From Prochlorococcus marinus str. MIT 0919 (GTDB lineage: Bacteria > Cyanobacteriota > Cyanobacteriia > PCC-6307 > Cyanobiaceae), in assembly GCF_027359375.1 (NCBI RefSeq), contig NZ_CP114779.1, positions 1,302,001 through 1,366,000 on the forward strand: a DNA stretch of 64,000 nt, read 5' to 3'. Made by a program: the position numbers and the translations under genes. Position 1 is the stretch's first letter, and every line of letters starts with the position of its first letter. This document shows, piece by piece, positions 1 to 64,000 of the stretch. The notes below the pieces were generated by a model. The model did no database searches. It was not told where the DNA came from and saw nothing but the letters and a program-made list of their open reading frames with translations.

Positions 1-1194
1 GTTCGAGCTACTCAGCTATTAGTTGAAAATAATCGTTGTTTAGGTGTACAAGTTCTTGATGGACCTCTTTTGCATTGGATTTTTTCTAGAGCAGTGGTCC
101 TAGCGACTGGGGGTGGCGGTCATTTATTTAAAAACACTACAAATCCTGCTCAAGCATCGGGCGAAGGTATTGCTCTTGCATGGAATGCAGGCGCAGCTAT
201 TGAGGATCTTGAATTCGTTCAGTTTCATCCGACGGCAATAAAACTTGACGATGCTCCATGCTTTCTAATTTCTGAGGCAGTAAGAGGGGAGGGGGCTGTT
301 TTAGTAGATCGACAAGGAAATAGTCCTGTAAGCCATTTAGAAAGAAAAGATCTCTCCTCTAGAGATCAGGTAAGTAGAGCTCTTTTTCAAGCAATGCACC
401 ATCAAAAAATCGATCACATTGGTCTTGATTTAAGAAATATTCCTAAAGACAAATTAGAGATGCAGTTCCCTTCGATTCTTCAAAGATGTAGAGATCTTGG
501 AGTTGATCCATTGACAAATTTAATACCAGTTGCACCAGCAGCTCATTATTGGATGGGAGGAGTATCAACAGATTTACAAGCGGCGACATCACTTTCAGGT
601 TTATACGCTGTCGGTGAAGTTGCTTGTACAGGCGTTCATGGTGCCAATAGATTGGCAAGTAATTCCTTAATGGAATGCCTAGTATTTGCGAGGCAAATGT
701 CTCTGATTGAATTAACAAATATCTCTGACACTTTAAGTATTAGTAAAAAAATAATTACTTCTAATCCTTCTATTCCATTGAGTGAAAATATAAATTCTAA
801 TTCTTTAATCTCTTCAATAGGTGATTTACGTTCTTTGTGCTGGAAAGAAGCAGGAGTAGATAGAACGGAAAAAGGAATGATTAGGGCAATACGAAAAATT
901 AAAAAGGATCTTTACTTCTTTAATAATGAGAAATTATTAGATTTTATTAGAAATCAAACTCTTGATAGCTGTACTCACTTCAATGAGAGTAGCCGGAAGG
1001 ATTTAAACTTGCTTTTAGATTTAACTCATAGACAATTAACTAGTCTATTGATGTTACAAGCTTGTTTATTTAGGAAGGAAAGTAGAGGGGGTCATTTTAG
1101 AAAAGATACACCCAGAAAGGTACCTTTTTGGCAGTGCCATTCTAGACAGATTAAAGGAAAAGAAATTTCAACCAGGGCAGTTAAATTTAAATAA
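1..1194 (+). CDS. nadB: L-aspartate oxidase, C-terminal part (cut by left window edge)
   Basis: NadB is an FAD enzyme that oxidises L-aspartate to iminoaspartate, the first step of bacterial NAD synthesis. The frame is open from base 1, so the N-terminal FAD dinucleotide motif lies outside the window. Visible are a GGGG-rich flavoprotein segment, the QFHPTA motif and EAVRGEGAVL, the SSRDQVSRA stretch, and the late VGEVACTGVHGANRLASNSL motif typical of the fumarate reductase/aspartate oxidase family. The helical C-terminal domain follows. The stop lies 2 nt from the stop of the convergent VKOR-like gene. An internal TTG at 70 is not the real start, because the frame upstream of it also reads as NadB. 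Confidence 0.93.
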   Translation, partial: VRATQLLVENNRCLGVQVLDGPLLHWIFSRAVVLATGGGGHLFKNTTNPAQASGEGIALAWNAGAAIEDLEFVQFHPTAIKLDDAPCFLISEAVRGEGAVLVDRQGNSPVSHLERKDLSSRDQVSRALFQAMHHQKIDHIGLDLRNIPKDKLEMQFPSILQRCRDLGVDPLTNLIPVAPAAHYWMGGVSTDLQAATSLSGLYAVGEVACTGVHGANRLASNSLMECLVFARQMSLIELTNISDTLSISKKIITSNPSIPLSENINSNSLISSIGDLRSLCWKEAGVDRTEKGMIRAIRKIKKDLYFFNNEKLLDFIRNQTLDSCTHFNESSRKDLNLLLDLTHRQLTSLLMLQACLFRKESRGGHFRKDTPRKVPFWQCHSRQIKGKEISTRAVKFK

Positions 1195-1196
1195 GA

Positions 1197-2141
1197 CTAA
1201 AAATCTCTCGGGCCTTTATAGTTACTAATATTTGCCAATTCCTCTAGAGATTTAACACCTGCTTGAAGTTCACCATTAATTTCCCATGAGGGAAAACCTT
1301 CAATATTCTTTTCTTTACAAAGTTTTGTTTGACTGTTTAAACCATCAGGGGCACATTCCACCAATAAAAGCTTCTTAACAGCCTCTTTGCCAAATATCTC
1401 TTGTTGATCATGACAATGAGGGCACCAATATGCGGAATATTTAACGGCACCAATAGCAGTTAAATGTTCTGCTAATGCTATTGCTGATGTTGTACTCTTG
1501 GACACCACAGCCGGAGGAGCGACACCTTGGCTATTTGATAAAGCTTCTGACCTGCTTGGATCAACAGATGCAGACCATATAAAGCCACCTAGTAAAACTG
1601 CAACAGAAACAAGAAAACCTCTATATATCATTTCTCGCGGTTCATCTAATCCTCCACTAATTATAGTTAAGATCAGAATAATTGTTGATATAAATGCTGA
1701 AAGAATACAAAAGAAACAAAATGCTTTGATTTTGAATAGCATTATCCCTATAAGGAGGAAGCTGAAGCTAACCATGCCTATCGAGATTAGGAAGAGTCCC
1801 CACCAAGTTTGTCTAACTGAATCTTTTTTTCTTTCAACAAGTCCTGGGAATAGAGGTAATATTGCTAGTAGTAGTAGTGTTAAATAGCTAATTAATCCTA
1901 TTAAAGATAATGGAACAGAAAAATTACTCCCATCAAATATATTCCCCCATGGACTACTAAGTACTTTGTCGCAACCTTCAACTCCACCAGGACAAGATAA
2001 TGATCCAATCCACCCCCATCTATTAAAGGTGATTGAACCAGTATCAATGACTCCTACCGTTGCAAGAACTGCTACAAGGATTCTTGCCCATTTGGACCCT
2101 TGGTCGTTACGTCGACGACTTTTAAGCAGTGAAGATTCCAT
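1197..2141 (-). CDS. Vitamin K epoxide reductase homologue fused to a thioredoxin-like domain
   Basis: This integral membrane protein probably drives disulfide formation on the lumenal/periplasmic side using a quinone. The N-terminal half (about residues 20-190) has several hydrophobic helices, a loop cysteine pair (C50 and C57) and the active CFFC pair (C142, C145), the VKOR pattern. A linker leads to a thioredoxin-like domain with a WCPHC motif (C240/C243). The VKOR-Trx fusion is well known in cyanobacteria. Length (314 residues) fits the fused family. The gene converges on nadB with a 2 nt gap and is divergent from rimO. Confidence 0.9.
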   Translation of the reverse strand: MESSLLKSRRRNDQGSKWARILVAVLATVGVIDTGSITFNRWGWIGSLSCPGGVEGCDKVLSSPWGNIFDGSNFSVPLSLIGLISYLTLLLLAILPLFPGLVERKKDSVRQTWWGLFLISIGMVSFSFLLIGIMLFKIKAFCFFCILSAFISTIILILTIISGGLDEPREMIYRGFLVSVAVLLGGFIWSASVDPSRSEALSNSQGVAPPAVVSKSTTSAIALAEHLTAIGAVKYSAYWCPHCHDQQEIFGKEAVKKLLLVECAPDGLNSQTKLCKEKNIEGFPSWEINGELQAGVKSLEELANISNYKGPRDF

Positions 2142-2230
2142 TTCTATCAGAAAGGTTTTTTCATTCTTGCAGTTTTCTGTTCATCAAGCTTTTATTTTCA
2201 AAAATGAACTTTTGATCTGGAGTTTAGAAC

Positions 2231-3616
2231 ATGATTAGGACTTGCTCTGGAAAAATTGTTGCTGATTCTCTTCGTTCCCCTAATGATCGAGATCTTTCAG
2301 TTGCTTTTTTACATTTGGGATGTGAAAAGAACCTTGTAGATACTGAGCACATGATGGGCTTGCTAAAACAGGATGGTTTTGGAGTCACTAGTAATTCCGA
2401 TCATGCAGAGGTTGTTGTTGTAAACACTTGTAGTTTTATAGAGCAAGCACGTGAAGAGTCTGTAAGGGTTTTAGTAGAACTTGCTGATAAGGGGAAGGAA
2501 ATAATTATTGCAGGATGTTTGGCCCAACATTTTCAAATGAAGTTACTGGAATCTATCCCTGAAGCTAAGGCAATTGTAGGCACAGGAGATTATCAAAACA
2601 TCGTTGAAGTTTTACATAGAGTTCGTCAGGGGGAAATAGTAAATAAAGTTAGTGATCAACCTGTTTTTGTGGGCGATGAACATTTACCACGTTATAGAAC
2701 AACTGGTAAACATGTTGCTTATCTGAAAGTTGCTGAAGGCTGTAATTATCGATGTGCTTTCTGTATTATCCCCACATTACGTGGTAATCAAAGGAGTAGA
2801 TCACTTGACTCAATTATTAATGAGGCCAATCAACTTGCTGCTGAAGGTGTTAAAGAATTAATTTTAATTAGTCAGATAACAACTAATTATGGAATAGATA
2901 TTTATCATCGACCTTATCTTGCAGAACTTTTAAGAGCTCTTGGAGATGTTGATATTCCTTGGATCCGAATACATTACGCATATCCAACTGGACTGACAAA
3001 AGATGTGCTAGCAGCCTATAGAGAAGTCTCAAATGTTTTGCCATATCTTGATTTACCGCTTCAACATAGCCATCCAGATGTTTTGAGAGCCATGAATCGT
3101 CCTTGGCAGTCAGATGTAAACTCCCTTGTTTTAGATCGTATTAGAGAACAATTACCTGAAGCAATTCTAAGAACTACTTTGATTGTTGGTTTCCCAGGAG
3201 AAACCCGGATTCAGTTTGAACATCTTTGCTCTTTTATTCAAGAGCAAAAATTTGATCATGTTGGTGTATTTACTTTTTCTAAAGAATTAGGAACGAAAGC
3301 AGCTGAATTTACCGATCAAGTTCCCTTGAAGTTGGCTCAGGCAAGAAAAGATAAGATCATTTCTATTCAACAACCTATTTCAGAAGCTAAAAATCAAGCT
3401 TGTGTTGGAAGGAATTTAGATGTTCTTATTGAGCGTAAAGACTTAAATACACAAGAGCTGATAGGCCGTTGCGCTCGCTTTGCACCAGAAGTTGATGGTG
3501 AAGTTAGGATGAGGATTCCTGATGGAGAATCAAGTATTCAAGCTGGAAGTATGGTGAATGTTTTGATCACCGGTTCTGATCTGTATGACCTCACAGGAGA
3601 GATTGTTGACCCTTAG
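2231..3616 (+). CDS. rimO: Ribosomal protein S12 methylthiotransferase RimO
   Basis: RimO is a radical-SAM enzyme that adds a methylthio group to an aspartate of ribosomal protein S12. The N-terminal MTTase domain shows the three cluster cysteines in [17 protein letters not shown] and AGCLAQ. The central radical-SAM domain carries the [11 protein letters not shown] motif, and the protein ends with a TRAM-like region. A related tRNA methylthiotransferase (MiaB) is the main alternative, but [13 protein letters not shown] and [10 protein letters not shown] favour RimO. The stop codon overlaps, on the other strand, the end of the small petL-like gene. Confidence 0.93.
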
Positions 3617-3705
3617 ATCAATTTTATTGCCTGGAGAATTTTTTGTATTCCAAAGGCTGCTCCTAAGCCAAGGCCTACAAGACTTACATAAAAAATAATT
3701 CCCAT
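3613..3705 (-). CDS. petL: Cytochrome b6-f complex subunit PetL-like peptide
   Basis: A 30-codon ATG-TAA frame encodes one hydrophobic helix starting [10 protein letters not shown] and ending QAIKLI. The length, single helix and terminal KLI match PetL, a small peripheral subunit of the cytochrome b6-f complex that helps stabilise it in the thylakoid membrane. The last codons overlap the rimO stop on the opposite strand. It is easy to miss because of its size. Another single-helix photosynthetic peptide is possible; the C-terminal resemblance to PetL is the main support. Confidence 0.6.
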
Positions 3706-3789
3706 TCTAAAAAAAATTAACCAATATTCTATTAGAACAGAAAAAAGGAAATTTTGGATGGGCTACTTACTCTTTACAATACCTTTCTC

Positions 3790-4212
3790 CTAATCTTGGA
3801 TATAAGCAATTTTATTGATTAGACAGTATTCCGCTTTTTGTAGTTCTCTTCCTAGATACAGAGCATGATCTATACATTCGGTTTTGATTTTATTTTCACC
3901 TTCTGTGAGTTGTATCCCAACTTCTTTAGCACTCCGTCCTTGATAAACCGCAATTGGTTGACGCTTTTTATTTGTTGTACATTTAATTGGCTTCCCAGTT
4001 TTAGGATCTGTAGCCCTTCCAAGTTCATCTAGATTGTTCGTGTAATGTTCTACGATTATTGTATTGCCCTGTAGATCTAATTTGATTATGAAATAACCAT
4101 TTGGGTCTAGATGAATGAATCTTTTTGAGTATTCAGAATCAATACTTATAATTTCACTAGTTAATGAATTTGAAGAAAATTTGTTTCTCATGACTGTTAA
4201 TACAAAGAGCAT
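3790..4212 (-). CDS. DUF4346 family protein
   Basis: A 140-residue soluble protein whose C-terminal half carries DHALYLGRELQKAEYCL, which I recognise as the signature of DUF4346, a domain found across cyanobacteria and in some methyltransferase-associated proteins. The N-terminal half reads as a beta-rich segment (DPNGYFIIKLD, then NTIIVEHYTN). No catalytic motif is evident and its role is unknown. An in-frame ATG eight codons in (about 4191) is an equally plausible start. The gene stands alone, with about 150 bp of AT-rich spacer upstream before the next gene. Confidence 0.75.
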   Translation of the reverse strand: MLFVLTVMRNKFSSNSLTSEIISIDSEYSKRFIHLDPNGYFIIKLDLQGNTIIVEHYTNNLDELGRATDPKTGKPIKCTTNKKRQPIAVYQGRSAKEVGIQLTEGENKIKTECIDHALYLGRELQKAEYCLINKIAYIQD

Positions 4213-4365
4213 TTAATGAAAATTCATAAGCAATTTATAAAAAACCATATAGCGATTTCTACATTGAATAAAATCATGACCTGTAAGATACTTTTTAAGT
4301 TGAGAATATTATCAACTTAAAAATAGGGAATACTGACTAAATAAAAATATTGCTAATGTATTAGA

Positions 4366-4608
4366 TCAGGTTGAGATAAAGTTTTTTAAAGCGATTAAAA
4401 GAATAAGGTTTATTAATATGAATGATATGTAAACAATCCTTGGATTCCTTAGACCTTGAGGAGCGGTCATTTCCATGCCAAATATCCTAAATAGGACTTG
4501 TTTCTGGTCATCTCTATATTGCAAAAGCCCCTTCTTAGAAGAGCTTATATTCCCTTCTGAATTATTGGAAGTTCCCATAATCAAAGTTAATTTATGTATT
4601 TCAATCAT
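4366..4608 (-). CDS. Small single-helix membrane protein of unknown function
   Basis: An 80-residue protein with a polar N-terminal half and one hydrophobic C-terminal helix (IVYISFILINLILLIALKNF). I do not recognise the family. Its ATG overlaps the TGA of the preceding acyltransferase-like gene in an ATGA arrangement, so translation is probably coupled. An internal ATG before GTSNNSEG (around 4575) is an alternative start. The coupling hints at a shared membrane-associated role with that gene, but nothing in the sequence names it. Confidence 0.6.
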   Translation of the reverse strand: MIEIHKLTLIMGTSNNSEGNISSSKKGLLQYRDDQKQVLFRIFGMEMTAPQGLRNPRIVYISFILINLILLIALKNFIST

Positions 4609-5777
4609 AGTTCTATTTGGTTACTTTTAAATGGGACTTCATTGTTTGATGCATGAATTTCCTCTTGAATGTATAAATTTACCTTAGGCAGCCAAGCTTT
4701 TAAAAGTTCACTCATATGCTTGTTGTACCATTTGTGAAGACTCACTCTCGGAGTAGATATAAAGCCTCTTCGTTTTTTGTGCCTACCACCTGCTCCTGGA
4801 TCAAATTTCTTAATACCATTATTGATTGCCCATTCGATGGGTGAGTAGTAACAAACCTCAAAATGTAAGTTTTCAATGCTTTCTTTAGATCCCCAATATC
4901 TTCCCCACAGCATTTCTTCATTACGCATACAAAAAGACATTGCTAAAGGTTTATCAGGTGCTTCCTTGTATGCACTGAAGAGTACAATCTGATTTTTTGT
5001 ATTTATCAATGCTAATTCGTCAAAAAATGATTTTGTTAAATACTTACTTCCCCAAACTCCCCATTTCGAACAATGTTCTGCATAAAATTCATGCATAGTT
5101 TGTAGTATATTATTATTAACATCATTTCCAGTTATTGCCCTTATACTTATTTTAGATCTTTCAATACTTTTCCTTTCTCTTTTTATATTTCGACGCTGAT
5201 TAGCGTTAAACCTAGCAAGATAATCAGAAAAGTTATTCTCCCCAGAGGATTCCCATAAACTTTGTTGATTTATCCACGCTAAGTATTCTGATTGTTTTAC
5301 TATTTGTGCCCACATATTATCTACATATAGGAAATTACAACTTAAGATTTTATTGGTTATCGCAAATTCATCTATAATATCAAGCATCATTTTTGTTGTC
5401 TTGTTTTCATCTTCTTGAGAAGAAATGAAAAATTTATAACCTTCTATGGGGCTAAGAGGACTCATGCCAATTAGTTTTGGGTAATACCTGAGCTTTAATT
5501 CTTGCGATACTTTTACAAATACATTGTCAAAAATAAATTCTCCATAACTGTGGTTTTTTAAATATAGAAGTGCAATCCCAATAGGCTTGTTTTTCTTCCA
5601 AATACTCAAATGAATGGGTTGCCATCCATTTTTGCTTGAAATACTATCTGAGCTTTCTAATATTTTTAGCCATTCCCACTGAAAAAAAGGATTTAGATTT
5701 TCCCCAACAAGGCTTTGCCAATACTCTTCTGGTATCTCTCTTATTGAAGAAAGCCATCTCACGCTGTATTCACTCAT
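4605..5777 (-). CDS. DUF482/COG3146 GNAT-fold acyltransferase-like protein
   Basis: A 390-residue protein of the family once labelled 'peptidogalycan biosynthesis/recognition' (DUF482), whose members have a FemAB/GNAT-like fold. Recognisable blocks are NPFFQWEWLKILE near residue 30, NQRRNIKRERKS in the middle, LWGRYWGS and FEVCYYSPIEWAI, and FDPGAGGRHKKRRGF near the C terminus. The substrate is unknown; aminoacyl or acyl transfer is inferred only from the fold. The 3' end overlaps the start of the small membrane protein gene (ATGA), suggesting one operon. Confidence 0.8.
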   Translation of the reverse strand: MSEYSVRWLSSIREIPEEYWQSLVGENLNPFFQWEWLKILESSDSISSKNGWQPIHLSIWKKNKPIGIALLYLKNHSYGEFIFDNVFVKVSQELKLRYYPKLIGMSPLSPIEGYKFFISSQEDENKTTKMMLDIIDEFAITNKILSCNFLYVDNMWAQIVKQSEYLAWINQQSLWESSGENNFSDYLARFNANQRRNIKRERKSIERSKISIRAITGNDVNNNILQTMHEFYAEHCSKWGVWGSKYLTKSFFDELALINTKNQIVLFSAYKEAPDKPLAMSFCMRNEEMLWGRYWGSKESIENLHFEVCYYSPIEWAINNGIKKFDPGAGGRHKKRRGFISTPRVSLHKWYNKHMSELLKAWLPKVNLYIQEEIHASNNEVPFKSNQIEL

Positions 5778-5864
5778 GAGAGCCTATCTTTTGCAAAGGG
5801 TTTAAAAAATCTGAATTTCTTCAAAGCTTATGAAATTGATTATAATAATTTCATTATACAAATA

Positions 5865-6542
5865 TCACTTTTTATTTCTTATATAACGTACAAGTAATTC
5901 ATCATTTTCTAATACTTTCGTTTCTTTCAACAACCATTTACTTTCATTGTAACTATCTTTATAGTTTAACCAAGGATAATCACCTCCTAGTATTTTAGGT
6001 GCAATTGTTAGCTGAAGTTCATTAATTCTGTCTTCTATTAAGAATGATTCTATTAATTTAGGTCCTCCAAGAAGAACAATTTTTGATAACCCTAACTTTT
6101 GCAAATCACTTAAGGTTTCAGACCATGTAAACTTCTTCTTTAAAATCATTGTAAATTTATTTTTGACCTTGCTATTTATCTTGTTTTCGTCTTCTGTACT
6201 GATTAACCATCTTTTTACCGGTTGTTTGAAATAATCATACTCTGGAGAGATATTTTGTGATTTTCCAATCACTAGTGATATAGGTTGATTATCTTTGCCT
6301 TCTAAATTTCTTTTTTCGAGTGAATTTAAATTATGAATCAAGCAAATATTTTTAAGAGCTTTTAATGTTCCTGTGCCCATTAGAGTTGCATCAGACCATG
6401 CTAAAGCGTTTTCTAGAACTTTTCTATCACCGATACCACCTATTGTTTGACTGAGACCATTTCTGTCACAAACTCTTCCGTCTATACTAATTACTATTAC
6501 AAGTCTAATATAAGGTGTATTCAAGATATTTTTTTTAAGCAA
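5865..6542 (-). CDS. RibD C-terminal-domain reductase (pyrimidine/pterin reductase-like)
   Basis: A stand-alone RibD_C domain with a dihydrofolate reductase-like fold. The start pattern PYIRLVIVISIDGRV, the D-ATLMGTGTL strand, and the KIVLLGGPKLIESFL nucleotide-binding loop are typical. In riboflavin synthesis this domain reduces the ribosylaminopyrimidine with NADPH, but there is no deaminase domain here, so a separate RibD or a different pterin substrate must be considered. Its start lies 4 nt after the stop of the tandem PTPS gene, so the two are almost certainly co-transcribed, which favours a pteridine role. Confidence 0.85.
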   Translation of the reverse strand: MLKKNILNTPYIRLVIVISIDGRVCDRNGLSQTIGGIGDRKVLENALAWSDATLMGTGTLKALKNICLIHNLNSLEKRNLEGKDNQPISLVIGKSQNISPEYDYFKQPVKRWLISTEDENKINSKVKNKFTMILKKKFTWSETLSDLQKLGLSKIVLLGGPKLIESFLIEDRINELQLTIAPKILGGDYPWLNYKDSYNESKWLLKETKVLENDELLVRYIRNKK

Positions 6543-6546
6543 AATA

Positions 6547-7440
6547 TTATTTTAGAGATTCTAATTCTTGATTTTTTGGATATATCTCCGCTGCGTTATT
6601 TGGACTTTCTTGTAGTCGTACTTTGTATAGAGTTGCACCAAGACTGTTTATTGGCTTCATTAGTTGATCAGATATATAAAGTGCAATGTTCTCAGCAGTT
6701 GGAACACATTTTGCAAAGTATGGAATATCTTTATTTAAGAAAGAGTGGTCGAAAGGTTCAATAATTATATCTTCAACTAAATTTTGCAATGCTGCAAGAT
6801 CACATATCATGCCAGTTCTTGTATTGATTTCTCCTTCAACTGTGATATCCAGGAAATAATTATGACCATGACCATGTGGCCTTGCACATTTTCCATAAAT
6901 TAAATCATTTTCGTTAGACGAAAGCTCTTCTCTTGCCAATCTATGGGCAGCAGCAAAGTGTTTTTGAATGGTTAGATGAGCCTTCATATCATCTCCACTA
7001 TAATCGGCCCACAAGTCTTTTTGTTCATATAGCCTTAAGGATACTAATGGTAAATGCTGTTCTAAACGTTCCCATATAGTTTTGACTAAAGCTTCTGTGG
7101 TTGGTAATGAGCCTTTGGGCTGTGACAAGTCGAATTCTGGCCATGTCTCATTTAGAAATCTAAAATCAAGTTGGTCAGTTACTTCTGCTTTGATGGCATG
7201 CTTTACATCTGACAGATTCAAGACCATTCCATCATTATTCAACTGCCCTTCCATGGAAACAATCAATTCATAATTATGTCCATGCCCTGGTGCTATTGCA
7301 CAATTCCCAAAGCTTGAGACATTATCATCAGGAGATAATTCAGGAAGCCAATAACGATGACTAGCACTAAAGCAGGCTCTTCGTGTAATTACACACAGTC
7401 TTCCTTTCCCATGTTTTGCTGGAGATGTGATCTCAGTCAT
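6547..7440 (-). CDS. Tandem 6-pyruvoyltetrahydropterin synthase/QueD-like protein
   Basis: Two PTPS/QueD domains are fused head to tail in 297 residues. Domain 1 (about 15-145) has the zinc histidines H28, H53 and H55, and cysteine C47. Domain 2 (about 153-290) has H166, H191 and H193, and C185. The catalytic Asp-His pair is intact in domain 2 (FDHSFLN) but reads LDFRFLN in domain 1, so its histidine is replaced by phenylalanine (F93). Family members convert dihydroneopterin triphosphate to pyruvoyl- or carboxy-tetrahydropterin. Domain 1 may be structural or altered in activity. It is co-transcribed with a RibD_C reductase. Confidence 0.88.
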   Translation of the reverse strand: MTEITSPAKHGKGRLCVITRRACFSASHRYWLPELSPDDNVSSFGNCAIAPGHGHNYELIVSMEGQLNNDGMVLNLSDVKHAIKAEVTDQLDFRFLNETWPEFDLSQPKGSLPTTEALVKTIWERLEQHLPLVSLRLYEQKDLWADYSGDDMKAHLTIQKHFAAAHRLAREELSSNENDLIYGKCARPHGHGHNYFLDITVEGEINTRTGMICDLAALQNLVEDIIIEPFDHSFLNKDIPYFAKCVPTAENIALYISDQLMKPINSLGATLYKVRLQESPNNAAEIYPKNQELESLK

Positions 7441-7491
7441 GACAGGCTCCTCTAAGAGTCAGTTTAAGTAGCTTTTATCCTTTCTGTCTTC

Positions 7492-8052
7492 ATGAATCCT
7501 TTATCGACTCCCAATTTATCAACTAAAGAGTTAGGTGGCCGTAATCTTTATTTGGTTGGCATGATGGGATCTGGTAAAAGTATTACTGGCCCTATCCTTG
7601 CAAGTAAATTATCTTATCGTTTTGTGGATGTTGATAAAGTTGTTGAGGAGTTAGCACAGAAAAACATCTCGGATATTTTCAATCAAGATGGTGAACATGC
7701 TTTTAGAGACATAGAGACTCAAGTCTTGAAAGAAATTGGCCAAAGACACTCCTTGGTAGTAGCAACTGGAGGAGGAATAGTTATTAAGTCTGAAAATTGG
7801 GGAATATTGCACCAAGGTGTTGTTGTTTGGTTAAACCCAAATCGATCTATTAATTTGACAAGATTAAATGCAGACAAACCAATTAGACCTTTATTAAAAA
7901 AAAATCTCGTTCAAGATTTTGACGACTTATTCAACAAACGTAAATCTTTATATTTAGAAGCTGATCTTCATGTGCCAATCAATCAGGAAACACCTGATGA
8001 AGTAGCTGATTTAATCTTGGAGCATTTAGAATCAATTATTAATGAGCCTTAG
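7492..8052 (+). CDS. aroK: Shikimate kinase
   Basis: AroK phosphorylates shikimate at the 3-hydroxyl with ATP in aromatic amino acid synthesis. The Walker A loop GMMGSGKS lies near residue 23, followed by the shikimate-binding FVDVDKVVE, the FRDIE segment and the ATGGGIV motif. Length (186 residues) is normal. The gene is divergent from the tandem PTPS gene and overlaps the 3' end of the convergent 87-residue gene by 14 nt. Confidence 0.95.
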   Translation: MNPLSTPNLSTKELGGRNLYLVGMMGSGKSITGPILASKLSYRFVDVDKVVEELAQKNISDIFNQDGEHAFRDIETQVLKEIGQRHSLVVATGGGIVIKSENWGILHQGVVVWLNPNRSINLTRLNADKPIRPLLKKNLVQDFDDLFNKRKSLYLEADLHVPINQETPDEVADLILEHLESIINEP

Positions 8053-8302
8053 GGTCTAAGCGTATAGCAAACCATTGCAGGGTGAACCCAGGTCTTATCT
8101 CTAGTTCGCAGGCTGTATCCAATAAACGTTGCGCAGCATCTCGATTCGATGCTTGATTTGCCAGGTCTTTAGGCAATTCTTCAAGTTTGCATAGCCAACT
8201 TTCTAACCAAATTAGAGTTTCTTTCTCTTGTAAGAATTTTTCCTTTTCACCTGGCTCGAGTACGACATAGTTAGAACAGGATCTGATTAATGGATCTGAC
8301 AT
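8039..8302 (-). CDS. Conserved small cyanobacterial protein of unknown function
   Basis: An 87-residue soluble, helix-rich protein with blocks ASNRDAAQRLLDTACELEI and RPGFTLQWFAIRLDP. It resembles a small protein group I associate with cyanobacteria (possibly DUF6439), but I cannot name a function. No membrane segment or catalytic motif is visible. Its 3' end overlaps aroK by 14 nt, tail to tail. Codon use resembles that of its neighbours, and the ordered amphipathic composition suggests a genuine gene. Confidence 0.7.
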   Translation of the reverse strand: MSDPLIRSCSNYVVLEPGEKEKFLQEKETLIWLESWLCKLEELPKDLANQASNRDAAQRLLDTACELEIRPGFTLQWFAIRLDPKAH

Positions 8303-8476
8303 GAAACAATTAATTGAAATAGTTTTACTAATTTGTTGAGACTTAGCAAATGATCCGTTTATGAGAGCATTAGATAATCCTTTTGACTTTAGTTTGAATT
8401 CGATTAAACAAAGGTATTTTTGAAATACAATTCATTAGATGCAAAAATAATCTTAAAAATTAGTTAAAAATAATTT

Positions 8477-9202
8477 TTACATCATATACGATGAGTTTTG
8501 CAAAAGATAAAGCTCTAATTGATCTCTCCAAGTAAATAAATTTTTTAACTTGGGATCATCAGCTAGACCTTTGCAACCTTTCCCTGATATTACTTCACCT
8601 GAGGAAGTTGGAAACTTTATTAGGGATAACTGTGCAGCCACTGCAAGGTCTGCAACGCTTAATGAATTCCCAACTAACCATTCTTTCTCATGAACTAAGT
8701 TTGACAAATTTTCTAAACTTTTAAGCAAGGAAGAATCTTCCCCGTAGTTGATTAAACTACCAAATTCATTTATGGCTTCACAGGGTAGCTTCCCAAGAAA
8801 TTCTTTAATACTGCTAGGAATTTCATTTGGCAACAAAGCTACTCTTAAGTCTTTGTTTAAAGTTGCTGATTTTAAAAGGGCTTTTTTTGCAGCATTACTG
8901 AAAGTCGTATCTGCCCAATTTTCTATTAGATGGACTTGTGCAGCTTCTTTAGGATTTGATGGAATTAATTGCGGTTCAGGTTTGATTTCTTCTAAATATT
9001 CAATAATTTCACTTGAGCCTGAAATAACATTATCTCTATCTTTCAAGATGGGAACTTGCCTTTGTCCAGATAGGCGAAAAATATTGAACTGTCCGACGCC
9101 AGGAACAACTTCTATAATTCTGCAACTCAACTCCTTTGCTTGTAAGGCCATTCTAATTTTCAGGCAAAAGGGCGAGTAACGAAATTGATATAGTTCCAAC
9201 AT
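8477..9202 (-). CDS. Glutathione S-transferase family protein
   Basis: The N-terminal thioredoxin-like domain (residues 1-80, LELYQFRYSPFCLKIRMAL) has a serine/cysteine position at SPFC and the cis-proline motif RQVPIL followed by GSSEIIEYL, the glutathione-binding part. The C-terminal helical domain contains EWLVGNSLSVADLAVAAQLS. It may act in detoxification or peroxide defence; the substrate cannot be read. I start at the ATG at 9202, since the upstream GTG at 9214 adds four residues without family support. It is divergent from the DUF751 gene. Confidence 0.85.
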   Translation of the reverse strand: MLELYQFRYSPFCLKIRMALQAKELSCRIIEVVPGVGQFNIFRLSGQRQVPILKDRDNVISGSSEIIEYLEEIKPEPQLIPSNPKEAAQVHLIENWADTTFSNAAKKALLKSATLNKDLRVALLPNEIPSSIKEFLGKLPCEAINEFGSLINYGEDSSLLKSLENLSNLVHEKEWLVGNSLSVADLAVAAQLSLIKFPTSSGEVISGKGCKGLADDPKLKNLFTWRDQLELYLLQNSSYMM

Positions 9203-9260
9203 GAAACTTTGCACTCAAAGATGAGCAGAGTAACTATTATATGTATTCAATCGTGACGCA

Positions 9261-9467
9261 ATGGGCGAGTTTTTTTCAAATGTTTTTAGATATCCCAAAT
9301 ATCTCATTACTATTGTCTTAGGCATTTTTACAGCTTTTCTTGAGCCGCTTATACAAAGGAGTAAAAATCCTATTACGGCAATAGCCCTTATAGGAGCTTG
9401 TATTAGCATAATACTGACTTTTTATTTTGTAGTAAAAGCGATGGTTCTTCCGGACACTTTGGTTTAG
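9261..9467 (+). CDS. DUF751 (Ycf33-like) small membrane protein
   Basis: A 68-residue protein with two hydrophobic helices ([17 protein letters not shown] and [19 protein letters not shown]). The beginning, [18 protein letters not shown], matches the DUF751/Ycf33 family of cyanobacteria and red algal plastids. The function is unknown, probably thylakoid or plasma membrane. Only 2 nt separate it from rbfA, so it leads the unit DUF751-rbfA-GH3-hemD. Confidence 0.82.
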
Positions 9468-9469
9468 CT

Positions 9470-9862
9470 ATGGCTTTGAGTAGGCGCGTTGAAAAATTTT
9501 CTGCACTCATTCGAAAAGAAATGAGTAATCTTTTAATGAATGGGCTTAAGGATCACAGAGTTGATTCAAGGATGATCACAATTACTGAGGTCGAAGTTTC
9601 TGGTGATCTACAGCATTGCAAGATCTTTGTAAGTATTTTTGGTGATGAGACTAAATCTGATCAAGCTTTTTTAGCTTTAGAAGCATCTGTTGGATATTTA
9701 CGAGGAGAGTTAGGAAGAAGGTTACAAATGAGAAGAGCACCTGAATTGGTTTTCCGTTTAGATAAAGGAATGGAAAAAGGTATGTCCGTATTAAATCTTT
9801 TAGGGAAATTAGAAGCACGTCGTAAAAGTAAAAATCAAATTATTCCCGAGATGGACGACTAA
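9470..9862 (+). CDS. rbfA: 30S ribosome-binding factor A
   Basis: RbfA helps mature the 5' end of 16S rRNA and binds the 30S subunit in late assembly. The start [18 protein letters not shown], the central [21 protein letters not shown]-type strand pair (here [12 protein letters not shown]) and the [17 protein letters not shown] motif are diagnostic of its KH-like fold. Length is 130 residues, normal for the family. The stop is 2 nt before the TTG start of the GH3 gene. Confidence 0.95.
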
Positions 9863-9864
9863 GA

Positions 9865-11514
9865 TTGGCTTCTTTAGAACTGAAGGAACTTCGACGTGAA
9901 GTCGCTGAATTAATAATTATTCGAGCTAGTGCTCATGGCATGGATTCATTAAGGGAATACCCGAATTGGGAATGTACTAATGATCAACTTCAAAAGTTCT
10001 TAGAAGAAGGCATTGGTGGAGTAATTTTGCATGGAGGGACAATCGAGGATTTAGAAAGGCGTTGCTCTCAATTAAATAGTTGGTCAGATAAAAAAATTTT
10101 TCTTTGTGCTGATGTTGAAGAAGGGGTAGGTCAACGATTTCAAGGCGGGACATGGTTAACGCCTCCAATGGCTTTAGGGCTTCTCCACAAGAAAGACCCT
10201 CAGCATGCCATTTCCTTGGCCGAACAATATGGGATTGCGATTGGCAAGGAGGCACTTCTGTGTGGATTGAATTGGGTCTTAGCCCCAGTTTGCGATGTAA
10301 ATACAAACCCGTTAAATCCAGTGATCAATATGCGTGCATGGAGCGATGATGCGATAAGTGTTTCAGCTCTATGTTCTGCTTTCTATAGAGGCTTGAGCAA
10401 TGCAGGCATATTGGGCTGTGCAAAACATTTCCCAGGGCATGGAGATACAAATGTTGATTCACATATGCAGTTGCCGGTTTTAGAAAATGATTTAGCCCTG
10501 TTGAATCGAAGAGAACTTTTGCCTTTTAGGGCTCTAATAAATGAACAAATCAGTTCTATAATGACTGCTCATTTATATTTAAAAAATATTGATTCAAATC
10601 ATCCTGTAACTTTTTCAAAAAAGGTTTTAACTAATCTTTTAAGAGAAAAATTGGACTTTAAAGGTTTAATAGTCACGGATGCTTTAGTAATGAAGGCAAT
10701 CACTAGGAATTATGGTAGCAAGCTATCAGCTGCAATGGCCTTTGCCGCTGGTGCTGATTTAATATTAATGCCAGAAAATGTCTCTGATGCAATAGATTCA
10801 ATTGTAGATTTGATTATTAGTGGGCAAGTTCCTATCCAACGGTTAAAAGATTCTCTTTTAAGAAGAAGTAAGGCTCTTAAAATGCATATAGATAAGCCTT
10901 CTAAGCATAAGCAATCAATTAGATTGAAAGCAAAATTTTCAATCAAAAATTGCGATTATCATAGCTTATCTAATCAACTTTTAGACTTATCTATAGAATA
11001 TAGAAATAGACTAGAAATTAATAAATCTCGAAGATTAATAAACCTTATTAGAGTAGATAGCTTACATGCCAAATTAGTTTTAAATCGCTCTTCCCCGGCA
11101 CTTACTTTCCCTGAAAATTTGGGATTTCAGAATGTGGTGATCCATTCTTTAGGTATTTCACCCTGGCAAAATAATAAGAGTGAACCATTAGCTTTAGATA
11201 GGTTTGGAGAAGGTATTTTCTTATTACAGTTATTTATACGAGGTAATCCATTCTCAGGGGATAGTGCATTAAGCGAGCCTTGGGTTAATGTTGTAAAGCA
11301 GTTACAAAAATGTAATCGCTTAGCAGGCTTAGTTTTATATGGTAGTTCTTATTTATGGAATGATTTGGTAACGGTTTTAGAACCATCAATACCTAGTATC
11401 TTTAGTCCAGGTCAAATGCCTTTGGCCCAAGAAAAAGTAATGAATATTTTGTTTCAAAGGACTAAGGAACAAGAATATTGTCATGCTAAGATCAATTCAG
11501 AATTCATTGATTAA
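9865..11514 (+). CDS. Glycoside hydrolase family 3, beta-N-acetylhexosaminidase-like
   Basis: The N-terminal (beta/alpha)8 domain carries DVEEGVGQRF, LAPVCDVNTNPLNP and the KHFPGHGDTNVDSH motif that provides the Asp-His dyad of NagZ-type enzymes, followed by IVTDALVMKA with the nucleophile aspartate. Such enzymes release GlcNAc from peptidoglycan fragments. At 549 residues it is longer than minimal NagZ (about 340), with an extra C-terminal domain that looks diverged. The TTG start at 9865 follows the rbfA stop directly. nagA elsewhere in the window could act on the downstream sugar phosphate. Confidence 0.85.
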   Translation: MASLELKELRREVAELIIIRASAHGMDSLREYPNWECTNDQLQKFLEEGIGGVILHGGTIEDLERRCSQLNSWSDKKIFLCADVEEGVGQRFQGGTWLTPPMALGLLHKKDPQHAISLAEQYGIAIGKEALLCGLNWVLAPVCDVNTNPLNPVINMRAWSDDAISVSALCSAFYRGLSNAGILGCAKHFPGHGDTNVDSHMQLPVLENDLALLNRRELLPFRALINEQISSIMTAHLYLKNIDSNHPVTFSKKVLTNLLREKLDFKGLIVTDALVMKAITRNYGSKLSAAMAFAAGADLILMPENVSDAIDSIVDLIISGQVPIQRLKDSLLRRSKALKMHIDKPSKHKQSIRLKAKFSIKNCDYHSLSNQLLDLSIEYRNRLEINKSRRLINLIRVDSLHAKLVLNRSSPALTFPENLGFQNVVIHSLGISPWQNNKSEPLALDRFGEGIFLLQLFIRGNPFSGDSALSEPWVNVVKQLQKCNRLAGLVLYGSSYLWNDLVTVLEPSIPSIFSPGQMPLAQEKVMNILFQRTKEQEYCHAKINSEFID

Positions 11515-11529
11515 ATATTAGTATTGATA

Positions 11530-12330
11530 ATGAATCATGTCGATAAACCATTTTCTTTAAGTGGTAAAAAAATTGTTATAACTAGATCTCAAGATCAACA
11601 ATCTGAAGCTAGATATGCTTTTGAAGCAGTAGGTGCATTAGTGTATGATTTACCAGCTTTAGTGATAGGTCCGCCAGATAAATGGACTTTGCTAGATAAT
11701 GCTTTGCTTGAATTAGATAGCTTTCATTGGATTATATTTTCTAGTAGCAATGGTGTACAAGCTGTTGAATCGAGATTAAATCTTAAAGACCGATCCTTAG
11801 TAGATTTACCTACTAATTTGAAAATTGCTGCGGTAGGCAGGAAAACAGCTAGATCGCTAAAAGATATTGACGTTAGTGTGGATTTTATACCTCCACAATT
11901 TGTAGCAGAGAGTCTTATCGAAAATTTCCCGGTTTCTGGTTTGGGTTTAAAGGTTTTATTGCCCAGAGTTCAAAGTGGTGGAAGAAAATTCCTTTCAGAA
12001 TCATTTATTAAAGCTGGAGCAAAAGTAGTACAGGTTCCAGCATATGAATCACGTTGTCCAGATAATATTCCTCAAGAAACTATTCATGCTTTGAAGCAGA
12101 AAGAAGTTAATATAATAGCCTTTACAAGTGGTAAAACAGTTGCTAATACTGCAAGTTTACTTGAGAAATACTTTGGCAAGAACTGGCAAAAAATATTAGT
12201 TGATATTCAAATAATATCTATAGGGCCTCAAACATCTATTAGTTGTATTGATTATTTTAAGAGAGTTGATGCTGAAGCTGAACCTCATGATTTAGATGGA
12301 TTAGTTAATGCGTGTATCCAATTGTTGTGA
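11530..12330 (+). CDS. hemD: Uroporphyrinogen-III synthase
   Basis: HemD closes and inverts ring D of hydroxymethylbilane to form uroporphyrinogen III, the branch point for haem, chlorophyll and siroheme. The protein is poorly conserved by nature, but the start GKKIVITRSQDQ, WIIFSSSNGVQAV, AAVGRKTARSL, VLLPRVQSGGRKFL, IIAFTSGKTVANT and SIGPQTSISC are all characteristic blocks. I choose the ATG at 11530 over the TTG at 11524. It follows the GH3 gene by 15 nt, probably in one transcription unit. Confidence 0.92.
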   Translation: MNHVDKPFSLSGKKIVITRSQDQQSEARYAFEAVGALVYDLPALVIGPPDKWTLLDNALLELDSFHWIIFSSSNGVQAVESRLNLKDRSLVDLPTNLKIAAVGRKTARSLKDIDVSVDFIPPQFVAESLIENFPVSGLGLKVLLPRVQSGGRKFLSESFIKAGAKVVQVPAYESRCPDNIPQETIHALKQKEVNIIAFTSGKTVANTASLLEKYFGKNWQKILVDIQIISIGPQTSISCIDYFKRVDAEAEPHDLDGLVNACIQLL

Positions 12331-12346
12331 ATGTAATTTAAAAGTA

Positions 12347-12805
12347 TTACTGACCATATTCACTTTCTACTAGACTTTTGAAATTGTTCAAGTTAGTTTG
12401 TAGTTCATTTGTAACCATCTTACCCAAGATATTTTCTTCCATTAGTCTCGCTAGCATTTTGGGAAGTTCATAGGAAATAATAAGCTTTACTTTTGTCATT
12501 TGATTATCTTTTGACTCAAAATAAACAGAGCCTTTGGTTGGTAGACCGCCAATTGATTCCCATTGCAAATTTTCTTTTTCAATTCTTTGGTTTATTTTTG
12601 CTTTCCATTTAAATCGAAAACCATTTGCCGCTAATGTCCATTCAGTAATGTCAGGAAGAACCTTTGCTTCATCATCAATGGTTTTCACTGATTCAATCCA
12701 TGTCATCCAGAGCGGCATTGCCTCTAAATCACTCCAAATATTCCAGACCCTTTGAACTGGAGCATTGATTTGAGTGGTTACAGTGTGTTCTAGCCAACTT
12801 CCCAT
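12347..12805 (-). CDS. SRPBCC (cyclase/dehydrase-type) lipid-binding protein
   Basis: A 152-residue START-like helix-grip protein: TTQINAPVQRVWNIWSDLEAMPLWMTWI is the usual opening of the polyketide cyclase/dehydrase family, and further strands end in a long C-terminal helix. These proteins bind hydrophobic ligands. Its start lies 1 nt after the stop of zeta-carotene desaturase, so it is almost certainly in an operon with zds. A role in carotenoid handling is an inference from this position only. No catalytic residues can be assigned. Confidence 0.85.
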   Translation of the reverse strand: MGSWLEHTVTTQINAPVQRVWNIWSDLEAMPLWMTWIESVKTIDDEAKVLPDITEWTLAANGFRFKWKAKINQRIEKENLQWESIGGLPTKGSVYFESKDNQMTKVKLIISYELPKMLARLMEENILGKMVTNELQTNLNNFKSLVESEYGQ

Positions 12806-12806
12806 A

Positions 12807-14267
12807 TTAAAAAACAGCAGAATTTTTTTTCAGAGTGCTTGGTTTTTCTAGGATTTCAGCAGCAGCTAAATGTCCACTCATAGTTGCACCCTCCATAGAA
12901 TCAATATAGTCCTGTTTTGTATAACTTCCTGCTAAGAAAAAATTACTAATAGAAGTTGATTGCTTAGGCCTATATGGTTCCATCCCTGGTGATTCTCTAT
13001 ACAGAGATTTAGCTAGTTTTACGACGTTACTCCAAACCAATTTCAGATCACTTGAAGATGGAAAAAGTTCTCTGACTTGCGCGTCAGTATGACTAATAAT
13101 TGCTTCGTTAGATTTTGATATCCAAGGATCTCCTGGAGTTAGAACGCATTGAAGCAATGATCCCACACCTTCACGACGGTAATCTTCCGGACTAGTTAGC
13201 GCAAGATCTGCAAAGCAGCTAAAGTCCGCATCTGCTGTATATAAAAGATTGTCTAATCCTGTAGGGACTTGAAGATTTTTTTGACCAGAAAGGTTATTCA
13301 GTTCTGTAACCCATCCATCATATCTAAGTTGTACTGTTGCCACTGGGACAGCGTCAAGCTTATTAATTGCTAAAAATTCCGGGAACTTTTTCCATTCAGA
13401 TGGAATTAATTTTTGTATTCCTGGTACATCACATGCTGCTAGATACTTATCTGCTTGTATACTTATTTCTCCTGAAGGTGTATTGAGAATAATTCTTGTT
13501 ACTTCTGGGGATTTATTGTCATTAAATTGTATTTCCTTGACGCGATGCCGAAGATGTAATTTCCCACCTTTACTTTCTATATAATTGAGAATTGGCTTTG
13601 TAAGCCATTTATGAGGTGAACCTTTTAAAAGATTTAATTTTGAAGCTTCCGTTTTTGCGGCAAACATCAAAAATATAGTTAACATACATCTTGCTGATAT
13701 TGTTTCACAATCAATGAAACCTAAAGCGTAAGCTATTGGATTCCACATCCGTTTAATACTATTAATACTCCCTCCATGGTTAACAAACCATTTTTGAAAG
13801 CTAATGGCATCAAGCTCTCTAATGGTTTGCATGGCACCCTCATAATCCACCAGCCCTTTTACGATTGGACTAGTTCCAAGTGCTAATGCGTTACGAAGTT
13901 TATCTATCCAATTCAGTTGTGGGGTAGTGAAAAATGCTTTGAGGCCATTAAAGGGTGCTCCTAATGCAAAGCGAAAATCTAACGATTTGACATTTCCACC
14001 TTTGTTTACAAATAAATGGGTGTGATCTTTGGGTAAAAGATTTTCAAGTGCACCTACCTTTTTCATTAATGCAAAAAGATTTGCATAGTTAAAGAAAAAA
14101 ACGTGTAAACCCATTTCTATATGATTCCCTTGAGAATCTTCCCAGCTACCTACTTTCCCTCCCAAGAAGGGCCTTGCTTCATAAATATCGACCTCGTGGC
14201 CTGCATCCACAAGATCTACTGCTGCTGTCAGCCCAGCCAATCCAGCACCGACAATTGCTACTTTCAC
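12807..14267 (-). CDS. crtQ: 9,9'-di-cis-zeta-carotene desaturase
   Basis: ZDS/CrtQ converts zeta-carotene through neurosporene to lycopene isomers in the plant-type pathway. The N-terminal FAD motif is [22 protein letters not shown], followed by [14 protein letters not shown] and [15 protein letters not shown]. The C-terminal signature is [19 protein letters not shown]. It is distinguished from the phytoene desaturase at 36863-38281 by [13 protein letters not shown] and [12 protein letters not shown]. Length 486 is typical. It is followed within 1 nt by the SRPBCC gene and is divergent from the IscA/SufA-type gene. Confidence 0.95.
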
Positions 14268-14376
14268 ATGCCTTTAAAAGAAGGACTTAATAACTCTATT
14301 AATAAGAGGTTCAATTTAGAAAGAAGCAAAACATCAAGTTTCTCAATAAAGTGACATTAAGTCATTTTCTGAACTT

Positions 14377-14769
14377 ATGACTAGATCAGATTCAGTGGAT
14401 AAAACCCATACTGCTCAAGATGGGAAAGGTATTTTAATTACCCAAGTTGCCATGGGACAGCTGGCTAGGCTTTGCACTGATCAGGGTAAAGATAAATTGC
14501 TTCGGGTTGGAGTTCGCTCAGGTGGATGTAGCGGGATGAGTTACACCATGGATTTTGTATCTATGAATGACATACACGAAGATGATGAAGTTTATGAATA
14601 TAAACCCTCTGAAGAAGTATCGTTTAAGGTTGTTTGTGATGCGAAAAGTCTTTTATATATTTATGGAATGCAATTGGATTTCAGTACTGATTTAATTGGT
14701 GGAGGATTTAATTTCACCAATCCAAATGCAACACAAACATGTGGATGTGGAAGTTCTTTTGCTGTTTGA
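14377..14769 (+). CDS. Iron-sulfur cluster assembly protein, IscA/SufA type
   Basis: A 130-residue A-type Fe-S carrier. The three conserved cysteines are present in RSGGCSGMSY and near the C terminus in QTCGCGSSF. The N-terminal 20 residues are a variable extension. Such proteins accept or deliver iron or clusters in the SUF/ISC systems. Which subtype (SufA, IscA or ErpA-like) cannot be fixed by eye. It is divergent from zds and followed 47 nt later by the TPR gene. A cysteine desulfurase lies far downstream at 62517-63665. Confidence 0.92.
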   Translation: MTRSDSVDKTHTAQDGKGILITQVAMGQLARLCTDQGKDKLLRVGVRSGGCSGMSYTMDFVSMNDIHEDDEVYEYKPSEEVSFKVVCDAKSLLYIYGMQLDFSTDLIGGGFNFTNPNATQTCGCGSSFAV

Positions 14770-14816
14770 AGTAACTTACCAATAGTCATTTAATCCTTAT
14801 TATTTATCGCAATTAA

Positions 14817-15236
14817 ATGGAGCACAATCAAGAAAGTCAATTTGATGCAGCAATGTCAAGATATCAATCAGGAGTAGACCCCAGCGAAGTCCTTAAAGAC
14901 TTTGAAAACATTACTGCAGTATCTCCAGCTCAATCAGCTGGATGGACTTGTCTTGCATGGCTGCAGTTGCTTTGTAATCGCAATGAGGATGCTTTGAAGT
15001 CTGCTCGTACCGCAGTTAAATTAAATGCCCAAGATCCTCAGGCAAGAGTTAATTTAAGCCTTGCTTTATTAGAAACTAATTCAAAGGGAGTTCGGGATCA
15101 TATCGATTTTGTCAAAAGAGCTTTGTTAATAGTTCCAGAAATTGAGAAGGAATTAAAACTTTCCATAGAGGATGGATTGGACCGCAAGCCTGAATGGAAA
15201 TCCTTAATCAAAGTAAAGATTTGGTTGGGTTTTTAA
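14817..15236 (+). CDS. Small TPR-like protein
   Basis: A 139-residue, helix-rich protein. The segment AGWTCLAWLQLLCNRNEDALKSARTAVKLNAQDPQARVNLSLALLE fits about two tetratricopeptide units, so it probably mediates a protein contact. No enzymatic motif is visible. Its stop is directly followed by the TTG start of the LpxB-related gene, giving translational coupling and suggesting a functional link, perhaps in envelope or glycolipid metabolism. This is a known pairing in marine picocyanobacteria only as far as I recall. Confidence 0.75.
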   Translation: MEHNQESQFDAAMSRYQSGVDPSEVLKDFENITAVSPAQSAGWTCLAWLQLLCNRNEDALKSARTAVKLNAQDPQARVNLSLALLETNSKGVRDHIDFVKRALLIVPEIEKELKLSIEDGLDRKPEWKSLIKVKIWLGF

Positions 15237-16442
15237 TTGAAAAAATTTTTAGTAATTAGTAATGGTCATGGAGAGGATTTGTCTGGTTCCCTTTTGGCAT
15301 TAGAGCTTAAGAAAAGAGGTTTTTTAGTAGAAGCTTTTGCATTAGTTGGTAAAGGTAAGGCATATACCAATATGGGCATTAAGAATATTGGCTTAAGACG
15401 TGAATTTAGTACTGGGGGTATTGGATATACAAGCTTGATGGGTAGATTTACTGAATTAATTCAAGGTCAATTAATTTATTTGATTAATAGCATCCTGAAG
15501 TTATTATTTGTTTCTAAGAGATATGATCATTTTGTAGTTGTTGGTGATATTGTTCCAGTTCTTGCTGCATGGCTTACGCGCAGACCAACATTTGTTTATT
15601 TAGTAGCTTACTCTAGTCACTATGAAGGTAAACTGAGGTTGCCTTGGCCTTGTAGATATTTTTTAAGCAGTAATATTTTTAAAGCAATTTATTGTAGGGA
15701 TCAGTTGACTGCAAACGATTTAACATTTCAATTGAGACGTAAAGCTATGTTTCTAGGCAACCCTTTTATGGATCCTGTTTTTAGCGATCAAGAACCTTTG
15801 GAAGAATGTAATTTTAGAATTGGTATATTGCCAGGAAGTAGGCGGCCTGAGTTGGAGAATAATCTAGTGGAAATACTAAATTTATTACTACTATTAAAAG
15901 AAGACATATTTACTAGTAAAGTTGTAAGCTTTGATGTGGCATTGGTATCTTCTTTAAATAAGAATGAACTCTTTTTATTAGTATCTAAATATGGATGGAA
16001 AATAATAGATAGTAATCTCGAAAAAGATACTATTTCTATAATTAATTCAAGTTTCAAGGTTAATATACTTTGGAAATCTTTTCTCAAAATTGTTCAAAGT
16101 AGTGACCTTATAATAGCCATGGCAGGTACAGCTACTGAGCAAGCGGTTGGACTTTCTAAACCAATTGTTCAGCTTCCAGGCAAAGGGCCTCAATTCACTA
16201 CTGCTTTTGCAGAAGCCCAAAGACGCTTGCTTGGACCGACGGTATTTTGTGCAGAAAACTCTCTTCGAAAAAGAGGGGATATTTTAAAGAAATCCGCAGA
16301 TTTAATTCTTTTATTATATGAAAGGATTTCCAAAGAGGACTATTTAAAAATAGAGTGTCAGAAACAAGCCTTATTAAGGCTTGGTGAAAAAGGTGGAACA
16401 ACAAGAATAATCAATTCAATCTCTCAGACTGTTGCACCTTAA
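15237..16442 (+). CDS. Lipid-A-disaccharide synthase-related (LpxB-like) protein
   Basis: A 401-residue GT-B glycosyltransferase-like protein of a cyanobacterial family related to LpxB (I recall it as TIGR03492). Blocks include KKFLVISNGHGEDLSG at the N terminus, VVVGDIVPVLAAW, PGSRRPELENNL in the middle and AMAGTATEQAVGLSKPIVQLPGKGPQFT for nucleotide-sugar binding. It is not LpxB itself; the natural substrate is unknown. The start is TTG immediately after the TPR gene stop. Its 3' end overlaps the convergent epimerase gene by 4 nt. Confidence 0.82.
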   Translation: MKKFLVISNGHGEDLSGSLLALELKKRGFLVEAFALVGKGKAYTNMGIKNIGLRREFSTGGIGYTSLMGRFTELIQGQLIYLINSILKLLFVSKRYDHFVVVGDIVPVLAAWLTRRPTFVYLVAYSSHYEGKLRLPWPCRYFLSSNIFKAIYCRDQLTANDLTFQLRRKAMFLGNPFMDPVFSDQEPLEECNFRIGILPGSRRPELENNLVEILNLLLLLKEDIFTSKVVSFDVALVSSLNKNELFLLVSKYGWKIIDSNLEKDTISIINSSFKVNILWKSFLKIVQSSDLIIAMAGTATEQAVGLSKPIVQLPGKGPQFTTAFAEAQRRLLGPTVFCAENSLRKRGDILKKSADLILLLYERISKEDYLKIECQKQALLRLGEKGGTTRIINSISQTVAP

Positions 16443-17377
16443 ATGTCTTCAGAGATTGCAGCATTTATAGCTGATTGGATAGTAGGATATTTAAAACTAA
16501 ATCCAAGATTCTTAAGCTTTACGGAAGTCACCTTTTGACCCTCAAGTACTACTTTAGCTCCATCACCTAGTAAAAACTTTAATAGAAAACCTGGAACTTG
16601 TATAAGGCTTGGACGATTAATAATCATGCCTAATGTTTCACAAAATTGAAACATTTGTATTGGTTTTGGAGCGATGCAATTAATACTTCCAGACCAGCTT
16701 TTATTATTCAAAGCAGCCCCAATAATTCTGCACAAATCATATCTATGGATCCAGCTCATCCATTGCAAACCGTTACCTAAAGGACCACCTAAACCTGCTT
16801 TAAAAATTGGCAACATTTTGCCCAAAGCACCTCCATCTTTACCCATTACAATTCCTATACGAAGAATGACTAATCTAGTTGATTTTGGCTTTGCTTTTGC
16901 GGCCTCTTCCCATCTTTGGCAAATATTTGCTAAAAAATCATTACCTGAAGAACTTCTCTCATTAAATTCATCATAAAGACTTGTACCATAAAATCCAATT
17001 GCAGATGCATTTATAAGAATACTTGGAGGTTTTGATAGCTTTTGAATAGCATTTATTAAATAACTTGTTGTATTTAGGCGACTGTCTTCGATTAATTGAC
17101 ATTGCTTTTTAGTCCATCTTTTCTCTGCAATTGGTTCACCTGCTAGATTTATAACTCCTTCAGATTCTTCAATCGCATTTAACAGTATTTTTTCTTTCCA
17201 ACTTAAGGACTTTGATGGATCTAAGTTTATATAGCTCAATTGTTCATGATGTTTACCTAATAGGACTTTAGTATTACGTTTTCTGCTTACTATTGTTAAC
17301 GAATGACCTTCTTGAATTAAATAAGGTATAAGTTGCCTTCCAACAAAACCACTACATCCAAGAAGAAGTAATTTCAT
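16439..17377 (-). CDS. TIGR01777-family sugar epimerase-like protein
   Basis: An extended short-chain dehydrogenase. The NAD(P) fingerprint is LLGCSGFVGRQLIPYL at the N terminus, then GVINLAGEPIAEKRW, SAIGFYGTS and VILRIGIVMGKDGGALGKM, all typical of the YfcH/TIGR01777 family, with the DUF1731-like C terminus GDGAKVVLEGQKVTSVKL. Members are sometimes labelled 'SulA-like cell division inhibitor', which the sequence does not support. The substrate is unknown. It is divergent from ndhO, in keeping with plant chloroplast homologues that have an unclear role. Confidence 0.85.
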   Translation of the reverse strand: MKLLLLGCSGFVGRQLIPYLIQEGHSLTIVSRKRNTKVLLGKHHEQLSYINLDPSKSLSWKEKILLNAIEESEGVINLAGEPIAEKRWTKKQCQLIEDSRLNTTSYLINAIQKLSKPPSILINASAIGFYGTSLYDEFNERSSSGNDFLANICQRWEEAAKAKPKSTRLVILRIGIVMGKDGGALGKMLPIFKAGLGGPLGNGLQWMSWIHRYDLCRIIGAALNNKSWSGSINCIAPKPIQMFQFCETLGMIINRPSLIQVPGFLLKFLLGDGAKVVLEGQKVTSVKLKNLGFSFKYPTIQSAINAAISEDI

Positions 17378-17459
17378 AGTAAACTCACTTTAATTATCTA
17401 TATGAAAACAATTCTAGAGGCTAGATTTAAAAAGCTTTGTAATTGCAAATTCTTTTACT

Positions 17460-17711
17460 ATGACTGAGATCTCTAAAACTGCACAAAACCCTAAGCCCTT
17501 TAAGAAGGGCTCATTAGTGCGTGTCAATCGAATGGCATATGCGGAGAGCTTGGAATCTATGGCTAGTGATGCAAATCCTCCTGATTACATTTTTGATGGC
17601 CCAGGGGAGCTTTTACTAGTAAAAGGAGATTATTGCCAAATTAGATGGCGTCGGCCTGTGCCCGATGTATGGCTAAAAATCGACCAATTAGAAGCTTGGG
17701 ATTCAAATTAA
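17460..17711 (+). CDS. ndhO: NAD(P)H-quinone oxidoreductase subunit O
   Basis: NdhO is an oxygenic-photosynthesis-specific subunit on the cytoplasmic arm of NDH-1, which carries out cyclic electron flow around photosystem I. The 83-residue protein has KKGSLVRVNRMAY, DYIFDGPGELLLVKGDY and RWRRPVPDVWLKIDQLE, the standard NdhO blocks. It is monocistronic, divergent from the epimerase gene and convergent on the J-domain gene with a 13 nt gap. Start ATG at 17460. Confidence 0.94.
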   Translation: MTEISKTAQNPKPFKKGSLVRVNRMAYAESLESMASDANPPDYIFDGPGELLLVKGDYCQIRWRRPVPDVWLKIDQLEAWDSN

Positions 17712-17724
17712 AGCTTCTGCAAAT

Positions 17725-18387
17725 TTATTGAATCGGAAGATTGTTTTTTTCTTTTTTAAGCATCAAACGCTTTTTTTTAGATTTGGTTAGCATTTCCTGC
17801 CCATCATGCAAGTAATTATCAACGTAACCTTGTGTATAAATTTCAAATTCAATTAATGAATCTTCTAGTTCTGAAAAACAATGATAAAGACTTAAACTAA
17901 AACTTTTTGCGGGTATAGGTGTTGATCTAGATGTGTATATTTGCTTAATTTTGCTCATTTTTGATTTGCTATGTTCAAGGTATTGGCAAAAATTTTCCAT
18001 AAGTATTTCATCATAAGGGTCTGCGGCAAGCGATTGGATTTTTTTGGGAAAAGGGTTTATTATATCAGCCATTAATCTATCTATTGGCTGATATACAAGT
18101 TTTATCCAAAGAGTTAATAAATTATCCTTTTCAGAACTTTTAGATTTATAGATATCTCGATCCTTTCTTTTAACTTCTTTGTTTATAATTGTTTTCTTCT
18201 GATCATATAAATTACGGTTAACGGGATCTTTTAGAACTTCCCAAGCTGCATATATCTCAAGAATTTTTTTTTCATCTCCCCCTTTGTCAGGATGATGCTT
18301 CTTTACTAAAGACCTATATGATGATTTGATTTCTTCTAGGCTTGCTATATTCGAGATTCCAAGTATTTTGTAAGGATCAAATTCCAT
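17725..18387 (-). CDS. J-domain (DnaJ-like) protein
   Basis: An N-terminal J domain (residues 3-65) with KHHPDKGGDEK holding the HPD triad that stimulates Hsp70 ATPase. There is no Gly/Phe or zinc-finger region, so this is a class III J-protein. The remaining 150 residues are charged and helical with a lysine-rich C terminus (KSKKKRLMLKKEK). The client is unknown. It ends 13 nt from ndhO, tail to tail, and follows cysK by about 20 nt. Confidence 0.88.
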   Translation of the reverse strand: MEFDPYKILGISNIASLEEIKSSYRSLVKKHHPDKGGDEKKILEIYAAWEVLKDPVNRNLYDQKKTIINKEVKRKDRDIYKSKSSEKDNLLTLWIKLVYQPIDRLMADIINPFPKKIQSLAADPYDEILMENFCQYLEHSKSKMSKIKQIYTSRSTPIPAKSFSLSLYHCFSELEDSLIEFEIYTQGYVDNYLHDGQEMLTKSKKKRLMLKKEKNNLPIQ

Positions 18388-18407
18388 AACTTAAAAGGTA
18401 AATAAGA

Positions 18408-19376
18408 CTAGATAAAACCATCTCTTCTTGGCCTAATTGATGAGACACTATTGAACATAGCTGTAGATAAATAACGTTCACCAAAGCTAGGTAAGATAAC
18501 TACTAACCTCTTATTACGCATATCTTTGCGAGACCCAATTTGTAGAGCAGCTGCGACAGCTGCTCCACTACTTATGCCACTAAGTAGGCCTTCTTGACGA
18601 GCTAACTGTCGCCCAATTTCCATTGCATCATCATCATCAATTTTGATTACTTCATCGATTAGTGCAGTGTTTAAAACACGTGGGATAAAACCAGCACCAA
18701 TGCCCTGTATGTGATGCGGATTAGCGCATTGGCCTGATAGCACTGCACTTGCCGATGGCTCAACTGCATAAATCAACAAACTAGAGTTATGCTCCTTTAA
18801 AATTTTTGCACAACCAGTTATGGTTCCTCCAGTTCCAACACCTGCAATTAAACCATCAATGTGACCTTCGCAATCTTTCCATATTTCCTCAGCCGTTGTT
18901 TTCGCATGAATTTCTGGATTAGCAGGATTATCAAATTGCTGTAATAAGTATGCATTAGGCATGGAATTTACTATTTCCTTAGCAAGATCAATAGCGCCTT
19001 GTATCCCTTCTTTCCCAGGTGTTAGTTGTAGCTCGGCTCCATAAGCTCTTAGCATTGCTCTTCTTTCTGTGCTCATTGTGTCGGGCATTGTAAGAATTAA
19101 TCGATATCCTTTCGCTGCAGCAACCATTGCCAGTGCTATTCCAGTATTTCCACTAGTGGGTTCTACTAAGATTGTTTCTGAAGGCTTTATTGTTCCTTCT
19201 TCTTCGGCTGCTTGTACCATTGCGCCAGCTATCCGATCTTTTACTGACCCAGTAGGGTTGAAACTTTCTAGCTTTGCAAGCAATTCTGCTTTGCATCCAT
19301 ATTCTTTTGGTAATCGGTTTAGTCGCACTAGAGGCGTATTACCTACCAAAGTTGTTATGTCAGAGGCTATAGGCAT
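18408..19376 (-). CDS. cysK: Cysteine synthase (O-acetylserine sulfhydrylase)
   Basis: CysK makes cysteine from O-acetylserine and sulfide with pyridoxal phosphate. The PLP lysine is in [11 protein letters not shown] near residue 45. The substrate loop [11 protein letters not shown], the phosphate-binding [10 protein letters not shown] and the late GISSGAAV block are present. Length 322 residues is normal. It is the first gene of the leftward pair with the J-domain gene and divergent from the 87-residue gene. Confidence 0.95.
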
Positions 19377-19484
19377 TATTTCTTTTGATAAGTTCGCGAA
19401 TAAAGATATTTAGTTAAGTACATGGATGAAATGTTTTCTTTTAAATCACAAAATCAATAAAATTGATGAATTCAGGAAATTTTT

Positions 19485-19748
19485 GTGTACGTAATTGAAC
19501 TTGCTCTTAAAATGAGCCCTTTCCCATTGGCTGTTCAGAGAAAAAATTTAGATGATGCGAAGTCTACTTATCATACTGTCAGAGAATCCTTGGAAAAAGG
19601 TCTTCCAAAGGTTTTAGAACTAAATTGTGAACAATTAAAAGATAAAAAAATAGCTGTTTTGACAAGCGAGCTTTTGTCAGTGCAAATTTATGAAAAAACT
19701 GGAGTTGGAGGAGGTATTAAACGTCCAGGATTTTCATTTGATGAATGA
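19485..19748 (+). CDS. Conserved small protein of unknown function
   Basis: An 87-residue protein starting with GTG ([20 protein letters not shown]). It has an early strand, a central helical stretch with [14 protein letters not shown] and a glycine-containing tail, [19 protein letters not shown]. The pattern looks ordered and cyanobacterial, but I do not recognise a family with known function. It overlaps the ABC ATPase start by 8 nt if that gene starts at 19741, so the two are probably translated together. Confidence 0.65.
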
Positions 19749-20448
19749 GTTGATGAATTCAAAGCAGAGTGATAGTGAAGATTCTTTCCTTAATTCTCAT
19801 TGTTTGAACTTAGAAAAAATTTCTTTCAGCTGGGAAGTAGATAAGAAAATCTTAAATCAAATTAGTTTTGCTATACCCAGCCCAGGGTTATGGATGCTTG
19901 TTGGTAGGAATGGAAGTGGGAAAAGTACTTTATTTCGTCTTATTAGTGGATTGATTGAACCTGAAGAAGGTACTTTGCAATGTTCATATAAACCGGCATT
20001 AATGTTTCAGAACCCAGATCATCAATTGCTTTTGCCAAGTTGTGAAAGTGATTTGATGCTTAGTACGCCTGAGAATTATTCCAGGGCTGAGCGAAAGAAG
20101 GTTATTGACTTTGCCTTGCATCAAGTGGGTTTGCAGAGTTTTGCATCTAGACCAATTCATACCTTGAGTGGAGGACAGAAACAACGTCTTGCGCTTGCTG
20201 GTGCTTTGGTTAGCAACGCAAACTTGTTACTTCTTGATGAGCCAACAGCTTTGCTTGACCCAAGAAGTCAAAGATCCATCTTGAAAATAGTTCAAAGACT
20301 TTCTAAGCGGCCTGAAAATCCTATTGCTGCTCTATGGATTACACACCGAATCGAAGAACTTGAGTATTGTGATGGAGCGGCCATTATGAAAAATGGAAAA
20401 TTGGGACCTTGGCATAAAGGTCTTGAATTGATGCGCAAATTAAAATGA
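19741..20448 (+). CDS. ABC transporter ATP-binding protein (CbiO/ECF-like)
   Basis: A single ATPase domain: Walker [11 protein letters not shown]-loop [12 protein letters not shown], signature [15 protein letters not shown], Walker [13 protein letters not shown] and the H-loop ITHRIEE. The Q-loop form NPDHQ is common in energy-coupling-factor (cobalt/vitamin) ATPases, so an ECF-like transporter is the best guess. No membrane component is adjacent. I choose the ATG at 19741, since starting at 19690 would overlap the 87-residue gene by 59 nt. The tRNA-Asn lies 43 nt downstream. Confidence 0.88.
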
Positions 20449-20491
20449 CTTGCCCTATGACCCTCATCAAGAGTAAGTTCTTTTAACTCTT

Positions 20492-20563
20492 TCCTCGGTA
20501 GCTCAGCGGTAGAGCGATCGGCTGTTAACCGATTGGTCGCAGGTTCGAATCCCGCCCGGGGAG
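20492..20563 (+). tRNA. tRNA-Asn (anticodon GTT)
   Basis: A cloverleaf can be drawn by hand. The acceptor arm TCCTCGG pairs with CCGGGGA (one G-T pair), followed by discriminator G. The D arm is GCTC/GAGC. The anticodon stem ATCGG/CCGAT encloses the loop CTGTTAA with anticodon GTT. The T arm contains TTCGAAT with one A-C mismatch in its stem. CCA is not encoded. The 3' side is followed by T-rich DNA and a nested inverted repeat. Confidence 0.96.
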
Positions 20564-20576
20564 TTTTATTTATATC

Positions 20577-20637
20577 TCTGAAACCTACTGATATATAAGG
20601 GGGTGTTATTTTCAGTGGATATATCTGAGATTTCAGA
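20577..20637. repeat. Nested inverted repeat downstream of tRNA-Asn
   Basis: The outer arms TCTGAAA (20577-20583) and TTTCAGA (20631-20637) are perfect complements. Inside, CTACTGA (20585-20591) and TCAGTGG (20612-20618) pair with one G-T. Together they can form one long interrupted hairpin with a G-rich apical loop. It may be the tRNA 3' processing/termination region or part of a small RNA. The surrounding 20564-20738 has no gene I can support. Confidence 0.5.
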
Positions 20638-20738
20638 AAAAGTTTCATAACTCAGCAGCCGTCTTCAGGGTAGGTTTGATTGCATAGTCTTGAAAGGGAG
20701 GTTTGTAAGGTGTAATTCATTAAAAAAGGGGACATTTT

Positions 20739-21056
20739 CTAAGTAGGGGGGTAAACACCTCCTCCATTACCAGTGCTTTGCTTAGTGGGATGTACACCAC
20801 TGGATACTCCTACCAAGCAGTGACCTGAGTTATTTCTTGGACTTTTATTTAAATCTCTAACAGTTTTTGTGCTAAATTGGAAGAAATTATAAAAAGCCAT
20901 ATTGGCCTTGTCTCTTATTTTTCCTTGAAAACTATTGCGAGCCAATAGATTTAAGCGATTTATAGCTTTTGTTAGTGGTTTCTTGAATTCTGCAATAAAA
21001 AGGAAATCTTGAGAGAATCGAACAACTTCGAGCTTGCGAATTTTCGCTAAGTTCAT
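20739..21056 (-). CDS. Possible small protein divergent from rpaA, unknown function
   Basis: An uninterrupted 105-codon ATG-TAG frame with A/T-biased third positions like genuine genes nearby. A purine-rich GAAAGAA stands just before the ATG. The N-terminal two thirds are basic and helix-like; the tail is rich in Gly, Ser, Thr and Pro and ends GGGVYPPT. I recognise no family. If real, its ATG lies only 23 nt from the rpaA ATG, so the rpaA promoter would be inside it. If not real, 20564-21079 is a long non-coding leader region for rpaA. Confidence 0.45.
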
Positions 21057-21079
21057 ATTTTCTTTCAGAGCTCTGTCTA

Positions 21080-21871
21080 ATGAAGCCTTGCATTTTGCTA
21101 ATTGAAGATGACAAGGATATGAGGGAACTTGTTGCTGGTCATTTGGAACATAGTGGGTTTGATGTTCAAAGAGCAGAGGATGGTATCAAAGGTCAAGCCC
21201 TTGCACTTCAATACATTCCAGATTTGATTCTTTTGGATTTAATGCTTCCAAAGGTAGATGGATTGACCTTATGCCAACGTCTTCGAAGAGATGAACGAAC
21301 TGCAGGGATACCAATTCTTATGCTTACAGCATTAGGAGCGACTAAGGATAAAGTTACTGGTTTCAATTCAGGAGCCGATGATTACCTTACAAAACCATTT
21401 GATTTGGAAGAACTTTTGGTCAGAGTGAGATCCTTGCTCAGAAGAACTAATCGAGCTCCTTTGGGTAGCGGAAGTCATCAGGAGATTCTTAATTTTGGTC
21501 CTTTGACCTTAGTTCCTGAGAGATTTGAAGTTATTTGGTTTGATAACCCGGTTCGACTAACACATCTAGAATTTGAACTTCTGCATTGTTTGCTTCAAAG
21601 ACATGGGCAGACAGTAGCCCCTTCTTTAATTCTTAAAGAGGTATGGGGTTACGAACCTGATGATGACATTGAGACTATAAGGGTTCATGTTCGTCATTTG
21701 AGAACAAAACTTGAGCCAGAGCCAAGAAAGCCACGCTTTATAAAAACTGTTTATGGAGCTGGATATTGTCTTGAGCTGCCTACGGGGGAAGCTATCAAGG
21801 AGTTCAAAGATATCTTGGTGAAATCACGTCAAAATAATGATATTGCATTGCCAGAAAAGCAGTCACACTAA
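21080..21871 (+). CDS. rpaA: Response regulator RpaA (OmpR family)
   Basis: RpaA is the circadian output regulator of cyanobacteria, phosphorylated by SasA. The receiver domain (residues 1-125) has the acidic pair EDD, phospho-acceptor D in [13 protein letters not shown], and K in DDYLTKPFD. The DNA-binding winged helix (about 145-235) reads [20 protein letters not shown], then [27 protein letters not shown]. The stretches [10 protein letters not shown] and [16 protein letters not shown] separate RpaA from RpaB and PhoB. It is preceded by a divergent possible small gene and followed by convergent holB. Confidence 0.92.
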
Positions 21872-21880
21872 TTATTGCGG

Positions 21881-22885
21881 TTAACGATTATGTTGTTGTT
21901 TTGTTAATTCTATTAATGCTACTTCCCAGGCAATTCTTGGTTGTATGGATGTAGTTAGACTATAACGTAGCGCATCTAGTCTCTTGACAATATAAAAATT
22001 TGTTTCCTGACTCCAAAAATACTGTTGTAGGAAATTTGTTAACCATATTTGTTGATCTATCTTGAGATTTTCTGCAATCTCTTTTGCAATATTTAAAGCT
22101 TCCAAATAATTAACTGGTAAAGCTTTTAAATCATCTAGAATTTTACATGGTACTTCTAGAAAGTTATCAATATTAATTCTCAACAACTCTGGGGAACCGT
22201 TCGATAGATTGATTAAATATATTTTATTATCATTTATATATGAGCTGCTTAATTCTTTGCTATTACTTGCAAAATATTTACTCATTAAATCAATATTTAA
22301 AGGTTTAAAAGGTATTTTTTGGCATCTAGATTTAATTGTGCTTATTAATTTCTCTGGCCTGCTAGATATTAAAATGAATATCACATTTTTAGAGTCCTCA
22401 AGTGCTTTAAGCAATGCATTCGATGCAGGTTCATTCATTAGTTCTGAATCTTCAATTACCACCATTGATAATTTACTTTCTATAGTTTGATTACCTATAA
22501 CATTCTTTATATTTCGAACTTGATCTAATCTAATTTGGCATTTTGAAGAAAAGCTAATATCTTTTTCTTTCGCTGCTTTTTGTGTAATTAACTTTCCCTG
22601 ATAAGTATAAGTAGGTTCAACCCAGAGCATGTCTGGATGATTCAAACTTTCTAGTCTTTTTCGTATATTTGGTTCGTAACAGTCTTTTGTTAGAATACCT
22701 TCAAGAAATCGAAGTGCAACTTCTTTTTGTCCAACTCCTTTGGGGCCAGAGAAAATATAAGCCGGAGCAACTTTGTTTGATATCAGTATTTCTGTTAAGA
22801 TATTAATTGCAATTGGTTGATAATATACTTCTTCAAATAAAGAATTATCAGTAAGTATTTTACGCATTAATTTTTCTTTTTGCAT
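21881..22885 (-). CDS. holB: DNA polymerase III delta' subunit
   Basis: An AAA+ clamp-loader subunit. The nucleotide-binding-like motif [16 protein letters not shown] lies near residue 45, followed by [23 protein letters not shown] (Walker B region) and [22 protein letters not shown] (sensor 1 and SRC motif). Delta' is usually catalytically inactive. The start overlaps tmk by 19 nt; an in-frame ATG at 22867 would instead overlap the tmk stop by one base (TAATG) and is equally plausible. It is the last gene of the ATPase-tmk-holB operon. Confidence 0.9.
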
Positions 22886-23511
22886 ACAAAAAAAGCTTTT
22901 AATTGATGTTGAATTTCCTTAGTAACTAATGTTTCCTCTTGATCAGCTTGAATTGTTATCCAATTAGGAGCTTGAGAAATAATGGCGAATCCTTTTGAGA
23001 CTTTCTTTAAGAAATCTGCACCTGCAGATTCAATACGATCGTTTTTCATTTCTGCTCTTCTTTGAATACTGTTGTCTACAGATAGCTTTAACAATACAGT
23101 TAGGTCTGGTTTTACATCTTGAGTAGCTATTCTCTCCAACGTATTAATAATATCAATATTTAGACCTCGCCCATAACCTTGGTAAGCAAGTGTTGATGCT
23201 GCAAATCTATCGCTAATTACCCAATCACCCTTATCAAGTTTTGGCTGAATAAATTGACTTATATGTTGTGCTCTATCTGCTGCATATAGTAAAAGTTCGG
23301 TTAGCGCTTCTGGAGATTCAAAACTAGAAGTATTTAATAATAAACTTCTTAACTTTTCACCTAAAAGGGTTCCTCCAGGCTCACGAGTCATATGTAAAAG
23401 AGCATTTTTAGGCATTAACCCACTTTTGGGTAGCCATTTATAGATGTGGTTCATTTGAGTAGTTTTTCCGCACCCGTCTATACCTTCAAAGACTAGAAAA
23501 CGTCCTGTCAT
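22867..23511 (-). CDS. tmk: Thymidylate kinase
   Basis: Tmk phosphorylates dTMP to dTDP. The P-loop [12 protein letters not shown] is at residue 8, the [14 protein letters not shown] dTMP-binding motif follows, and [17 protein letters not shown] is the DR(Y/F) motif. Length 214 is normal. It overlaps the upstream P-type ATPase gene by 4 nt (ATGA) and the downstream holB, so the three are translationally coupled. tmk-holB is a widespread bacterial gene pair. Confidence 0.95.
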
Positions 23512-25841
23512 GAGCTCTTTAGAGTTAAGGCATTGATAACAACACTTATAGAACTTAATGCCATTAACAAAGCTGCAATTGGTGGAGATAGAAGTATGCC
23601 AAAAGAAGGTAAAAGTATCCCTGCTGCAACTGGTAAAGCAATGGTGTTATATGAGAAGGCCCAAAAGAGATTCTGCTTCACTTTCTTAATAGTTTTGTCT
23701 GCTAAAAGAATTGCATTTGGCAAGCTTTCTAGTCGATCACCCATTAGTACGAGGTCTGCAGAATCTTGTGCTATTTGTGTTCCAGTCCCTATTGCCACCC
23801 CCAGATTGGCACCAGCGAGTGCTGGCGCATCATTTATTCCGTCTCCAACCATTGCTACAGGACCAACTTTTTTCAATTGTTCTAGATATTTTAGCTTTTC
23901 CTCAGGTAAAAGTTCCCATCCTAATTGATTTTCTTTGAACCCAAGTTGACCTCCTAACCTCAATACTGATTGTCTTCTATCACCACTTAAAATATGTAAA
24001 TTTATTCCTTTAATACGTAATTTTTGTAACGCCATATGAGCATCTTCTCTAATTTGATCATCAATTATTATTAGCCCAAGTAATTGATTCTCTACTGATA
24101 CTCCAACCAGAGATTTTGCATGATAATTTGATTTTTTTAATTGCAGGTTAACATCAATATTAATTTCAGTTCCTTCATTCTGAAGCCATTCAATTTTCCC
24201 CACTCTAACTGTTCCTTTAATACCATTTAACTCTCCTGACATTCCTTTACCTGGGAAGGTAATAACTTGAGAACTTGAAAGCAAAGAAATCTCATTGATT
24301 TCTGCTTCATGCAATATTGCATGCGCTATAGGGTGTCTACTTTTATCTTCTAAACTAGCTGCAATTTGAATTAATTTGTTTTTATTCTGAGAGCCTAATA
24401 TACCAATAACTTGAGGTTTACCGATAGTAAGAGTTCCAGTTTTATCAAATATCATTTCTTTGATCAAAGCAGCTTTTTCAATAACATCTCCACCTTTAAA
24501 CAGCCATCCTTTTTTGGCAGCTTTTCCTGAAGCAACAGTAATAACTGTTGGAGTTGCTAGACCTAGTGCGCAAGGACATGCAATCACTAATACTGCTATC
24601 GAGAGTTGTACAGCAAGCCCTAGGGAAGTTTGCGCATTTGTGCTAAAAGATGTGTTCAGGGAATGTTCATGCATATGCATTAACCCTTGACCAGAAACTT
24701 TTAGAACATCAGGCCATATAACAGTACCGATTTTCCACCAAAAGAAAAAAGTGAAAATCGCCAGTCCTACAACGCCAAAACAAAACTTTCCAGCAACTTG
24801 ATCTGCAAGTCGTTGTATTGGAGCTTTTCGAGCCTGAGCCTTCTCAACTAATCCAATAATTCTTGCTAATGCAGTATCATTCCCAATTCTTTGAACTTTA
24901 AGTATTAAGGTTCCTTCTAAGTTAAGCGAGCCAGAACATAGCTCTGTTCCAGGAGCAGCTTCTATTGGTAGTGATTCGCCTGTAATACTCGAAACATCTA
25001 CAGCAGAATTGCCTGAGATAACAATGCCATCAATGGGGATACGATCACCAGCTAAAAGTTGAATTTGTTCACCTGGTTTTAGGGCTCCAACCCGTACTTC
25101 CTTAATCACATTTTCGTTATTAATAAGACTTGCTGTTTCTGGTTGCAATTTTGCTAATTCTTTCAAAGCTTGCCCAGTTTGTATTCGGGCTCTTTCTTCT
25201 AGAAACCTCCCTAAAAGAACAAAACCAAGAAGCATTACTGGTTCGTTAAAAAAACATGGCCAGCCAACTTGAGGCCAAATTAATGAGCTAAGGCTGCTTA
25301 GATATGCGCTAGATACTCCTATACCAACCAGTGTGTCCATATTTGGTGTCAAATATCTAGCTGCTCGCAAACCACTTTTTAATATGGTTAACCCTGGACC
25401 AAATAAAGCAAAAGTTGCAAGGCTTGCGTGGAAAGATAAATTTCCAATCAATGGGATTTGAAGGGTTTCTGCTTCAGTGAGATGACCTAATACTGAAAGA
25501 ATTAGCAGGAATAATGCAATCATCAATTGTTTCCATTTCTGCCAAAGCTTTTTCTGTTGATTAATTGCAGCTAAGGCAGGTTCTCGAGCTTCGCTCGAAA
25601 AGAGTCTTTTCCTCGCTTGGAAACCTCTCCTGGATAGTGCATCAATAATTCCCTGAATATCACTTGATTCGTCTTGCAGCTCTATTAATGCAGTTCTTTC
25701 AACCAAATTTACATGCGCACTAACAACGCTGCTTTCACTTAGAAGAGTTTTTTCTACTGATTGAACACAACCACCACATTTCATTCCTTCTACGTCTAAT
25801 AAAACGGATTGCAGCGGATTTTTACTGTTTCTAATGATCAA
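23508..25841 (-). CDS. Heavy-metal P1B-type ATPase, copper transporter
   Basis: An N-terminal HMA domain holds CGGC (C22, C25) for metal binding. Membrane helices follow from about residue 105. TGES in the actuator domain, the CPC ion-binding motif in [13 protein letters not shown], the phosphorylation loop DKTGTLT, the HP motif RHPIAHA and [10 protein letters not shown] are all present, the pattern of Cu(I) pumps such as CtaA/PacS, which supply copper to plastocyanin and oxidase. Which of the two is not readable. A His-containing loop (HMHEHS) lies between helices. It leads tmk and holB. Confidence 0.93.
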
Positions 25842-25987
25842 GGAGGTTTTGAAGACTTCTCTAAGCTAAACCGTAGAAATATCTTAAAGCTATAAATTTT
25901 TCTGTTTTAAAAAAAAATAATTTAGATGATTTTTATGAGCAATCTTGAATCTGTGGAGGGATGATAGTAGAACATTTTTAATTAACC

Positions 25988-26509
25988 GTGCCCAGAAGTA
26001 ATAACAAAGACAATTTCCTGGATAAAGCTTTCACAGTAATTGCTGAAGGGATTGTTAAGATGATGCCAATTGCTGCAAAAGAGAAGCAGGCATACATTTA
26101 TTACAGAGAGGGCTTTGCAGCTCAGAATAATGGCGATTATTCAGAAGCACTTGAGAATTATGAGGAGAGCCTGAAGCTAGAAGAAAATGCCGTTGATAGA
26201 GGAGAGACTCTTAAAAATATGGCAATTATATATATGAGTAATGGAGATGAAGAGCGCGCTTTAGAAACCTATGTTAAAGCTCTTGATGAGAACCCGAAGC
26301 AACCTTCTTGTTTGAAAAATATGGGATTAATTTATGAAAAGCGAGGAAGGTTGGCTCAACAAAAAGGAAAGCAAGATGAAAGTGACATATGGTTTGATAA
26401 AGCGGCAGAAGTTTGGACTAAAGCAGTCAGACTTTATCCAGGAGGTTATTTAGATATAGAAAATTGGCTTAAAACAACTGGCAGGAGTAAAATAGATGTG
26501 TACTTATAA
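25988..26509 (+). CDS. ycf3: Photosystem I assembly protein Ycf3
   Basis: Ycf3 is a peripheral thylakoid protein required to assemble photosystem I. It has three TPR units: [48 protein letters not shown], and [15 protein letters not shown]. The opening, [18 protein letters not shown], and length (173) are typical. The start is GTG at 25988. It stands alone between the divergent ATPase operon (146 bp spacer, AT-rich) and convergent radA (10 nt gap). Confidence 0.96.
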
Positions 26510-26519
26510 ATGGAAGATA

Positions 26520-27893
26520 CTAGTCTTTTAAGTCAAAAGTAATTGTTATAGCTTCGTTTATTGTTGATGCTTCAAATACTTCAATATTTATCTCACTATC
26601 ATTAACTATTCTTTTTGATTTAGGAATTATAGCGTGTTTGAATCCTAATTTTTCGGCTTCTTTTAACCTTAGTGGCATTTGACTGACACTACGAATTTGA
26701 CCTCCAAGACCTATTTCTCCAAGCATTATTGTATTTTTTGGTATTTTAATGTTTTTGTAACTTGATATTATTGCAGCTGCAATCCCAAGGTCTGCTGCAG
26801 GTTCTTCTACTTCTAAACCTCCTGCTACAGCTAAATAACAATCAAAACGCGATAAAGCAAAATTCATATGTTTTTCTATTACTGCAAGAATTTGGTGCAA
26901 TCGGTTGTTACCAATTCCAGTAGCAGTCCTTCTAGGGGACGCATAGGTTGTTTGATTGATTAAAGCTTGTATGTCTATTGCAAGCGGTCTTGTGCCCTCA
27001 CAGGCCACAATAGTGGCGACTCCAGAGGCTTCTTCTGCACTAAGAAATAATTCGCTTGGATTTGTTACTTCTATTAGACCTGTGCCTTGCATCTCGAAGA
27101 CTCCAAGTTCATTAGTTGCCCCAAACCGGTTTTTTACAGCTCTTAATAGCCTATGACTTGCAAAACGATCACCTTCAAAGGTTAAAACTGTATCCACAAG
27201 GTGCTCCAGGACTTTTGGTCCTGCAAGCATTCCTTCTTTGGTTACATGACCAACAATTAAAAGGGTCATATTTTTTCTTTTTGCAAGTGTTTGTAAGGCT
27301 GCAGCACATTCACGGACTTGAGTAATGGAACCTGGTGTACTTGAAATAGTTTCATCATGCAAAGCTTGAATACTATCGATAATTGCTACTGAAGGGCTGA
27401 AGCTTTCTAGTTCTTGGAGTATTAACTCAAGATTAGTTTCAGAAAGAATATGCAGATTAGAATCGTCTTTTTTTAATCGATTCCATCGAAGCTGTACTTG
27501 ACTTGCAGATTCTTCAGCACTTACATAAAGCGCACTACTTTTTTGGGCGATTTCTGTTGCTGTTTGTAAAAGCAATGTGCTTTTCCCAATCCCTGGATCT
27601 CCTCCAATTAGAACAAGAGATCCAGGTACTAACCCTCCTCCTAATACGCGGTCAAATTCGATATAACCACTAGCAATTCTTGTGACAGCACTTTTCTTGA
27701 TTGTTGAAATTTTTTCAGACCTCTTGCTATGACTAGCTTTCTTATGAGCAGTAAATTGATTTCTAGCTTTCGATGAAGAAATTACTTCTTCAATAATTGA
27801 ATTCCATTCACCGCAATTGGGGCATCTTCCAAAGAATTGCGGCGTATTTACACCGCATGCCTGACAGATATAAAAAGTACTAGTTCGTTTCAC
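26520..27893 (-). CDS. radA: DNA repair protein RadA
   Basis: RadA is a RecA-like helicase that processes recombination intermediates. It begins with a four-cysteine zinc finger (CQACG...CPNCGEWN). The Walker A loop is GGDPGIGKSTLL, the RadA-specific motif KNRFG is present (LRAVKNRFGATNE), and the C-terminal Lon-like domain has GGLEVEEPAADLGIAAAI and MLGEIGLGGQIRSV. Length 457 is normal. It is divergent from rpaB across about 107 bp that must hold both promoters. Confidence 0.95.
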   Translation of the reverse strand: MKRTSTFYICQACGVNTPQFFGRCPNCGEWNSIIEEVISSSKARNQFTAHKKASHSKRSEKISTIKKSAVTRIASGYIEFDRVLGGGLVPGSLVLIGGDPGIGKSTLLLQTATEIAQKSSALYVSAEESASQVQLRWNRLKKDDSNLHILSETNLELILQELESFSPSVAIIDSIQALHDETISSTPGSITQVRECAAALQTLAKRKNMTLLIVGHVTKEGMLAGPKVLEHLVDTVLTFEGDRFASHRLLRAVKNRFGATNELGVFEMQGTGLIEVTNPSELFLSAEEASGVATIVACEGTRPLAIDIQALINQTTYASPRRTATGIGNNRLHQILAVIEKHMNFALSRFDCYLAVAGGLEVEEPAADLGIAAAIISSYKNIKIPKNTIMLGEIGLGGQIRSVSQMPLRLKEAEKLGFKHAIIPKSKRIVNDSEINIEVFEASTINEAITITFDLKD

Positions 27894-28000
27894 GAAGTTG
27901 TGTAAAGAAAGTTGCGTGTAGTTGAATAAGGTTGACTTTTAGACTCTTTTTTAAGGTTTGTCTAAGATCGATTCCTTTAGCCGTATAAGCCAAAGATCAA

Positions 28001-28747
28001 ATGACGGCAACAAGTCAATCTAAAGAAATCATTCTCGTGGCCGACGATGAGGCGAGTATCCGGAGGATTCTGGAGACACGCTTATCGATGATCGGTTATC
28101 AAGTTGTAACAGCATCGAATGGGAATGAGGCTCTTGAGAAATTTCGAAATCTGGAACCAGATTTGGTTGTTCTTGATGTAATGATGCCAAAGCTTGATGG
28201 TTATGGTGTTATTCAAGAATTACGCAAAGAATCTGATGTCCCAATAGTTATGCTTACTGCATTAGGTGATGTTGCTGACAGAATCACTGGGCTTGAGTTA
28301 GGAGCCGATGATTATGTGATTAAGCCTTTTAGCCCAAAGGAATTAGAAGCTCGTATTAGATGCGTATTGCGAAGGATTGAGAAAGAACATATAGCAGGAT
28401 TACCTAATTCTGGAGTTATCCAAGTTGCTGCATTTAGAATAGACACTAATAAGAGAAAGGTTTTTAGAGGAGATGAGCGAATAAGATTGACTGGAATGGA
28501 GTTCAGTTTGCTGGAACTTTTAGTTAGTCGTTCTGGAGAACCTTTCAGTAGGGGGGAAATCCTTAAAGAGGTTTGGGGATATACACCTGAGAGACATGTG
28601 GATACTCGAGTTGTAGATGTTCATATTTCTCGGTTGAGATCAAAATTGGAAGATGACCCTGCCAATCCTGAGTTAATTCTTACAGCTAGGGGAACGGGTT
28701 ATTTGTTCCAGAGAATTGTTGACCCAATGTCAGCTGATAAAGCTTAA
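28001..28747 (+). CDS. rpaB: Response regulator RpaB (OmpR family, Ycf27)
   Basis: RpaB is an essential cyanobacterial regulator that controls high-light and photosystem genes through HLR1 sites. The receiver domain shows ADDEASIRRILETRLSMIGY, phospho-acceptor D in LVVLDVMMPKLDGYGV, and K in DDYVIKPFSPKE. The winged helix shows LTGMEFSLLELLVSRSGEPFSR, then EVWGYTPERHVDTRVVDVHISRLRSKLE, which is diagnostic. plsX begins only a few bases after its stop, so rpaB probably heads the lipid operon. Confidence 0.95.
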   Translation: MTATSQSKEIILVADDEASIRRILETRLSMIGYQVVTASNGNEALEKFRNLEPDLVVLDVMMPKLDGYGVIQELRKESDVPIVMLTALGDVADRITGLELGADDYVIKPFSPKELEARIRCVLRRIEKEHIAGLPNSGVIQVAAFRIDTNKRKVFRGDERIRLTGMEFSLLELLVSRSGEPFSRGEILKEVWGYTPERHVDTRVVDVHISRLRSKLEDDPANPELILTARGTGYLFQRIVDPMSADKA

Positions 28748-28754
28748 TAATTCT

Positions 28755-30053
28755 GTGGAAAATGATTCTCGCTTTAAAACCAATCGCCCTAGAGCTATTA
28801 GGAGATTAGTTATTTGGTATCGCCGTAATTCGGCTGTAACAAGCCTTGTAGACACAGCTGCAAGTTCAGCTTCGGTTGCAGGGAATGTTGCGGGTTCAGT
28901 TGTTTCTAGTGCAGGCTCAATGGCTAAAAGCACTCTTCAACCATTAGTTTTTGACCCGTTAAGAAGGTTGCAAGGAGTAGGGACAGATTTAGACAAAACC
29001 CTCATTGAAGATTCTGAAAGGATTTGGGTGGCTGTTGATGGAATGGGAGGAGACCAAGCCCCAGGTCCTATTTTGGAAGGTTGCCTTAAAGCAATAGAAA
29101 GGCTTCCTTTAAGGATCAAGTTTGTAGGAGAAATTAAGAAGATAAATGCTGCTGCAAAAGAAATGGGAATAGAGAATTTGCTAAACCACTCAGTATCTGA
29201 AGGATTTTTAGAACTTATTCCTAGTGGACCATCAGTAGGAATGGATGAAGAAGCTACTGTTGTGAGACGCAAAAAGGACGCGAGTATTAATATCGCAATG
29301 GATTTGGTTAAAAAGGGCAACGCCTCGGCTGTCTATTCAGCCGGGAATTCAGGGGCTTTAATGGCTTCAGCTATTTTTCGCCTGGGTAGACTCTCAGGAA
29401 TAGATAGACCTGCAATAGGAGCTTTGTTCCCAACTAAAGATCCAGGACAGCCAGTATTAGTTCTTGACGTTGGAGCAAATATGGATTGCAAAGCCACTTA
29501 TTTGCATCAATTTGCATTATTAGGAAACATTTATTCGCGGGATGTTTTGCAAATTGCAGAGCCTCGTATTGGACTTTTAAATATTGGCGAAGAACAGTGT
29601 AAAGGCAATGAGCTATCCCTATCAACGTATTCATTATTGGCTAACGAGGAACGCTTTAATTTTGTTGGGAATTGTGAGGGTCGAGATGTTCTTTCTGGAG
29701 ATTTTGATGTTGTTGTATGTGATGGTTTTACTGGCAATGTACTACTTAAATTTCTTGAATCAGTTGGCAGCGTTTTATTAGATGTTCTTCGAGCAGAGTT
29801 GCCTAGGGGTAGAAGAGGGAAACTAGGCTCGGCATTTTTAAGAAATAATCTTAAAAGAATTAAAAAACGTTTAGACCATGCTGAACATGGAGGAGCCCTT
29901 TTGCTTGGTGTTAATGGAATTTGTGTGATTGGGCATGGTAGTAGTAAGGCATTGTCAGTTGTAAGTGCTCTTAGGATTGCTCACTCTGCTTCAAGTCATG
30001 GAGTTATGGATGATCTGGCTACTCTTAACAACCCTAAGGCCTTAAGCATTTGA
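28755..30053 (+). CDS. plsX: Phosphate acyltransferase PlsX with N-terminal extension
   Basis: PlsX transfers acyl groups from acyl-ACP to phosphate in phospholipid synthesis. The catalytic domain starts at about residue 92 with IWVAVDGMGGDQAPGPILEG and holds YSAGNSGALMA, PVLVLDVGANMDCK, VVCDGFTGNVLLK and HGGALLLGVNG. About 90 residues before it form a basic then Ala/Ser/Val-rich extension not found in the short form. I start at GTG 28755; a TTG at 28716 would overlap rpaB by 32 nt. The stop overlaps the fabH start (TTGA). Confidence 0.92.
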   Translation: MENDSRFKTNRPRAIRRLVIWYRRNSAVTSLVDTAASSASVAGNVAGSVVSSAGSMAKSTLQPLVFDPLRRLQGVGTDLDKTLIEDSERIWVAVDGMGGDQAPGPILEGCLKAIERLPLRIKFVGEIKKINAAAKEMGIENLLNHSVSEGFLELIPSGPSVGMDEEATVVRRKKDASINIAMDLVKKGNASAVYSAGNSGALMASAIFRLGRLSGIDRPAIGALFPTKDPGQPVLVLDVGANMDCKATYLHQFALLGNIYSRDVLQIAEPRIGLLNIGEEQCKGNELSLSTYSLLANEERFNFVGNCEGRDVLSGDFDVVVCDGFTGNVLLKFLESVGSVLLDVLRAELPRGRRGKLGSAFLRNNLKRIKKRLDHAEHGGALLLGVNGICVIGHGSSKALSVVSALRIAHSASSHGVMDDLATLNNPKALSI

Positions 30054-31066
30054 CTGAAAATAACAGTACCTTTGGAGTTTCGTTAGTATGTAGTGGCAGC
30101 GCAGTGCCCGCACAGGTCATTACTAATGATGAGCTTGCCTTAAGAGTTGAAACGAATGATGAGTGGATTAGCAGCAGGACAGGAATTAAGAATAGGCGTG
30201 TGCTTGGTCCAGAGGAATCTTTTTCTGATCTATGCCTTAGAGCAGGTGCTTCTGCTTTGGAGATGGCGAACTGGCAACCAGAAACCATTGATTTAGTTAT
30301 TGTTGCTTCTTCAACGCCAGATGATTTGTTTGGCTCTGCTCCTAGTATTCAAGCCAAATTAGGTGCGAAAAACGCTGTCGCTTTTGACCTTACAGCTGCC
30401 TGTAGTGGCTTTTTATTCGCCTTGGTTACAGCAGCTCAATTTTTGAGAAACGGGTCTATGAAGCGTGCATTGGTAATTGGAGCAGATCAGTTATCTAGTT
30501 GGATTGATTGGGATGATAGAAAAAGTTGTGTTTTATTTGGGGATGCAGCTGGTGCAGTTGGTATCGAATCAGTTCAAAGTGAATGTGATGACTTGATAGG
30601 TTTTAAACTTAGATCGGATGGCAGTAGAGGGAATTGTTTAAATTTATTGGAGAAAAGAAACTTTAGATCTTTAGTGAATACCACCATGAATCAAGAAGGT
30701 GGATTTTCTAATATTCAGATGAATGGCCAAGAAGTCTATAAGTTTGCTGTTCGAGAAGTGCCTGTCATCCTAAAAGATGTATTAGAAACAAGTGGAATAA
30801 ACCCTGAGAAATTAGATTGGCTTTTATTGCATCAAGCTAATAAAAGAATTTTGGATGCTGTAGCAGATAGGCTGAAAATTTCGCATGAGAAAGTTCTTAG
30901 TAATCTTTCCAAGTATGGAAATACTTCGGCTGCAACAATTCCACTCATGCTGGATGAAGCTGTTAGAGATGGAAGAGTTAAACCTGGACATTTAATAGCT
31001 AGTAGTGGCTTTGGTGCTGGTTTAAGTTGGGGAGCGGCTGTATTTCGATGGCATGGTCCTACTTAA
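30050..31066 (+). CDS. fabH: Beta-ketoacyl-ACP synthase III
   Basis: FabH starts fatty acid chains by condensing acetyl-CoA with malonyl-ACP. The catalytic triad is visible: C118 in LTAACSGFLFAL, the histidine in LLLHQANKRI, and the asparagine in SKYGNTSAATIP. The NDEWISSRTGIKNRR motif is also standard. The TTG start overlaps the plsX stop by 4 nt. Length 338 is normal. Confidence 0.95.
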   Translation: MTENNSTFGVSLVCSGSAVPAQVITNDELALRVETNDEWISSRTGIKNRRVLGPEESFSDLCLRAGASALEMANWQPETIDLVIVASSTPDDLFGSAPSIQAKLGAKNAVAFDLTAACSGFLFALVTAAQFLRNGSMKRALVIGADQLSSWIDWDDRKSCVLFGDAAGAVGIESVQSECDDLIGFKLRSDGSRGNCLNLLEKRNFRSLVNTTMNQEGGFSNIQMNGQEVYKFAVREVPVILKDVLETSGINPEKLDWLLLHQANKRILDAVADRLKISHEKVLSNLSKYGNTSAATIPLMLDEAVRDGRVKPGHLIASSGFGAGLSWGAAVFRWHGPT

Positions 31067-31096
31067 TGACTCAATTGTTTGTTTCTTAGAGGTTTT

Positions 31097-31993
31097 ATGA
31101 CTTTTGCTTGGGTTTTCCCTGGTCAAGGTTCACAGAAACTTGGCATGGCTGATTCAGTGCTTTCACTTGATGGAGCGCCAGAAAGGTTTGACCTTGCTTC
31201 CCAAATCTTAGGTAGGGATTTATTGAAGATTTGTACTGAAACAGGTTCGCCTAATAAAAAGATCGATGATTTAAATGACACTCGCAATACTCAACCTGCA
31301 CTTTTTGTAGTTGAGTCATTATTAGTTGATGAATTGAAAAAACAGGGTTCACGGGCTTCATTGGTAGCGGGTCATAGCCTTGGGGAGATAGTTGCTCTCT
31401 ATGCAGCTGAGGTGTTTGATTTATCAACTGGATTAAATTTATTGAAATCGCGTTCTGAATTAATGTCAGCTGTCGGGAATGGCGCAATGACGGCTGTCTT
31501 AGGTTTTGATCAAAAGCAATTAATAGATTTGGTGCAAGAAATAGAAGGTGTTGTAATTGCAAATGATAATAGTACTGATCAAGTTGTTTTATCAGGCAAA
31601 CCTGAATCAGTTGAATTGCTTGTATCGAAATTAAATTGTAAAAGATCTGTGCCTTTAAAAGTTTCTGGAGCATTTCATTCTCCATTTATGGAGCAGCCCT
31701 CACAAGCATTCTCTCAATTGATAGATCAAGTAACTTTCAATGACGCAATTTTCCCTGTGATAAGCAATTTTGATCCTACCCCTGAAACAAATGGAGGAGT
31801 ATTGCAAATGAAATTGAAGCGGCAAATGACTTCAGGTGTTCGTTGGAGAGAAACTATGGATGTAATACAAAACAATTCGATAGATTCTTTAATTGAGATA
31901 GGACCAGGGAAAGTTTTAAGTGGACTTGCTAAGAGATCTATATTAGGAATTTCAATTAAGCAAATTTCTTCATTTAATGATTTGGAATGTTGA
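31097..31993 (+). CDS. fabD: Malonyl-CoA:ACP transacylase
   Basis: FabD charges ACP with malonate. The N-terminal FPGQGSQKLGMA loop, the nucleophile serine in VAGHSLGEIVALYAAE, the arginine in LLKSRSELM and the histidine in SGAFHSPFM are all present. I choose the ATG at 31097 (MTFAWVFPGQGSQ) rather than the TTG at 31079. It overlaps plsC by 7 nt. Together with plsX and fabH it forms the canonical fatty acid/phospholipid block. Confidence 0.95.
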   Translation: MTFAWVFPGQGSQKLGMADSVLSLDGAPERFDLASQILGRDLLKICTETGSPNKKIDDLNDTRNTQPALFVVESLLVDELKKQGSRASLVAGHSLGEIVALYAAEVFDLSTGLNLLKSRSELMSAVGNGAMTAVLGFDQKQLIDLVQEIEGVVIANDNSTDQVVLSGKPESVELLVSKLNCKRSVPLKVSGAFHSPFMEQPSQAFSQLIDQVTFNDAIFPVISNFDPTPETNGGVLQMKLKRQMTSGVRWRETMDVIQNNSIDSLIEIGPGKVLSGLAKRSILGISIKQISSFNDLEC

Positions 31994-32643
31994 AACTAAC
32001 TCGAAATAATTCATTAGCATCAAAACAATCTTTGGTATATAGCTTTGTTAGTTACTGCTTAGTATTTCCGATATTCCGAATATTGTTTAGGGGTCGTATT
32101 TTTGGTTTGGAAAATGTTCCTTTAAAAGGACCCTTGGTAGTTGTTGCTAATCATGGTTCTCATTTGGATCCACCAATATTGGGACATGCTTTGGGCCGGC
32201 CTATATCTTTTATGGCTAAAGCCGAGTTATTTGAGATCCCATTTCTTGGTAACATAATTCGAGCTTGCGGGGCATATCCAGTAAGCCGAGGAGCTAGTGA
32301 TCGAGAAGCACTTAGAATAGCTACTGGTCGACTTAAGCAAGGTTGTGCTACAGGTGTTTTTTTAGATGGAACTAGGCAAGACAATGGAAGAATTAATGAT
32401 CCTATGCCTGGAGCAGCGTTATTAGCTGCAAGAAGCTGTGCTCCACTACTTCCAGTAGCTATTGTGAATAGTCATCGAGCTCTAGGTAAAGGGAGATTAT
32501 GTCCAAGATTTACTCCTATACATATACGAGTAGGACCAGTCATAGCAGCTCCAGAATCACGGAAAAAGACTAATTTAATCGAAGTAACTCAACAATTGCA
32601 AGAATCAATTAATGCAATGCTTGATCAGGGAATGTTGTTATAA
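31987..32643 (+). CDS. plsC: 1-acyl-sn-glycerol-3-phosphate acyltransferase
   Basis: PlsC adds the second acyl chain to lysophosphatidic acid. The catalytic NHGSHLDPP (HX4D) motif, the glycerolphosphate-binding VFLDGTRQDNG (in place of FPEGTRS) and PVAIVNS motifs are in order, with a hydrophobic N-terminal segment that may anchor it in the membrane. The ATG overlaps the fabD stop. It is the last gene of the rpaB-plsX-fabH-fabD-plsC run and converges on the YdcF-like gene. Confidence 0.92.
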   Translation: MLKLTRNNSLASKQSLVYSFVSYCLVFPIFRILFRGRIFGLENVPLKGPLVVVANHGSHLDPPILGHALGRPISFMAKAELFEIPFLGNIIRACGAYPVSRGASDREALRIATGRLKQGCATGVFLDGTRQDNGRINDPMPGAALLAARSCAPLLPVAIVNSHRALGKGRLCPRFTPIHIRVGPVIAAPESRKKTNLIEVTQQLQESINAMLDQGMLL

Positions 32644-32665
32644 ATATACTTAAAAAATTGCAATT

Positions 32666-33247
32666 TTATTCTACAAACTCAGCCTTGAGTTTTTCAGGGA
32701 GAATATTTTTTAAATCTTTCCCTGTGACAACCCAAGTAATAGAGCGAATTATATCAATATAATACTTTTTTTGAGATTCTTTTTTGCACTTATGTGCACA
32801 TGGTATTGAAATACTTTTTAGCTTAATTCCTCTACTTCCAGCTATAATCTTTCCAACTATGATTGCTCTATCAATATGGTCTTCACTTGTAATTAGAAAA
32901 ATATGGTTAATATTATCGCTAGATAAATCATTTACTAAGGAAGTGAAATTACCCAAGGTGTCCTGAGCTCGATAATCTCTTCTAATTAATTTAGAAGGCA
33001 AACCTTCCTTTTCTGCTAACCATTCAGAGTACTCAGGGTTGCTGCCTCCGCTAATTATTATTGGAAGATTTAATTTTTTTGCCATTTTAAACCCAGCCTT
33101 TTCTCTATCGATGTCCCCTCCTAATACTAATATTAGTTGAGCTTCTTCCTTATTAAAGATGCTGCGTAAAAAAGGCCTAAATGTTCCTTGAGTTACAAAC
33201 AAGAAAAATATAAATAAACCAATAAAATGAAAGTATTTTTTTCTCAC
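32666..33247 (-). CDS. YdcF/DUF218-family protein
   Basis: A 193-residue protein with an N-terminal membrane helix (FIGLFIFFLFVTQG) and a DUF218 domain: LILVLGGDIDREKAGF, LPIIISGGSN, DTLGNFTSLV and FLITSEDHIDRA. This family includes SanA/ElyC-type envelope proteins with unclear biochemistry. Its start overlaps the tsaB stop by 4 nt (33244-33247), so it follows tsaB in an operon. A cysteine-containing stretch CAHKCKKE lies near the C terminus. Confidence 0.85.
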   Translation of the reverse strand: MRKKYFHFIGLFIFFLFVTQGTFRPFLRSIFNKEEAQLILVLGGDIDREKAGFKMAKKLNLPIIISGGSNPEYSEWLAEKEGLPSKLIRRDYRAQDTLGNFTSLVNDLSSDNINHIFLITSEDHIDRAIIVGKIIAGSRGIKLKSISIPCAHKCKKESQKKYYIDIIRSITWVVTGKDLKNILPEKLKAEFVE

Positions 33248-33900
33248 TTACTATTAGAAATTGGTGATATTGGGTAAATTGGTAGTACTTCAGACCAATG
33301 GTTTTCATTCTTAATACTATGTGATTGTGCTAATATTTCTAGCAATTTTCTAATGTCTTCTAAGATGTTGTCACTAGCATTTAAGGATGGGCTTATTTCT
33401 GTACCATCTGGGATTAAATGTGGTTCTTCTAACTCAATAATGTCAAGTTTATTATTTTCTTTCGCCGGATTAATAACTTTATACTTACCTGCTATTACAC
33501 CATGTCTTGGAAGTACTTTTTTGATCCAAAAAAAACTATTTATTTTGTGATTTTCAAGGCTTTTTGCATGTCTTGCTGCCATTAAAGCAAAGCTACTGAC
33601 GCCCTCGAGAGGACAATTAATTTGTTGGGCAAGTGTACGTGCCATGGCAACACTCACTCTTGTTCCTGTAAAACTGCCTGGCCCTTTTGAAACAGCGATT
33701 CTTGCAATTTCCATCCAAGATTTTGTGGGTAAAATGCTATCTACATAGTCAAATAAATTGTTTGATAATTCTCTTCCACCATCAAAAGAAGCAATCTGTA
33801 TCTTTTCCTGAGGATTTTTTAAATCTATTATCCCTACCCCAAACTTTTCTGAAGAGCTGTGGAGTCCCAGTAGATATCGCTTTTCATTCTTGAATGACAT
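33244..33900 (-). CDS. tsaB: tRNA threonylcarbamoyladenosine biosynthesis protein TsaB
   Basis: TsaB (YeaZ) partners TsaD in making the t6A modification at tRNA position 37. The ASKHA-fold blocks LLGLHSSSEKFGVGIID, ARIAVSKGPGSFTGTRVSVAMARTLA and PLEGVSSFALMA are diagnostic. Length 218 is normal. It overlaps the YdcF-like gene downstream and follows ycf34 by 7 nt, so ycf34-tsaB-ydcF form one leftward unit. Confidence 0.93.
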   Translation of the reverse strand: MSFKNEKRYLLGLHSSSEKFGVGIIDLKNPQEKIQIASFDGGRELSNNLFDYVDSILPTKSWMEIARIAVSKGPGSFTGTRVSVAMARTLAQQINCPLEGVSSFALMAARHAKSLENHKINSFFWIKKVLPRHGVIAGKYKVINPAKENNKLDIIELEEPHLIPDGTEISPSLNASDNILEDIRKLLEILAQSHSIKNENHWSEVLPIYPISPISNSK

Positions 33901-33907
33901 TCTGAGC

Positions 33908-34156
33908 TTAAGAAGGTAGCTTTTGACCAGGTCTTAATCGTTGCCATTTACCCTTGTCTTCTTGGAAACTTTTACAAGCTCTTACGTCCCATTCAATTGA
34001 GCTTCCAGAATGTACATCCTTAACAATTACATGAATTGATGGATTATTCCCTTGAAAATCAGGCGAGGAGGTTAGGTGCTCAGCACCATGCTGTTTTTCG
34101 ACTGCGTGATACGTCTTACATCTATCTATCCAGTAACAGTTCACACAAATACACAT
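33908..34156 (-). CDS. ycf34: Ycf34 family iron-sulfur protein
   Basis: The 82-residue protein opens with CICVNCYWIDRCKTYHAVEKQH, giving the closely spaced cysteines of Ycf34, which binds an Fe-S cluster and influences photosynthetic electron transport in Synechocystis. SIHVIVKDVHSGSSIEWDVRACKSF follows. Its ATG overlaps the ATG of the divergent cca gene, so the two promoters must lie in each other's coding region or the leaders are very short. Confidence 0.92.
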   Translation of the reverse strand: MCICVNCYWIDRCKTYHAVEKQHGAEHLTSSPDFQGNNPSIHVIVKDVHSGSSIEWDVRACKSFQEDKGKWQRLRPGQKLPS

Positions 34157-35396
34157 GTTTTTAGAGGGACTTAATTTGTTGGAATTCAGGAAGGATCATA
34201 GTTTGCTTGCGCAATCTTTAAGTGAAAGACTGGATTTTTCGAGATGGCCTGTCAGTTTAAAGGATCTTCCTATCGGTTCTGCCTTGGTTGGTGGTTCAAT
34301 AAGAGATGCTTTACTCAACAGACTTCAGGATAAGCCAGATCTTGATCTAGTAGTTCCTTCTGACGCGATTAAACTTGCTAAGCAATTTGCTGAAGGAATA
34401 GGTGGGACTTGTGTTGTTCTCGATGAGACAAGAGATATAGCTAGATGGGTAATCAAAGAATGGACAGTTGATTTTGCTAGTCAGATAGGTACTTGCTTAA
34501 AAGAAGATTTATTGCGAAGAGATTACACAATTAATGCAATTGCTTTAGTGCTTTTACCTGAACCTCAAATATTGGATCCAACTGGAGGGTTGATTGACTT
34601 AACTAAGAAACAATTAATTGCAGTTTCAGAGCAAAACTTAATAGATGATCCTTTGAGATTATTAAGAGGTTTTAGATTTCTTGCAGAGTTAAATTTCTTT
34701 TTCGATAATCAAACAAAATTTTTTTTAGAATCTAATGCACATTTACTTAGGAGAGTTGCAAGGGAACGAATTAAGGGCGAATTGGAGAAATTAATTCAAG
34801 GTATTTGGGCTGATCAAGTAATCCCTTCATTGAACAAATCTCGACTTTTAGAGCCTTGGCAGGTCTTAGATCAACCTCAAAATGAACTAATTGAACTTTC
34901 GCCAAATTTTTCTGCCTTTAATTCAACAGAGCTTGAAATAGGTCTGCCTTTAATTCGCTTAACAAAATTATTAAGTGATCAAGGGTTAAAAGAGTTAAGT
35001 TTTTCTAGAAAAAAATTACAAAATTGTCATCTTTTACGTTACTGGCAATTGAAAAATGATGGCTTTGCTTTCGAAAACCTTAGCGAAAATGATCGTTTTA
35101 GGTTACATAAGGATTTAGAAAATATTCTTCCTGCATTGATTTTAGGACTGTCTTTTCGTGATCAGAAGCTTTGGCTAAAACGCTGGAGAGATAATGATGA
35201 TCCACTTTTTCACCCGTCATGCCCATTGGATGGAGGTGCATTGCAAAAGATCATTAGTGCATCGGAAGGACCTTGGATAGGGGAATTAATAAATCTGATT
35301 TCTCAAGAAAAAGCATTTGGACGTTTAAAAACCGAAGAGGAAGTATTTCAATTTGCTCGTTACTGGTGGGCACATAACAAACCTTTTTGTGATTAA
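34155..35396 (+). CDS. cca: CCA-adding tRNA nucleotidyltransferase
   Basis: A class II nucleotidyltransferase: ALVGGSIRDALLNRL and the metal-binding DLDLVV motif near residue 55, then RRDYTINAIAL, DDPLRLLRGFRF and RRVARERIKGEL. It adds or repairs the 3' CCA of tRNAs. This matters here because the tRNA-Asn in the window does not encode CCA. No HD domain is apparent. Poly(A) polymerase activity is a family alternative. It is divergent from ycf34 with overlapping start codons. Confidence 0.92.
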   Translation: MFLEGLNLLEFRKDHSLLAQSLSERLDFSRWPVSLKDLPIGSALVGGSIRDALLNRLQDKPDLDLVVPSDAIKLAKQFAEGIGGTCVVLDETRDIARWVIKEWTVDFASQIGTCLKEDLLRRDYTINAIALVLLPEPQILDPTGGLIDLTKKQLIAVSEQNLIDDPLRLLRGFRFLAELNFFFDNQTKFFLESNAHLLRRVARERIKGELEKLIQGIWADQVIPSLNKSRLLEPWQVLDQPQNELIELSPNFSAFNSTELEIGLPLIRLTKLLSDQGLKELSFSRKKLQNCHLLRYWQLKNDGFAFENLSENDRFRLHKDLENILPALILGLSFRDQKLWLKRWRDNDDPLFHPSCPLDGGALQKIISASEGPWIGELINLISQEKAFGRLKTEEEVFQFARYWWAHNKPFCD

Positions 35397-35457
35397 CTAC
35401 ACCTAAGGAAGTTCTTTTTCCCCTGATGAGGTCCATTTCCCATATCCCTTTCCTTTC

Positions 35458-35889
35458 ATGAGTGTTCGTCTTTACATCGGTAACTTGCCGCAAAATTTAA
35501 AGATCAAGGAGCTTGAAGAACTCTTTGCAACTGTTGGGAAAGGCATTCGGTTTAAAGCCGTACTAGATAGAGAGACCAAAGCTTGTAGGGGATTTGGATT
35601 TGCAAATGTAGAGAATGAGAAGTTGGCTACAGAAGTTATAGAGCAGTTAAATGGGAAGGAATTTAATGGGAATAACTTGAGAGTCGAACGCTCTGAGAAG
35701 AAGGAACAAAATAACTCTTCAGGGAGAAGAAATGCTTCTTCCTCAAATTCAAAGTCAAAAGGAAACCGTAAGGATTTCAAGAAAGTCGTTCATAGTGATG
35801 CCCCTAATGCTGAAGCTCCTGATCCTAGATGGGCTGGAGAATTATCGAAGTTGAAGGAACTTTTAGCAAATCAGAAAACACCTGTTTAA
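35458..35889 (+). CDS. RRM-type RNA-binding protein
   Basis: A single RNA recognition motif occupies residues 3-82: RNP2 LYIGNL, RNP1 CRGFGFANV, and NGKEFNGNNLRVERSE at the end. A low-complexity Ser/Asn/Lys linker (about 83-115) follows instead of the glycine-rich tail of classical cyanobacterial Rbp proteins. The C terminus is an ordered-looking helix, DPRWAGELSKLKELLANQ. Rbp proteins are often cold-induced and help localise mRNAs to thylakoids. The targets here are unknown. Confidence 0.92.
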   Translation: MSVRLYIGNLPQNLKIKELEELFATVGKGIRFKAVLDRETKACRGFGFANVENEKLATEVIEQLNGKEFNGNNLRVERSEKKEQNNSSGRRNASSSNSKSKGNRKDFKKVVHSDAPNAEAPDPRWAGELSKLKELLANQKTPV

Positions 35890-35921
35890 AAAATAAATAG
35901 ATCAATTTAGATTGACGCTTT

Positions 35922-38323
<2,402 letters not shown>

Positions 38324-38386
38324 CTAAACTTTCTTTATATTGAATTCTTTGTTATCAATATATTTTCATCTGCAGCAGATTTTGAC

Positions 38387-38734
38387 ATGACAGATGCCAT
38401 TCTTAAGTGCACAACAAGACACATTCGAATATTTACCGCAAGAACTGAAAATAGTGATCTAGTCGCAGATGAGAAATATTTGACCTTGGATTTGGATCCC
38501 GATAATGAATTTATTTGGAATCAAGAGGTAGTAGATAAGATTAATCAGCGCTTTAGTACTTTGGTTACATCATATTCAGGCAAAGATTTAACTGATTACA
38601 ATCTTAGAAAAATTGGCTCAAGCTTAGAGGGTTTAATCAGACAACTCCTTCAATCAGGACAGTTGAAATACAACCCAGATTGTCGAGTACTTAATTTTTC
38701 AATGGGTTTACCAAGGACCAAAGATTTATTGTGA
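38387..38734 (+). CDS. ndhM: NAD(P)H-quinone oxidoreductase subunit M
   Basis: NdhM is an oxygenic-photosynthesis-specific subunit of the NDH-1 peripheral arm. The 115-residue sequence has [58 protein letters not shown] and [17 protein letters not shown], all standard. Its stop overlaps the GTG start of the DUF3172 gene, implying coupling. Confidence 0.95.
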
Positions 38735-39375
38735 GTAGACCTCCTTATAGGCGACCAAAATCAGGTCGATTCAATCAGAATTCTCAGAGAGATCGTCAAA
38801 GTAGATCTTCATTTGGTAGAGATTCTTCAGGTGGGAATTCGTATAATTATCTTTCCGGAGGTCCAAACTCAGCCAAGACAGGTAATCCAATTAGTTTGAA
38901 TACAAGCACAATTGCTGTGCTTGCTGGTGTTTTGGTTTTAGGTGTTGGGATTGGGAGTGCCATTACTAGTACAACTCAAGGGGGAGAAGGGAATATTGCA
39001 AGTCAGCAACAGCTAGATATGGCTGTTCCAGATCCGGAGTTTTGCAGGCAATGGGGTGCAAGTGCTTTCGTCATAGATGTTGAGATGTATACAACATTGA
39101 ACCCTTCGACAAGCTTTGTGACGCAACCATCTTTACAGCCAGGATGTGTAATCCGTAGAGAAAATTGGTCTTTGCTTCAAAAGCAAGGAGCAATTACCAA
39201 TGAGGATGTTAGAGAATGCAAGCAACGTATGAACACCTTTGCCTATATAGGCTCCATAAGAGACAACCCAATTGTGCGATGTGTTTACCAAGCAGATATC
39301 AATGACAATAAATTCATAATCAAGGGGGTTGAAGAAGATGGTATTCGTATTAATCAGGAAGCGATTCAATTTTAA
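38731..39375 (+). CDS. DUF3172 family membrane-anchored protein
   Basis: A basic, Arg/Ser/Gly-rich N terminus (1-50) precedes one membrane helix (about 58-80, [19 protein letters not shown]), then a soluble domain with cysteines in [25 protein letters not shown] and VRCVYQ. I recognise this as DUF3172, found in cyanobacteria and plants. Function is unknown. The GTG start overlaps the ndhM stop (GTGA), so a link with NDH-1 is a reasonable inference. The last codons overlap convergent rbcR by 4 nt. Confidence 0.85.
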
Positions 39376-40328
39376 ATATTTGTAGATTTGTTCTTTAGGG
39401 GGCTGTCCCAACTTGCAAAGATAGGAAGTATGTCCTCTGTAAATGCTTCAGCAGCTCTTGAGGTGTATCTGGCGGGATTGCTAATTAATTTAAGTTCTCT
39501 TTTAACTACTAAATCTGCGACATTAGGCTTGTGAACAGTGCCAGCAGTCAATTCTCGTTCAATAGAAACAACTGGGAGAAATGCAGCCCCTAACCCTGAT
39601 TGAACGGCATTTTTAATTGCTTCTAACGAATTCAGTTCCATTTCTATTCGCAAGCGTTGCACATCTAAGCCAGAACTTGTAAGAAGCTGGTCAACAACTT
39701 TGCGAGTGGTTGATTGTGTGTCAAGGGTGACGAACCCCAAACGGTACAAATCCTCTTTGGTTAATTCAGGTAGGCGTGATAATGGATGTTTTACAGGAAG
39801 TACTAAGGCCAATTCATCTGTTGCATAAGGAATAATTTCAAGAAAGTCTTGTAATTCTGAAGGTAGCTGTCCGCCTATTATTGCCAGATCAATTTGCCCA
39901 TTTGCGACACTCCAGCCTGTGCGTCTTGTGCTATGGACTTGAAGTTGGACTGATACTTCTGGGAATTTTTGTCTAAATAATCCAATCATTCTTGGCATGA
40001 GATATGTCCCCGTGGTTTGGCTTGCTCCAATTATCAATGAACCACCTTTTAGGTTATGTAAATCTTCTAACGCTCCACAAGCTTCATCACACTGGCTAAG
40101 AATTTTCTCGCAGTAATTTAGTAATAGTTTTCCTGCTTCGGTGAGTTGAGCTTTTCTACCACCTCTATCGAAAATCGTAATTTCTAGCTGCTTTTCTAAA
40201 TTTTGTATTTGAAGGCTGACAGCAGGCTGGGTTACATAAAGCTTATCTGCAGCTTTTTTGAAGCTCCCTTCATGCACGATTGCTTTGAGAATTCGGAGCT
40301 GATCAAGAGTAAAAGGAAGTTCAGCCAT
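39372..40328 (-). CDS. rbcR: LysR-type regulator RbcR (Ycf30)
   Basis: An N-terminal winged HTH ([42 protein letters not shown]) and a periplasmic-binding-like effector domain with [23 protein letters not shown] and [22 protein letters not shown]. These segments match RbcR/Ycf30, which activates RuBisCO and carbon-fixation genes in cyanobacteria and red algal plastids. The paralogues CmpR and NdhR/CcmR are less similar. It is divergent from the NnrU-like gene with a dyad-containing spacer. Confidence 0.88.
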
Positions 40329-40343
40329 ATCGGCTGGGTCAGT

Positions 40344-40356
40344 TCATCAACAATGA
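40344..40356. promoter_or_regulatory. Candidate LysR-type binding site (T-N11-A dyad)
   Basis: The sequence TCATCAACAATGA has perfect 4-base arms TCAT/ATGA around 5 bases and fits the T-N11-A rule for LysR-family sites. It lies 15 nt upstream of the rbcR start codon in the 97 bp divergent spacer. A second palindrome, ATAATTGTTAT, is at 40397-40407, nearer the NnrU-like gene. Autoregulation is common in this family; binding itself is inferred. Confidence 0.35.
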
Positions 40357-40425
40357 TAAAAACTTTAAACTGTAACTGTCGATGACTCAGAATCTAATAA
40401 TTGTTATAGGGATCTTCTGCCACAA

Positions 40426-41163
40426 ATGTTTTCAGAAGGCATTCATCATTCCAGCTTCATAATGCTGATGCTCTTATTGCTTTTTGCAATTATCCATAGC
40501 GGAGGTGCTGCAATCAGGACTAGAGCAGAGTCAATTGTTGGCCCTAGAATTTGGCGTTTGATATTTGCTTTGGCCAGTATTCCTTCAGCAGGAGTATTGA
40601 TATTTTATTTTTTAGCTCATAGATATGACGGTCTTAGACTTTGGAATTTTCAGGGTGTTCCAGGAATGATTCAATTGGTCTGGGTTTTGACTGCATTTAG
40701 TTTTTTATTTTTATATCCAGCTACATACAATCTTTTGGAAATACCTTCTATAGCAAAGCCCCAGGTCAGAATTTATCAAAATGGAATAATCAGGATTTCT
40801 AGGCACCCTCAAGCAATTGGTCAAATTATTTGGTGCATTGCTCATGGTTTATGGTTAGGTACGAGTTTTATGATGATTACATCTGCTGGTCTAATCGCTC
40901 ATCATTTGTTTGCTGTATGGCATGGAGATCGTAGATTAAAGGCAAAATTTGGACATACTTTTGATGAATTTAAAAGAAATACGTCAGTGATTCCTTTCCT
41001 TGCGATCATTGATGGGAGACAAAAATTAGAATTTCAAGAATTTTTAAGACCCTCTCAATTAGGCATATGCATTGCAGTGGCAGTGTTTTGGTGGGCACAT
41101 CGTTTTATTCCAATCGGTACAGAAGTATTTCTCTCTTCCAAGTTGGCAGAACTGCTGACCTGA
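40426..41163 (+). CDS. NnrU-like integral membrane protein, candidate 15-cis-zeta-carotene isomerase
   Basis: A 245-residue protein with about six membrane helices and conserved histidines at IIHSGGAAIR (H24), ISRHPQAIGQ (H127), WCIAHGLW (H140) and LIAHHLFAVWHGDRRL (H159/H160/H166). The NnrU family includes Z-ISO, the haem-containing zeta-carotene isomerase that plants and some cyanobacteria need between PDS and ZDS. Both desaturases are in this window, which supports the call. A general NnrU role is the alternative. It is divergent from rbcR and 34 bp ahead of ndhF. Confidence 0.72.
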   Translation: MFSEGIHHSSFIMLMLLLLFAIIHSGGAAIRTRAESIVGPRIWRLIFALASIPSAGVLIFYFLAHRYDGLRLWNFQGVPGMIQLVWVLTAFSFLFLYPATYNLLEIPSIAKPQVRIYQNGIIRISRHPQAIGQIIWCIAHGLWLGTSFMMITSAGLIAHHLFAVWHGDRRLKAKFGHTFDEFKRNTSVIPFLAIIDGRQKLEFQEFLRPSQLGICIAVAVFWWAHRFIPIGTEVFLSSKLAELLT

Positions 41164-41197
41164 AATGCCTACACTCACAAAGACCTGAAAGTAAAGG

Positions 41198-43201
41198 ATG
41201 CTATCGGCCGCTGAAATTGCATGGTTAATCCCTTTGCTCCCTCTCTTGGGAGCAGTTGTATCAGGCTTGGGGTTAATTAGTTTTAATCGGGCTTTAAACC
41301 GATTGAGAAAACAAGTTGCGATTACTTTGCTTACTTGTGTAGGTGCTTCTGCTGTATTGAGCTATGCAGTGTTAATTCAGCAGATATTTGGTGATTCCCC
41401 TGTTGAACATTTATTTGTATGGGCTAGTGCAGGAGACTTCACTCTTCCTATGGGATATGTGGTGGATCCTTTGGGAGCTGTAATGCTGGCTTTGGTTACG
41501 ACAATAGCCCTTTTGGTAATGATCTATTCACATGGCTATATGGCTCATGATGAAGGATATGTAAGGTTCTTTACTTATTTGGCTTTGTTCTCAAGTTCAA
41601 TGCTCGGCTTGATAATTAGTCCGAACTTGTTGCAGATATATGTTTTCTGGGAATTAGTAGGAATGTGTTCTTATCTGTTAGTAGGTTTTTGGTACGACAG
41701 AGATGGTGCTGCCCATGCTGCTCAAAAAGCTTTTGTAGTTAATAGAGTTGGTGATTTTGGTCTTTTGTTAGGGATACTTGGCTTGTTCTGGGCCACAGGA
41801 AGCTTTGATTTCAATGGAATTGCAACAGGATTATCAGAGGCGGTTTCTTCAGGCACTGTTCCGGTTTGGGCAGCGTTGACACTTTGCTTTTTGGTCTTTA
41901 TGGGACCCATGGCTAAATCTGCTCAGTTCCCTTTACATGTTTGGTTGCCTGATGCAATGGAAGGACCAACCCCAATATCTGCCTTGATCCATGCTGCAAC
42001 AATGGTTGCAGCTGGTGTTTTCTTAGTTGCAAGACTGGAGCCGTTATATGCTCAGTTTCCTTTTATAGGTTTATTGATAGCTGTTTTGGGAACAATTACA
42101 TGTTTCCTTGGTGCATCAATAGCTCTAACTCAGATGGATCTTAAAAAAGGTCTTGCTTATAGCACTGTTTCTCAACTTGGATACATGATGCTTGCAATGG
42201 GTTGTGGAGCTCCGGTAGCTGGCATGTTCCATTTGGTAACGCATGCCTTTTTTAAGGCAATGCTCTTTTTGGGTTCAGGTTCGGTAATACATGCGATGGA
42301 AGAAGTGGTTGGCCATGAACCCATTCTTGCTCAGGATATGAGGTTGATGGGTGGATTGCGTAAAAAGATGCCTATAACTGCGATTACTTTCCTTATTGGA
42401 TGCATCGCAATAAGTGGCATCCCTCCTTTGGCAGGGTTTTGGAGCAAAGATGAAATTCTTGGGCAAGCTTTTAATAGTTATCCACTTCTTTGGGCTATAG
42501 GTTTCTTAACAGCAGGTATGACAGCTTTCTATATGTTTAGGCTCTATTTCTTGACCTTTGAAGGCTCTTTTAGAGGTAATGATGAAGAACTGCAAAAATC
42601 TTTACTGGCGTCTGCAGGAATAGAAATAGAAGAATCTGAACAACATCATGGAGGAGAAATTCATGAATCTGGATGGCCGATGACAATGCCATTAATTACT
42701 TTGGCTATTCCTTCAGTATTCATTGGTTTGCTAGGTATTCCCTGGAATAGTTCCTTTGCAAAATTATTGAATCCCTCTGAGGCAACAGAAATGGCGAAGA
42801 ATTTTAGTTGGAGTGAATTCTTACCTCTCGCAATAGCTTCTGTAACTATTTCTGCATTAGGGATCTCATTAGCAATTTTAGCTTATTACTTCAATCGTAT
42901 TAATCTTAAAAAATCAGTTGCAGAAAGGTTTCCTTCTATTAATGCATTCTTTTCAAATAAATGGTATTTAGATGAGATTAATGAAAAAATCTTTGTTCGT
43001 GGCAGTCGTAAACTAGCTCGAGAAGTTTTAGAGGTTGATGCGAAAGTTGTAGATGGTGTAGTTAATTTAACTGGACTTTTAACATTAGGCAGTGGAGAAG
43101 GACTGAAGTATTTCGAGACAGGGAGAGCACAATTTTATGCATTGATCGTTTTCGGAGGTGTTATAGCTTTAGTTGCTTTATTTGGCGTTCTTGGAACATA
43201 G
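41198..43201 (+). CDS. ndhF: NAD(P)H-quinone oxidoreductase subunit 5 (NdhF)
   Basis: NdhF is the distal proton-pumping antiporter-like subunit of NDH-1. The 667-residue membrane protein has NLLQIYVFWELVGMCSYLLVGFW, AFVVNRVGDFGLLLG, PLHVWLPDAMEGPTPISALIHAATMVAAGVFL and DLKKGLAYSTVSQLGYMMLA, all diagnostic. The long C-terminal region with the lateral helix follows. The MIT/picocyanobacterial NdhF1 type (respiration and cyclic flow) is more likely than the CO2-uptake paralogues. ndhD follows after 96 bp. Confidence 0.96.
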   Translation: MLSAAEIAWLIPLLPLLGAVVSGLGLISFNRALNRLRKQVAITLLTCVGASAVLSYAVLIQQIFGDSPVEHLFVWASAGDFTLPMGYVVDPLGAVMLALVTTIALLVMIYSHGYMAHDEGYVRFFTYLALFSSSMLGLIISPNLLQIYVFWELVGMCSYLLVGFWYDRDGAAHAAQKAFVVNRVGDFGLLLGILGLFWATGSFDFNGIATGLSEAVSSGTVPVWAALTLCFLVFMGPMAKSAQFPLHVWLPDAMEGPTPISALIHAATMVAAGVFLVARLEPLYAQFPFIGLLIAVLGTITCFLGASIALTQMDLKKGLAYSTVSQLGYMMLAMGCGAPVAGMFHLVTHAFFKAMLFLGSGSVIHAMEEVVGHEPILAQDMRLMGGLRKKMPITAITFLIGCIAISGIPPLAGFWSKDEILGQAFNSYPLLWAIGFLTAGMTAFYMFRLYFLTFEGSFRGNDEELQKSLLASAGIEIEESEQHHGGEIHESGWPMTMPLITLAIPSVFIGLLGIPWNSSFAKLLNPSEATEMAKNFSWSEFLPLAIASVTISALGISLAILAYYFNRINLKKSVAERFPSINAFFSNKWYLDEINEKIFVRGSRKLAREVLEVDAKVVDGVVNLTGLLTLGSGEGLKYFETGRAQFYALIVFGGVIALVALFGVLGT

Positions 43202-43297
43202 GCTTCTTCTATTGGTGATTTGTGTGTGTCATCCCCTATCGATTGGATGCCATAGCTGTAAGTATTTCTACACTCCAAAAAGTGGGCTAATTCAGCA

Positions 43298-44950
43298 GTG
43301 TTTGAAAGCGTGTCTATTTTCGTTTGGGCAACTACGTCTTCCTTGGTTCCTGAACCAATTAGTGCTGACTTCCCTTGGCTAAGCCTTTCAATTCTTTTTC
43401 CAATAGTTGGATCTTTACTTGTTCCATTTATTCCTGATGAAGGAGATGGGAAACAAGTGCGGTGGTTCGCATTAGGGATAGCACTTACTACGTTTTTAAT
43501 TACTGTTGGTGCTTATCTGAAAGGGTACGATCCATCTCGTGAAGGTCTTCAACTATCAGAGAGAGTTGAATGGCTTCCTGATTTAGGACTGACTTGGGCT
43601 GTTGGTGCTGATGGCCTATCAATGCCCTTAATACTTTTAACTAGCTTTATTACTGCATTAGCTGTTTTAGCTGCATGGCCAGTCAGCTTTAAACCAAAAT
43701 TATTTTTCTTTTTGATTCTGGCAATGGATGGTGGACAGATAGCAGTTTTTGCTGTCCAAGATATGCTTCTTTTCTTTTTGGCATGGGAATTGGAGTTGTT
43801 ACCTGTTTATTTGTTATTAGCGATATGGGGTGGAAAGAAAAGACAATATGCAGCTACAAAATTTATTATTTATACAGCTGGGAGCTCTTTATTTATTCTT
43901 TTAGCGGCTCTTGCTATGGGGTTCTTTGGTGATGGAGCTCCAAATTTTGAATTCACTCATCTTGCTAATCAAGACTTTGGCACAGGTTTCCAATTATTGT
44001 GCTATTCAGGATTGCTTATAGCCTTTGGAGTAAAACTTCCTGTAGTCCCTTTGCATACATGGTTGCCGGATGCCCATGGAGAAGCAACAGCCCCAGTTCA
44101 TATGCTGCTTGCAGGGATTTTATTGAAAATGGGTGGCTATGCGCTCTTAAGATTTAATGCACAATTACTTCCCAGTGCTCATGCACAATTTGCTCCATTA
44201 TTAATAGTTCTTGGAGTAGTCAATATTATTTACGCTGCTCTTACCTCTTTTGCACAGCGTAATCTGAAAAGAAAAATTGCATATAGCTCTATTAGCCATA
44301 TGGGATTTGTCTTGATAGGTATAGGGAGCTTTAGTTCATTAGGAACAAGTGGCGCGATGTTGCAAATGATTAGTCATGGCTTGATTGGTGCAAGTTTATT
44401 TTTCTTAGTGGGAGCTACCTACGATCGGACTCATACTTTGCAGCTTGATGAGATGGGTGGAGTAGGTCAAAAAATGCGTATTATGTTCGCTTTGTGGACT
44501 GTTTGCTCGTTAGCTTCTTTGGCGCTTCCAGGAATGAGTGGATTTGTTTCAGAATTAATGGTCTTCACAGGGTTTGTAACTGACGAAGTTTATACATTAC
44601 CCTTCAGGATTGTGATTGCTGGTTTAGCAGCTATAGGAGTCATCCTTACTCCCATATACCTCTTATCAATGCTCAGGGAAATCTTTTTTGGTAAAGAGAA
44701 TGTTGAGTTCTTATCAAGTAGAGAGCTTGTTGATGCTGAACCTAGAGAAGTTTATGTAATAGGCAGTCTGTTAGTACCGATAATTGGAATTGGTTTATAT
44801 CCAAGAATAATGACTGAAACATATACAGCTTCAATTGATGGTTTGGTTGCAAGAGACTTGGCTGCAATAGAAAGAATTACAGAAAAAGCAGATAATATTT
44901 CTGCTAGCAGGAAATTTTATTTGTCATCTAATTCGGCTCCTGCCATATAA
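43298..44950 (+). CDS. ndhD: NAD(P)H-quinone oxidoreductase subunit 4 (NdhD)
   Basis: NdhD is the second antiporter-like NDH-1 subunit. Diagnostic blocks are [40 protein letters not shown] in order, [35 protein letters not shown] and [20 protein letters not shown] (written here in parts of the same region). The start is taken as GTG at 43298; the N terminus is variable in the family, so a start a few codons later is possible. It probably shares a transcript with ndhF. Confidence 0.94.
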
Positions 44951-45062
44951 CCCTCTTTAAAACCGCTCTTTAGTTAAAAATGAAGATCTCAAAACTTAGG
45001 AATACTTTTTTATTGCAATAAAAATTCTTTTACTTAATTTTTATAAGAACTATTTTTTCTTG

Positions 45063-45407
45063 ATGAGACAAATCAACTTTGCGGTGATGTTTGGACTTGC
45101 CTTGCTTACCGTTTATTTCACATTAGAGAACACAGCTGCCTCCACAGTGCATATTCTTCCAAGCTTTTCAGTTTCCCTTCCGCTAGCAGCTCTTCTGCTT
45201 ATAGCGGCCGGTGTAGGAGCTTTTGGAGCCTGGCTATTTGCAGGGTGGAGCGTAATGCTTAGGGATGTTGATGCAAGAGAAATTGAGAGCTCAAAAAAAC
45301 GTATTCAAGAGCTTGAAATGGACTTAACAGTGACTTCAGGGAGAAAAAAGATTTTACCTTTTATGAAATTTGCAACTGGTAAAGATATCGATAAAGATGT
45401 TGCTTAA
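45063..45407 (+). CDS. LapA-domain (DUF1049) membrane protein
   Basis: A 114-residue protein with two hydrophobic helices (INFAVMFGLALLTVYFTLE and LPLAALLLIAAGVGAFGAWLF), a short loop, and a charged coiled-coil-like tail (EIESSKKRIQELEMDL). This is the LapA/DUF1049 pattern. LapA takes part in lipopolysaccharide assembly in E. coli; in cyanobacteria the role is not established. The ATG at 45063 is preferred over a TTG one codon upstream. It precedes scpA by about 60 bp. Confidence 0.82.
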   Translation: MRQINFAVMFGLALLTVYFTLENTAASTVHILPSFSVSLPLAALLLIAAGVGAFGAWLFAGWSVMLRDVDAREIESSKKRIQELEMDLTVTSGRKKILPFMKFATGKDIDKDVA

Positions 45408-45470
45408 GAATTTTTTCTATAGCCATAAATATCTAATGCCGTTAACTTTCCTCTTAGAGTAGATTTTTCT

Positions 45471-46358
45471 TTGCCTATTGAAGGCCTGACATCTAATTCT
45501 GAATCAGGCGCAAGGCTTGCCATTCGCTTGCTGCAAGATGCTGCCCAAAAAGGGGAGATTGATCCTTGGGATGTAGATGTTATTCCAGTTATTGATGGAT
45601 TCTTAGATCAATTAAGACAAAGGATTCAAATCCCAAGGAAAAATTTTTCCTTTAGCTCAGGGGTAGGAGGGACTTTTGAAAAGGATTTGTCTGAGAGTAG
45701 TGAGGCTTTTTTGGCGGCTTCAGTTTTATTGGGTTTAAAGGCAGAGATTCTTGAAGCAGAAACTTTCCCTCCAGAATGTGAATTGGATCTTATTGATGAG
45801 GGTGATTTCTCTGAGCAAGGATGGCTTGATCCACGGTTGGCAATTCCACAATATCCAGAGCGACATCTTCATAGAAGACCAGTGGCTCCTCCGCCTTTAC
45901 GAAGGCCAGTTTCACTTGGTGAATTAATAGAGCAACTAGAATCTATAGCTGAATCAATAGAATCTGATGAGTTGAAAAGTCGCAGAAGAAAAGACAAGCG
46001 ATATAGCGATAGACAAATAATCGAACAAGTCACTTCTCTTGCGCATAGGGAGAAGCTACCTGAAACTACTGCTGCTTTAGGAGTTTTTTTAAATGGATGG
46101 GAGCATGCATTGCATTGGATTGATTTTGATTCTTTAGTCTCTCATTGGAAAGTTGTCGCCCCTAAGGATTTAGATACTGATCGAGTTGGAGTTTTTTGGG
46201 CTTTATTATTTTTATGTTCACAAGGCAAGGTTGAGCTGGAGCAAGAGTCATTTTTATATGGTCAATTAAGAATCAAAAGGATTCTCGAACACGGAATGGT
46301 TGCCCAGCTTCCATTGAAAAATTATGACGTGCCAGCTGTTTCTCCGGCCGCGGCATAG
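45471..46358 (+). CDS. scpA: Segregation and condensation protein A
   Basis: ScpA is the kleisin of the bacterial SMC complex. The N-terminal GARLAIRLLQDAAQKGEIDPWDVDVIPVIDGFLDQLRQ is the SMC-neck-binding part, followed by an acidic stretch and AFLAASVLLGLKAEIL. The C-terminal winged helix (VFWALLFLCSQGKVELEQESFLYGQLRIKR) binds the SMC cap. The start is TTG at 45471. Length 295 is typical of cyanobacterial ScpA. Confidence 0.9.
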   Translation: MPIEGLTSNSESGARLAIRLLQDAAQKGEIDPWDVDVIPVIDGFLDQLRQRIQIPRKNFSFSSGVGGTFEKDLSESSEAFLAASVLLGLKAEILEAETFPPECELDLIDEGDFSEQGWLDPRLAIPQYPERHLHRRPVAPPPLRRPVSLGELIEQLESIAESIESDELKSRRRKDKRYSDRQIIEQVTSLAHREKLPETTAALGVFLNGWEHALHWIDFDSLVSHWKVVAPKDLDTDRVGVFWALLFLCSQGKVELEQESFLYGQLRIKRILEHGMVAQLPLKNYDVPAVSPAAA

Positions 46359-46413
46359 TGGTAGCTTTATATAACAGACTATTTTGTCCTAGTTAACGAG
46401 GAACACAACGCCT

Positions 46414-47595
46414 ATGAAGGCGATGATCCTGGCGGCCGGCAAAGGAACACGTGTCCAGCCGATCACTCACGTGATCCCAAAGCCAATGATTCCAATTCTT
46501 CAGAAGCCTGTTATGGAGTTTCTGTTGGAACTTCTAAAGGAGCATGGCTTCAAGGAGGTCATGGTTAATGTTTCTCATTTAGCCGAGGAAATTGAGAATT
46601 ACTTTAGAGATGGCCAAAGGTTTGGAGTGGAAATTGCTTATAGCTTTGAAGGTCGTATTGAAGATGGAGAATTAATAGGAGATGCCCTGGGATCTGCTGG
46701 CGGATTAAAAAAAATTCAAGATTTCCAAGAATTTTTTGACGATACCTTTGTTGTTTTGTGTGGTGATGCTCTGATTGATTTAGATCTTTCTGAGGCAGTT
46801 AGACGGCATAAAGAAAAAGGTGCTTTGGCAACATTAATTACTAAGCGAGTTCCTAAAGATCAGGTCAGCAGTTATGGCGTAGTAGTTACTGATAAAGATG
46901 ATCGTGTTAAGGCATTTCAAGAGAAACCTTCTTTAGACAATGCTTTGAGTGAAACCATTAATACAGGTATTTATCTTTTTGAACCAGAAATTTTTGAACA
47001 TATACCTTCTGATCAACCATTTGATATTGGGTCGGATCTTTTCCCAAGACTGGTCGAGATGGAAGCTGCTTTTTATGCACTGCCTATGGACTTTGAATGG
47101 GTTGATATTGGTAAAGTTCCTGATTACTGGAAAGCCATTAGAAGTGTCTTGCTAGGGGAAGTTCGTCAGGTAGATATCCCAGGGAAAGAAGTCAGACCTG
47201 GAGTTTTTACTGGACTTAATGTCGCGGCAAATTGGGACAAAATTAAAGTTGATGGTCCCATATATGTTGGAGGAATGACTCGCATTGAAGATGGAGCAAC
47301 TATTATTGGCCCTTCAATGATTGGCCCGAGCTGTTGCATTTGTGAAGGAGCTACAATTGATAACTCAATTATTTTTGATTATTCCCGTATTGGCCCTGGA
47401 GTGCAATTGTTGGAGAAATTAGTTTTTGGAAGGTATTGTGTTGATAAAAATGGTGATCACTTTGATTTGCAAGAAGCTGCTTTGGATTGGTTGATTACTG
47501 ATGCCAGAAGGCAAGATTTAGGAGAACCTTCTCCTCAGCAAAAGGCAATGGCTGAATTATTAGGAACTGATCTTATTGGATCTGCTTCGTCGTGA
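46414..47595 (+). CDS. Sugar-1-phosphate nucleotidyltransferase (CugP-/Man-1-P guanylyltransferase-like)
   Basis: The N-terminal nucleotidyltransferase domain has MILAAGKGTRVQPITHVIPKPMIPI and VVLCGDALIDLDL; the C-terminal half is a left-handed beta-helix (IYVGGMTRIEDGATIIGPSMIGP). This protein is extremely conserved in cyanobacteria and is usually annotated mannose-1-phosphate guanylyltransferase, though a member (CugP) was shown to be the non-GalU UDP-glucose pyrophosphorylase. The exact sugar cannot be read here. Its 3' end overlaps convergent metF by 23 nt. Confidence 0.88.
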   Translation: MKAMILAAGKGTRVQPITHVIPKPMIPILQKPVMEFLLELLKEHGFKEVMVNVSHLAEEIENYFRDGQRFGVEIAYSFEGRIEDGELIGDALGSAGGLKKIQDFQEFFDDTFVVLCGDALIDLDLSEAVRRHKEKGALATLITKRVPKDQVSSYGVVVTDKDDRVKAFQEKPSLDNALSETINTGIYLFEPEIFEHIPSDQPFDIGSDLFPRLVEMEAAFYALPMDFEWVDIGKVPDYWKAIRSVLLGEVRQVDIPGKEVRPGVFTGLNVAANWDKIKVDGPIYVGGMTRIEDGATIIGPSMIGPSCCICEGATIDNSIIFDYSRIGPGVQLLEKLVFGRYCVDKNGDHFDLQEAALDWLITDARRQDLGEPSPQQKAMAELLGTDLIGSASS

Positions 47596-48475
47596 TTTTA
47601 AGATTTGCTTGATCAAGGATGTTAGGAATTAATCGCTCAGCTTTTACTGCCATTATGTGGACTCCTTTTGCGATCCCAGTAAAACTTTTGACTTGTTCGG
47701 CTGCTATTGCAATGCCTTCCTCCAAAGGGTTGGAAGAATCATTAAGTCTTTGAATAATGGTCTCTGGGATTGAAGCACCAGGAACAACTTTATTGATAAA
47801 TGCAGCATTTTTGGCAGATTTCAATAAAAAGACCCCAGCAAGGACTGGTAATTCAAGCGGGGTAGCCACTTCTTTGCAAAAACGTTCAAGAACCCTTGGA
47901 TCCATTACCATTTGTGTCTGTAAGAAATGAGCCCCAGCATTTTTTTTTCTTTCTAATCTTTTCATTAAGCTATTTAAACTTTTGCAATTCGGATCGGCTG
48001 CTGCGCCCGCAAATAAACGTGTTTGTCCATCAGGTAACTCTCCTTTGACAGGATCTTTGCCCTTATTGAATGCAGAAACTTGCTTGAGTAGTTGAATAGA
48101 CTCGAAATCATGAACAGGTCTTGCATTTAATTGATCTCCAACTCTTACAGGGTCACCTGTCAGGCAAAGCACATTTTTAATCCCTAAAGCATTGGCCCCT
48201 AGAAGTTCTGCTTGTAAAGCAATTCTGTTTTTATCTCTACAGGCTATTTGTAAAACAGGCTCTAACTCTGCCTCTAAAAGCAATTTACATACAGCAAGAC
48301 TGCTCATTCGCATTATTGCTCTGCTTCCATCTGTGACATTAAATGCGTGGATACGCCCTGCAAGGTTGGACGCTATATCAATGGCCTTAGAGGCATCTCC
48401 ACCCCTTGGAGGCATTATCTCCGCAGTAATAGCTGCGCCCTCAGAATTAAGAGCGTTTTCGAGGACTGAATTCAA
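47573..48475 (-). CDS. metF: 5,10-methylenetetrahydrofolate reductase
   Basis: MetF reduces methylene-THF to methyl-THF for methionine synthesis. AITAEIMPPRGGDASKAIDIA at the N terminus, FNVTDGSRAIMRMSS, LGANALGIKNVLCLTGDPVR and HFLQTQMVMDP are characteristic. The open frame runs to an ATG at 48559 whose codon overlaps the pedR ATG, but the extra 28 residues do not look like MetF. I prefer the TTG at 48475, which places a normal N terminus before the AEIMPPR block and leaves about 80 bp for promoters. Confidence 0.9.
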   Translation of the reverse strand: MNSVLENALNSEGAAITAEIMPPRGGDASKAIDIASNLAGRIHAFNVTDGSRAIMRMSSLAVCKLLLEAELEPVLQIACRDKNRIALQAELLGANALGIKNVLCLTGDPVRVGDQLNARPVHDFESIQLLKQVSAFNKGKDPVKGELPDGQTRLFAGAAADPNCKSLNSLMKRLERKKNAGAHFLQTQMVMDPRVLERFCKEVATPLELPVLAGVFLLKSAKNAAFINKVVPGASIPETIIQRLNDSSNPLEEGIAIAAEQVKSFTGIAKGVHIMAVKAERLIPNILDQANLKITTKQIQ

Positions 48476-48557
48476 TTGCTTTCTAATGAGATAATTACTA
48501 TCGCTTATCAAACAGCCTAGTTTGCCTAATATGAAATTAATAGGCTTATAGGAGGGC

Positions 48558-48848
48558 ATGTTTTCAGGGGATTTCTCTAATTCAGGTCAAATGTCCCTCT
48601 CAGCAAGGGAGATGGAGATCATTGAATTGGTCGCTGATGGTTTAACCAATCAGGAAATAGCTCAAAAGTTAACCATTAGTAAACGAACAGTTGATAATCA
48701 TGTAAGCAATATGTTTACAAAGACTGGGTCGAAAAATCGGGTTGCTCTTCTAAATTGGGCAATGGACCATGGGAAGATTTGCAGGGATGGCTTTAATTGC
48801 TGCTCGTTGCCCGACGACGATGAATCTTCTTTGATGGATGAGCGTTAA
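48558..48848 (+). CDS. pedR: Small LuxR-type redox regulator PedR
   Basis: A 96-residue single-domain LuxR HTH: LSAREMEIIELVADGLTNQEIAQKLTISKRTVDNHVSNMFTKTG. There is no receiver domain. Cysteines C75, C81 and C82 near the C terminus fit PedR, the cyanobacterial regulator whose activity follows photosynthetic electron transport through thioredoxin-linked disulfides. It is divergent from metF, and its 3' end overlaps the small TTG-start gene on the other strand by 56 nt, an unusually long tail-to-tail overlap here. Confidence 0.85.
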   Translation: MFSGDFSNSGQMSLSAREMEIIELVADGLTNQEIAQKLTISKRTVDNHVSNMFTKTGSKNRVALLNWAMDHGKICRDGFNCCSLPDDDESSLMDER

Positions 48849-48990
48849 CTTCTATAAAATTGGTTTCTGGTAAATCCATTAAGGAATACTCTCCTTTTTG
48901 GAGTTCAAGGAGCTCTGCATAAGCTTCACATGCTTCTTTGTCATTGCATGAGAAACGCAGGATTCCTTCTAGGTCATATAAAGCAAACAA
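48793..48990 (-). CDS. Small conserved protein, TTG start, unknown function
   Basis: A 65-residue protein beginning FALYDLEGILRFSCNDKEACEAYAELLEL and ending with a basic tail. The TTG start at 48990 is supported by an excellent Shine-Dalgarno sequence (GGGAGGG on the minus strand, 48998-49004) with 7 nt spacing. The first half resembles short proteins I associate with marine picocyanobacteria, with no known function. The last 56 nt lie opposite the end of pedR. Confidence 0.68.
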   Translation of the reverse strand: MFALYDLEGILRFSCNDKEACEAYAELLELQKGEYSLMDLPETNFIEVNAHPSKKIHRRRATSSN

Positions 48991-49003
48991 ATTTATTCCC
49001 TCC

Positions 49004-49040
49004 CAGCATTTGCTGAATGGCTAGCCGAAGAGACCGGCTA
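49004..49040 (-). promoter_or_regulatory. Two adjacent hairpins in the leader of the 65-residue gene
   Basis: CAGCATTTGCTG (49004-49015) folds into a short stem and abuts the Shine-Dalgarno of the 65-residue gene. TAGCCG (49022-49027) pairs perfectly with CGGCTA (49035-49040). Neither is followed by a T run on either strand, so a simple intrinsic terminator for the upstream CYTH gene is unlikely. A translational control or RNA-stability element is possible. Confidence 0.35.
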
Positions 49041-49089
49041 AGAATATAAAGAGAATCTAAAGGATTATCGCCAATTTATCTAGGGCCTT

Positions 49090-49578
49090 TTATGTATTGG
49101 GTTCCTTGGTAGGCCAATTTGCAAAGGGTGTTTTGGCTAGTGCGGCATTGCTATATCTTCTCAGCCCTGTTAATTCCTTCCTGCACCAAGGTGGAGGGCA
49201 TATTTTTGATGTAGTTGTCTCTAGTTCTACTTCTGCAATTATTAATGGTGCATTTTTTTCTTTAAAACAATCAACAACCCATATACCTGGCTGGAGATCT
49301 AGATAATACCTTTGCTTGGCAACTTTATGCTTTAAATGTTTCCACATTGTTTCTGCATCATCAATTGGAACAGAGTATTCAAACTCAAGTGTTTCTATAC
49401 CAGGCAATGAATTTTTGAGTGTTAATATTGCATTCTTATTATTAATAATCCTTATCCGTGTAATCCATTCTGAAAAATTGGTTGCTAGATATCCTTGGCG
49501 AATATCTTCACTCTGTGTTGTCAACTCTTTCCAATCTTCACCTTGAACAAGAAATCTTCTTTCAATCTCAATAGGCAT
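49090..49578 (-). CDS. CYTH/triphosphate tunnel domain protein
   Basis: A 162-residue CYTH-superfamily protein: opening IEIERRFLVQGEDW, then IRQGYLATNFSEWITRIRI, AILTLKNSLPGIETLEFEYSV and LIIAEVELE near the end. The family hydrolyses inorganic triphosphate or nucleoside triphosphates with metal ions. The signature ExExK reads ExExR here (E4, E6, R8). It lies 22 nt downstream of nadK on the same strand, a pairing that may form an operon. Confidence 0.9.
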   Translation of the reverse strand: MPIEIERRFLVQGEDWKELTTQSEDIRQGYLATNFSEWITRIRIINNKNAILTLKNSLPGIETLEFEYSVPIDDAETMWKHLKHKVAKQRYYLDLQPGIWVVDCFKEKNAPLIIAEVELETTTSKICPPPWCRKELTGLRRYSNAALAKTPFANWPTKEPNT

Positions 49579-49600
49579 TTGATTAATTAAGGGAGAACAG

Positions 49601-50497
49601 TTAGTTTGAAAAACTTCCAGCCCAATGAAGTTTTTGTGTGAGGGTTCTATAGTAAGAAGCTCTTTGATCGAGAATTAAAAAATGAGCATTGTGCCTAGCT
49701 CTTTTTATTAAACATTGATCGCCTGGATGCATTAGAGAGCTGCTCATACCGTCTTGCCAAAGTTTTACTTTTTGAGTGGTATCTCCTAGTGGCTTGATTA
49801 CTAGTTTAGAGCCTGAAGGAATAACAATTGGCCTGCTAGAAAGACTCATTGGGCATATTGCACTTACAACAATTCCTTCAATATCTGGATGAAGTATTGG
49901 CCCACCACTAGCCATTGCATATGCGGTAGATCCAGTAGGTGAGGATAAAATTAACCCATCTCCTCTATAAATATCTACCGCTTCTCCATCTATGGCTAAC
50001 TCTAGTGAACAAGTTGGTGAAATTTCATCACGATAAGAACGAAAATAAAAGTCATTTAATGCCCAAAAATCTTGTTTAACGCTCTTCTTAATGTTGCTCG
50101 ATACTAATTCAATACTTGCCTGGAGCATCATGCGACAATCAAGAGCAAAATGATCAGAGCTAATTCTCTCCCAAAGATTTTCACTATTTAATAATGTTTT
50201 ATCGTGAGTAAGAAAACCAAGGTTTCCACCAACGTTAAAACTTAAAATTGGAATTTGATTTAATGCTAGATATCTAGAAGCTGCAAGGACTGTTCCATCT
50301 CCGCCAAGAACAATAGCTAGGTTAGGCAAATTATTTTCTGAACTTAAAGAATCAGCTAGAGAATTTGACGCTAAATTGCTTTCAAAGGTTTTAACTTTTA
50401 TACCAATTGATTGCAATTTTTCTGAGCAATTAGAAGACTCTTCCTGCGCTAAATTACTATTTGATTTATATATTATCCAGACTAAATCTAGTTGCAT
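49601..50497 (-). CDS. nadK: NAD kinase
   Basis: NadK phosphorylates NAD to NADP. The catalytic LGGDGTVLAASRYL motif, NVGGNLGFLTHD and LSSPTGSTAYAMASGGPILHPD are intact. Length 298 is normal. Cyanobacteria commonly carry two NAD kinases; this is one. It lies 13 nt behind ndhE on the same strand, so may be co-expressed with the ndh genes. Confidence 0.94.
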   Translation of the reverse strand: MQLDLVWIIYKSNSNLAQEESSNCSEKLQSIGIKVKTFESNLASNSLADSLSSENNLPNLAIVLGGDGTVLAASRYLALNQIPILSFNVGGNLGFLTHDKTLLNSENLWERISSDHFALDCRMMLQASIELVSSNIKKSVKQDFWALNDFYFRSYRDEISPTCSLELAIDGEAVDIYRGDGLILSSPTGSTAYAMASGGPILHPDIEGIVVSAICPMSLSSRPIVIPSGSKLVIKPLGDTTQKVKLWQDGMSSSLMHPGDQCLIKRARHNAHFLILDQRASYYRTLTQKLHWAGSFSN

Positions 50498-50510
50498 ATT
50501 TAGTAATTAT

Positions 50511-50834
50511 TTACCATTTTAGTAAGTTAAAACTTTCCATATCTACGGTTGTTCTATTTCTATATAAGGATATTAATATTGCCAGTCCTACTGCAGCTTC
50601 CGCTGCAGCCACAGTAATCACAAAAACAGTAAAAACTTGACCTCTTATAAGATTACCATCTATATAAGACGAGAAAGCCATTAGATTAATATTTACAGCA
50701 TTAAGCATTAGTTCTATGCTCATAAGTACTCTTACAGCATTACGACTATTTATAAGGCCCCAAACGCCTATGCAAAAAAGAATTGAGGCAATTATAAGGT
50801 AACCTTCTAATGGAATTGGTGCAGAGTTATTCAT
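50511..50834 (-). CDS. ndhE: NAD(P)H-quinone oxidoreductase subunit 4L (NdhE)
   Basis: NdhE (NuoK type) is a small three-helix membrane subunit in the proton path of NDH-1. Key blocks are [32 protein letters not shown] with the conserved helix glutamate, and [19 protein letters not shown] with the second buried glutamate. Length 107. It follows ndhG by 2 nt in the ndhA-I-G-E operon. Confidence 0.96.
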
Positions 50835-50836
50835 TA

Positions 50837-51439
50837 TTATTTAGAAGTTTGGTCAATTAAAATTGGATCATTTGCTTTTTCAATAAGATTTTGATTTACA
50901 GAGTCGCCTGTACCAACATCACTGATTAAAACATCTCTTCTGGCTAAAACAATTGCTCCTATCATTGCCATTAGTAAAAGTACTGAAGCTAGCTCAAATG
51001 GTAATAAATAATCGCTAAATAAATGTTCACCAATTCTTTCAGTTGATAGTTCCCCTATTGCGGGAGGTCCAGGGGTTGCCCAATTGGTTGTTAAATCCAC
51101 TCTAAATAATAAGATTAACAAACCACCGCAAACACCTGCAGAAAGTAGCTTTCTAATTTGCAATGACTTAATTGGCTTAAGCTCTTCTTTTTTATTAACT
51201 AGCATAATTGCAAAAAGTATCAGAACATTTACAGCTCCTACATATACAAGAACTTGAGCTGCTGCAACAAAACTTGCATTTAACAAAAGATATAACCCAG
51301 CTACACCCATAAAGACTCCTCCTAAGAGGAATGCTGAATAAACTATGTTATTTAGCAATACCACACCTATTGATCCTCCTATAACTATTAGTCCAAGAAT
51401 AAGAAAACAGAGTTGCTCAGTGCTTCCAGCAATTGTCAT
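50837..51439 (-). CDS. ndhG: NAD(P)H-quinone oxidoreductase chain 6 (NdhG)
   Basis: NdhG (NuoJ type) has five membrane helices; [52 protein letters not shown] spans the typical core (read here in continuous order), followed by a variable loop and a late helix [20 protein letters not shown]. It overlaps the ndhI stop by 1 nt and is 2 nt ahead of ndhE. Confidence 0.95.
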
Positions 51440-52086
51440 TAGCCTTCCCCCATCTTTTTTGATTTAGTTGGTTCTGTGTTGCTTAATTCTTGTTTATTTG
51501 CTTCTTGATTCATTAATTCTAAAACTTGCGAAGGTAATTTTCCAGCTCTAGCTTCGCTTGGCTTGAGATCGTGGGGATCCATTATTTTTTCAGGAAGATA
51601 AGCAAATTCTCTAAGGGGCTTCACAGATGGATCGGTAGTGACACTTGTGGGTAATCTACCTAAGGCAACATTGTCAAAGTTTAAGCTATGTCTATCAAAT
51701 GATGCTAATTCATATTCTTCAGTCATTGAAAGACAATTAGTTGGGCAATATTCAACGCAATTTCCACAAAAAATGCATACTCCGAAATCAATGGAATAAT
51801 TTCTTAACTCTTTCTTTTTTGTTTCTTTATTCATTACCCAGTCAACGACAGGAAGATTAATTGGGCATACCCTGACGCAAACTTCACAGGCTATGCATTT
51901 ATCAAATTCATAATGAATTCTTCCGCGATATCTTTCCGAGGGGATAAGTTTCTCATATGGATATTGAACAGTTATTGGCCTTCGTCCCATGTGATCGAAA
52001 GTCACCGAAAGTCCTTGTATCAAGTACTTCCCAGCACTAAAGGCATTTTTGGTGTATTCAGTTATTTGTTGAAAGAACCCAGCCAT
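51439..52086 (-). CDS. ndhI: NAD(P)H-quinone oxidoreductase subunit I (NdhI)
   Basis: NdhI carries the two [4Fe-4S] clusters that pass electrons through the arm of NDH-1. Motifs [12 protein letters not shown] and [12 protein letters not shown] supply the eight cysteines. N-terminal [25 protein letters not shown] is characteristic. The tail (after 170) is variable and charged. It is separated from ndhA by 122 bp, so an internal promoter or processing site is possible. Confidence 0.96.
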
Positions 52087-52208
52087 TTGACTCTTGCGTA
52101 AGCGTGTATTAAGGCCTGTATAAATTTTACTAGTCCTTTCAACCTCATAGGTATTACTGCTTATTTAAATTATTATTGGATTGCTGCCTAATGTTGTTAC
52201 CTTTTTGA

Positions 52209-53363
52209 TTAACCCCCAAATGCAATAGGAAATGCAAGTTTTAGCCCAGCCGTAAAAAGTAAATTTACTAGTCCAATTGGTAGCAAGAATTTCCAACCTA
52301 AGTCCAATAATTGATCAATACGAACTCTGGGAGTAGTCCATCTAAGCAAGATTGCTAAGAAAACCAATAAATATGTCTTTAATACCGTCATTACAATGCC
52401 TAGAGTACCTGTAAAAACTTGGACTAAAGGCGTGTTAAGACTTTGACCAAATAATTGTGTCATCCATTCCACAGGAATAGGAAAGCCCCAACCTCCTAAA
52501 TAAAGAACTGATACTAATAATGCTGATAAAACAAGATTTATATAGCTACCAAGATAGAAAAGAGCAAATTTCATACCTGCGTATTCAGTTTGATAACCCG
52601 CGACAAGCTCCTCTTCTGCTTCAGGAAGATCAAAAGGAAGGCGTTCACATTCCGCTAGAGCACATATCCAGAAAATTAGAAAGCCAACGGGTTGTCTCCA
52701 AATATTCCAACTTAAAAATCCAAAACTATTTTGTTGATTAACAATATCGATTGTACTTAAAGAATTACTCATCATAACTACCGCTAAGACTGATAGAGCT
52801 AGAGGGATTTCATAACTAATTGATTGAGCAGCTGCTCTTAAGCCTCCTAATAATGAATATTTGTTATTAGATGCATAACCACTCATTAGTAATCCAATTG
52901 GTTGAATACTGCTGAGAGCTATCCATAAGAAGATACCTATGCCAACATTACTAATAAGTAGATTTTGCCCAAAAGGAACAATTAACCAAGAGAGTATTAC
53001 AGGGACTAATACTAAAATTGGACCTAATGTGAAAAGAGTGCTGTCTGCTTTGGCGGGTATTATGTCTTCTTTAACAAGTAGCTTTAAGCCATCAGCCATA
53101 GGTTGAAGAATGCCCAAAGCCCCCGCATATTCGGGGCCAATTCGTTGTTGTGCTGCTGCTGAAATTTTCCTTTCAAGCCAAACTGTTACTAGTACACCAA
53201 TCAATGCAGAAGTTAAAACTAAAAGCATTGGAAGTGGCAGCCAAAGCACATGAGCTAGCTCTTGTGACAGACCAAATCCTTTAAGAAGATTGTTGAAGCT
53301 CAATTCAAGGTCTAATCCTGAATTCACTAAAGTTCCTAGATCTATCTGAAGGTTAGTGAACAT
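52209..53363 (-). CDS. ndhA: NAD(P)H-quinone oxidoreductase subunit 1 (NdhA)
   Basis: NdhA (NuoH type) forms the quinone-binding link between the membrane and peripheral arms. Diagnostic are [43 protein letters not shown] in its early part (continuous), [33 protein letters not shown] and [13 protein letters not shown]. Eight membrane helices are expected. It heads the ndhA-I-G-E block, 25 nt behind gltA on the same strand. Confidence 0.96.
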
Positions 53364-53388
53364 TGCTTTTTAAGACTTCCATTTAAAT

Positions 53389-54552
53389 TTAGTCGTATTC
53401 AGAGCTGGGTCTATCTTCTAGTGGAATCCATGACCTTTCTTTTTGACCTGTATAAATCTGTGTTGGTCTGAAGATTCTATTGGCACTAAGCTGCTCTCTC
53501 CAATGAGCAAGCCAACCAGCAACTCTTGAGATGGCAAAAATAGGAGTAAATAGATCTTTGGGAATCCCTAGTTTTCGATAAACCAGTCCAGAATAAAAGT
53601 CAACATTTGGATAAATACCCTTTGGCCCAAGTCTAGGACTGGCTTCTCTTTCTACAGCTTTTGCAACTTCATACATTTCATCTTTGCCAAACCTTGCAAA
53701 TAATTCTTCGGCAAAACCTTGTAAAAGACTAGCCCGAGGGTCTTTTACTTTGTATTCACGATGACCAAAACCCATTATTTTACTTTTGCTTTTAATTGCC
53801 TTGTCTAAATAAGGTCCTGCGTTTTGAGGTGTCTTGATCTCTTCAAGCATTGCTATTACATCTTCATTTGCCCCACCATGCAAAGGGCCTGCGAGAGTTC
53901 CTACAGCAGAAGCGATAACCGCATATGGATCTGTAAGGGTGCTAGCAGTCACACGTGCACTAAAAGTACTTGCATTAAGACTATGCTCTGCATGCAAAAT
54001 TAAACAACGATCAAATATCCTTGCTGCAAGTGGGTCAGGCTCTTGCTCAGTAAGCATGTAAAGAAAATTCGAAGAATAAGGCAAATTATCTTTGGGCTGT
54101 ATAGGGTCTTGACCTTTCCGGATTAATTGGAAAGCAGCAACCATTGTTGGAATCTTTGCAATTAGGCGCACTACGGCATCGTAAATATATTTCGGATCAT
54201 CAATTGCTCGCCTGGAATAAAAAAGACCTAGAGATGCAGCACTTGATTGAAGTGCATCCATAGGATGACCAGACTCTGGGAAGCATTTCATCATATCCCT
54301 AACTCGAAAGCTAAGTCTGCGATGCATTTGTACTTCTTTTTCAAAATTTTTGAGTTGATCTGAATTGGGCAGTTCACCCCATATCAGAAGGTATGTGGTT
54401 TCTAGAAAACTACTTTTGGCTGCTAGCTCTTCAATTAAGAACCCTCTATATTTCAATTCTCCTTCATGCCCATTAATGTCGCAGATGGCAGACTGAGTAA
54501 CAGGTACTCCTTCCAGACCTGGTTTTAAAGCAATACTCTTTTGCTCTTTCAT
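53389..54552 (-). CDS. gltA: Citrate synthase
   Basis: GltA condenses oxaloacetate and acetyl-CoA. The active-site histidines are in LILHAEHSLNASTF and AGPLHGGANEDV; MGFGHREYKVKDPRA and the late PNVDFYSGLVYRKLGIP complete the set. At 387 residues it is of the shorter bacterial type. It lies 25 nt upstream of ndhA in the same direction. About 200 bp of AT-rich spacer upstream probably hold its promoter. Confidence 0.95.
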   Translation of the reverse strand: MKEQKSIALKPGLEGVPVTQSAICDINGHEGELKYRGFLIEELAAKSSFLETTYLLIWGELPNSDQLKNFEKEVQMHRRLSFRVRDMMKCFPESGHPMDALQSSAASLGLFYSRRAIDDPKYIYDAVVRLIAKIPTMVAAFQLIRKGQDPIQPKDNLPYSSNFLYMLTEQEPDPLAARIFDRCLILHAEHSLNASTFSARVTASTLTDPYAVIASAVGTLAGPLHGGANEDVIAMLEEIKTPQNAGPYLDKAIKSKSKIMGFGHREYKVKDPRASLLQGFAEELFARFGKDEMYEVAKAVEREASPRLGPKGIYPNVDFYSGLVYRKLGIPKDLFTPIFAISRVAGWLAHWREQLSANRIFRPTQIYTGQKERSWIPLEDRPSSEYD

Positions 54553-54754
54553 ATTGTCTATGACTAGTTGCCTGAATAAATCTCCTTTATAAACATACTT
54601 CCAAATATCAACTTCTTAGAAAAGTACCAAAGATCATTTCTAGAGAGAAATTATTTCCACTGGTCAAAAGCAGCTTCATTCCCTTAGATGATTAGATTTC
54701 TTTGGGCTTTGAACTTTGATTAGTTCTTTCTGTTAAAACGGTACGAAAGTACTC

Positions 54755-56359
54755 TTAACCCATTGCAAGCATTCCCTGGATATGAATTCTCTGAGGGTGG
54801 TTATCGTCTGGTATTAATATTGCTATACCTACACCTTTTAAATTTGATTGTAAAGAATGACCTATGAAAGCTTGAAAAAGCACCCACGGTTTCCATGCTT
54901 TTAATTCATTTTGAGCTGTATTACTGCCTAGGAAAATTTGATGGAATACATAATTATTCTTTATTACCAACTCTTGAAATCTTTTGATTTGAGGACTTAA
55001 CAGTATCTCTTCCCCTTCACTTCTCTCTTGAAGAGCATTAGCTTCTTTGCTCCACCAATTTGATTCATTACCTTTATAAAGAATGATTGGAATTTCTGTT
55101 TTTAATTTGTTATATGTATCAAAATTATTAATCAGCATTTTAGACCACACTTCTATATCCTGACTGCCTAAAGATAGAGAAGTTCTTGTATAGTTTTCCT
55201 CTAAAAGTGTTTCATTTACTTCACTCTCTTTAGCAGCATCATTTGTACCTACTACCCAGCCATTTTCCTTGTTCAACCAAACAAATGGACCTTTTCTGGA
55301 ATCTGCTATTAATCTTAAAGCTTGATTATTGTTTTTATCAATATAGTTTCTAAAAATAGGACCTATCAATTTAGATAAAGGATCTTCGTTATCTTCATTG
55401 ATTAATTTAAACGGATCATTTATTACTGCAATGTCTTTGACCTCTCCCTTGGTTTTATTGATAAGGTATTTCCAATCTTGATATTCATTTTCAAATGGGG
55501 GCAGAACCTTCTCATTCAGGAGGAATATACTATCAATTAGTAAATCCGACTTATCAATTTTAAATGATGCTATTAGTTTATCATAATTAATTGTACTGGT
55601 AATTTCTAAAGGGATTCCTAACCATTCATCTATACCTTTTTTAGATGCATATACCATGCCAATCCCCTCGTCAAGATTTTCAATCTGTCTTCTTAAGTAA
55701 TCGTCGTCGAATTGACTATCTACTGATTTTATGGAAGTATCAATACTATTTTTAATGACATCTATGTTTGGGCTAATCAGTATTAAATTATCTTCTACTA
55801 AAGCAGTTGCTAATTGAGTTATATTTTCCCCAAGTGGTTGTTTGTATCCAGAATTTATAGTAATATTATTATAGTTTTCATTGTTCACTATAGTCTCATT
55901 TAGTGATTTTTTTCTCCAATAATTCTCAATAAAATCATTCAAATTAAAATCACTTTTGCTTTCTAGTGCAAGAATCCAATCCACTTTTTCTGTAGAAGTT
56001 TCAAGTATAGATAAACTCAACCTAGGCTCTATCCATTCTGATAAATCATTATCAAAGTCTAGTCCTGCCAGTGCGAACAGTCCATCCCTCAGTTGAGTCG
56101 CTTTATGGTTGGCTTTAATGCTATTTTTCTGCGTGCTTGCCGCCTCTATATAACTTGGGAATTGAATTGGGTCTACATTTAAATGAATTGTTAAAGGAGC
56201 TTCTTTTGGTAAGTACTTAGCTGCTTTTGGGATTTCTAAGAAATCAGCTTTTATATTGGTTGGACTTCTAAGAGAGGATTGTCTCTTGATTCCATAGAAT
56301 ATGATCAAAAATATTAGGACTACTAAACTGAATCCAATAAGGAAGGGGCGAGCCTTCAT
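54755..56359 (-). CDS. DUF3352 family protein with N-terminal membrane anchor
   Basis: A 534-residue protein with an N-terminal signal-anchor helix (FLIGFSLVVLIFLIIFYGI) and a long extracytoplasmic domain. The opening AAKYLPKEAPLTIHLNVDP is typical of DUF3352, a cyanobacterial family of unknown function. No catalytic residues are visible, and the sequence is asparagine- and serine-rich, so it evolves fast. It is divergent from the rhodanese gene across 70 bp. Confidence 0.82.
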   Translation of the reverse strand: MKARPFLIGFSLVVLIFLIIFYGIKRQSSLRSPTNIKADFLEIPKAAKYLPKEAPLTIHLNVDPIQFPSYIEAASTQKNSIKANHKATQLRDGLFALAGLDFDNDLSEWIEPRLSLSILETSTEKVDWILALESKSDFNLNDFIENYWRKKSLNETIVNNENYNNITINSGYKQPLGENITQLATALVEDNLILISPNIDVIKNSIDTSIKSVDSQFDDDYLRRQIENLDEGIGMVYASKKGIDEWLGIPLEITSTINYDKLIASFKIDKSDLLIDSIFLLNEKVLPPFENEYQDWKYLINKTKGEVKDIAVINDPFKLINEDNEDPLSKLIGPIFRNYIDKNNNQALRLIADSRKGPFVWLNKENGWVVGTNDAAKESEVNETLLEENYTRTSLSLGSQDIEVWSKMLINNFDTYNKLKTEIPIILYKGNESNWWSKEANALQERSEGEEILLSPQIKRFQELVIKNNYVFHQIFLGSNTAQNELKAWKPWVLFQAFIGHSLQSNLKGVGIAILIPDDNHPQRIHIQGMLAMG

Positions 56360-56429
56360 ACTTAGGTAAATGTTTAGTTCTTCTTTCTTATAAGCCTTTA
56401 ATCTCTTTCTAGTTGACCTTAATAACGAA

Positions 56430-56783
56430 ATGAATCAGAAAGTTCCAAGAAATATCACTGCAATAGATTTGGATAAATGGTTAAGAGATGAACCAGAGAA
56501 GCCGGTTTTGGTAGATGTTCGTGAAGACAACGAAATTGAAATTGCAAATTTACCCCATAAAGTTGAGTATTTGCCATTAAGCAGAATGGGCGAAGTAGCA
56601 GTTGAATTCTTGTCTAGACTATCTAGTGATCAATCTGTGGTGATTTTTTGCCATTCAGGCATCAGAAGTTGGAACTTTGGATGTTGGATGATCGAACAAG
56701 GTTGTAACTGTGAAGTATGGAATCTTCTTGGAGGCATTGATGCATGGAGTGAAGATGTAGACAGATCGATTCCTAGATATTGA
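56430..56783 (+). CDS. Single-domain rhodanese-like protein
   Basis: A 117-residue rhodanese domain. The active-site loop is CHSGIRS with catalytic cysteine C74, preceded by VLVDVREDNEIEIANLP and followed by LLGGIDAWSEDVD. It may transfer sulfane sulfur, or act in thiol redox signalling; the acceptor is unknown. It stands alone and is convergent with trpB (24 nt gap). Confidence 0.92.
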   Translation: MNQKVPRNITAIDLDKWLRDEPEKPVLVDVREDNEIEIANLPHKVEYLPLSRMGEVAVEFLSRLSSDQSVVIFCHSGIRSWNFGCWMIEQGCNCEVWNLLGGIDAWSEDVDRSIPRY

Positions 56784-56807
56784 AATGGTGTAATGAGTAA
56801 TTATTCA

Positions 56808-58058
56808 TCAAAGTTGAGAGCCAATTTTTTCTGCAACAGTATTAACATCCTTATCGCCTCTCCCTGAGCAATTGATTACTAATTCGGTACCTGGGGGAAG
56901 AGTAGGGCAAAGCTTTTCTAACCATGCAAATGCATGGGAAGTTTCTAATGCTGGAATAATTCCTTCTAATTGACTTACTAGCTGAAGAGCTTTCAAGGCT
57001 TCTGCATCTGTTACCGCAACATATTCTGCACGCCCTATTTCCTTGAGATAACTATGTTCAGGACCGACTCCAGGGTAATCAAGACCTGCGCTAATTGAAT
57101 GAGCTTCTTGAACTTGACCATCTTTATCTTGCAGAAGCAAGCTCATTGCACCATGCAGTACGCCAATACTTCCTTGAGTGATAGTTGCAGCATGCCGCGG
57201 TGTGTCAACGCCTTCACCTGCAGCTTCAACACCAATCATTCTTACAGACCTGTCTTGGACAAATGTATGAAACAACCCCATAGCATTAGAACCACCTCCT
57301 ACACAGGCCATAACCAAATCGGGAGAGCGTCCAAAAGCTTCTTGACATTGTTTTTTGGTTTCTTCCCCAATCACAGAGTGAAAATCTCTAACAAGCATTG
57401 GATATGGATGTGGACCAGCGACTGACCCAAGAATGTAATGCGTCGTTTCAACATTTGTAACCCAATCTCTAATAGCTTCGCTTGTTGCATCCTTTAGTGT
57501 TGCTGATCCTGAGGTGACTGGTCTAACGTTGGCTCCTAGGAGTTGCATACGAAAGACATTTAAGGCTTGTCGCTCCATATCTTGTTTGCCCATATAGATA
57601 ATGCATTCCAGTCCAAACCGAGCACATACTGTTGCCGTTGCCACGCCATGCTGACCTGCGCCTGTTTCTGCAATGATGCGCTTTTTCCCCATCCTTAATG
57701 CTAAAAGGGCTTGCCCTAGGGCATTATTGATTTTATGAGCACCCGTATGATTCAAATCTTCTCTTTTTAACCAAATTCTTGCCCCCCCTTCTTCCCTTGC
57801 GTAGTGATCAGTCAACCTTTGTGCTTCATATAAAGGCGTTGACCGACCTACATAAGTTTTTAGTAAATGACTTAGTTCTTTGGTGAAAGATGAATCTTTC
57901 CAAGCCTCCTTAGCTTGATTTTCTAAATCTAATAATGCTGGTATCAGTGTCTCGGGTACATATTGCCCACCAAATTTGCCGAAACGACCTGAAGCGGATG
58001 GGCGAGCACTTGTCACAAGATCAATATCTTTGGGTTGTGAAGGGATCGTGCTTGTCAC
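56808..58058 (-). CDS. trpB: Tryptophan synthase beta chain
   Basis: TrpB makes tryptophan from indole and serine with PLP. The lysine motif is [19 protein letters not shown], then [17 protein letters not shown], the phosphate loop [12 protein letters not shown] and the late [13 protein letters not shown]. Length 416 is normal. trpA is not adjacent, as in many cyanobacteria. It is divergent from the SUI1 gene across about 40 bp. Confidence 0.96.
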
Positions 58059-58100
58059 CAGAAAAGTCCGAAAATAGAGATTAAATTGCTCATTTACAAA

Positions 58101-58424
58101 ATGCCAAAAGGAAGTTGGCGTGAATTTGAGAATACTTCAGAAAAAAAGGTCTCTCATAATTCATATAAAACTCAGTCTAAGGCTGAATTACCAGTTCGAG
58201 TACAAAAAACTCGTGTAGGTAAAGGAGGGAAAACTGTCACTGTGATTACTGGACTTGATATAGGAGAGCTTGAATCAAAGAAGCTTTTAAAAGTTCTTAA
58301 GGCAAAATGCGGAACTGGTGGAACTTTTAAAGAAGGTTTGCTTGAATTACAAGGAGATCAAGTCATCATTGCCTTAAATATTTTAGAGAAAGAGGGTTAT
58401 CAACCTAAAAAATCTGGGGGTTGA
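58101..58424 (+). CDS. SUI1/eIF1-like translation factor (YciH type)
   Basis: A 107-residue protein with the SUI1 fold: [43 protein letters not shown] and [15 protein letters not shown]. Bacterial members may influence initiation fidelity, though this is not settled. I choose the ATG at 58101; a TTG at 58086 would add five residues. The stop overlaps the earliest possible cysC start. Confidence 0.92.
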
Positions 58425-58477
58425 ATTTTATTTTTGACCTATTCAACGAGAGAATGGTTGGAAGTTTCAAAATATTT

Positions 58478-59104
58478 ATGACTTCCGCTTCAGAAGAAGG
58501 CCTAGCCTCAAAAGCTAAAAATATTGTTTGGCACAACGCTTCAGTAACTAGAGAGGCGATTTTCAGTCAAAGAGCCCATAGGAGTGTCATTCTCTGGTTT
58601 ACAGGCTTATCTGGTTCTGGTAAAAGCACTTTGGCTAACGCGGTTAATTCTGCTTTGTTTGAAAAAGGATTTGCTACATATGTACTTGATGGTGACAATA
58701 TTCGTCATGGATTATGCAAAGATCTTGGCTTTTCTAATTCAGATAGAGAAGAAAATATTCGTCGAATAAGTGAGGTTTCAAAACTTTTTCTTGACGCGGG
58801 AATAATTGTTTTGACTGCTTTTGTTTCACCATTTCGCTCTGATAGAAATAAAGCTAGAGAGCTTGTAGACACAGGAGACTTTGTTGAAATTTTTTGTACA
58901 GCTGATTTGAAAGTTTGTGAAGAGCGTGATACAAAAGGTTTGTATTCGAAGGCGAGGAAGGGTGAGATTAAAGACTTCACAGGTATTTCAAGCCCTTATG
59001 AAGAGCCATTATCTCCTGAATTGAAAATTCCTACAGGTACTCAAAATTTAGATGATTGTGTAGAGGAGGTCATTAACAAATTAAGAGAGATGAAAGTATT
59101 TTAA
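58478..59104 (+). CDS. cysC: Adenylylsulfate kinase
   Basis: CysC phosphorylates APS to PAPS. The P-loop GLSGSGKSTLAN, the DGDNIRHGLCKDLGFS motif, REENIRR, and FVSPFRSDR are present, with the TDLKVCEERDTKGLY-type lid region. The frame is open from a TTG at 58421; I use the ATG at 58478 (MTSASEEG), which gives the usual length of about 208 residues and has a GGAAG upstream. It follows the SUI1 gene by 53 nt. Confidence 0.93.
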   Translation: MTSASEEGLASKAKNIVWHNASVTREAIFSQRAHRSVILWFTGLSGSGKSTLANAVNSALFEKGFATYVLDGDNIRHGLCKDLGFSNSDREENIRRISEVSKLFLDAGIIVLTAFVSPFRSDRNKARELVDTGDFVEIFCTADLKVCEERDTKGLYSKARKGEIKDFTGISSPYEEPLSPELKIPTGTQNLDDCVEEVINKLREMKVF

Positions 59105-59125
59105 GAATTATACTTATAAGATTAA

Positions 59126-59683
59126 TTACATATTAGAAATATATTTTTTGACTCCTAATTCATTTAATTTTTTATCTTTATTTACTACCATCGCATGTAA
59201 TTTTTTTCGATAAGCGGCAATTTTTATTTGAAGGGCTTTATCGTTGGTACTTAAAATTTGCGCCGCTAGCAAACCTGCATTTAGCCCACCTCCTATGGCT
59301 ACTGTTGCCACAGGGATACCTTTAGGCATCTGCACAATGGAATATAAAGAGTCAACACCAGATAAAGATTGAGTGCTTACTGGTACTCCTACCACTGGAA
59401 CTGTTGTAAGAGATGCAATCATCCCAGGTAAATGAGCAGCTCCTCCTGCTCCAGCAATAATTACCTTTAATCCTATTGATTCTGATTTCTTTGCAAAATC
59501 AATCATCTCTCCAGGTGTCCTATGTGCGGATAGGATCCGCACATCAATGTCGATTTGCAATTCTTCTAATAAACTTATTGCAGGCTCCAATGTTGGCAAA
59601 TCTGAATCGCTGCCCATCACAACAGCTACAAGTGCTTTTTGCTCAGCATCTTCGGAAGACAAGTTTCTGGAAGCATGGTTCAT
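59126..59683 (-). CDS. purE: N5-carboxyaminoimidazole ribonucleotide mutase
   Basis: PurE moves the carboxyl group of N5-CAIR in purine synthesis. VAVVMGSDSDLPTLEPAI, ILSAHRTPGEMIDFAK with the catalytic histidine, IIAGAGGAAHLPGMIASLTTVPVVGVP and PKGIPVATVAIGGGLNAGLLA are classical. The C terminus is about 20 residues longer than minimal PurE. It is convergent with cysC and divergent from nagA. Confidence 0.95.
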   Translation of the reverse strand: MNHASRNLSSEDAEQKALVAVVMGSDSDLPTLEPAISLLEELQIDIDVRILSAHRTPGEMIDFAKKSESIGLKVIIAGAGGAAHLPGMIASLTTVPVVGVPVSTQSLSGVDSLYSIVQMPKGIPVATVAIGGGLNAGLLAAQILSTNDKALQIKIAAYRKKLHAMVVNKDKKLNELGVKKYISNM

Positions 59684-59747
59684 TATTAATAATGACTAGA
59701 GCTAACTAATCGCGCATTAACTTTGAAAGAGTAATGCAATCTTCATT

Positions 59748-60905
59748 ATGTATAGGATTAACAATATTCGGCTTCCATCGCCTTCTTCAATTAAAGAAAG
59801 AGCTCTTTGGTCAATTTTAGTTGATCAAGAAAGTATTGTTCACTCCATTGATTTAATGCCGCTTACGTCTAGCCGTGAAAGCTGCATTAGCTGGGATGGC
59901 GATTGGTTAAGTCCCATGGCGATTGATCTTCAAATTAATGGAGGTCTTGGGATTGAATTTAATCAGCTCAGTGGTAAAAAGGTTTCAACACTTTTTAATC
60001 TACTAGATAAACTTTGGCTCGAAGGTGTGGATGCAATTTGCCCAACATTGGTAACTAGTGAAATTAGTCAAATAAGGAATTCTTTAGAGGTTTTGCATCA
60101 AGCAAGAAAGTCCCATAGCTCTCAAGCTTGTAAAATTCTCGGTGCTCATCTTGAAGGTCCTTTCTTATCAAAAGAATATTTTGGGGCACATAACTCCAAT
60201 TATTTACTTAGTCCAACTCTTGAGAACTTAGAAAAAATTATTGAGGGATATGAGGAAGATATAGCTTTAGTTACTCTTGCTCCTGAATTACCTAGAGCTG
60301 ATGAGGTTATTAAAGAGCTTAGGCGGCTTGGAATCATTGTTTCTTTAGGTCATTCTGCTGCAAATTCGGATATTAGTTCTAGGGCATTTCAACAAGGTGT
60401 AAGCATGATTACACATGCTTTCAATGCCATGCCAGGGATTCATCACAGATTTCCTGGTCCATTAGTTGAGGCTATGATCAATGGTGAAATAGCTATTGGT
60501 TTAATAGCTGATGGTATTCACGTAGATCCTAAAGTTATACAAATTATTCAAAAGTTGGTTCCAGATAAGATTTTTTTAGTTAGTGATGCTTTAAGTCCTT
60601 ATGGCCTTTCTGGAGAAAAGTTCTTCTGGGGGGAGAAACCATTAAATGTGAACGATAATGTTTGCAAACTTGAGGATGGAACTTTAGCTGGGACTACTTT
60701 GCCTTTATTAGAAGCATGTATTCGGATGGCTAAATGGACAAAGCAATTTTCAACTTCTATTTGGGCAACTACTGTTTCTGGTCGAGTTGCCTTAGGAAGA
60801 GGGAAAACCATTCAAGACTTTATTGTTGGAAAATCCTTGAATCAACTTTTGAGATGGCATTTAGATTCTGCGTCAGAGCAACTCACTTGGAATCATGCAA
60901 AGTAG
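59748..60905 (+). CDS. nagA: N-acetylglucosamine-6-phosphate deacetylase
   Basis: NagA removes the acetyl group of GlcNAc-6-phosphate. Amidohydrolase metal and substrate residues appear in IDLQINGGLGIEFN, GAHLEGPFLSKEYFGAHN, VSLGHSAANSDI, THAFNAMPGIHHRFPG, LIADGIHVDP and VSDALSPYGL. The last metal-binding histidine pattern is intact. With the GH3 hexosaminidase this suggests recycling of cell-wall amino sugars. chlM follows after 27 nt on the same strand. Confidence 0.92.
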   Translation: MYRINNIRLPSPSSIKERALWSILVDQESIVHSIDLMPLTSSRESCISWDGDWLSPMAIDLQINGGLGIEFNQLSGKKVSTLFNLLDKLWLEGVDAICPTLVTSEISQIRNSLEVLHQARKSHSSQACKILGAHLEGPFLSKEYFGAHNSNYLLSPTLENLEKIIEGYEEDIALVTLAPELPRADEVIKELRRLGIIVSLGHSAANSDISSRAFQQGVSMITHAFNAMPGIHHRFPGPLVEAMINGEIAIGLIADGIHVDPKVIQIIQKLVPDKIFLVSDALSPYGLSGEKFFWGEKPLNVNDNVCKLEDGTLAGTTLPLLEACIRMAKWTKQFSTSIWATTVSGRVALGRGKTIQDFIVGKSLNQLLRWHLDSASEQLTWNHAK

Positions 60906-60932
60906 GATCTACTACCGTAGTAAGTTATTTCT

Positions 60933-61646
60933 ATGAGTAATGAGAGTCAGAGCCAGCTGAAACAGGCTGAAAAAGAGGATGTGGTCAAATATTTTAATGG
61001 GACTGGATTTGATAGGTGGAATCGTATTTATAGTGAAAGTGAAGATGTGAACAAGGTACAACGCAATATTCGAATAGGTCATCAAAAAACGGTTGATGAT
61101 GTGTTGTCTTGGATCAAAGAATCAGGAGATTTGAGTTCAATGAGTTTTTGTGATGCTGGCTGCGGTGTCGGAAGTCTTTCTCTGCCATTGCTTTCATTAG
61201 GTGCTGGTTCAATTGCTGCTAGTGATATTTCTGATTCAATGGTTCAAGAAACGAAACGTCGCACAAAATTTGCAGGTTTTGATTTGGATAAAATTAGTTT
61301 CAATACTTCTGATCTTGAGAGCCTTAAAGGGTCTTTCCATACTGTTATTTGCCTAGATGTTTTTATTCATTACCCTCAAAAGGCAGCTGAAGAAATGGTC
61401 CAACACCTTTGTTCTCTCAGTAAGGAAAAGTTGATAGTTAGTTTTGCCCCTTATACCCCATTGCTTGCAATATTGAAAACCATTGGTCAGTTTTTTCCTG
61501 GTCCTAGCAAGACAACAAGAGCTTATATTTTGCGTGAATCAGGAATCATCAAAGCTGCAGAGAACAATGGCTTTAAAGTTTTTCGTAAGAAATTAAACCA
61601 GGCGCCATTCTATTTTTCTCAATTAATTGAATTTAGAAAAGGATGA
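60933..61646 (+). CDS. chlM: Magnesium protoporphyrin IX methyltransferase
   Basis: ChlM methylates the 13-propionate of Mg-protoporphyrin with SAM in chlorophyll synthesis. VVKYFNGTGFDRWNRIYSE at the N terminus is diagnostic; the SAM motif is SFCDAGCGVGSLSLPL, followed by VICLDVFIHYPQKAAEEM and LIVSFAPYTPLLAILKTIG. Length 237 is normal. It probably shares a transcript with nagA. Confidence 0.95.
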   Translation: MSNESQSQLKQAEKEDVVKYFNGTGFDRWNRIYSESEDVNKVQRNIRIGHQKTVDDVLSWIKESGDLSSMSFCDAGCGVGSLSLPLLSLGAGSIAASDISDSMVQETKRRTKFAGFDLDKISFNTSDLESLKGSFHTVICLDVFIHYPQKAAEEMVQHLCSLSKEKLIVSFAPYTPLLAILKTIGQFFPGPSKTTRAYILRESGIIKAAENNGFKVFRKKLNQAPFYFSQLIEFRKG

Positions 61647-61702
61647 GTGCAATTGTTTTTTATATTTAAATTCTACTGACTAGATCAATTTGATAATAAT
61701 TT

Positions 61703-62431
61703 TCAGGTCACAAGATTATTCTCCAGGGCATATCTAACAAGTTCTGTTCTACTTGATGTGCCAGTTTTGATAAATAATCTACTTACATATTTTTCTACAT
61801 TCCTAATTGAAGTTTCAAGTTTTCTTGCTATTTCCTTATTCATTAGCCCTTCTGCTACAAGTTGGAGAACGCTCTCTTCCCTAGGAGTGAAATTGGGAAT
61901 TGTTGAGTCTTTTTTAGAATTGCTAGCATCTCCTTGCGTAAGCATTGAGCGAATTTCAGTGATTTGTTTAGCCATTTGACTTACATCAGTATCTGCAAAC
62001 CTTGCAGCTTCAGTTAATAACCTCTCTTGTCTTTTAACTACATTTTTTACACGAGCAATTAATTCATCTGGGTCAAAAGGCTTTGGAATGTAGTCATCAA
62101 CTCCAGCTTGGTATCCTTGCGTTCTGTCAATGGTCATGCCTTTGGCAGTCAAAAAGATTACTGGTGTCCCTCCAAGCCTTTCATCTTCCCGTAGTCTTTT
62201 AAGAAGTGTATAACCGTCACAACGAGGCATCATGACGTCACTGATAATCACGTCAGGGATGGTTTGTTGAGCTTTTTGCCAGCCTTCTTCACCATCAATG
62301 GCTGTTGATACATCGAACCCCTCATCTTCTAGATAAGCTTGGACAGCATTTCTCATGCCAGGTTCGTCATCGACCAATAAGATGCGAGGCTGCTTAAGCA
62401 CATCTAATTCGGATTTTTGTGATTCACTCAT
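61703..62431 (-). CDS. NarL/LuxR-type response regulator (Rre1/Ycf29-like)
   Basis: A receiver domain (ILLVDDEPGMRNAVQAYLEDEGF, phospho-acceptor D in DVIISDVMMPRCDGYTLLK, K in DDYIPKPFDPDE) is joined by a linker to a LuxR HTH (LTPRE-type FTPREESVLQLVAEGLMNKEIARKLETSIRNVEKYVSRLFIKTGTSSR). The helix reading NVEKYVSRL rather than TVKNH is unusual and fits the Rre1/Ycf29 group that responds to heat and redox stress. The start at 62431 (MSESQKS) is preferred to an upstream ATG at 62476. It is divergent from the cysteine desulfurase gene. Confidence 0.83.
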   Translation of the reverse strand: MSESQKSELDVLKQPRILLVDDEPGMRNAVQAYLEDEGFDVSTAIDGEEGWQKAQQTIPDVIISDVMMPRCDGYTLLKRLREDERLGGTPVIFLTAKGMTIDRTQGYQAGVDDYIPKPFDPDELIARVKNVVKRQERLLTEAARFADTDVSQMAKQITEIRSMLTQGDASNSKKDSTIPNFTPREESVLQLVAEGLMNKEIARKLETSIRNVEKYVSRLFIKTGTSSRTELVRYALENNLVT

Positions 62432-62516
62432 AAATTCAAGAATTAAGACTTGTAGAGAATCTAGAAGCGATATCACTCAGGATATTGATGTTGTAGTGAT
62501 TTTCACGAGGGGGGTC

Positions 62517-63665
62517 ATGCCGGAAAAACCACTGGACTTCGACTATCAATCCACAACCCCTTGTTCTCCTTTGGTTCTTAAAGCCATGGAGCCCTATTGG
62601 GAGGCCTTTTGGGGTAACCCATCCAATAGACAGAATCGCGCAGGCATTTATGCATCAGCCGCTATATCTAATGCTCGCGAAACGTTAGCGTCCATCCTAG
62701 GAGTGTCTCCTGAATTGGTTGTCTTTACTAGTGGAGCTACAGAATCTAATAATTTAGCTTTGCTAGGTCATGCACGAGCAGAAGCTTTGAAGAATGGTAA
62801 GCCTGGCCATTTGATTACACTTAAAACTGAGCACAATTCAATTCTTGACCCTATTTTACAACTTCATAGAGAGGGCTTTAGTGTTACTCAATTATCTACT
62901 AAATCCGATGGCTTAATTGATTTAGAAAAATTAGAAGATGCATTTGAAGATGATACATTTATGGTAAGTATAATGGCCGCAAATAATGAAATAGGTGTAA
63001 TTCAACCCATTCCTAAAATAGCGTCATTATGTAGTAAATATGGAGCTTCTCTGCATAGTGATGGTGCTCAAGCGTTTGGCCATTTACCAATAAAACTAGA
63101 TAGATTAGGAGTTGATTTATTTAGTTTGAGTGGTCATAAGATCTATGGTCCAAAAGGTATAGGTGCATTAATTATTAACAAAGATATGCCTATACAACCT
63201 TTGCTTTGGGGTGGTGATCAAGAGCAAAATCTAAGGCCAGGAACTATACCTGTGCCATTAGTAATAGGCTTAGCCAAAGCGGCCGAGATAGCGTATAAAG
63301 AGCAAAAAGAAAATTCTTTAAAGCTATCTTCTTTGAGAAATCAGTTATGGAATGGCTTGAAAAAAGATATACCAGACTTGCTTTTAAATGGATCATTAAT
63401 AGAGCGTCTTCCTCATAATCTTAACTTTACAGTATTAAGAGTAAATGGAAGAAAATTGCATAAAGAATTGCGGCGATTTATCAATTGTAGCAGTTCATCT
63501 GCCTGTAGTAATGGCTCGCCTTCCCATGTCTTAAGAGCACTTGGTAGAAACTCTATTGAAGCTGAATCTTCTTTAAGATTAAGCTTAGGAAGAGAAACAA
63601 CTATGGAAGAAATTAATAAGGCTATTAGTATCATTTCAGAAGTCATTAAGCAATTGAGGTGTTGA
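62517..63665 (+). CDS. Cysteine desulfurase (NifS/IscS family)
   Basis: A PLP enzyme that takes sulfur from cysteine for Fe-S clusters and tRNA thiolation. LDFDYQSTTPCSP opens it; GNPSNRQNRAG, VFTSGATESNNLALLG, the PLP lysine in LFSLSGHKIYGPKGIGAL and the sulfur-accepting cysteine loop SSSSACSNGSPSHVLRALG follow. Group I (IscS/NifS-like) rather than SufS. The ATG at 62517 gives 382 residues; earlier codons in frame do not resemble the family. Confidence 0.93.
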   Translation: MPEKPLDFDYQSTTPCSPLVLKAMEPYWEAFWGNPSNRQNRAGIYASAAISNARETLASILGVSPELVVFTSGATESNNLALLGHARAEALKNGKPGHLITLKTEHNSILDPILQLHREGFSVTQLSTKSDGLIDLEKLEDAFEDDTFMVSIMAANNEIGVIQPIPKIASLCSKYGASLHSDGAQAFGHLPIKLDRLGVDLFSLSGHKIYGPKGIGALIINKDMPIQPLLWGGDQEQNLRPGTIPVPLVIGLAKAAEIAYKEQKENSLKLSSLRNQLWNGLKKDIPDLLLNGSLIERLPHNLNFTVLRVNGRKLHKELRRFINCSSSSACSNGSPSHVLRALGRNSIEAESSLRLSLGRETTMEEINKAISIISEVIKQLRC

Positions 63666-63669
63666 CCGA

Positions 63670-64000
63670 CTATATTTTCTGAGAAATTCGTAATTTAGCA
63701 CTACGACTTCTTGGATTCAATGATATTTCTTGGTTGCTTGCGAGTATTGGTTTACGTGTAAGTATGTCTAGCCGATCATCATTTTTAAATGCATGCTTTA
63801 CCAATCTGTCTTCAAGAGAGTGGAAGCTAATAATGGCAAAAATACCGCCCGGTAAAATCCATTCTGGTGCCTTCTTTAGAAGCAAGGAAAGAACATCTAA
63901 TTCTTTATTAATAGCGATTCTTAGCGCTTGAAAAGTTTTAGTAGCAGGATGAATTCGTCTATGCCTTAATTTTTGTGGGTAACAGCCTGATATTGCATAT
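63670..64000 (-). CDS. rsmH: 16S rRNA (cytosine-1402-N4)-methyltransferase, C-terminal part (cut by right edge)
   Basis: The frame is open through base 64000, so the start lies outside the window. Visible are [41 protein letters not shown], and [11 protein letters not shown], the C-terminal blocks of RsmH (MraW), which methylates C1402 in the ribosomal P site. An internal ATG near 63885 is not the start. It is convergent with the cysteine desulfurase gene (4 nt gap). Confidence 0.94.

Follow-up and report, generated by a model that had tools for sequence, protein, structure and literature searches.

A bimodular PTPS-II with a conserved domain lacking the triad histidine and a candidate RibD_C-type dihydrofolate reductase in Prochlorococcus marinus

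Introduction

What does a protein of two fused PTPS domains make when one domain lacks the histidine of the catalytic triad, and what is reduced by the RibD_C protein encoded immediately behind it? These questions are raised by a stretch of 64,000 nucleotides (the window) from the complete 1.72 Mb genome of Prochlorococcus marinus str. MIT 0919 (G000:C1:1302001-1366000). The first gene (6547–7440, minus strand) encodes a tandem PTPS of 297 aa with two PF01242 matches. The second (5865–6542, minus strand) encodes a stand-alone, DHFR-fold RibD_C reductase of 225 aa, which matches PF01872 with an E-value of 2.9e-27 and is here considered as a candidate dihydrofolate reductase (DHFR). Its TTG start lies 4 nt after the TAA stop of the first gene, on the same strand. 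A preliminary description of the locus had recognised the fusion and the spacing correctly, and had proposed that the two proteins form a pair making a reduced pterin other than a queuosine precursor.

The locus also bears on a missing gene. P. marinus is without a recognisable DHFR, the gene being unidentified (PMC1971073), and the DHFR gene has counted as missing from Prochlorococcus, Synechocystis and Nostoc ever since the studies of Myllykallio et al. (2003) and de Crecy-Lagard et al. (2007).

The tandem protein is a known enzyme, the bimodular PTPS-II of the BH4 pathway

A dual-domain cyanobacterial PTPS is already on record, and the tandem protein is this known enzyme, a bimodular PTPS-II that acts in BH4 synthesis. 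The enzyme was described from Synechococcus PCC 7942 by Kong et al. (2006, FEBS Lett 580:4900), as that work is cited in PMC3546692 and PMC5041015, and PMC5041015 reports PTPS activity in vitro for the Synechococcus (S. elongatus) PTPS-II. The window protein shows no difference in kind from this dual-domain enzyme, and an S. elongatus-type genome (G179) encodes an alignable tandem protein of 300 aa. The original abstract reportedly calls PTPS-II bimodular. Tandem PTPS proteins were matched in 190 of 194 genomes of the class Cyanobacteriia and in all 94 good genomes of the host's family.

Domain 2 (6571–6990, minus strand) carries the residues of a BH4-type PTPS-II: the zinc ligands His166, His191 and His193, Cys185, the intact pair Asp231–His232 (6745–6750, minus strand; FDHSFLN) and the pterin Glu278. 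It is 43% identical to human PTPS (E-value 3.3e-33; VIA-align Z of 18.1). Furthermore, both domains of the tandem protein have the spacing C-x5-HGH, which reads C185-ARPHG-HGH in domain 2 and CNNPNGHGH in the human enzyme. Domain 2 would perform the chemistry, converting dihydroneopterin triphosphate into 6-pyruvoyl-tetrahydropterin.

Domain 1 keeps its zinc site and lacks the triad histidine

Domain 1 (6991–7398, minus strand) is a T-fold domain with the zinc ligands His28, His53 and His55, together with Cys47 and Glu139. In place of the Asp–His pair it has Asp92–Phe93 (7162–7167, minus strand; LDFRFLN), so that the triad histidine is replaced by phenylalanine. The zinc histidines and cysteine of both domains, the pair in domain 2 and Phe93 in domain 1 had all been read correctly in the preliminary description, which held that a histidine in the first domain of close relatives would reduce Phe93 to a local error or drift. 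Position 93 was compared in an alignment of 111 tandem PTPS proteins drawn from the breadth of Cyanobacteriia: it is Phe in 104 sequences, Tyr in six and Asn in one, and none of the 111 has His. Local error or drift is thereby ruled out, and the universal loss of the triad histidine from domain 1 is documented here on these sequences.

Other positions of domain 1 divide into variable and fixed ones. Asp92 is replaced by Asn or Ala in 18 of the 111 sequences, and Cys47 is lost in 10, drawn from nine families, where it is replaced by Thr, Gly, Val, Ala or Asn. Residues His28, His53, His55, Asn97, Thr114, Thr115 and Glu139 are kept throughout (111/111), as are Cys185, Asp231, His232 and Glu278 of domain 2. 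Mean pairwise identity is 68.8% in domain 1 versus 70.8% in domain 2, with 34 versus 38 invariant columns. Taken alone, domain 1 has no Asp–His pair in any aligned protein and does not qualify as a catalytic PTPS. As the triad histidine is never present, yet the zinc histidines and the glutamate are kept and overall conservation matches that of domain 2, domain 1 appears to be a constrained, non-catalytic partner rather than a decaying domain. It would be a catalytically silent T-fold unit under purifying selection, with its zinc site and pterin-anchoring glutamate retained, and it would probably serve to form the barrel and the pocket between the domains. The preliminary description had offered a structural or an altered-specificity partner; the domain looks non-catalytic in every relative examined, and a structural or pocket-holding role is the likely one.

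Two other readings of the tandem protein have to be weighed, one concerning its product and the other its working site. Automated annotation would call the protein QueD, an enzyme of queuosine synthesis, and it does pass the cut-off of the QueD equivalog model TIGR03367 (122 versus 89 bits). QueD (PTPS-I) has the motif C-x3-HGH, however, and the C-x5-HGH spacing of both domains and the closeness of domain 2 to human PTPS argue against this assignment, as do a separate single-domain QueD-like PTPS and QueF encoded elsewhere in the MIT 0919 genome. Similarly, the PTPS activity reported for Synechococcus PTPS-II (PMC5041015) is at odds with a queuosine role. A QueD role was rejected on the motif and the presence of QueF, and is considered scarcely credible; the NCBIfam equivalog would mislabel the protein. 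The earlier proposal of a product other than a queuosine precursor is supported by the same evidence. The second reading takes issue with the working site of the BH4-type enzyme. The label 'dead domain' needs care, because the PTPS triad is intersubunit, to judge from the title of Burgisser et al. (1995) as cited in PMC2229834, and the cysteine of domain 1 could in principle use the Asp–His pair of domain 2. In that case domain 1 would be catalytically active at a hybrid site, in which its zinc and Cys47 act together with Asp–His of a domain 2 from the same or another chain. Such a site would fit the retention of the zinc histidines and glutamate in every aligned sequence and of the cysteine in 101 of 111. 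It would also fit the AlphaFold model of the tandem protein (pLDDT 93.5), which superposes over its full length on the tandem T-fold enzymes urate oxidase and FolE2 (Z of ~12 over ~220 residues). Against it stands the behaviour of the two cysteines: Cys47 has been replaced in nine families while Cys185 is invariant, and a strict hybrid would need the opposite. Since Cys185 is strictly kept and Cys47 is repeatedly lost, it is argued that the working site is formed by domain 2 with domain 2, and the hybrid site is rather unlikely. From the predicted model, a uricase-like arrangement of the paired domains is a reasonable guess.

A PTPS-III role (the FolB bypass, in which Glu replaces or accompanies the active-site Cys) was also ruled out: the motif has Cys, and FolB, like FolE, is encoded elsewhere in the genome. 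The single-domain QueD-like PTPS of MIT 0919 (G000:C1:12353-12751, plus strand; L132 3315-3785, plus strand) reads C-KFV-HGY, the last zinc histidine of HGH being a tyrosine.

The reductase resembles Rv2671 and archaeal Rib7 rather than RibD

The preliminary description would have had to yield if the RibD_C gene were the only riboflavin reductase of the genome. A complete RibD of 363 aa is encoded elsewhere in MIT 0919 (reductase part G000:C1:684036-684650), which rules this out. Stand-alone ('orphan') RibD_C proteins are set apart from RibD by profile A1, which mostly scores 1e-50 to 1e-91 against orphans versus 1e-11 to 1e-23 against the RibDs listed. RibD is expected to have an N-terminal deaminase domain, an alanine at the pterin position and a DDPLLT stretch; the window reductase has 225 aa, Asp39 (6426–6428, minus strand) at that position and no DDP. 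The DDPLLT stretch is absent from the orphan reductases. Every one of the 138 orphans that has a residue at the column of Asp39 carries Asp, whereas E. coli RibD and the three cyanobacterial RibDs in the alignment carry Ala. The protein is not FolA either: it shares the DHFR superfamily fold, but belongs to the RibD_C family and matches only PF01872, not PF00186.

Asp39 aligns with Asp67 of Rv2671 from M. tuberculosis, a RibD_C-fold analogue of DHFR (PDB 4xrb, 4xt4 and 4xt6), and with Asp33 of Rib7 from M. mazei, the residue that is mutated in PDB 5xv0 and 5xv2. Structures 4xt4 and 4xt6 of Rv2671 have dihydropteridine and tetrahydropteridine rings bound. Rv2671 is ~20% identical to the window reductase and shares its fold (VIA-align Z of 23.7, rmsd 2.5, 211 residues), the aspartate and the absence of DDPxLT. 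M. tuberculosis has a normal DHFR as well, whereas the MIT 0919 genome gives no match to FolA (PF00186) at E<=1. By analogy with DHFR, Asp39 is read as holding the 2-amino-4-oxo-pyrimidine. The second gene would specify a DHFR-fold, RibD_C-type reductase for a 2-amino-4-oxo pyrimidine ring, that is, a pterin, and would most likely turn dihydrofolate into tetrahydrofolate in place of the absent FolA.

Archaeal Rib7 (PDB 5xux) is the best structural and profile match, at a Z of 25, and fold alone does not separate DHFR-like from Rib7-like proteins. As Asp39 is also present in Rib7, this residue by itself would also suit a 2,5-diaminopyrimidinone substrate. The two differ in that Rib7 has the stretch ADDPSLTVK where orphan RibD_C has A-H/Y-x-x-T.

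Orphan RibD_C proteins occur mostly where FolA is absent

Among 116 cyanobacterial genomes, strong FolA was found in 16, and in none of the 12 picocyanobacteria of this sample. Of the 100 genomes without strong FolA, 96 have an orphan RibD_C, versus five of the 16 with strong FolA (Fisher p=6e-9), an inverse distribution that held when FolA was shuffled within families (p=3.8e-4) and in a family-state table (p=1.8e-4). At a stricter cut of 1e-45, which drops nine f23 orphans of the 96 positives, a divergent subfamily scoring at E 1e-23 to 1e-32, the counts are 87/100 versus 5/16 (p=8e-6). The f23 genomes, including G199, G232 and G258 (L231-L233), have a divergent stand-alone RibD_C of ~270-290 aa (SSVDGK...GSRSDR) replacing the usual orphan; members that were read have Asp at the pterin position.

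Exchanges between FolA and RibD_C fall inside families f15, f24 and f32. In G240 of f32, FolA (1.7e-45) occurs with a truncated RibD_C remnant of 105 aa (L222, G240:C1:2533315-2541611, 3986-4300, plus strand), which lies directly upstream of FemAB_like and DUF4346 genes, the ancestral locus. A tree of the tandem PTPS shows eight changes of FolA and eight of RibD_C. Its well-supported branches provide only four independent contrasts, three opposite, none in the same direction and one without difference (p=0.25, an underpowered test), and eight pairs read by eye on the best tree gave seven opposite, none the same and one unchanged.

Exceptions are of two kinds. Both genes occur in five genomes, four of f13 and G257. 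G152, G154, G174 and G241 lack strong FolA, and no orphan RibD_C was detected in them. In the complete genome G174 (f25), RibD_C was lost very recently and no strong FolA was gained; its tandem PTPS is near-identical to that of G188 (L253), which keeps RibD_C.

ThyA would demand FolA, and was considered as a confounder. Because ThyA (PF00303) was matched only partially, mostly in ~500-aa proteins, and did not track FolA, it does not explain FolA gain and was ruled out. Partial PF00303 proteins occur in 14 genomes of the class sample, an example being G211:C1:2085592-2086002.

The reductase and PTPS-II as neighbours

In each of the 62 picocyanobacterial loci (family f1) that were examined, RibD_C is the next gene downstream of the tandem PTPS and has the same orientation. 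The two genes are also neighbours in S. elongatus, with a gap of 583; no other locus read has them adjacent. Among the genomes that contributed a tandem gene to the tree, ten have tandem PTPS but no RibD_C; nine of these have FolA, the exception being G174. In G249 and G254, RibD_C is present and a full tandem PTPS is not. As each gene occurs without the other, RibD_C does not depend on PTPS. The idea of a dedicated PTPS–RibD_C pair making one special pterin, put forward in the preliminary description, is not supported by these distributions or by the near-absence of adjacency outside picocyanobacteria; what RibD_C follows instead is the lack of FolA. In picocyanobacteria the operon probably brings two pterin genes together, and the 4-nt gap suggests that the reductase gene is co-transcribed there with that of PTPS-II.

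The commonest conserved neighbour of orphan RibD_C is FemAB_like (4605–5777, minus strand, in the window), found in 48 of 86 loci. PterinBD-DUF4346 (3790–4212, minus strand) is a further conserved neighbour, with DUF4346 in 17 of the 86; recognised folate genes were absent from the commonest neighbour clusters of these loci.

Two other substrates can be set against dihydrofolate. The close placement of the gene behind PTPS, on one strand, in 62/62 loci of picocyanobacteria, together with the adjacency in S. elongatus, would suit a reductase of the BH4 branch acting on the 6-pyruvoyl-tetrahydropterin or dihydrobiopterin that the adjacent tandem PTPS gives rise to, and so replacing sepiapterin reductase. 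The sepiapterin reductase model exceeds its curated cut-off in none of the 116 cyanobacteria, an observation of little weight, as SDR proteins are numerous and the cut-off strict. Such a role sits badly with the ten genomes in which tandem PTPS is kept and RibD_C is lacking, nine of which have FolA, with the converse state of G249 and G254, and with the rarity of the arrangement outside picocyanobacteria; it retains a minor share of the probability. A second riboflavin-pathway reductase of Rib7 or RibD type is less probable still, indeed very unlikely. The Pfam RibD_C match, the match to NCBIfam TIGR00227 below its cut-off and the closest solved structure, M. mazei Rib7, all point that way, but riboflavin in MIT 0919 is already served by the complete deaminase-reductase RibD, the orphan lacks DDPLLT and has Asp where RibD has Ala, and a need for riboflavin leaves the mutual exclusion between the orphan and FolA unexplained.

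A candidate for the missing dihydrofolate reductase

On comparative genomics and residue logic, the orphan RibD_C is probably the missing DHFR, and no paper on a cyanobacterial RibD_C DHFR was found among open-licence publications. A wider proposal stands at somewhat less than even odds: that orphan RibD_C is the sole DHFR of picocyanobacteria and most Cyanobacteriia, that it has been repeatedly displaced by arriving FolA, and that the picocyanobacterial operon with PTPS-II lets one reductase serve both the folate and the biopterin pools.

The tandem PTPS, universally half-dead, is a clear example from nature of a pseudo-enzyme domain that is conserved in fusion with an active sister domain. 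A RibD_C candidate for DHFR may be relevant to the trimethoprim tolerance reported for cyanobacteria, and if true would be an independent further case of a RibD_C protein doing the job of DHFR. Folate synthesis needs dihydrofolate reduction, and a specific candidate for this step would close this gap for photosynthetic organisms that are among the most abundant.
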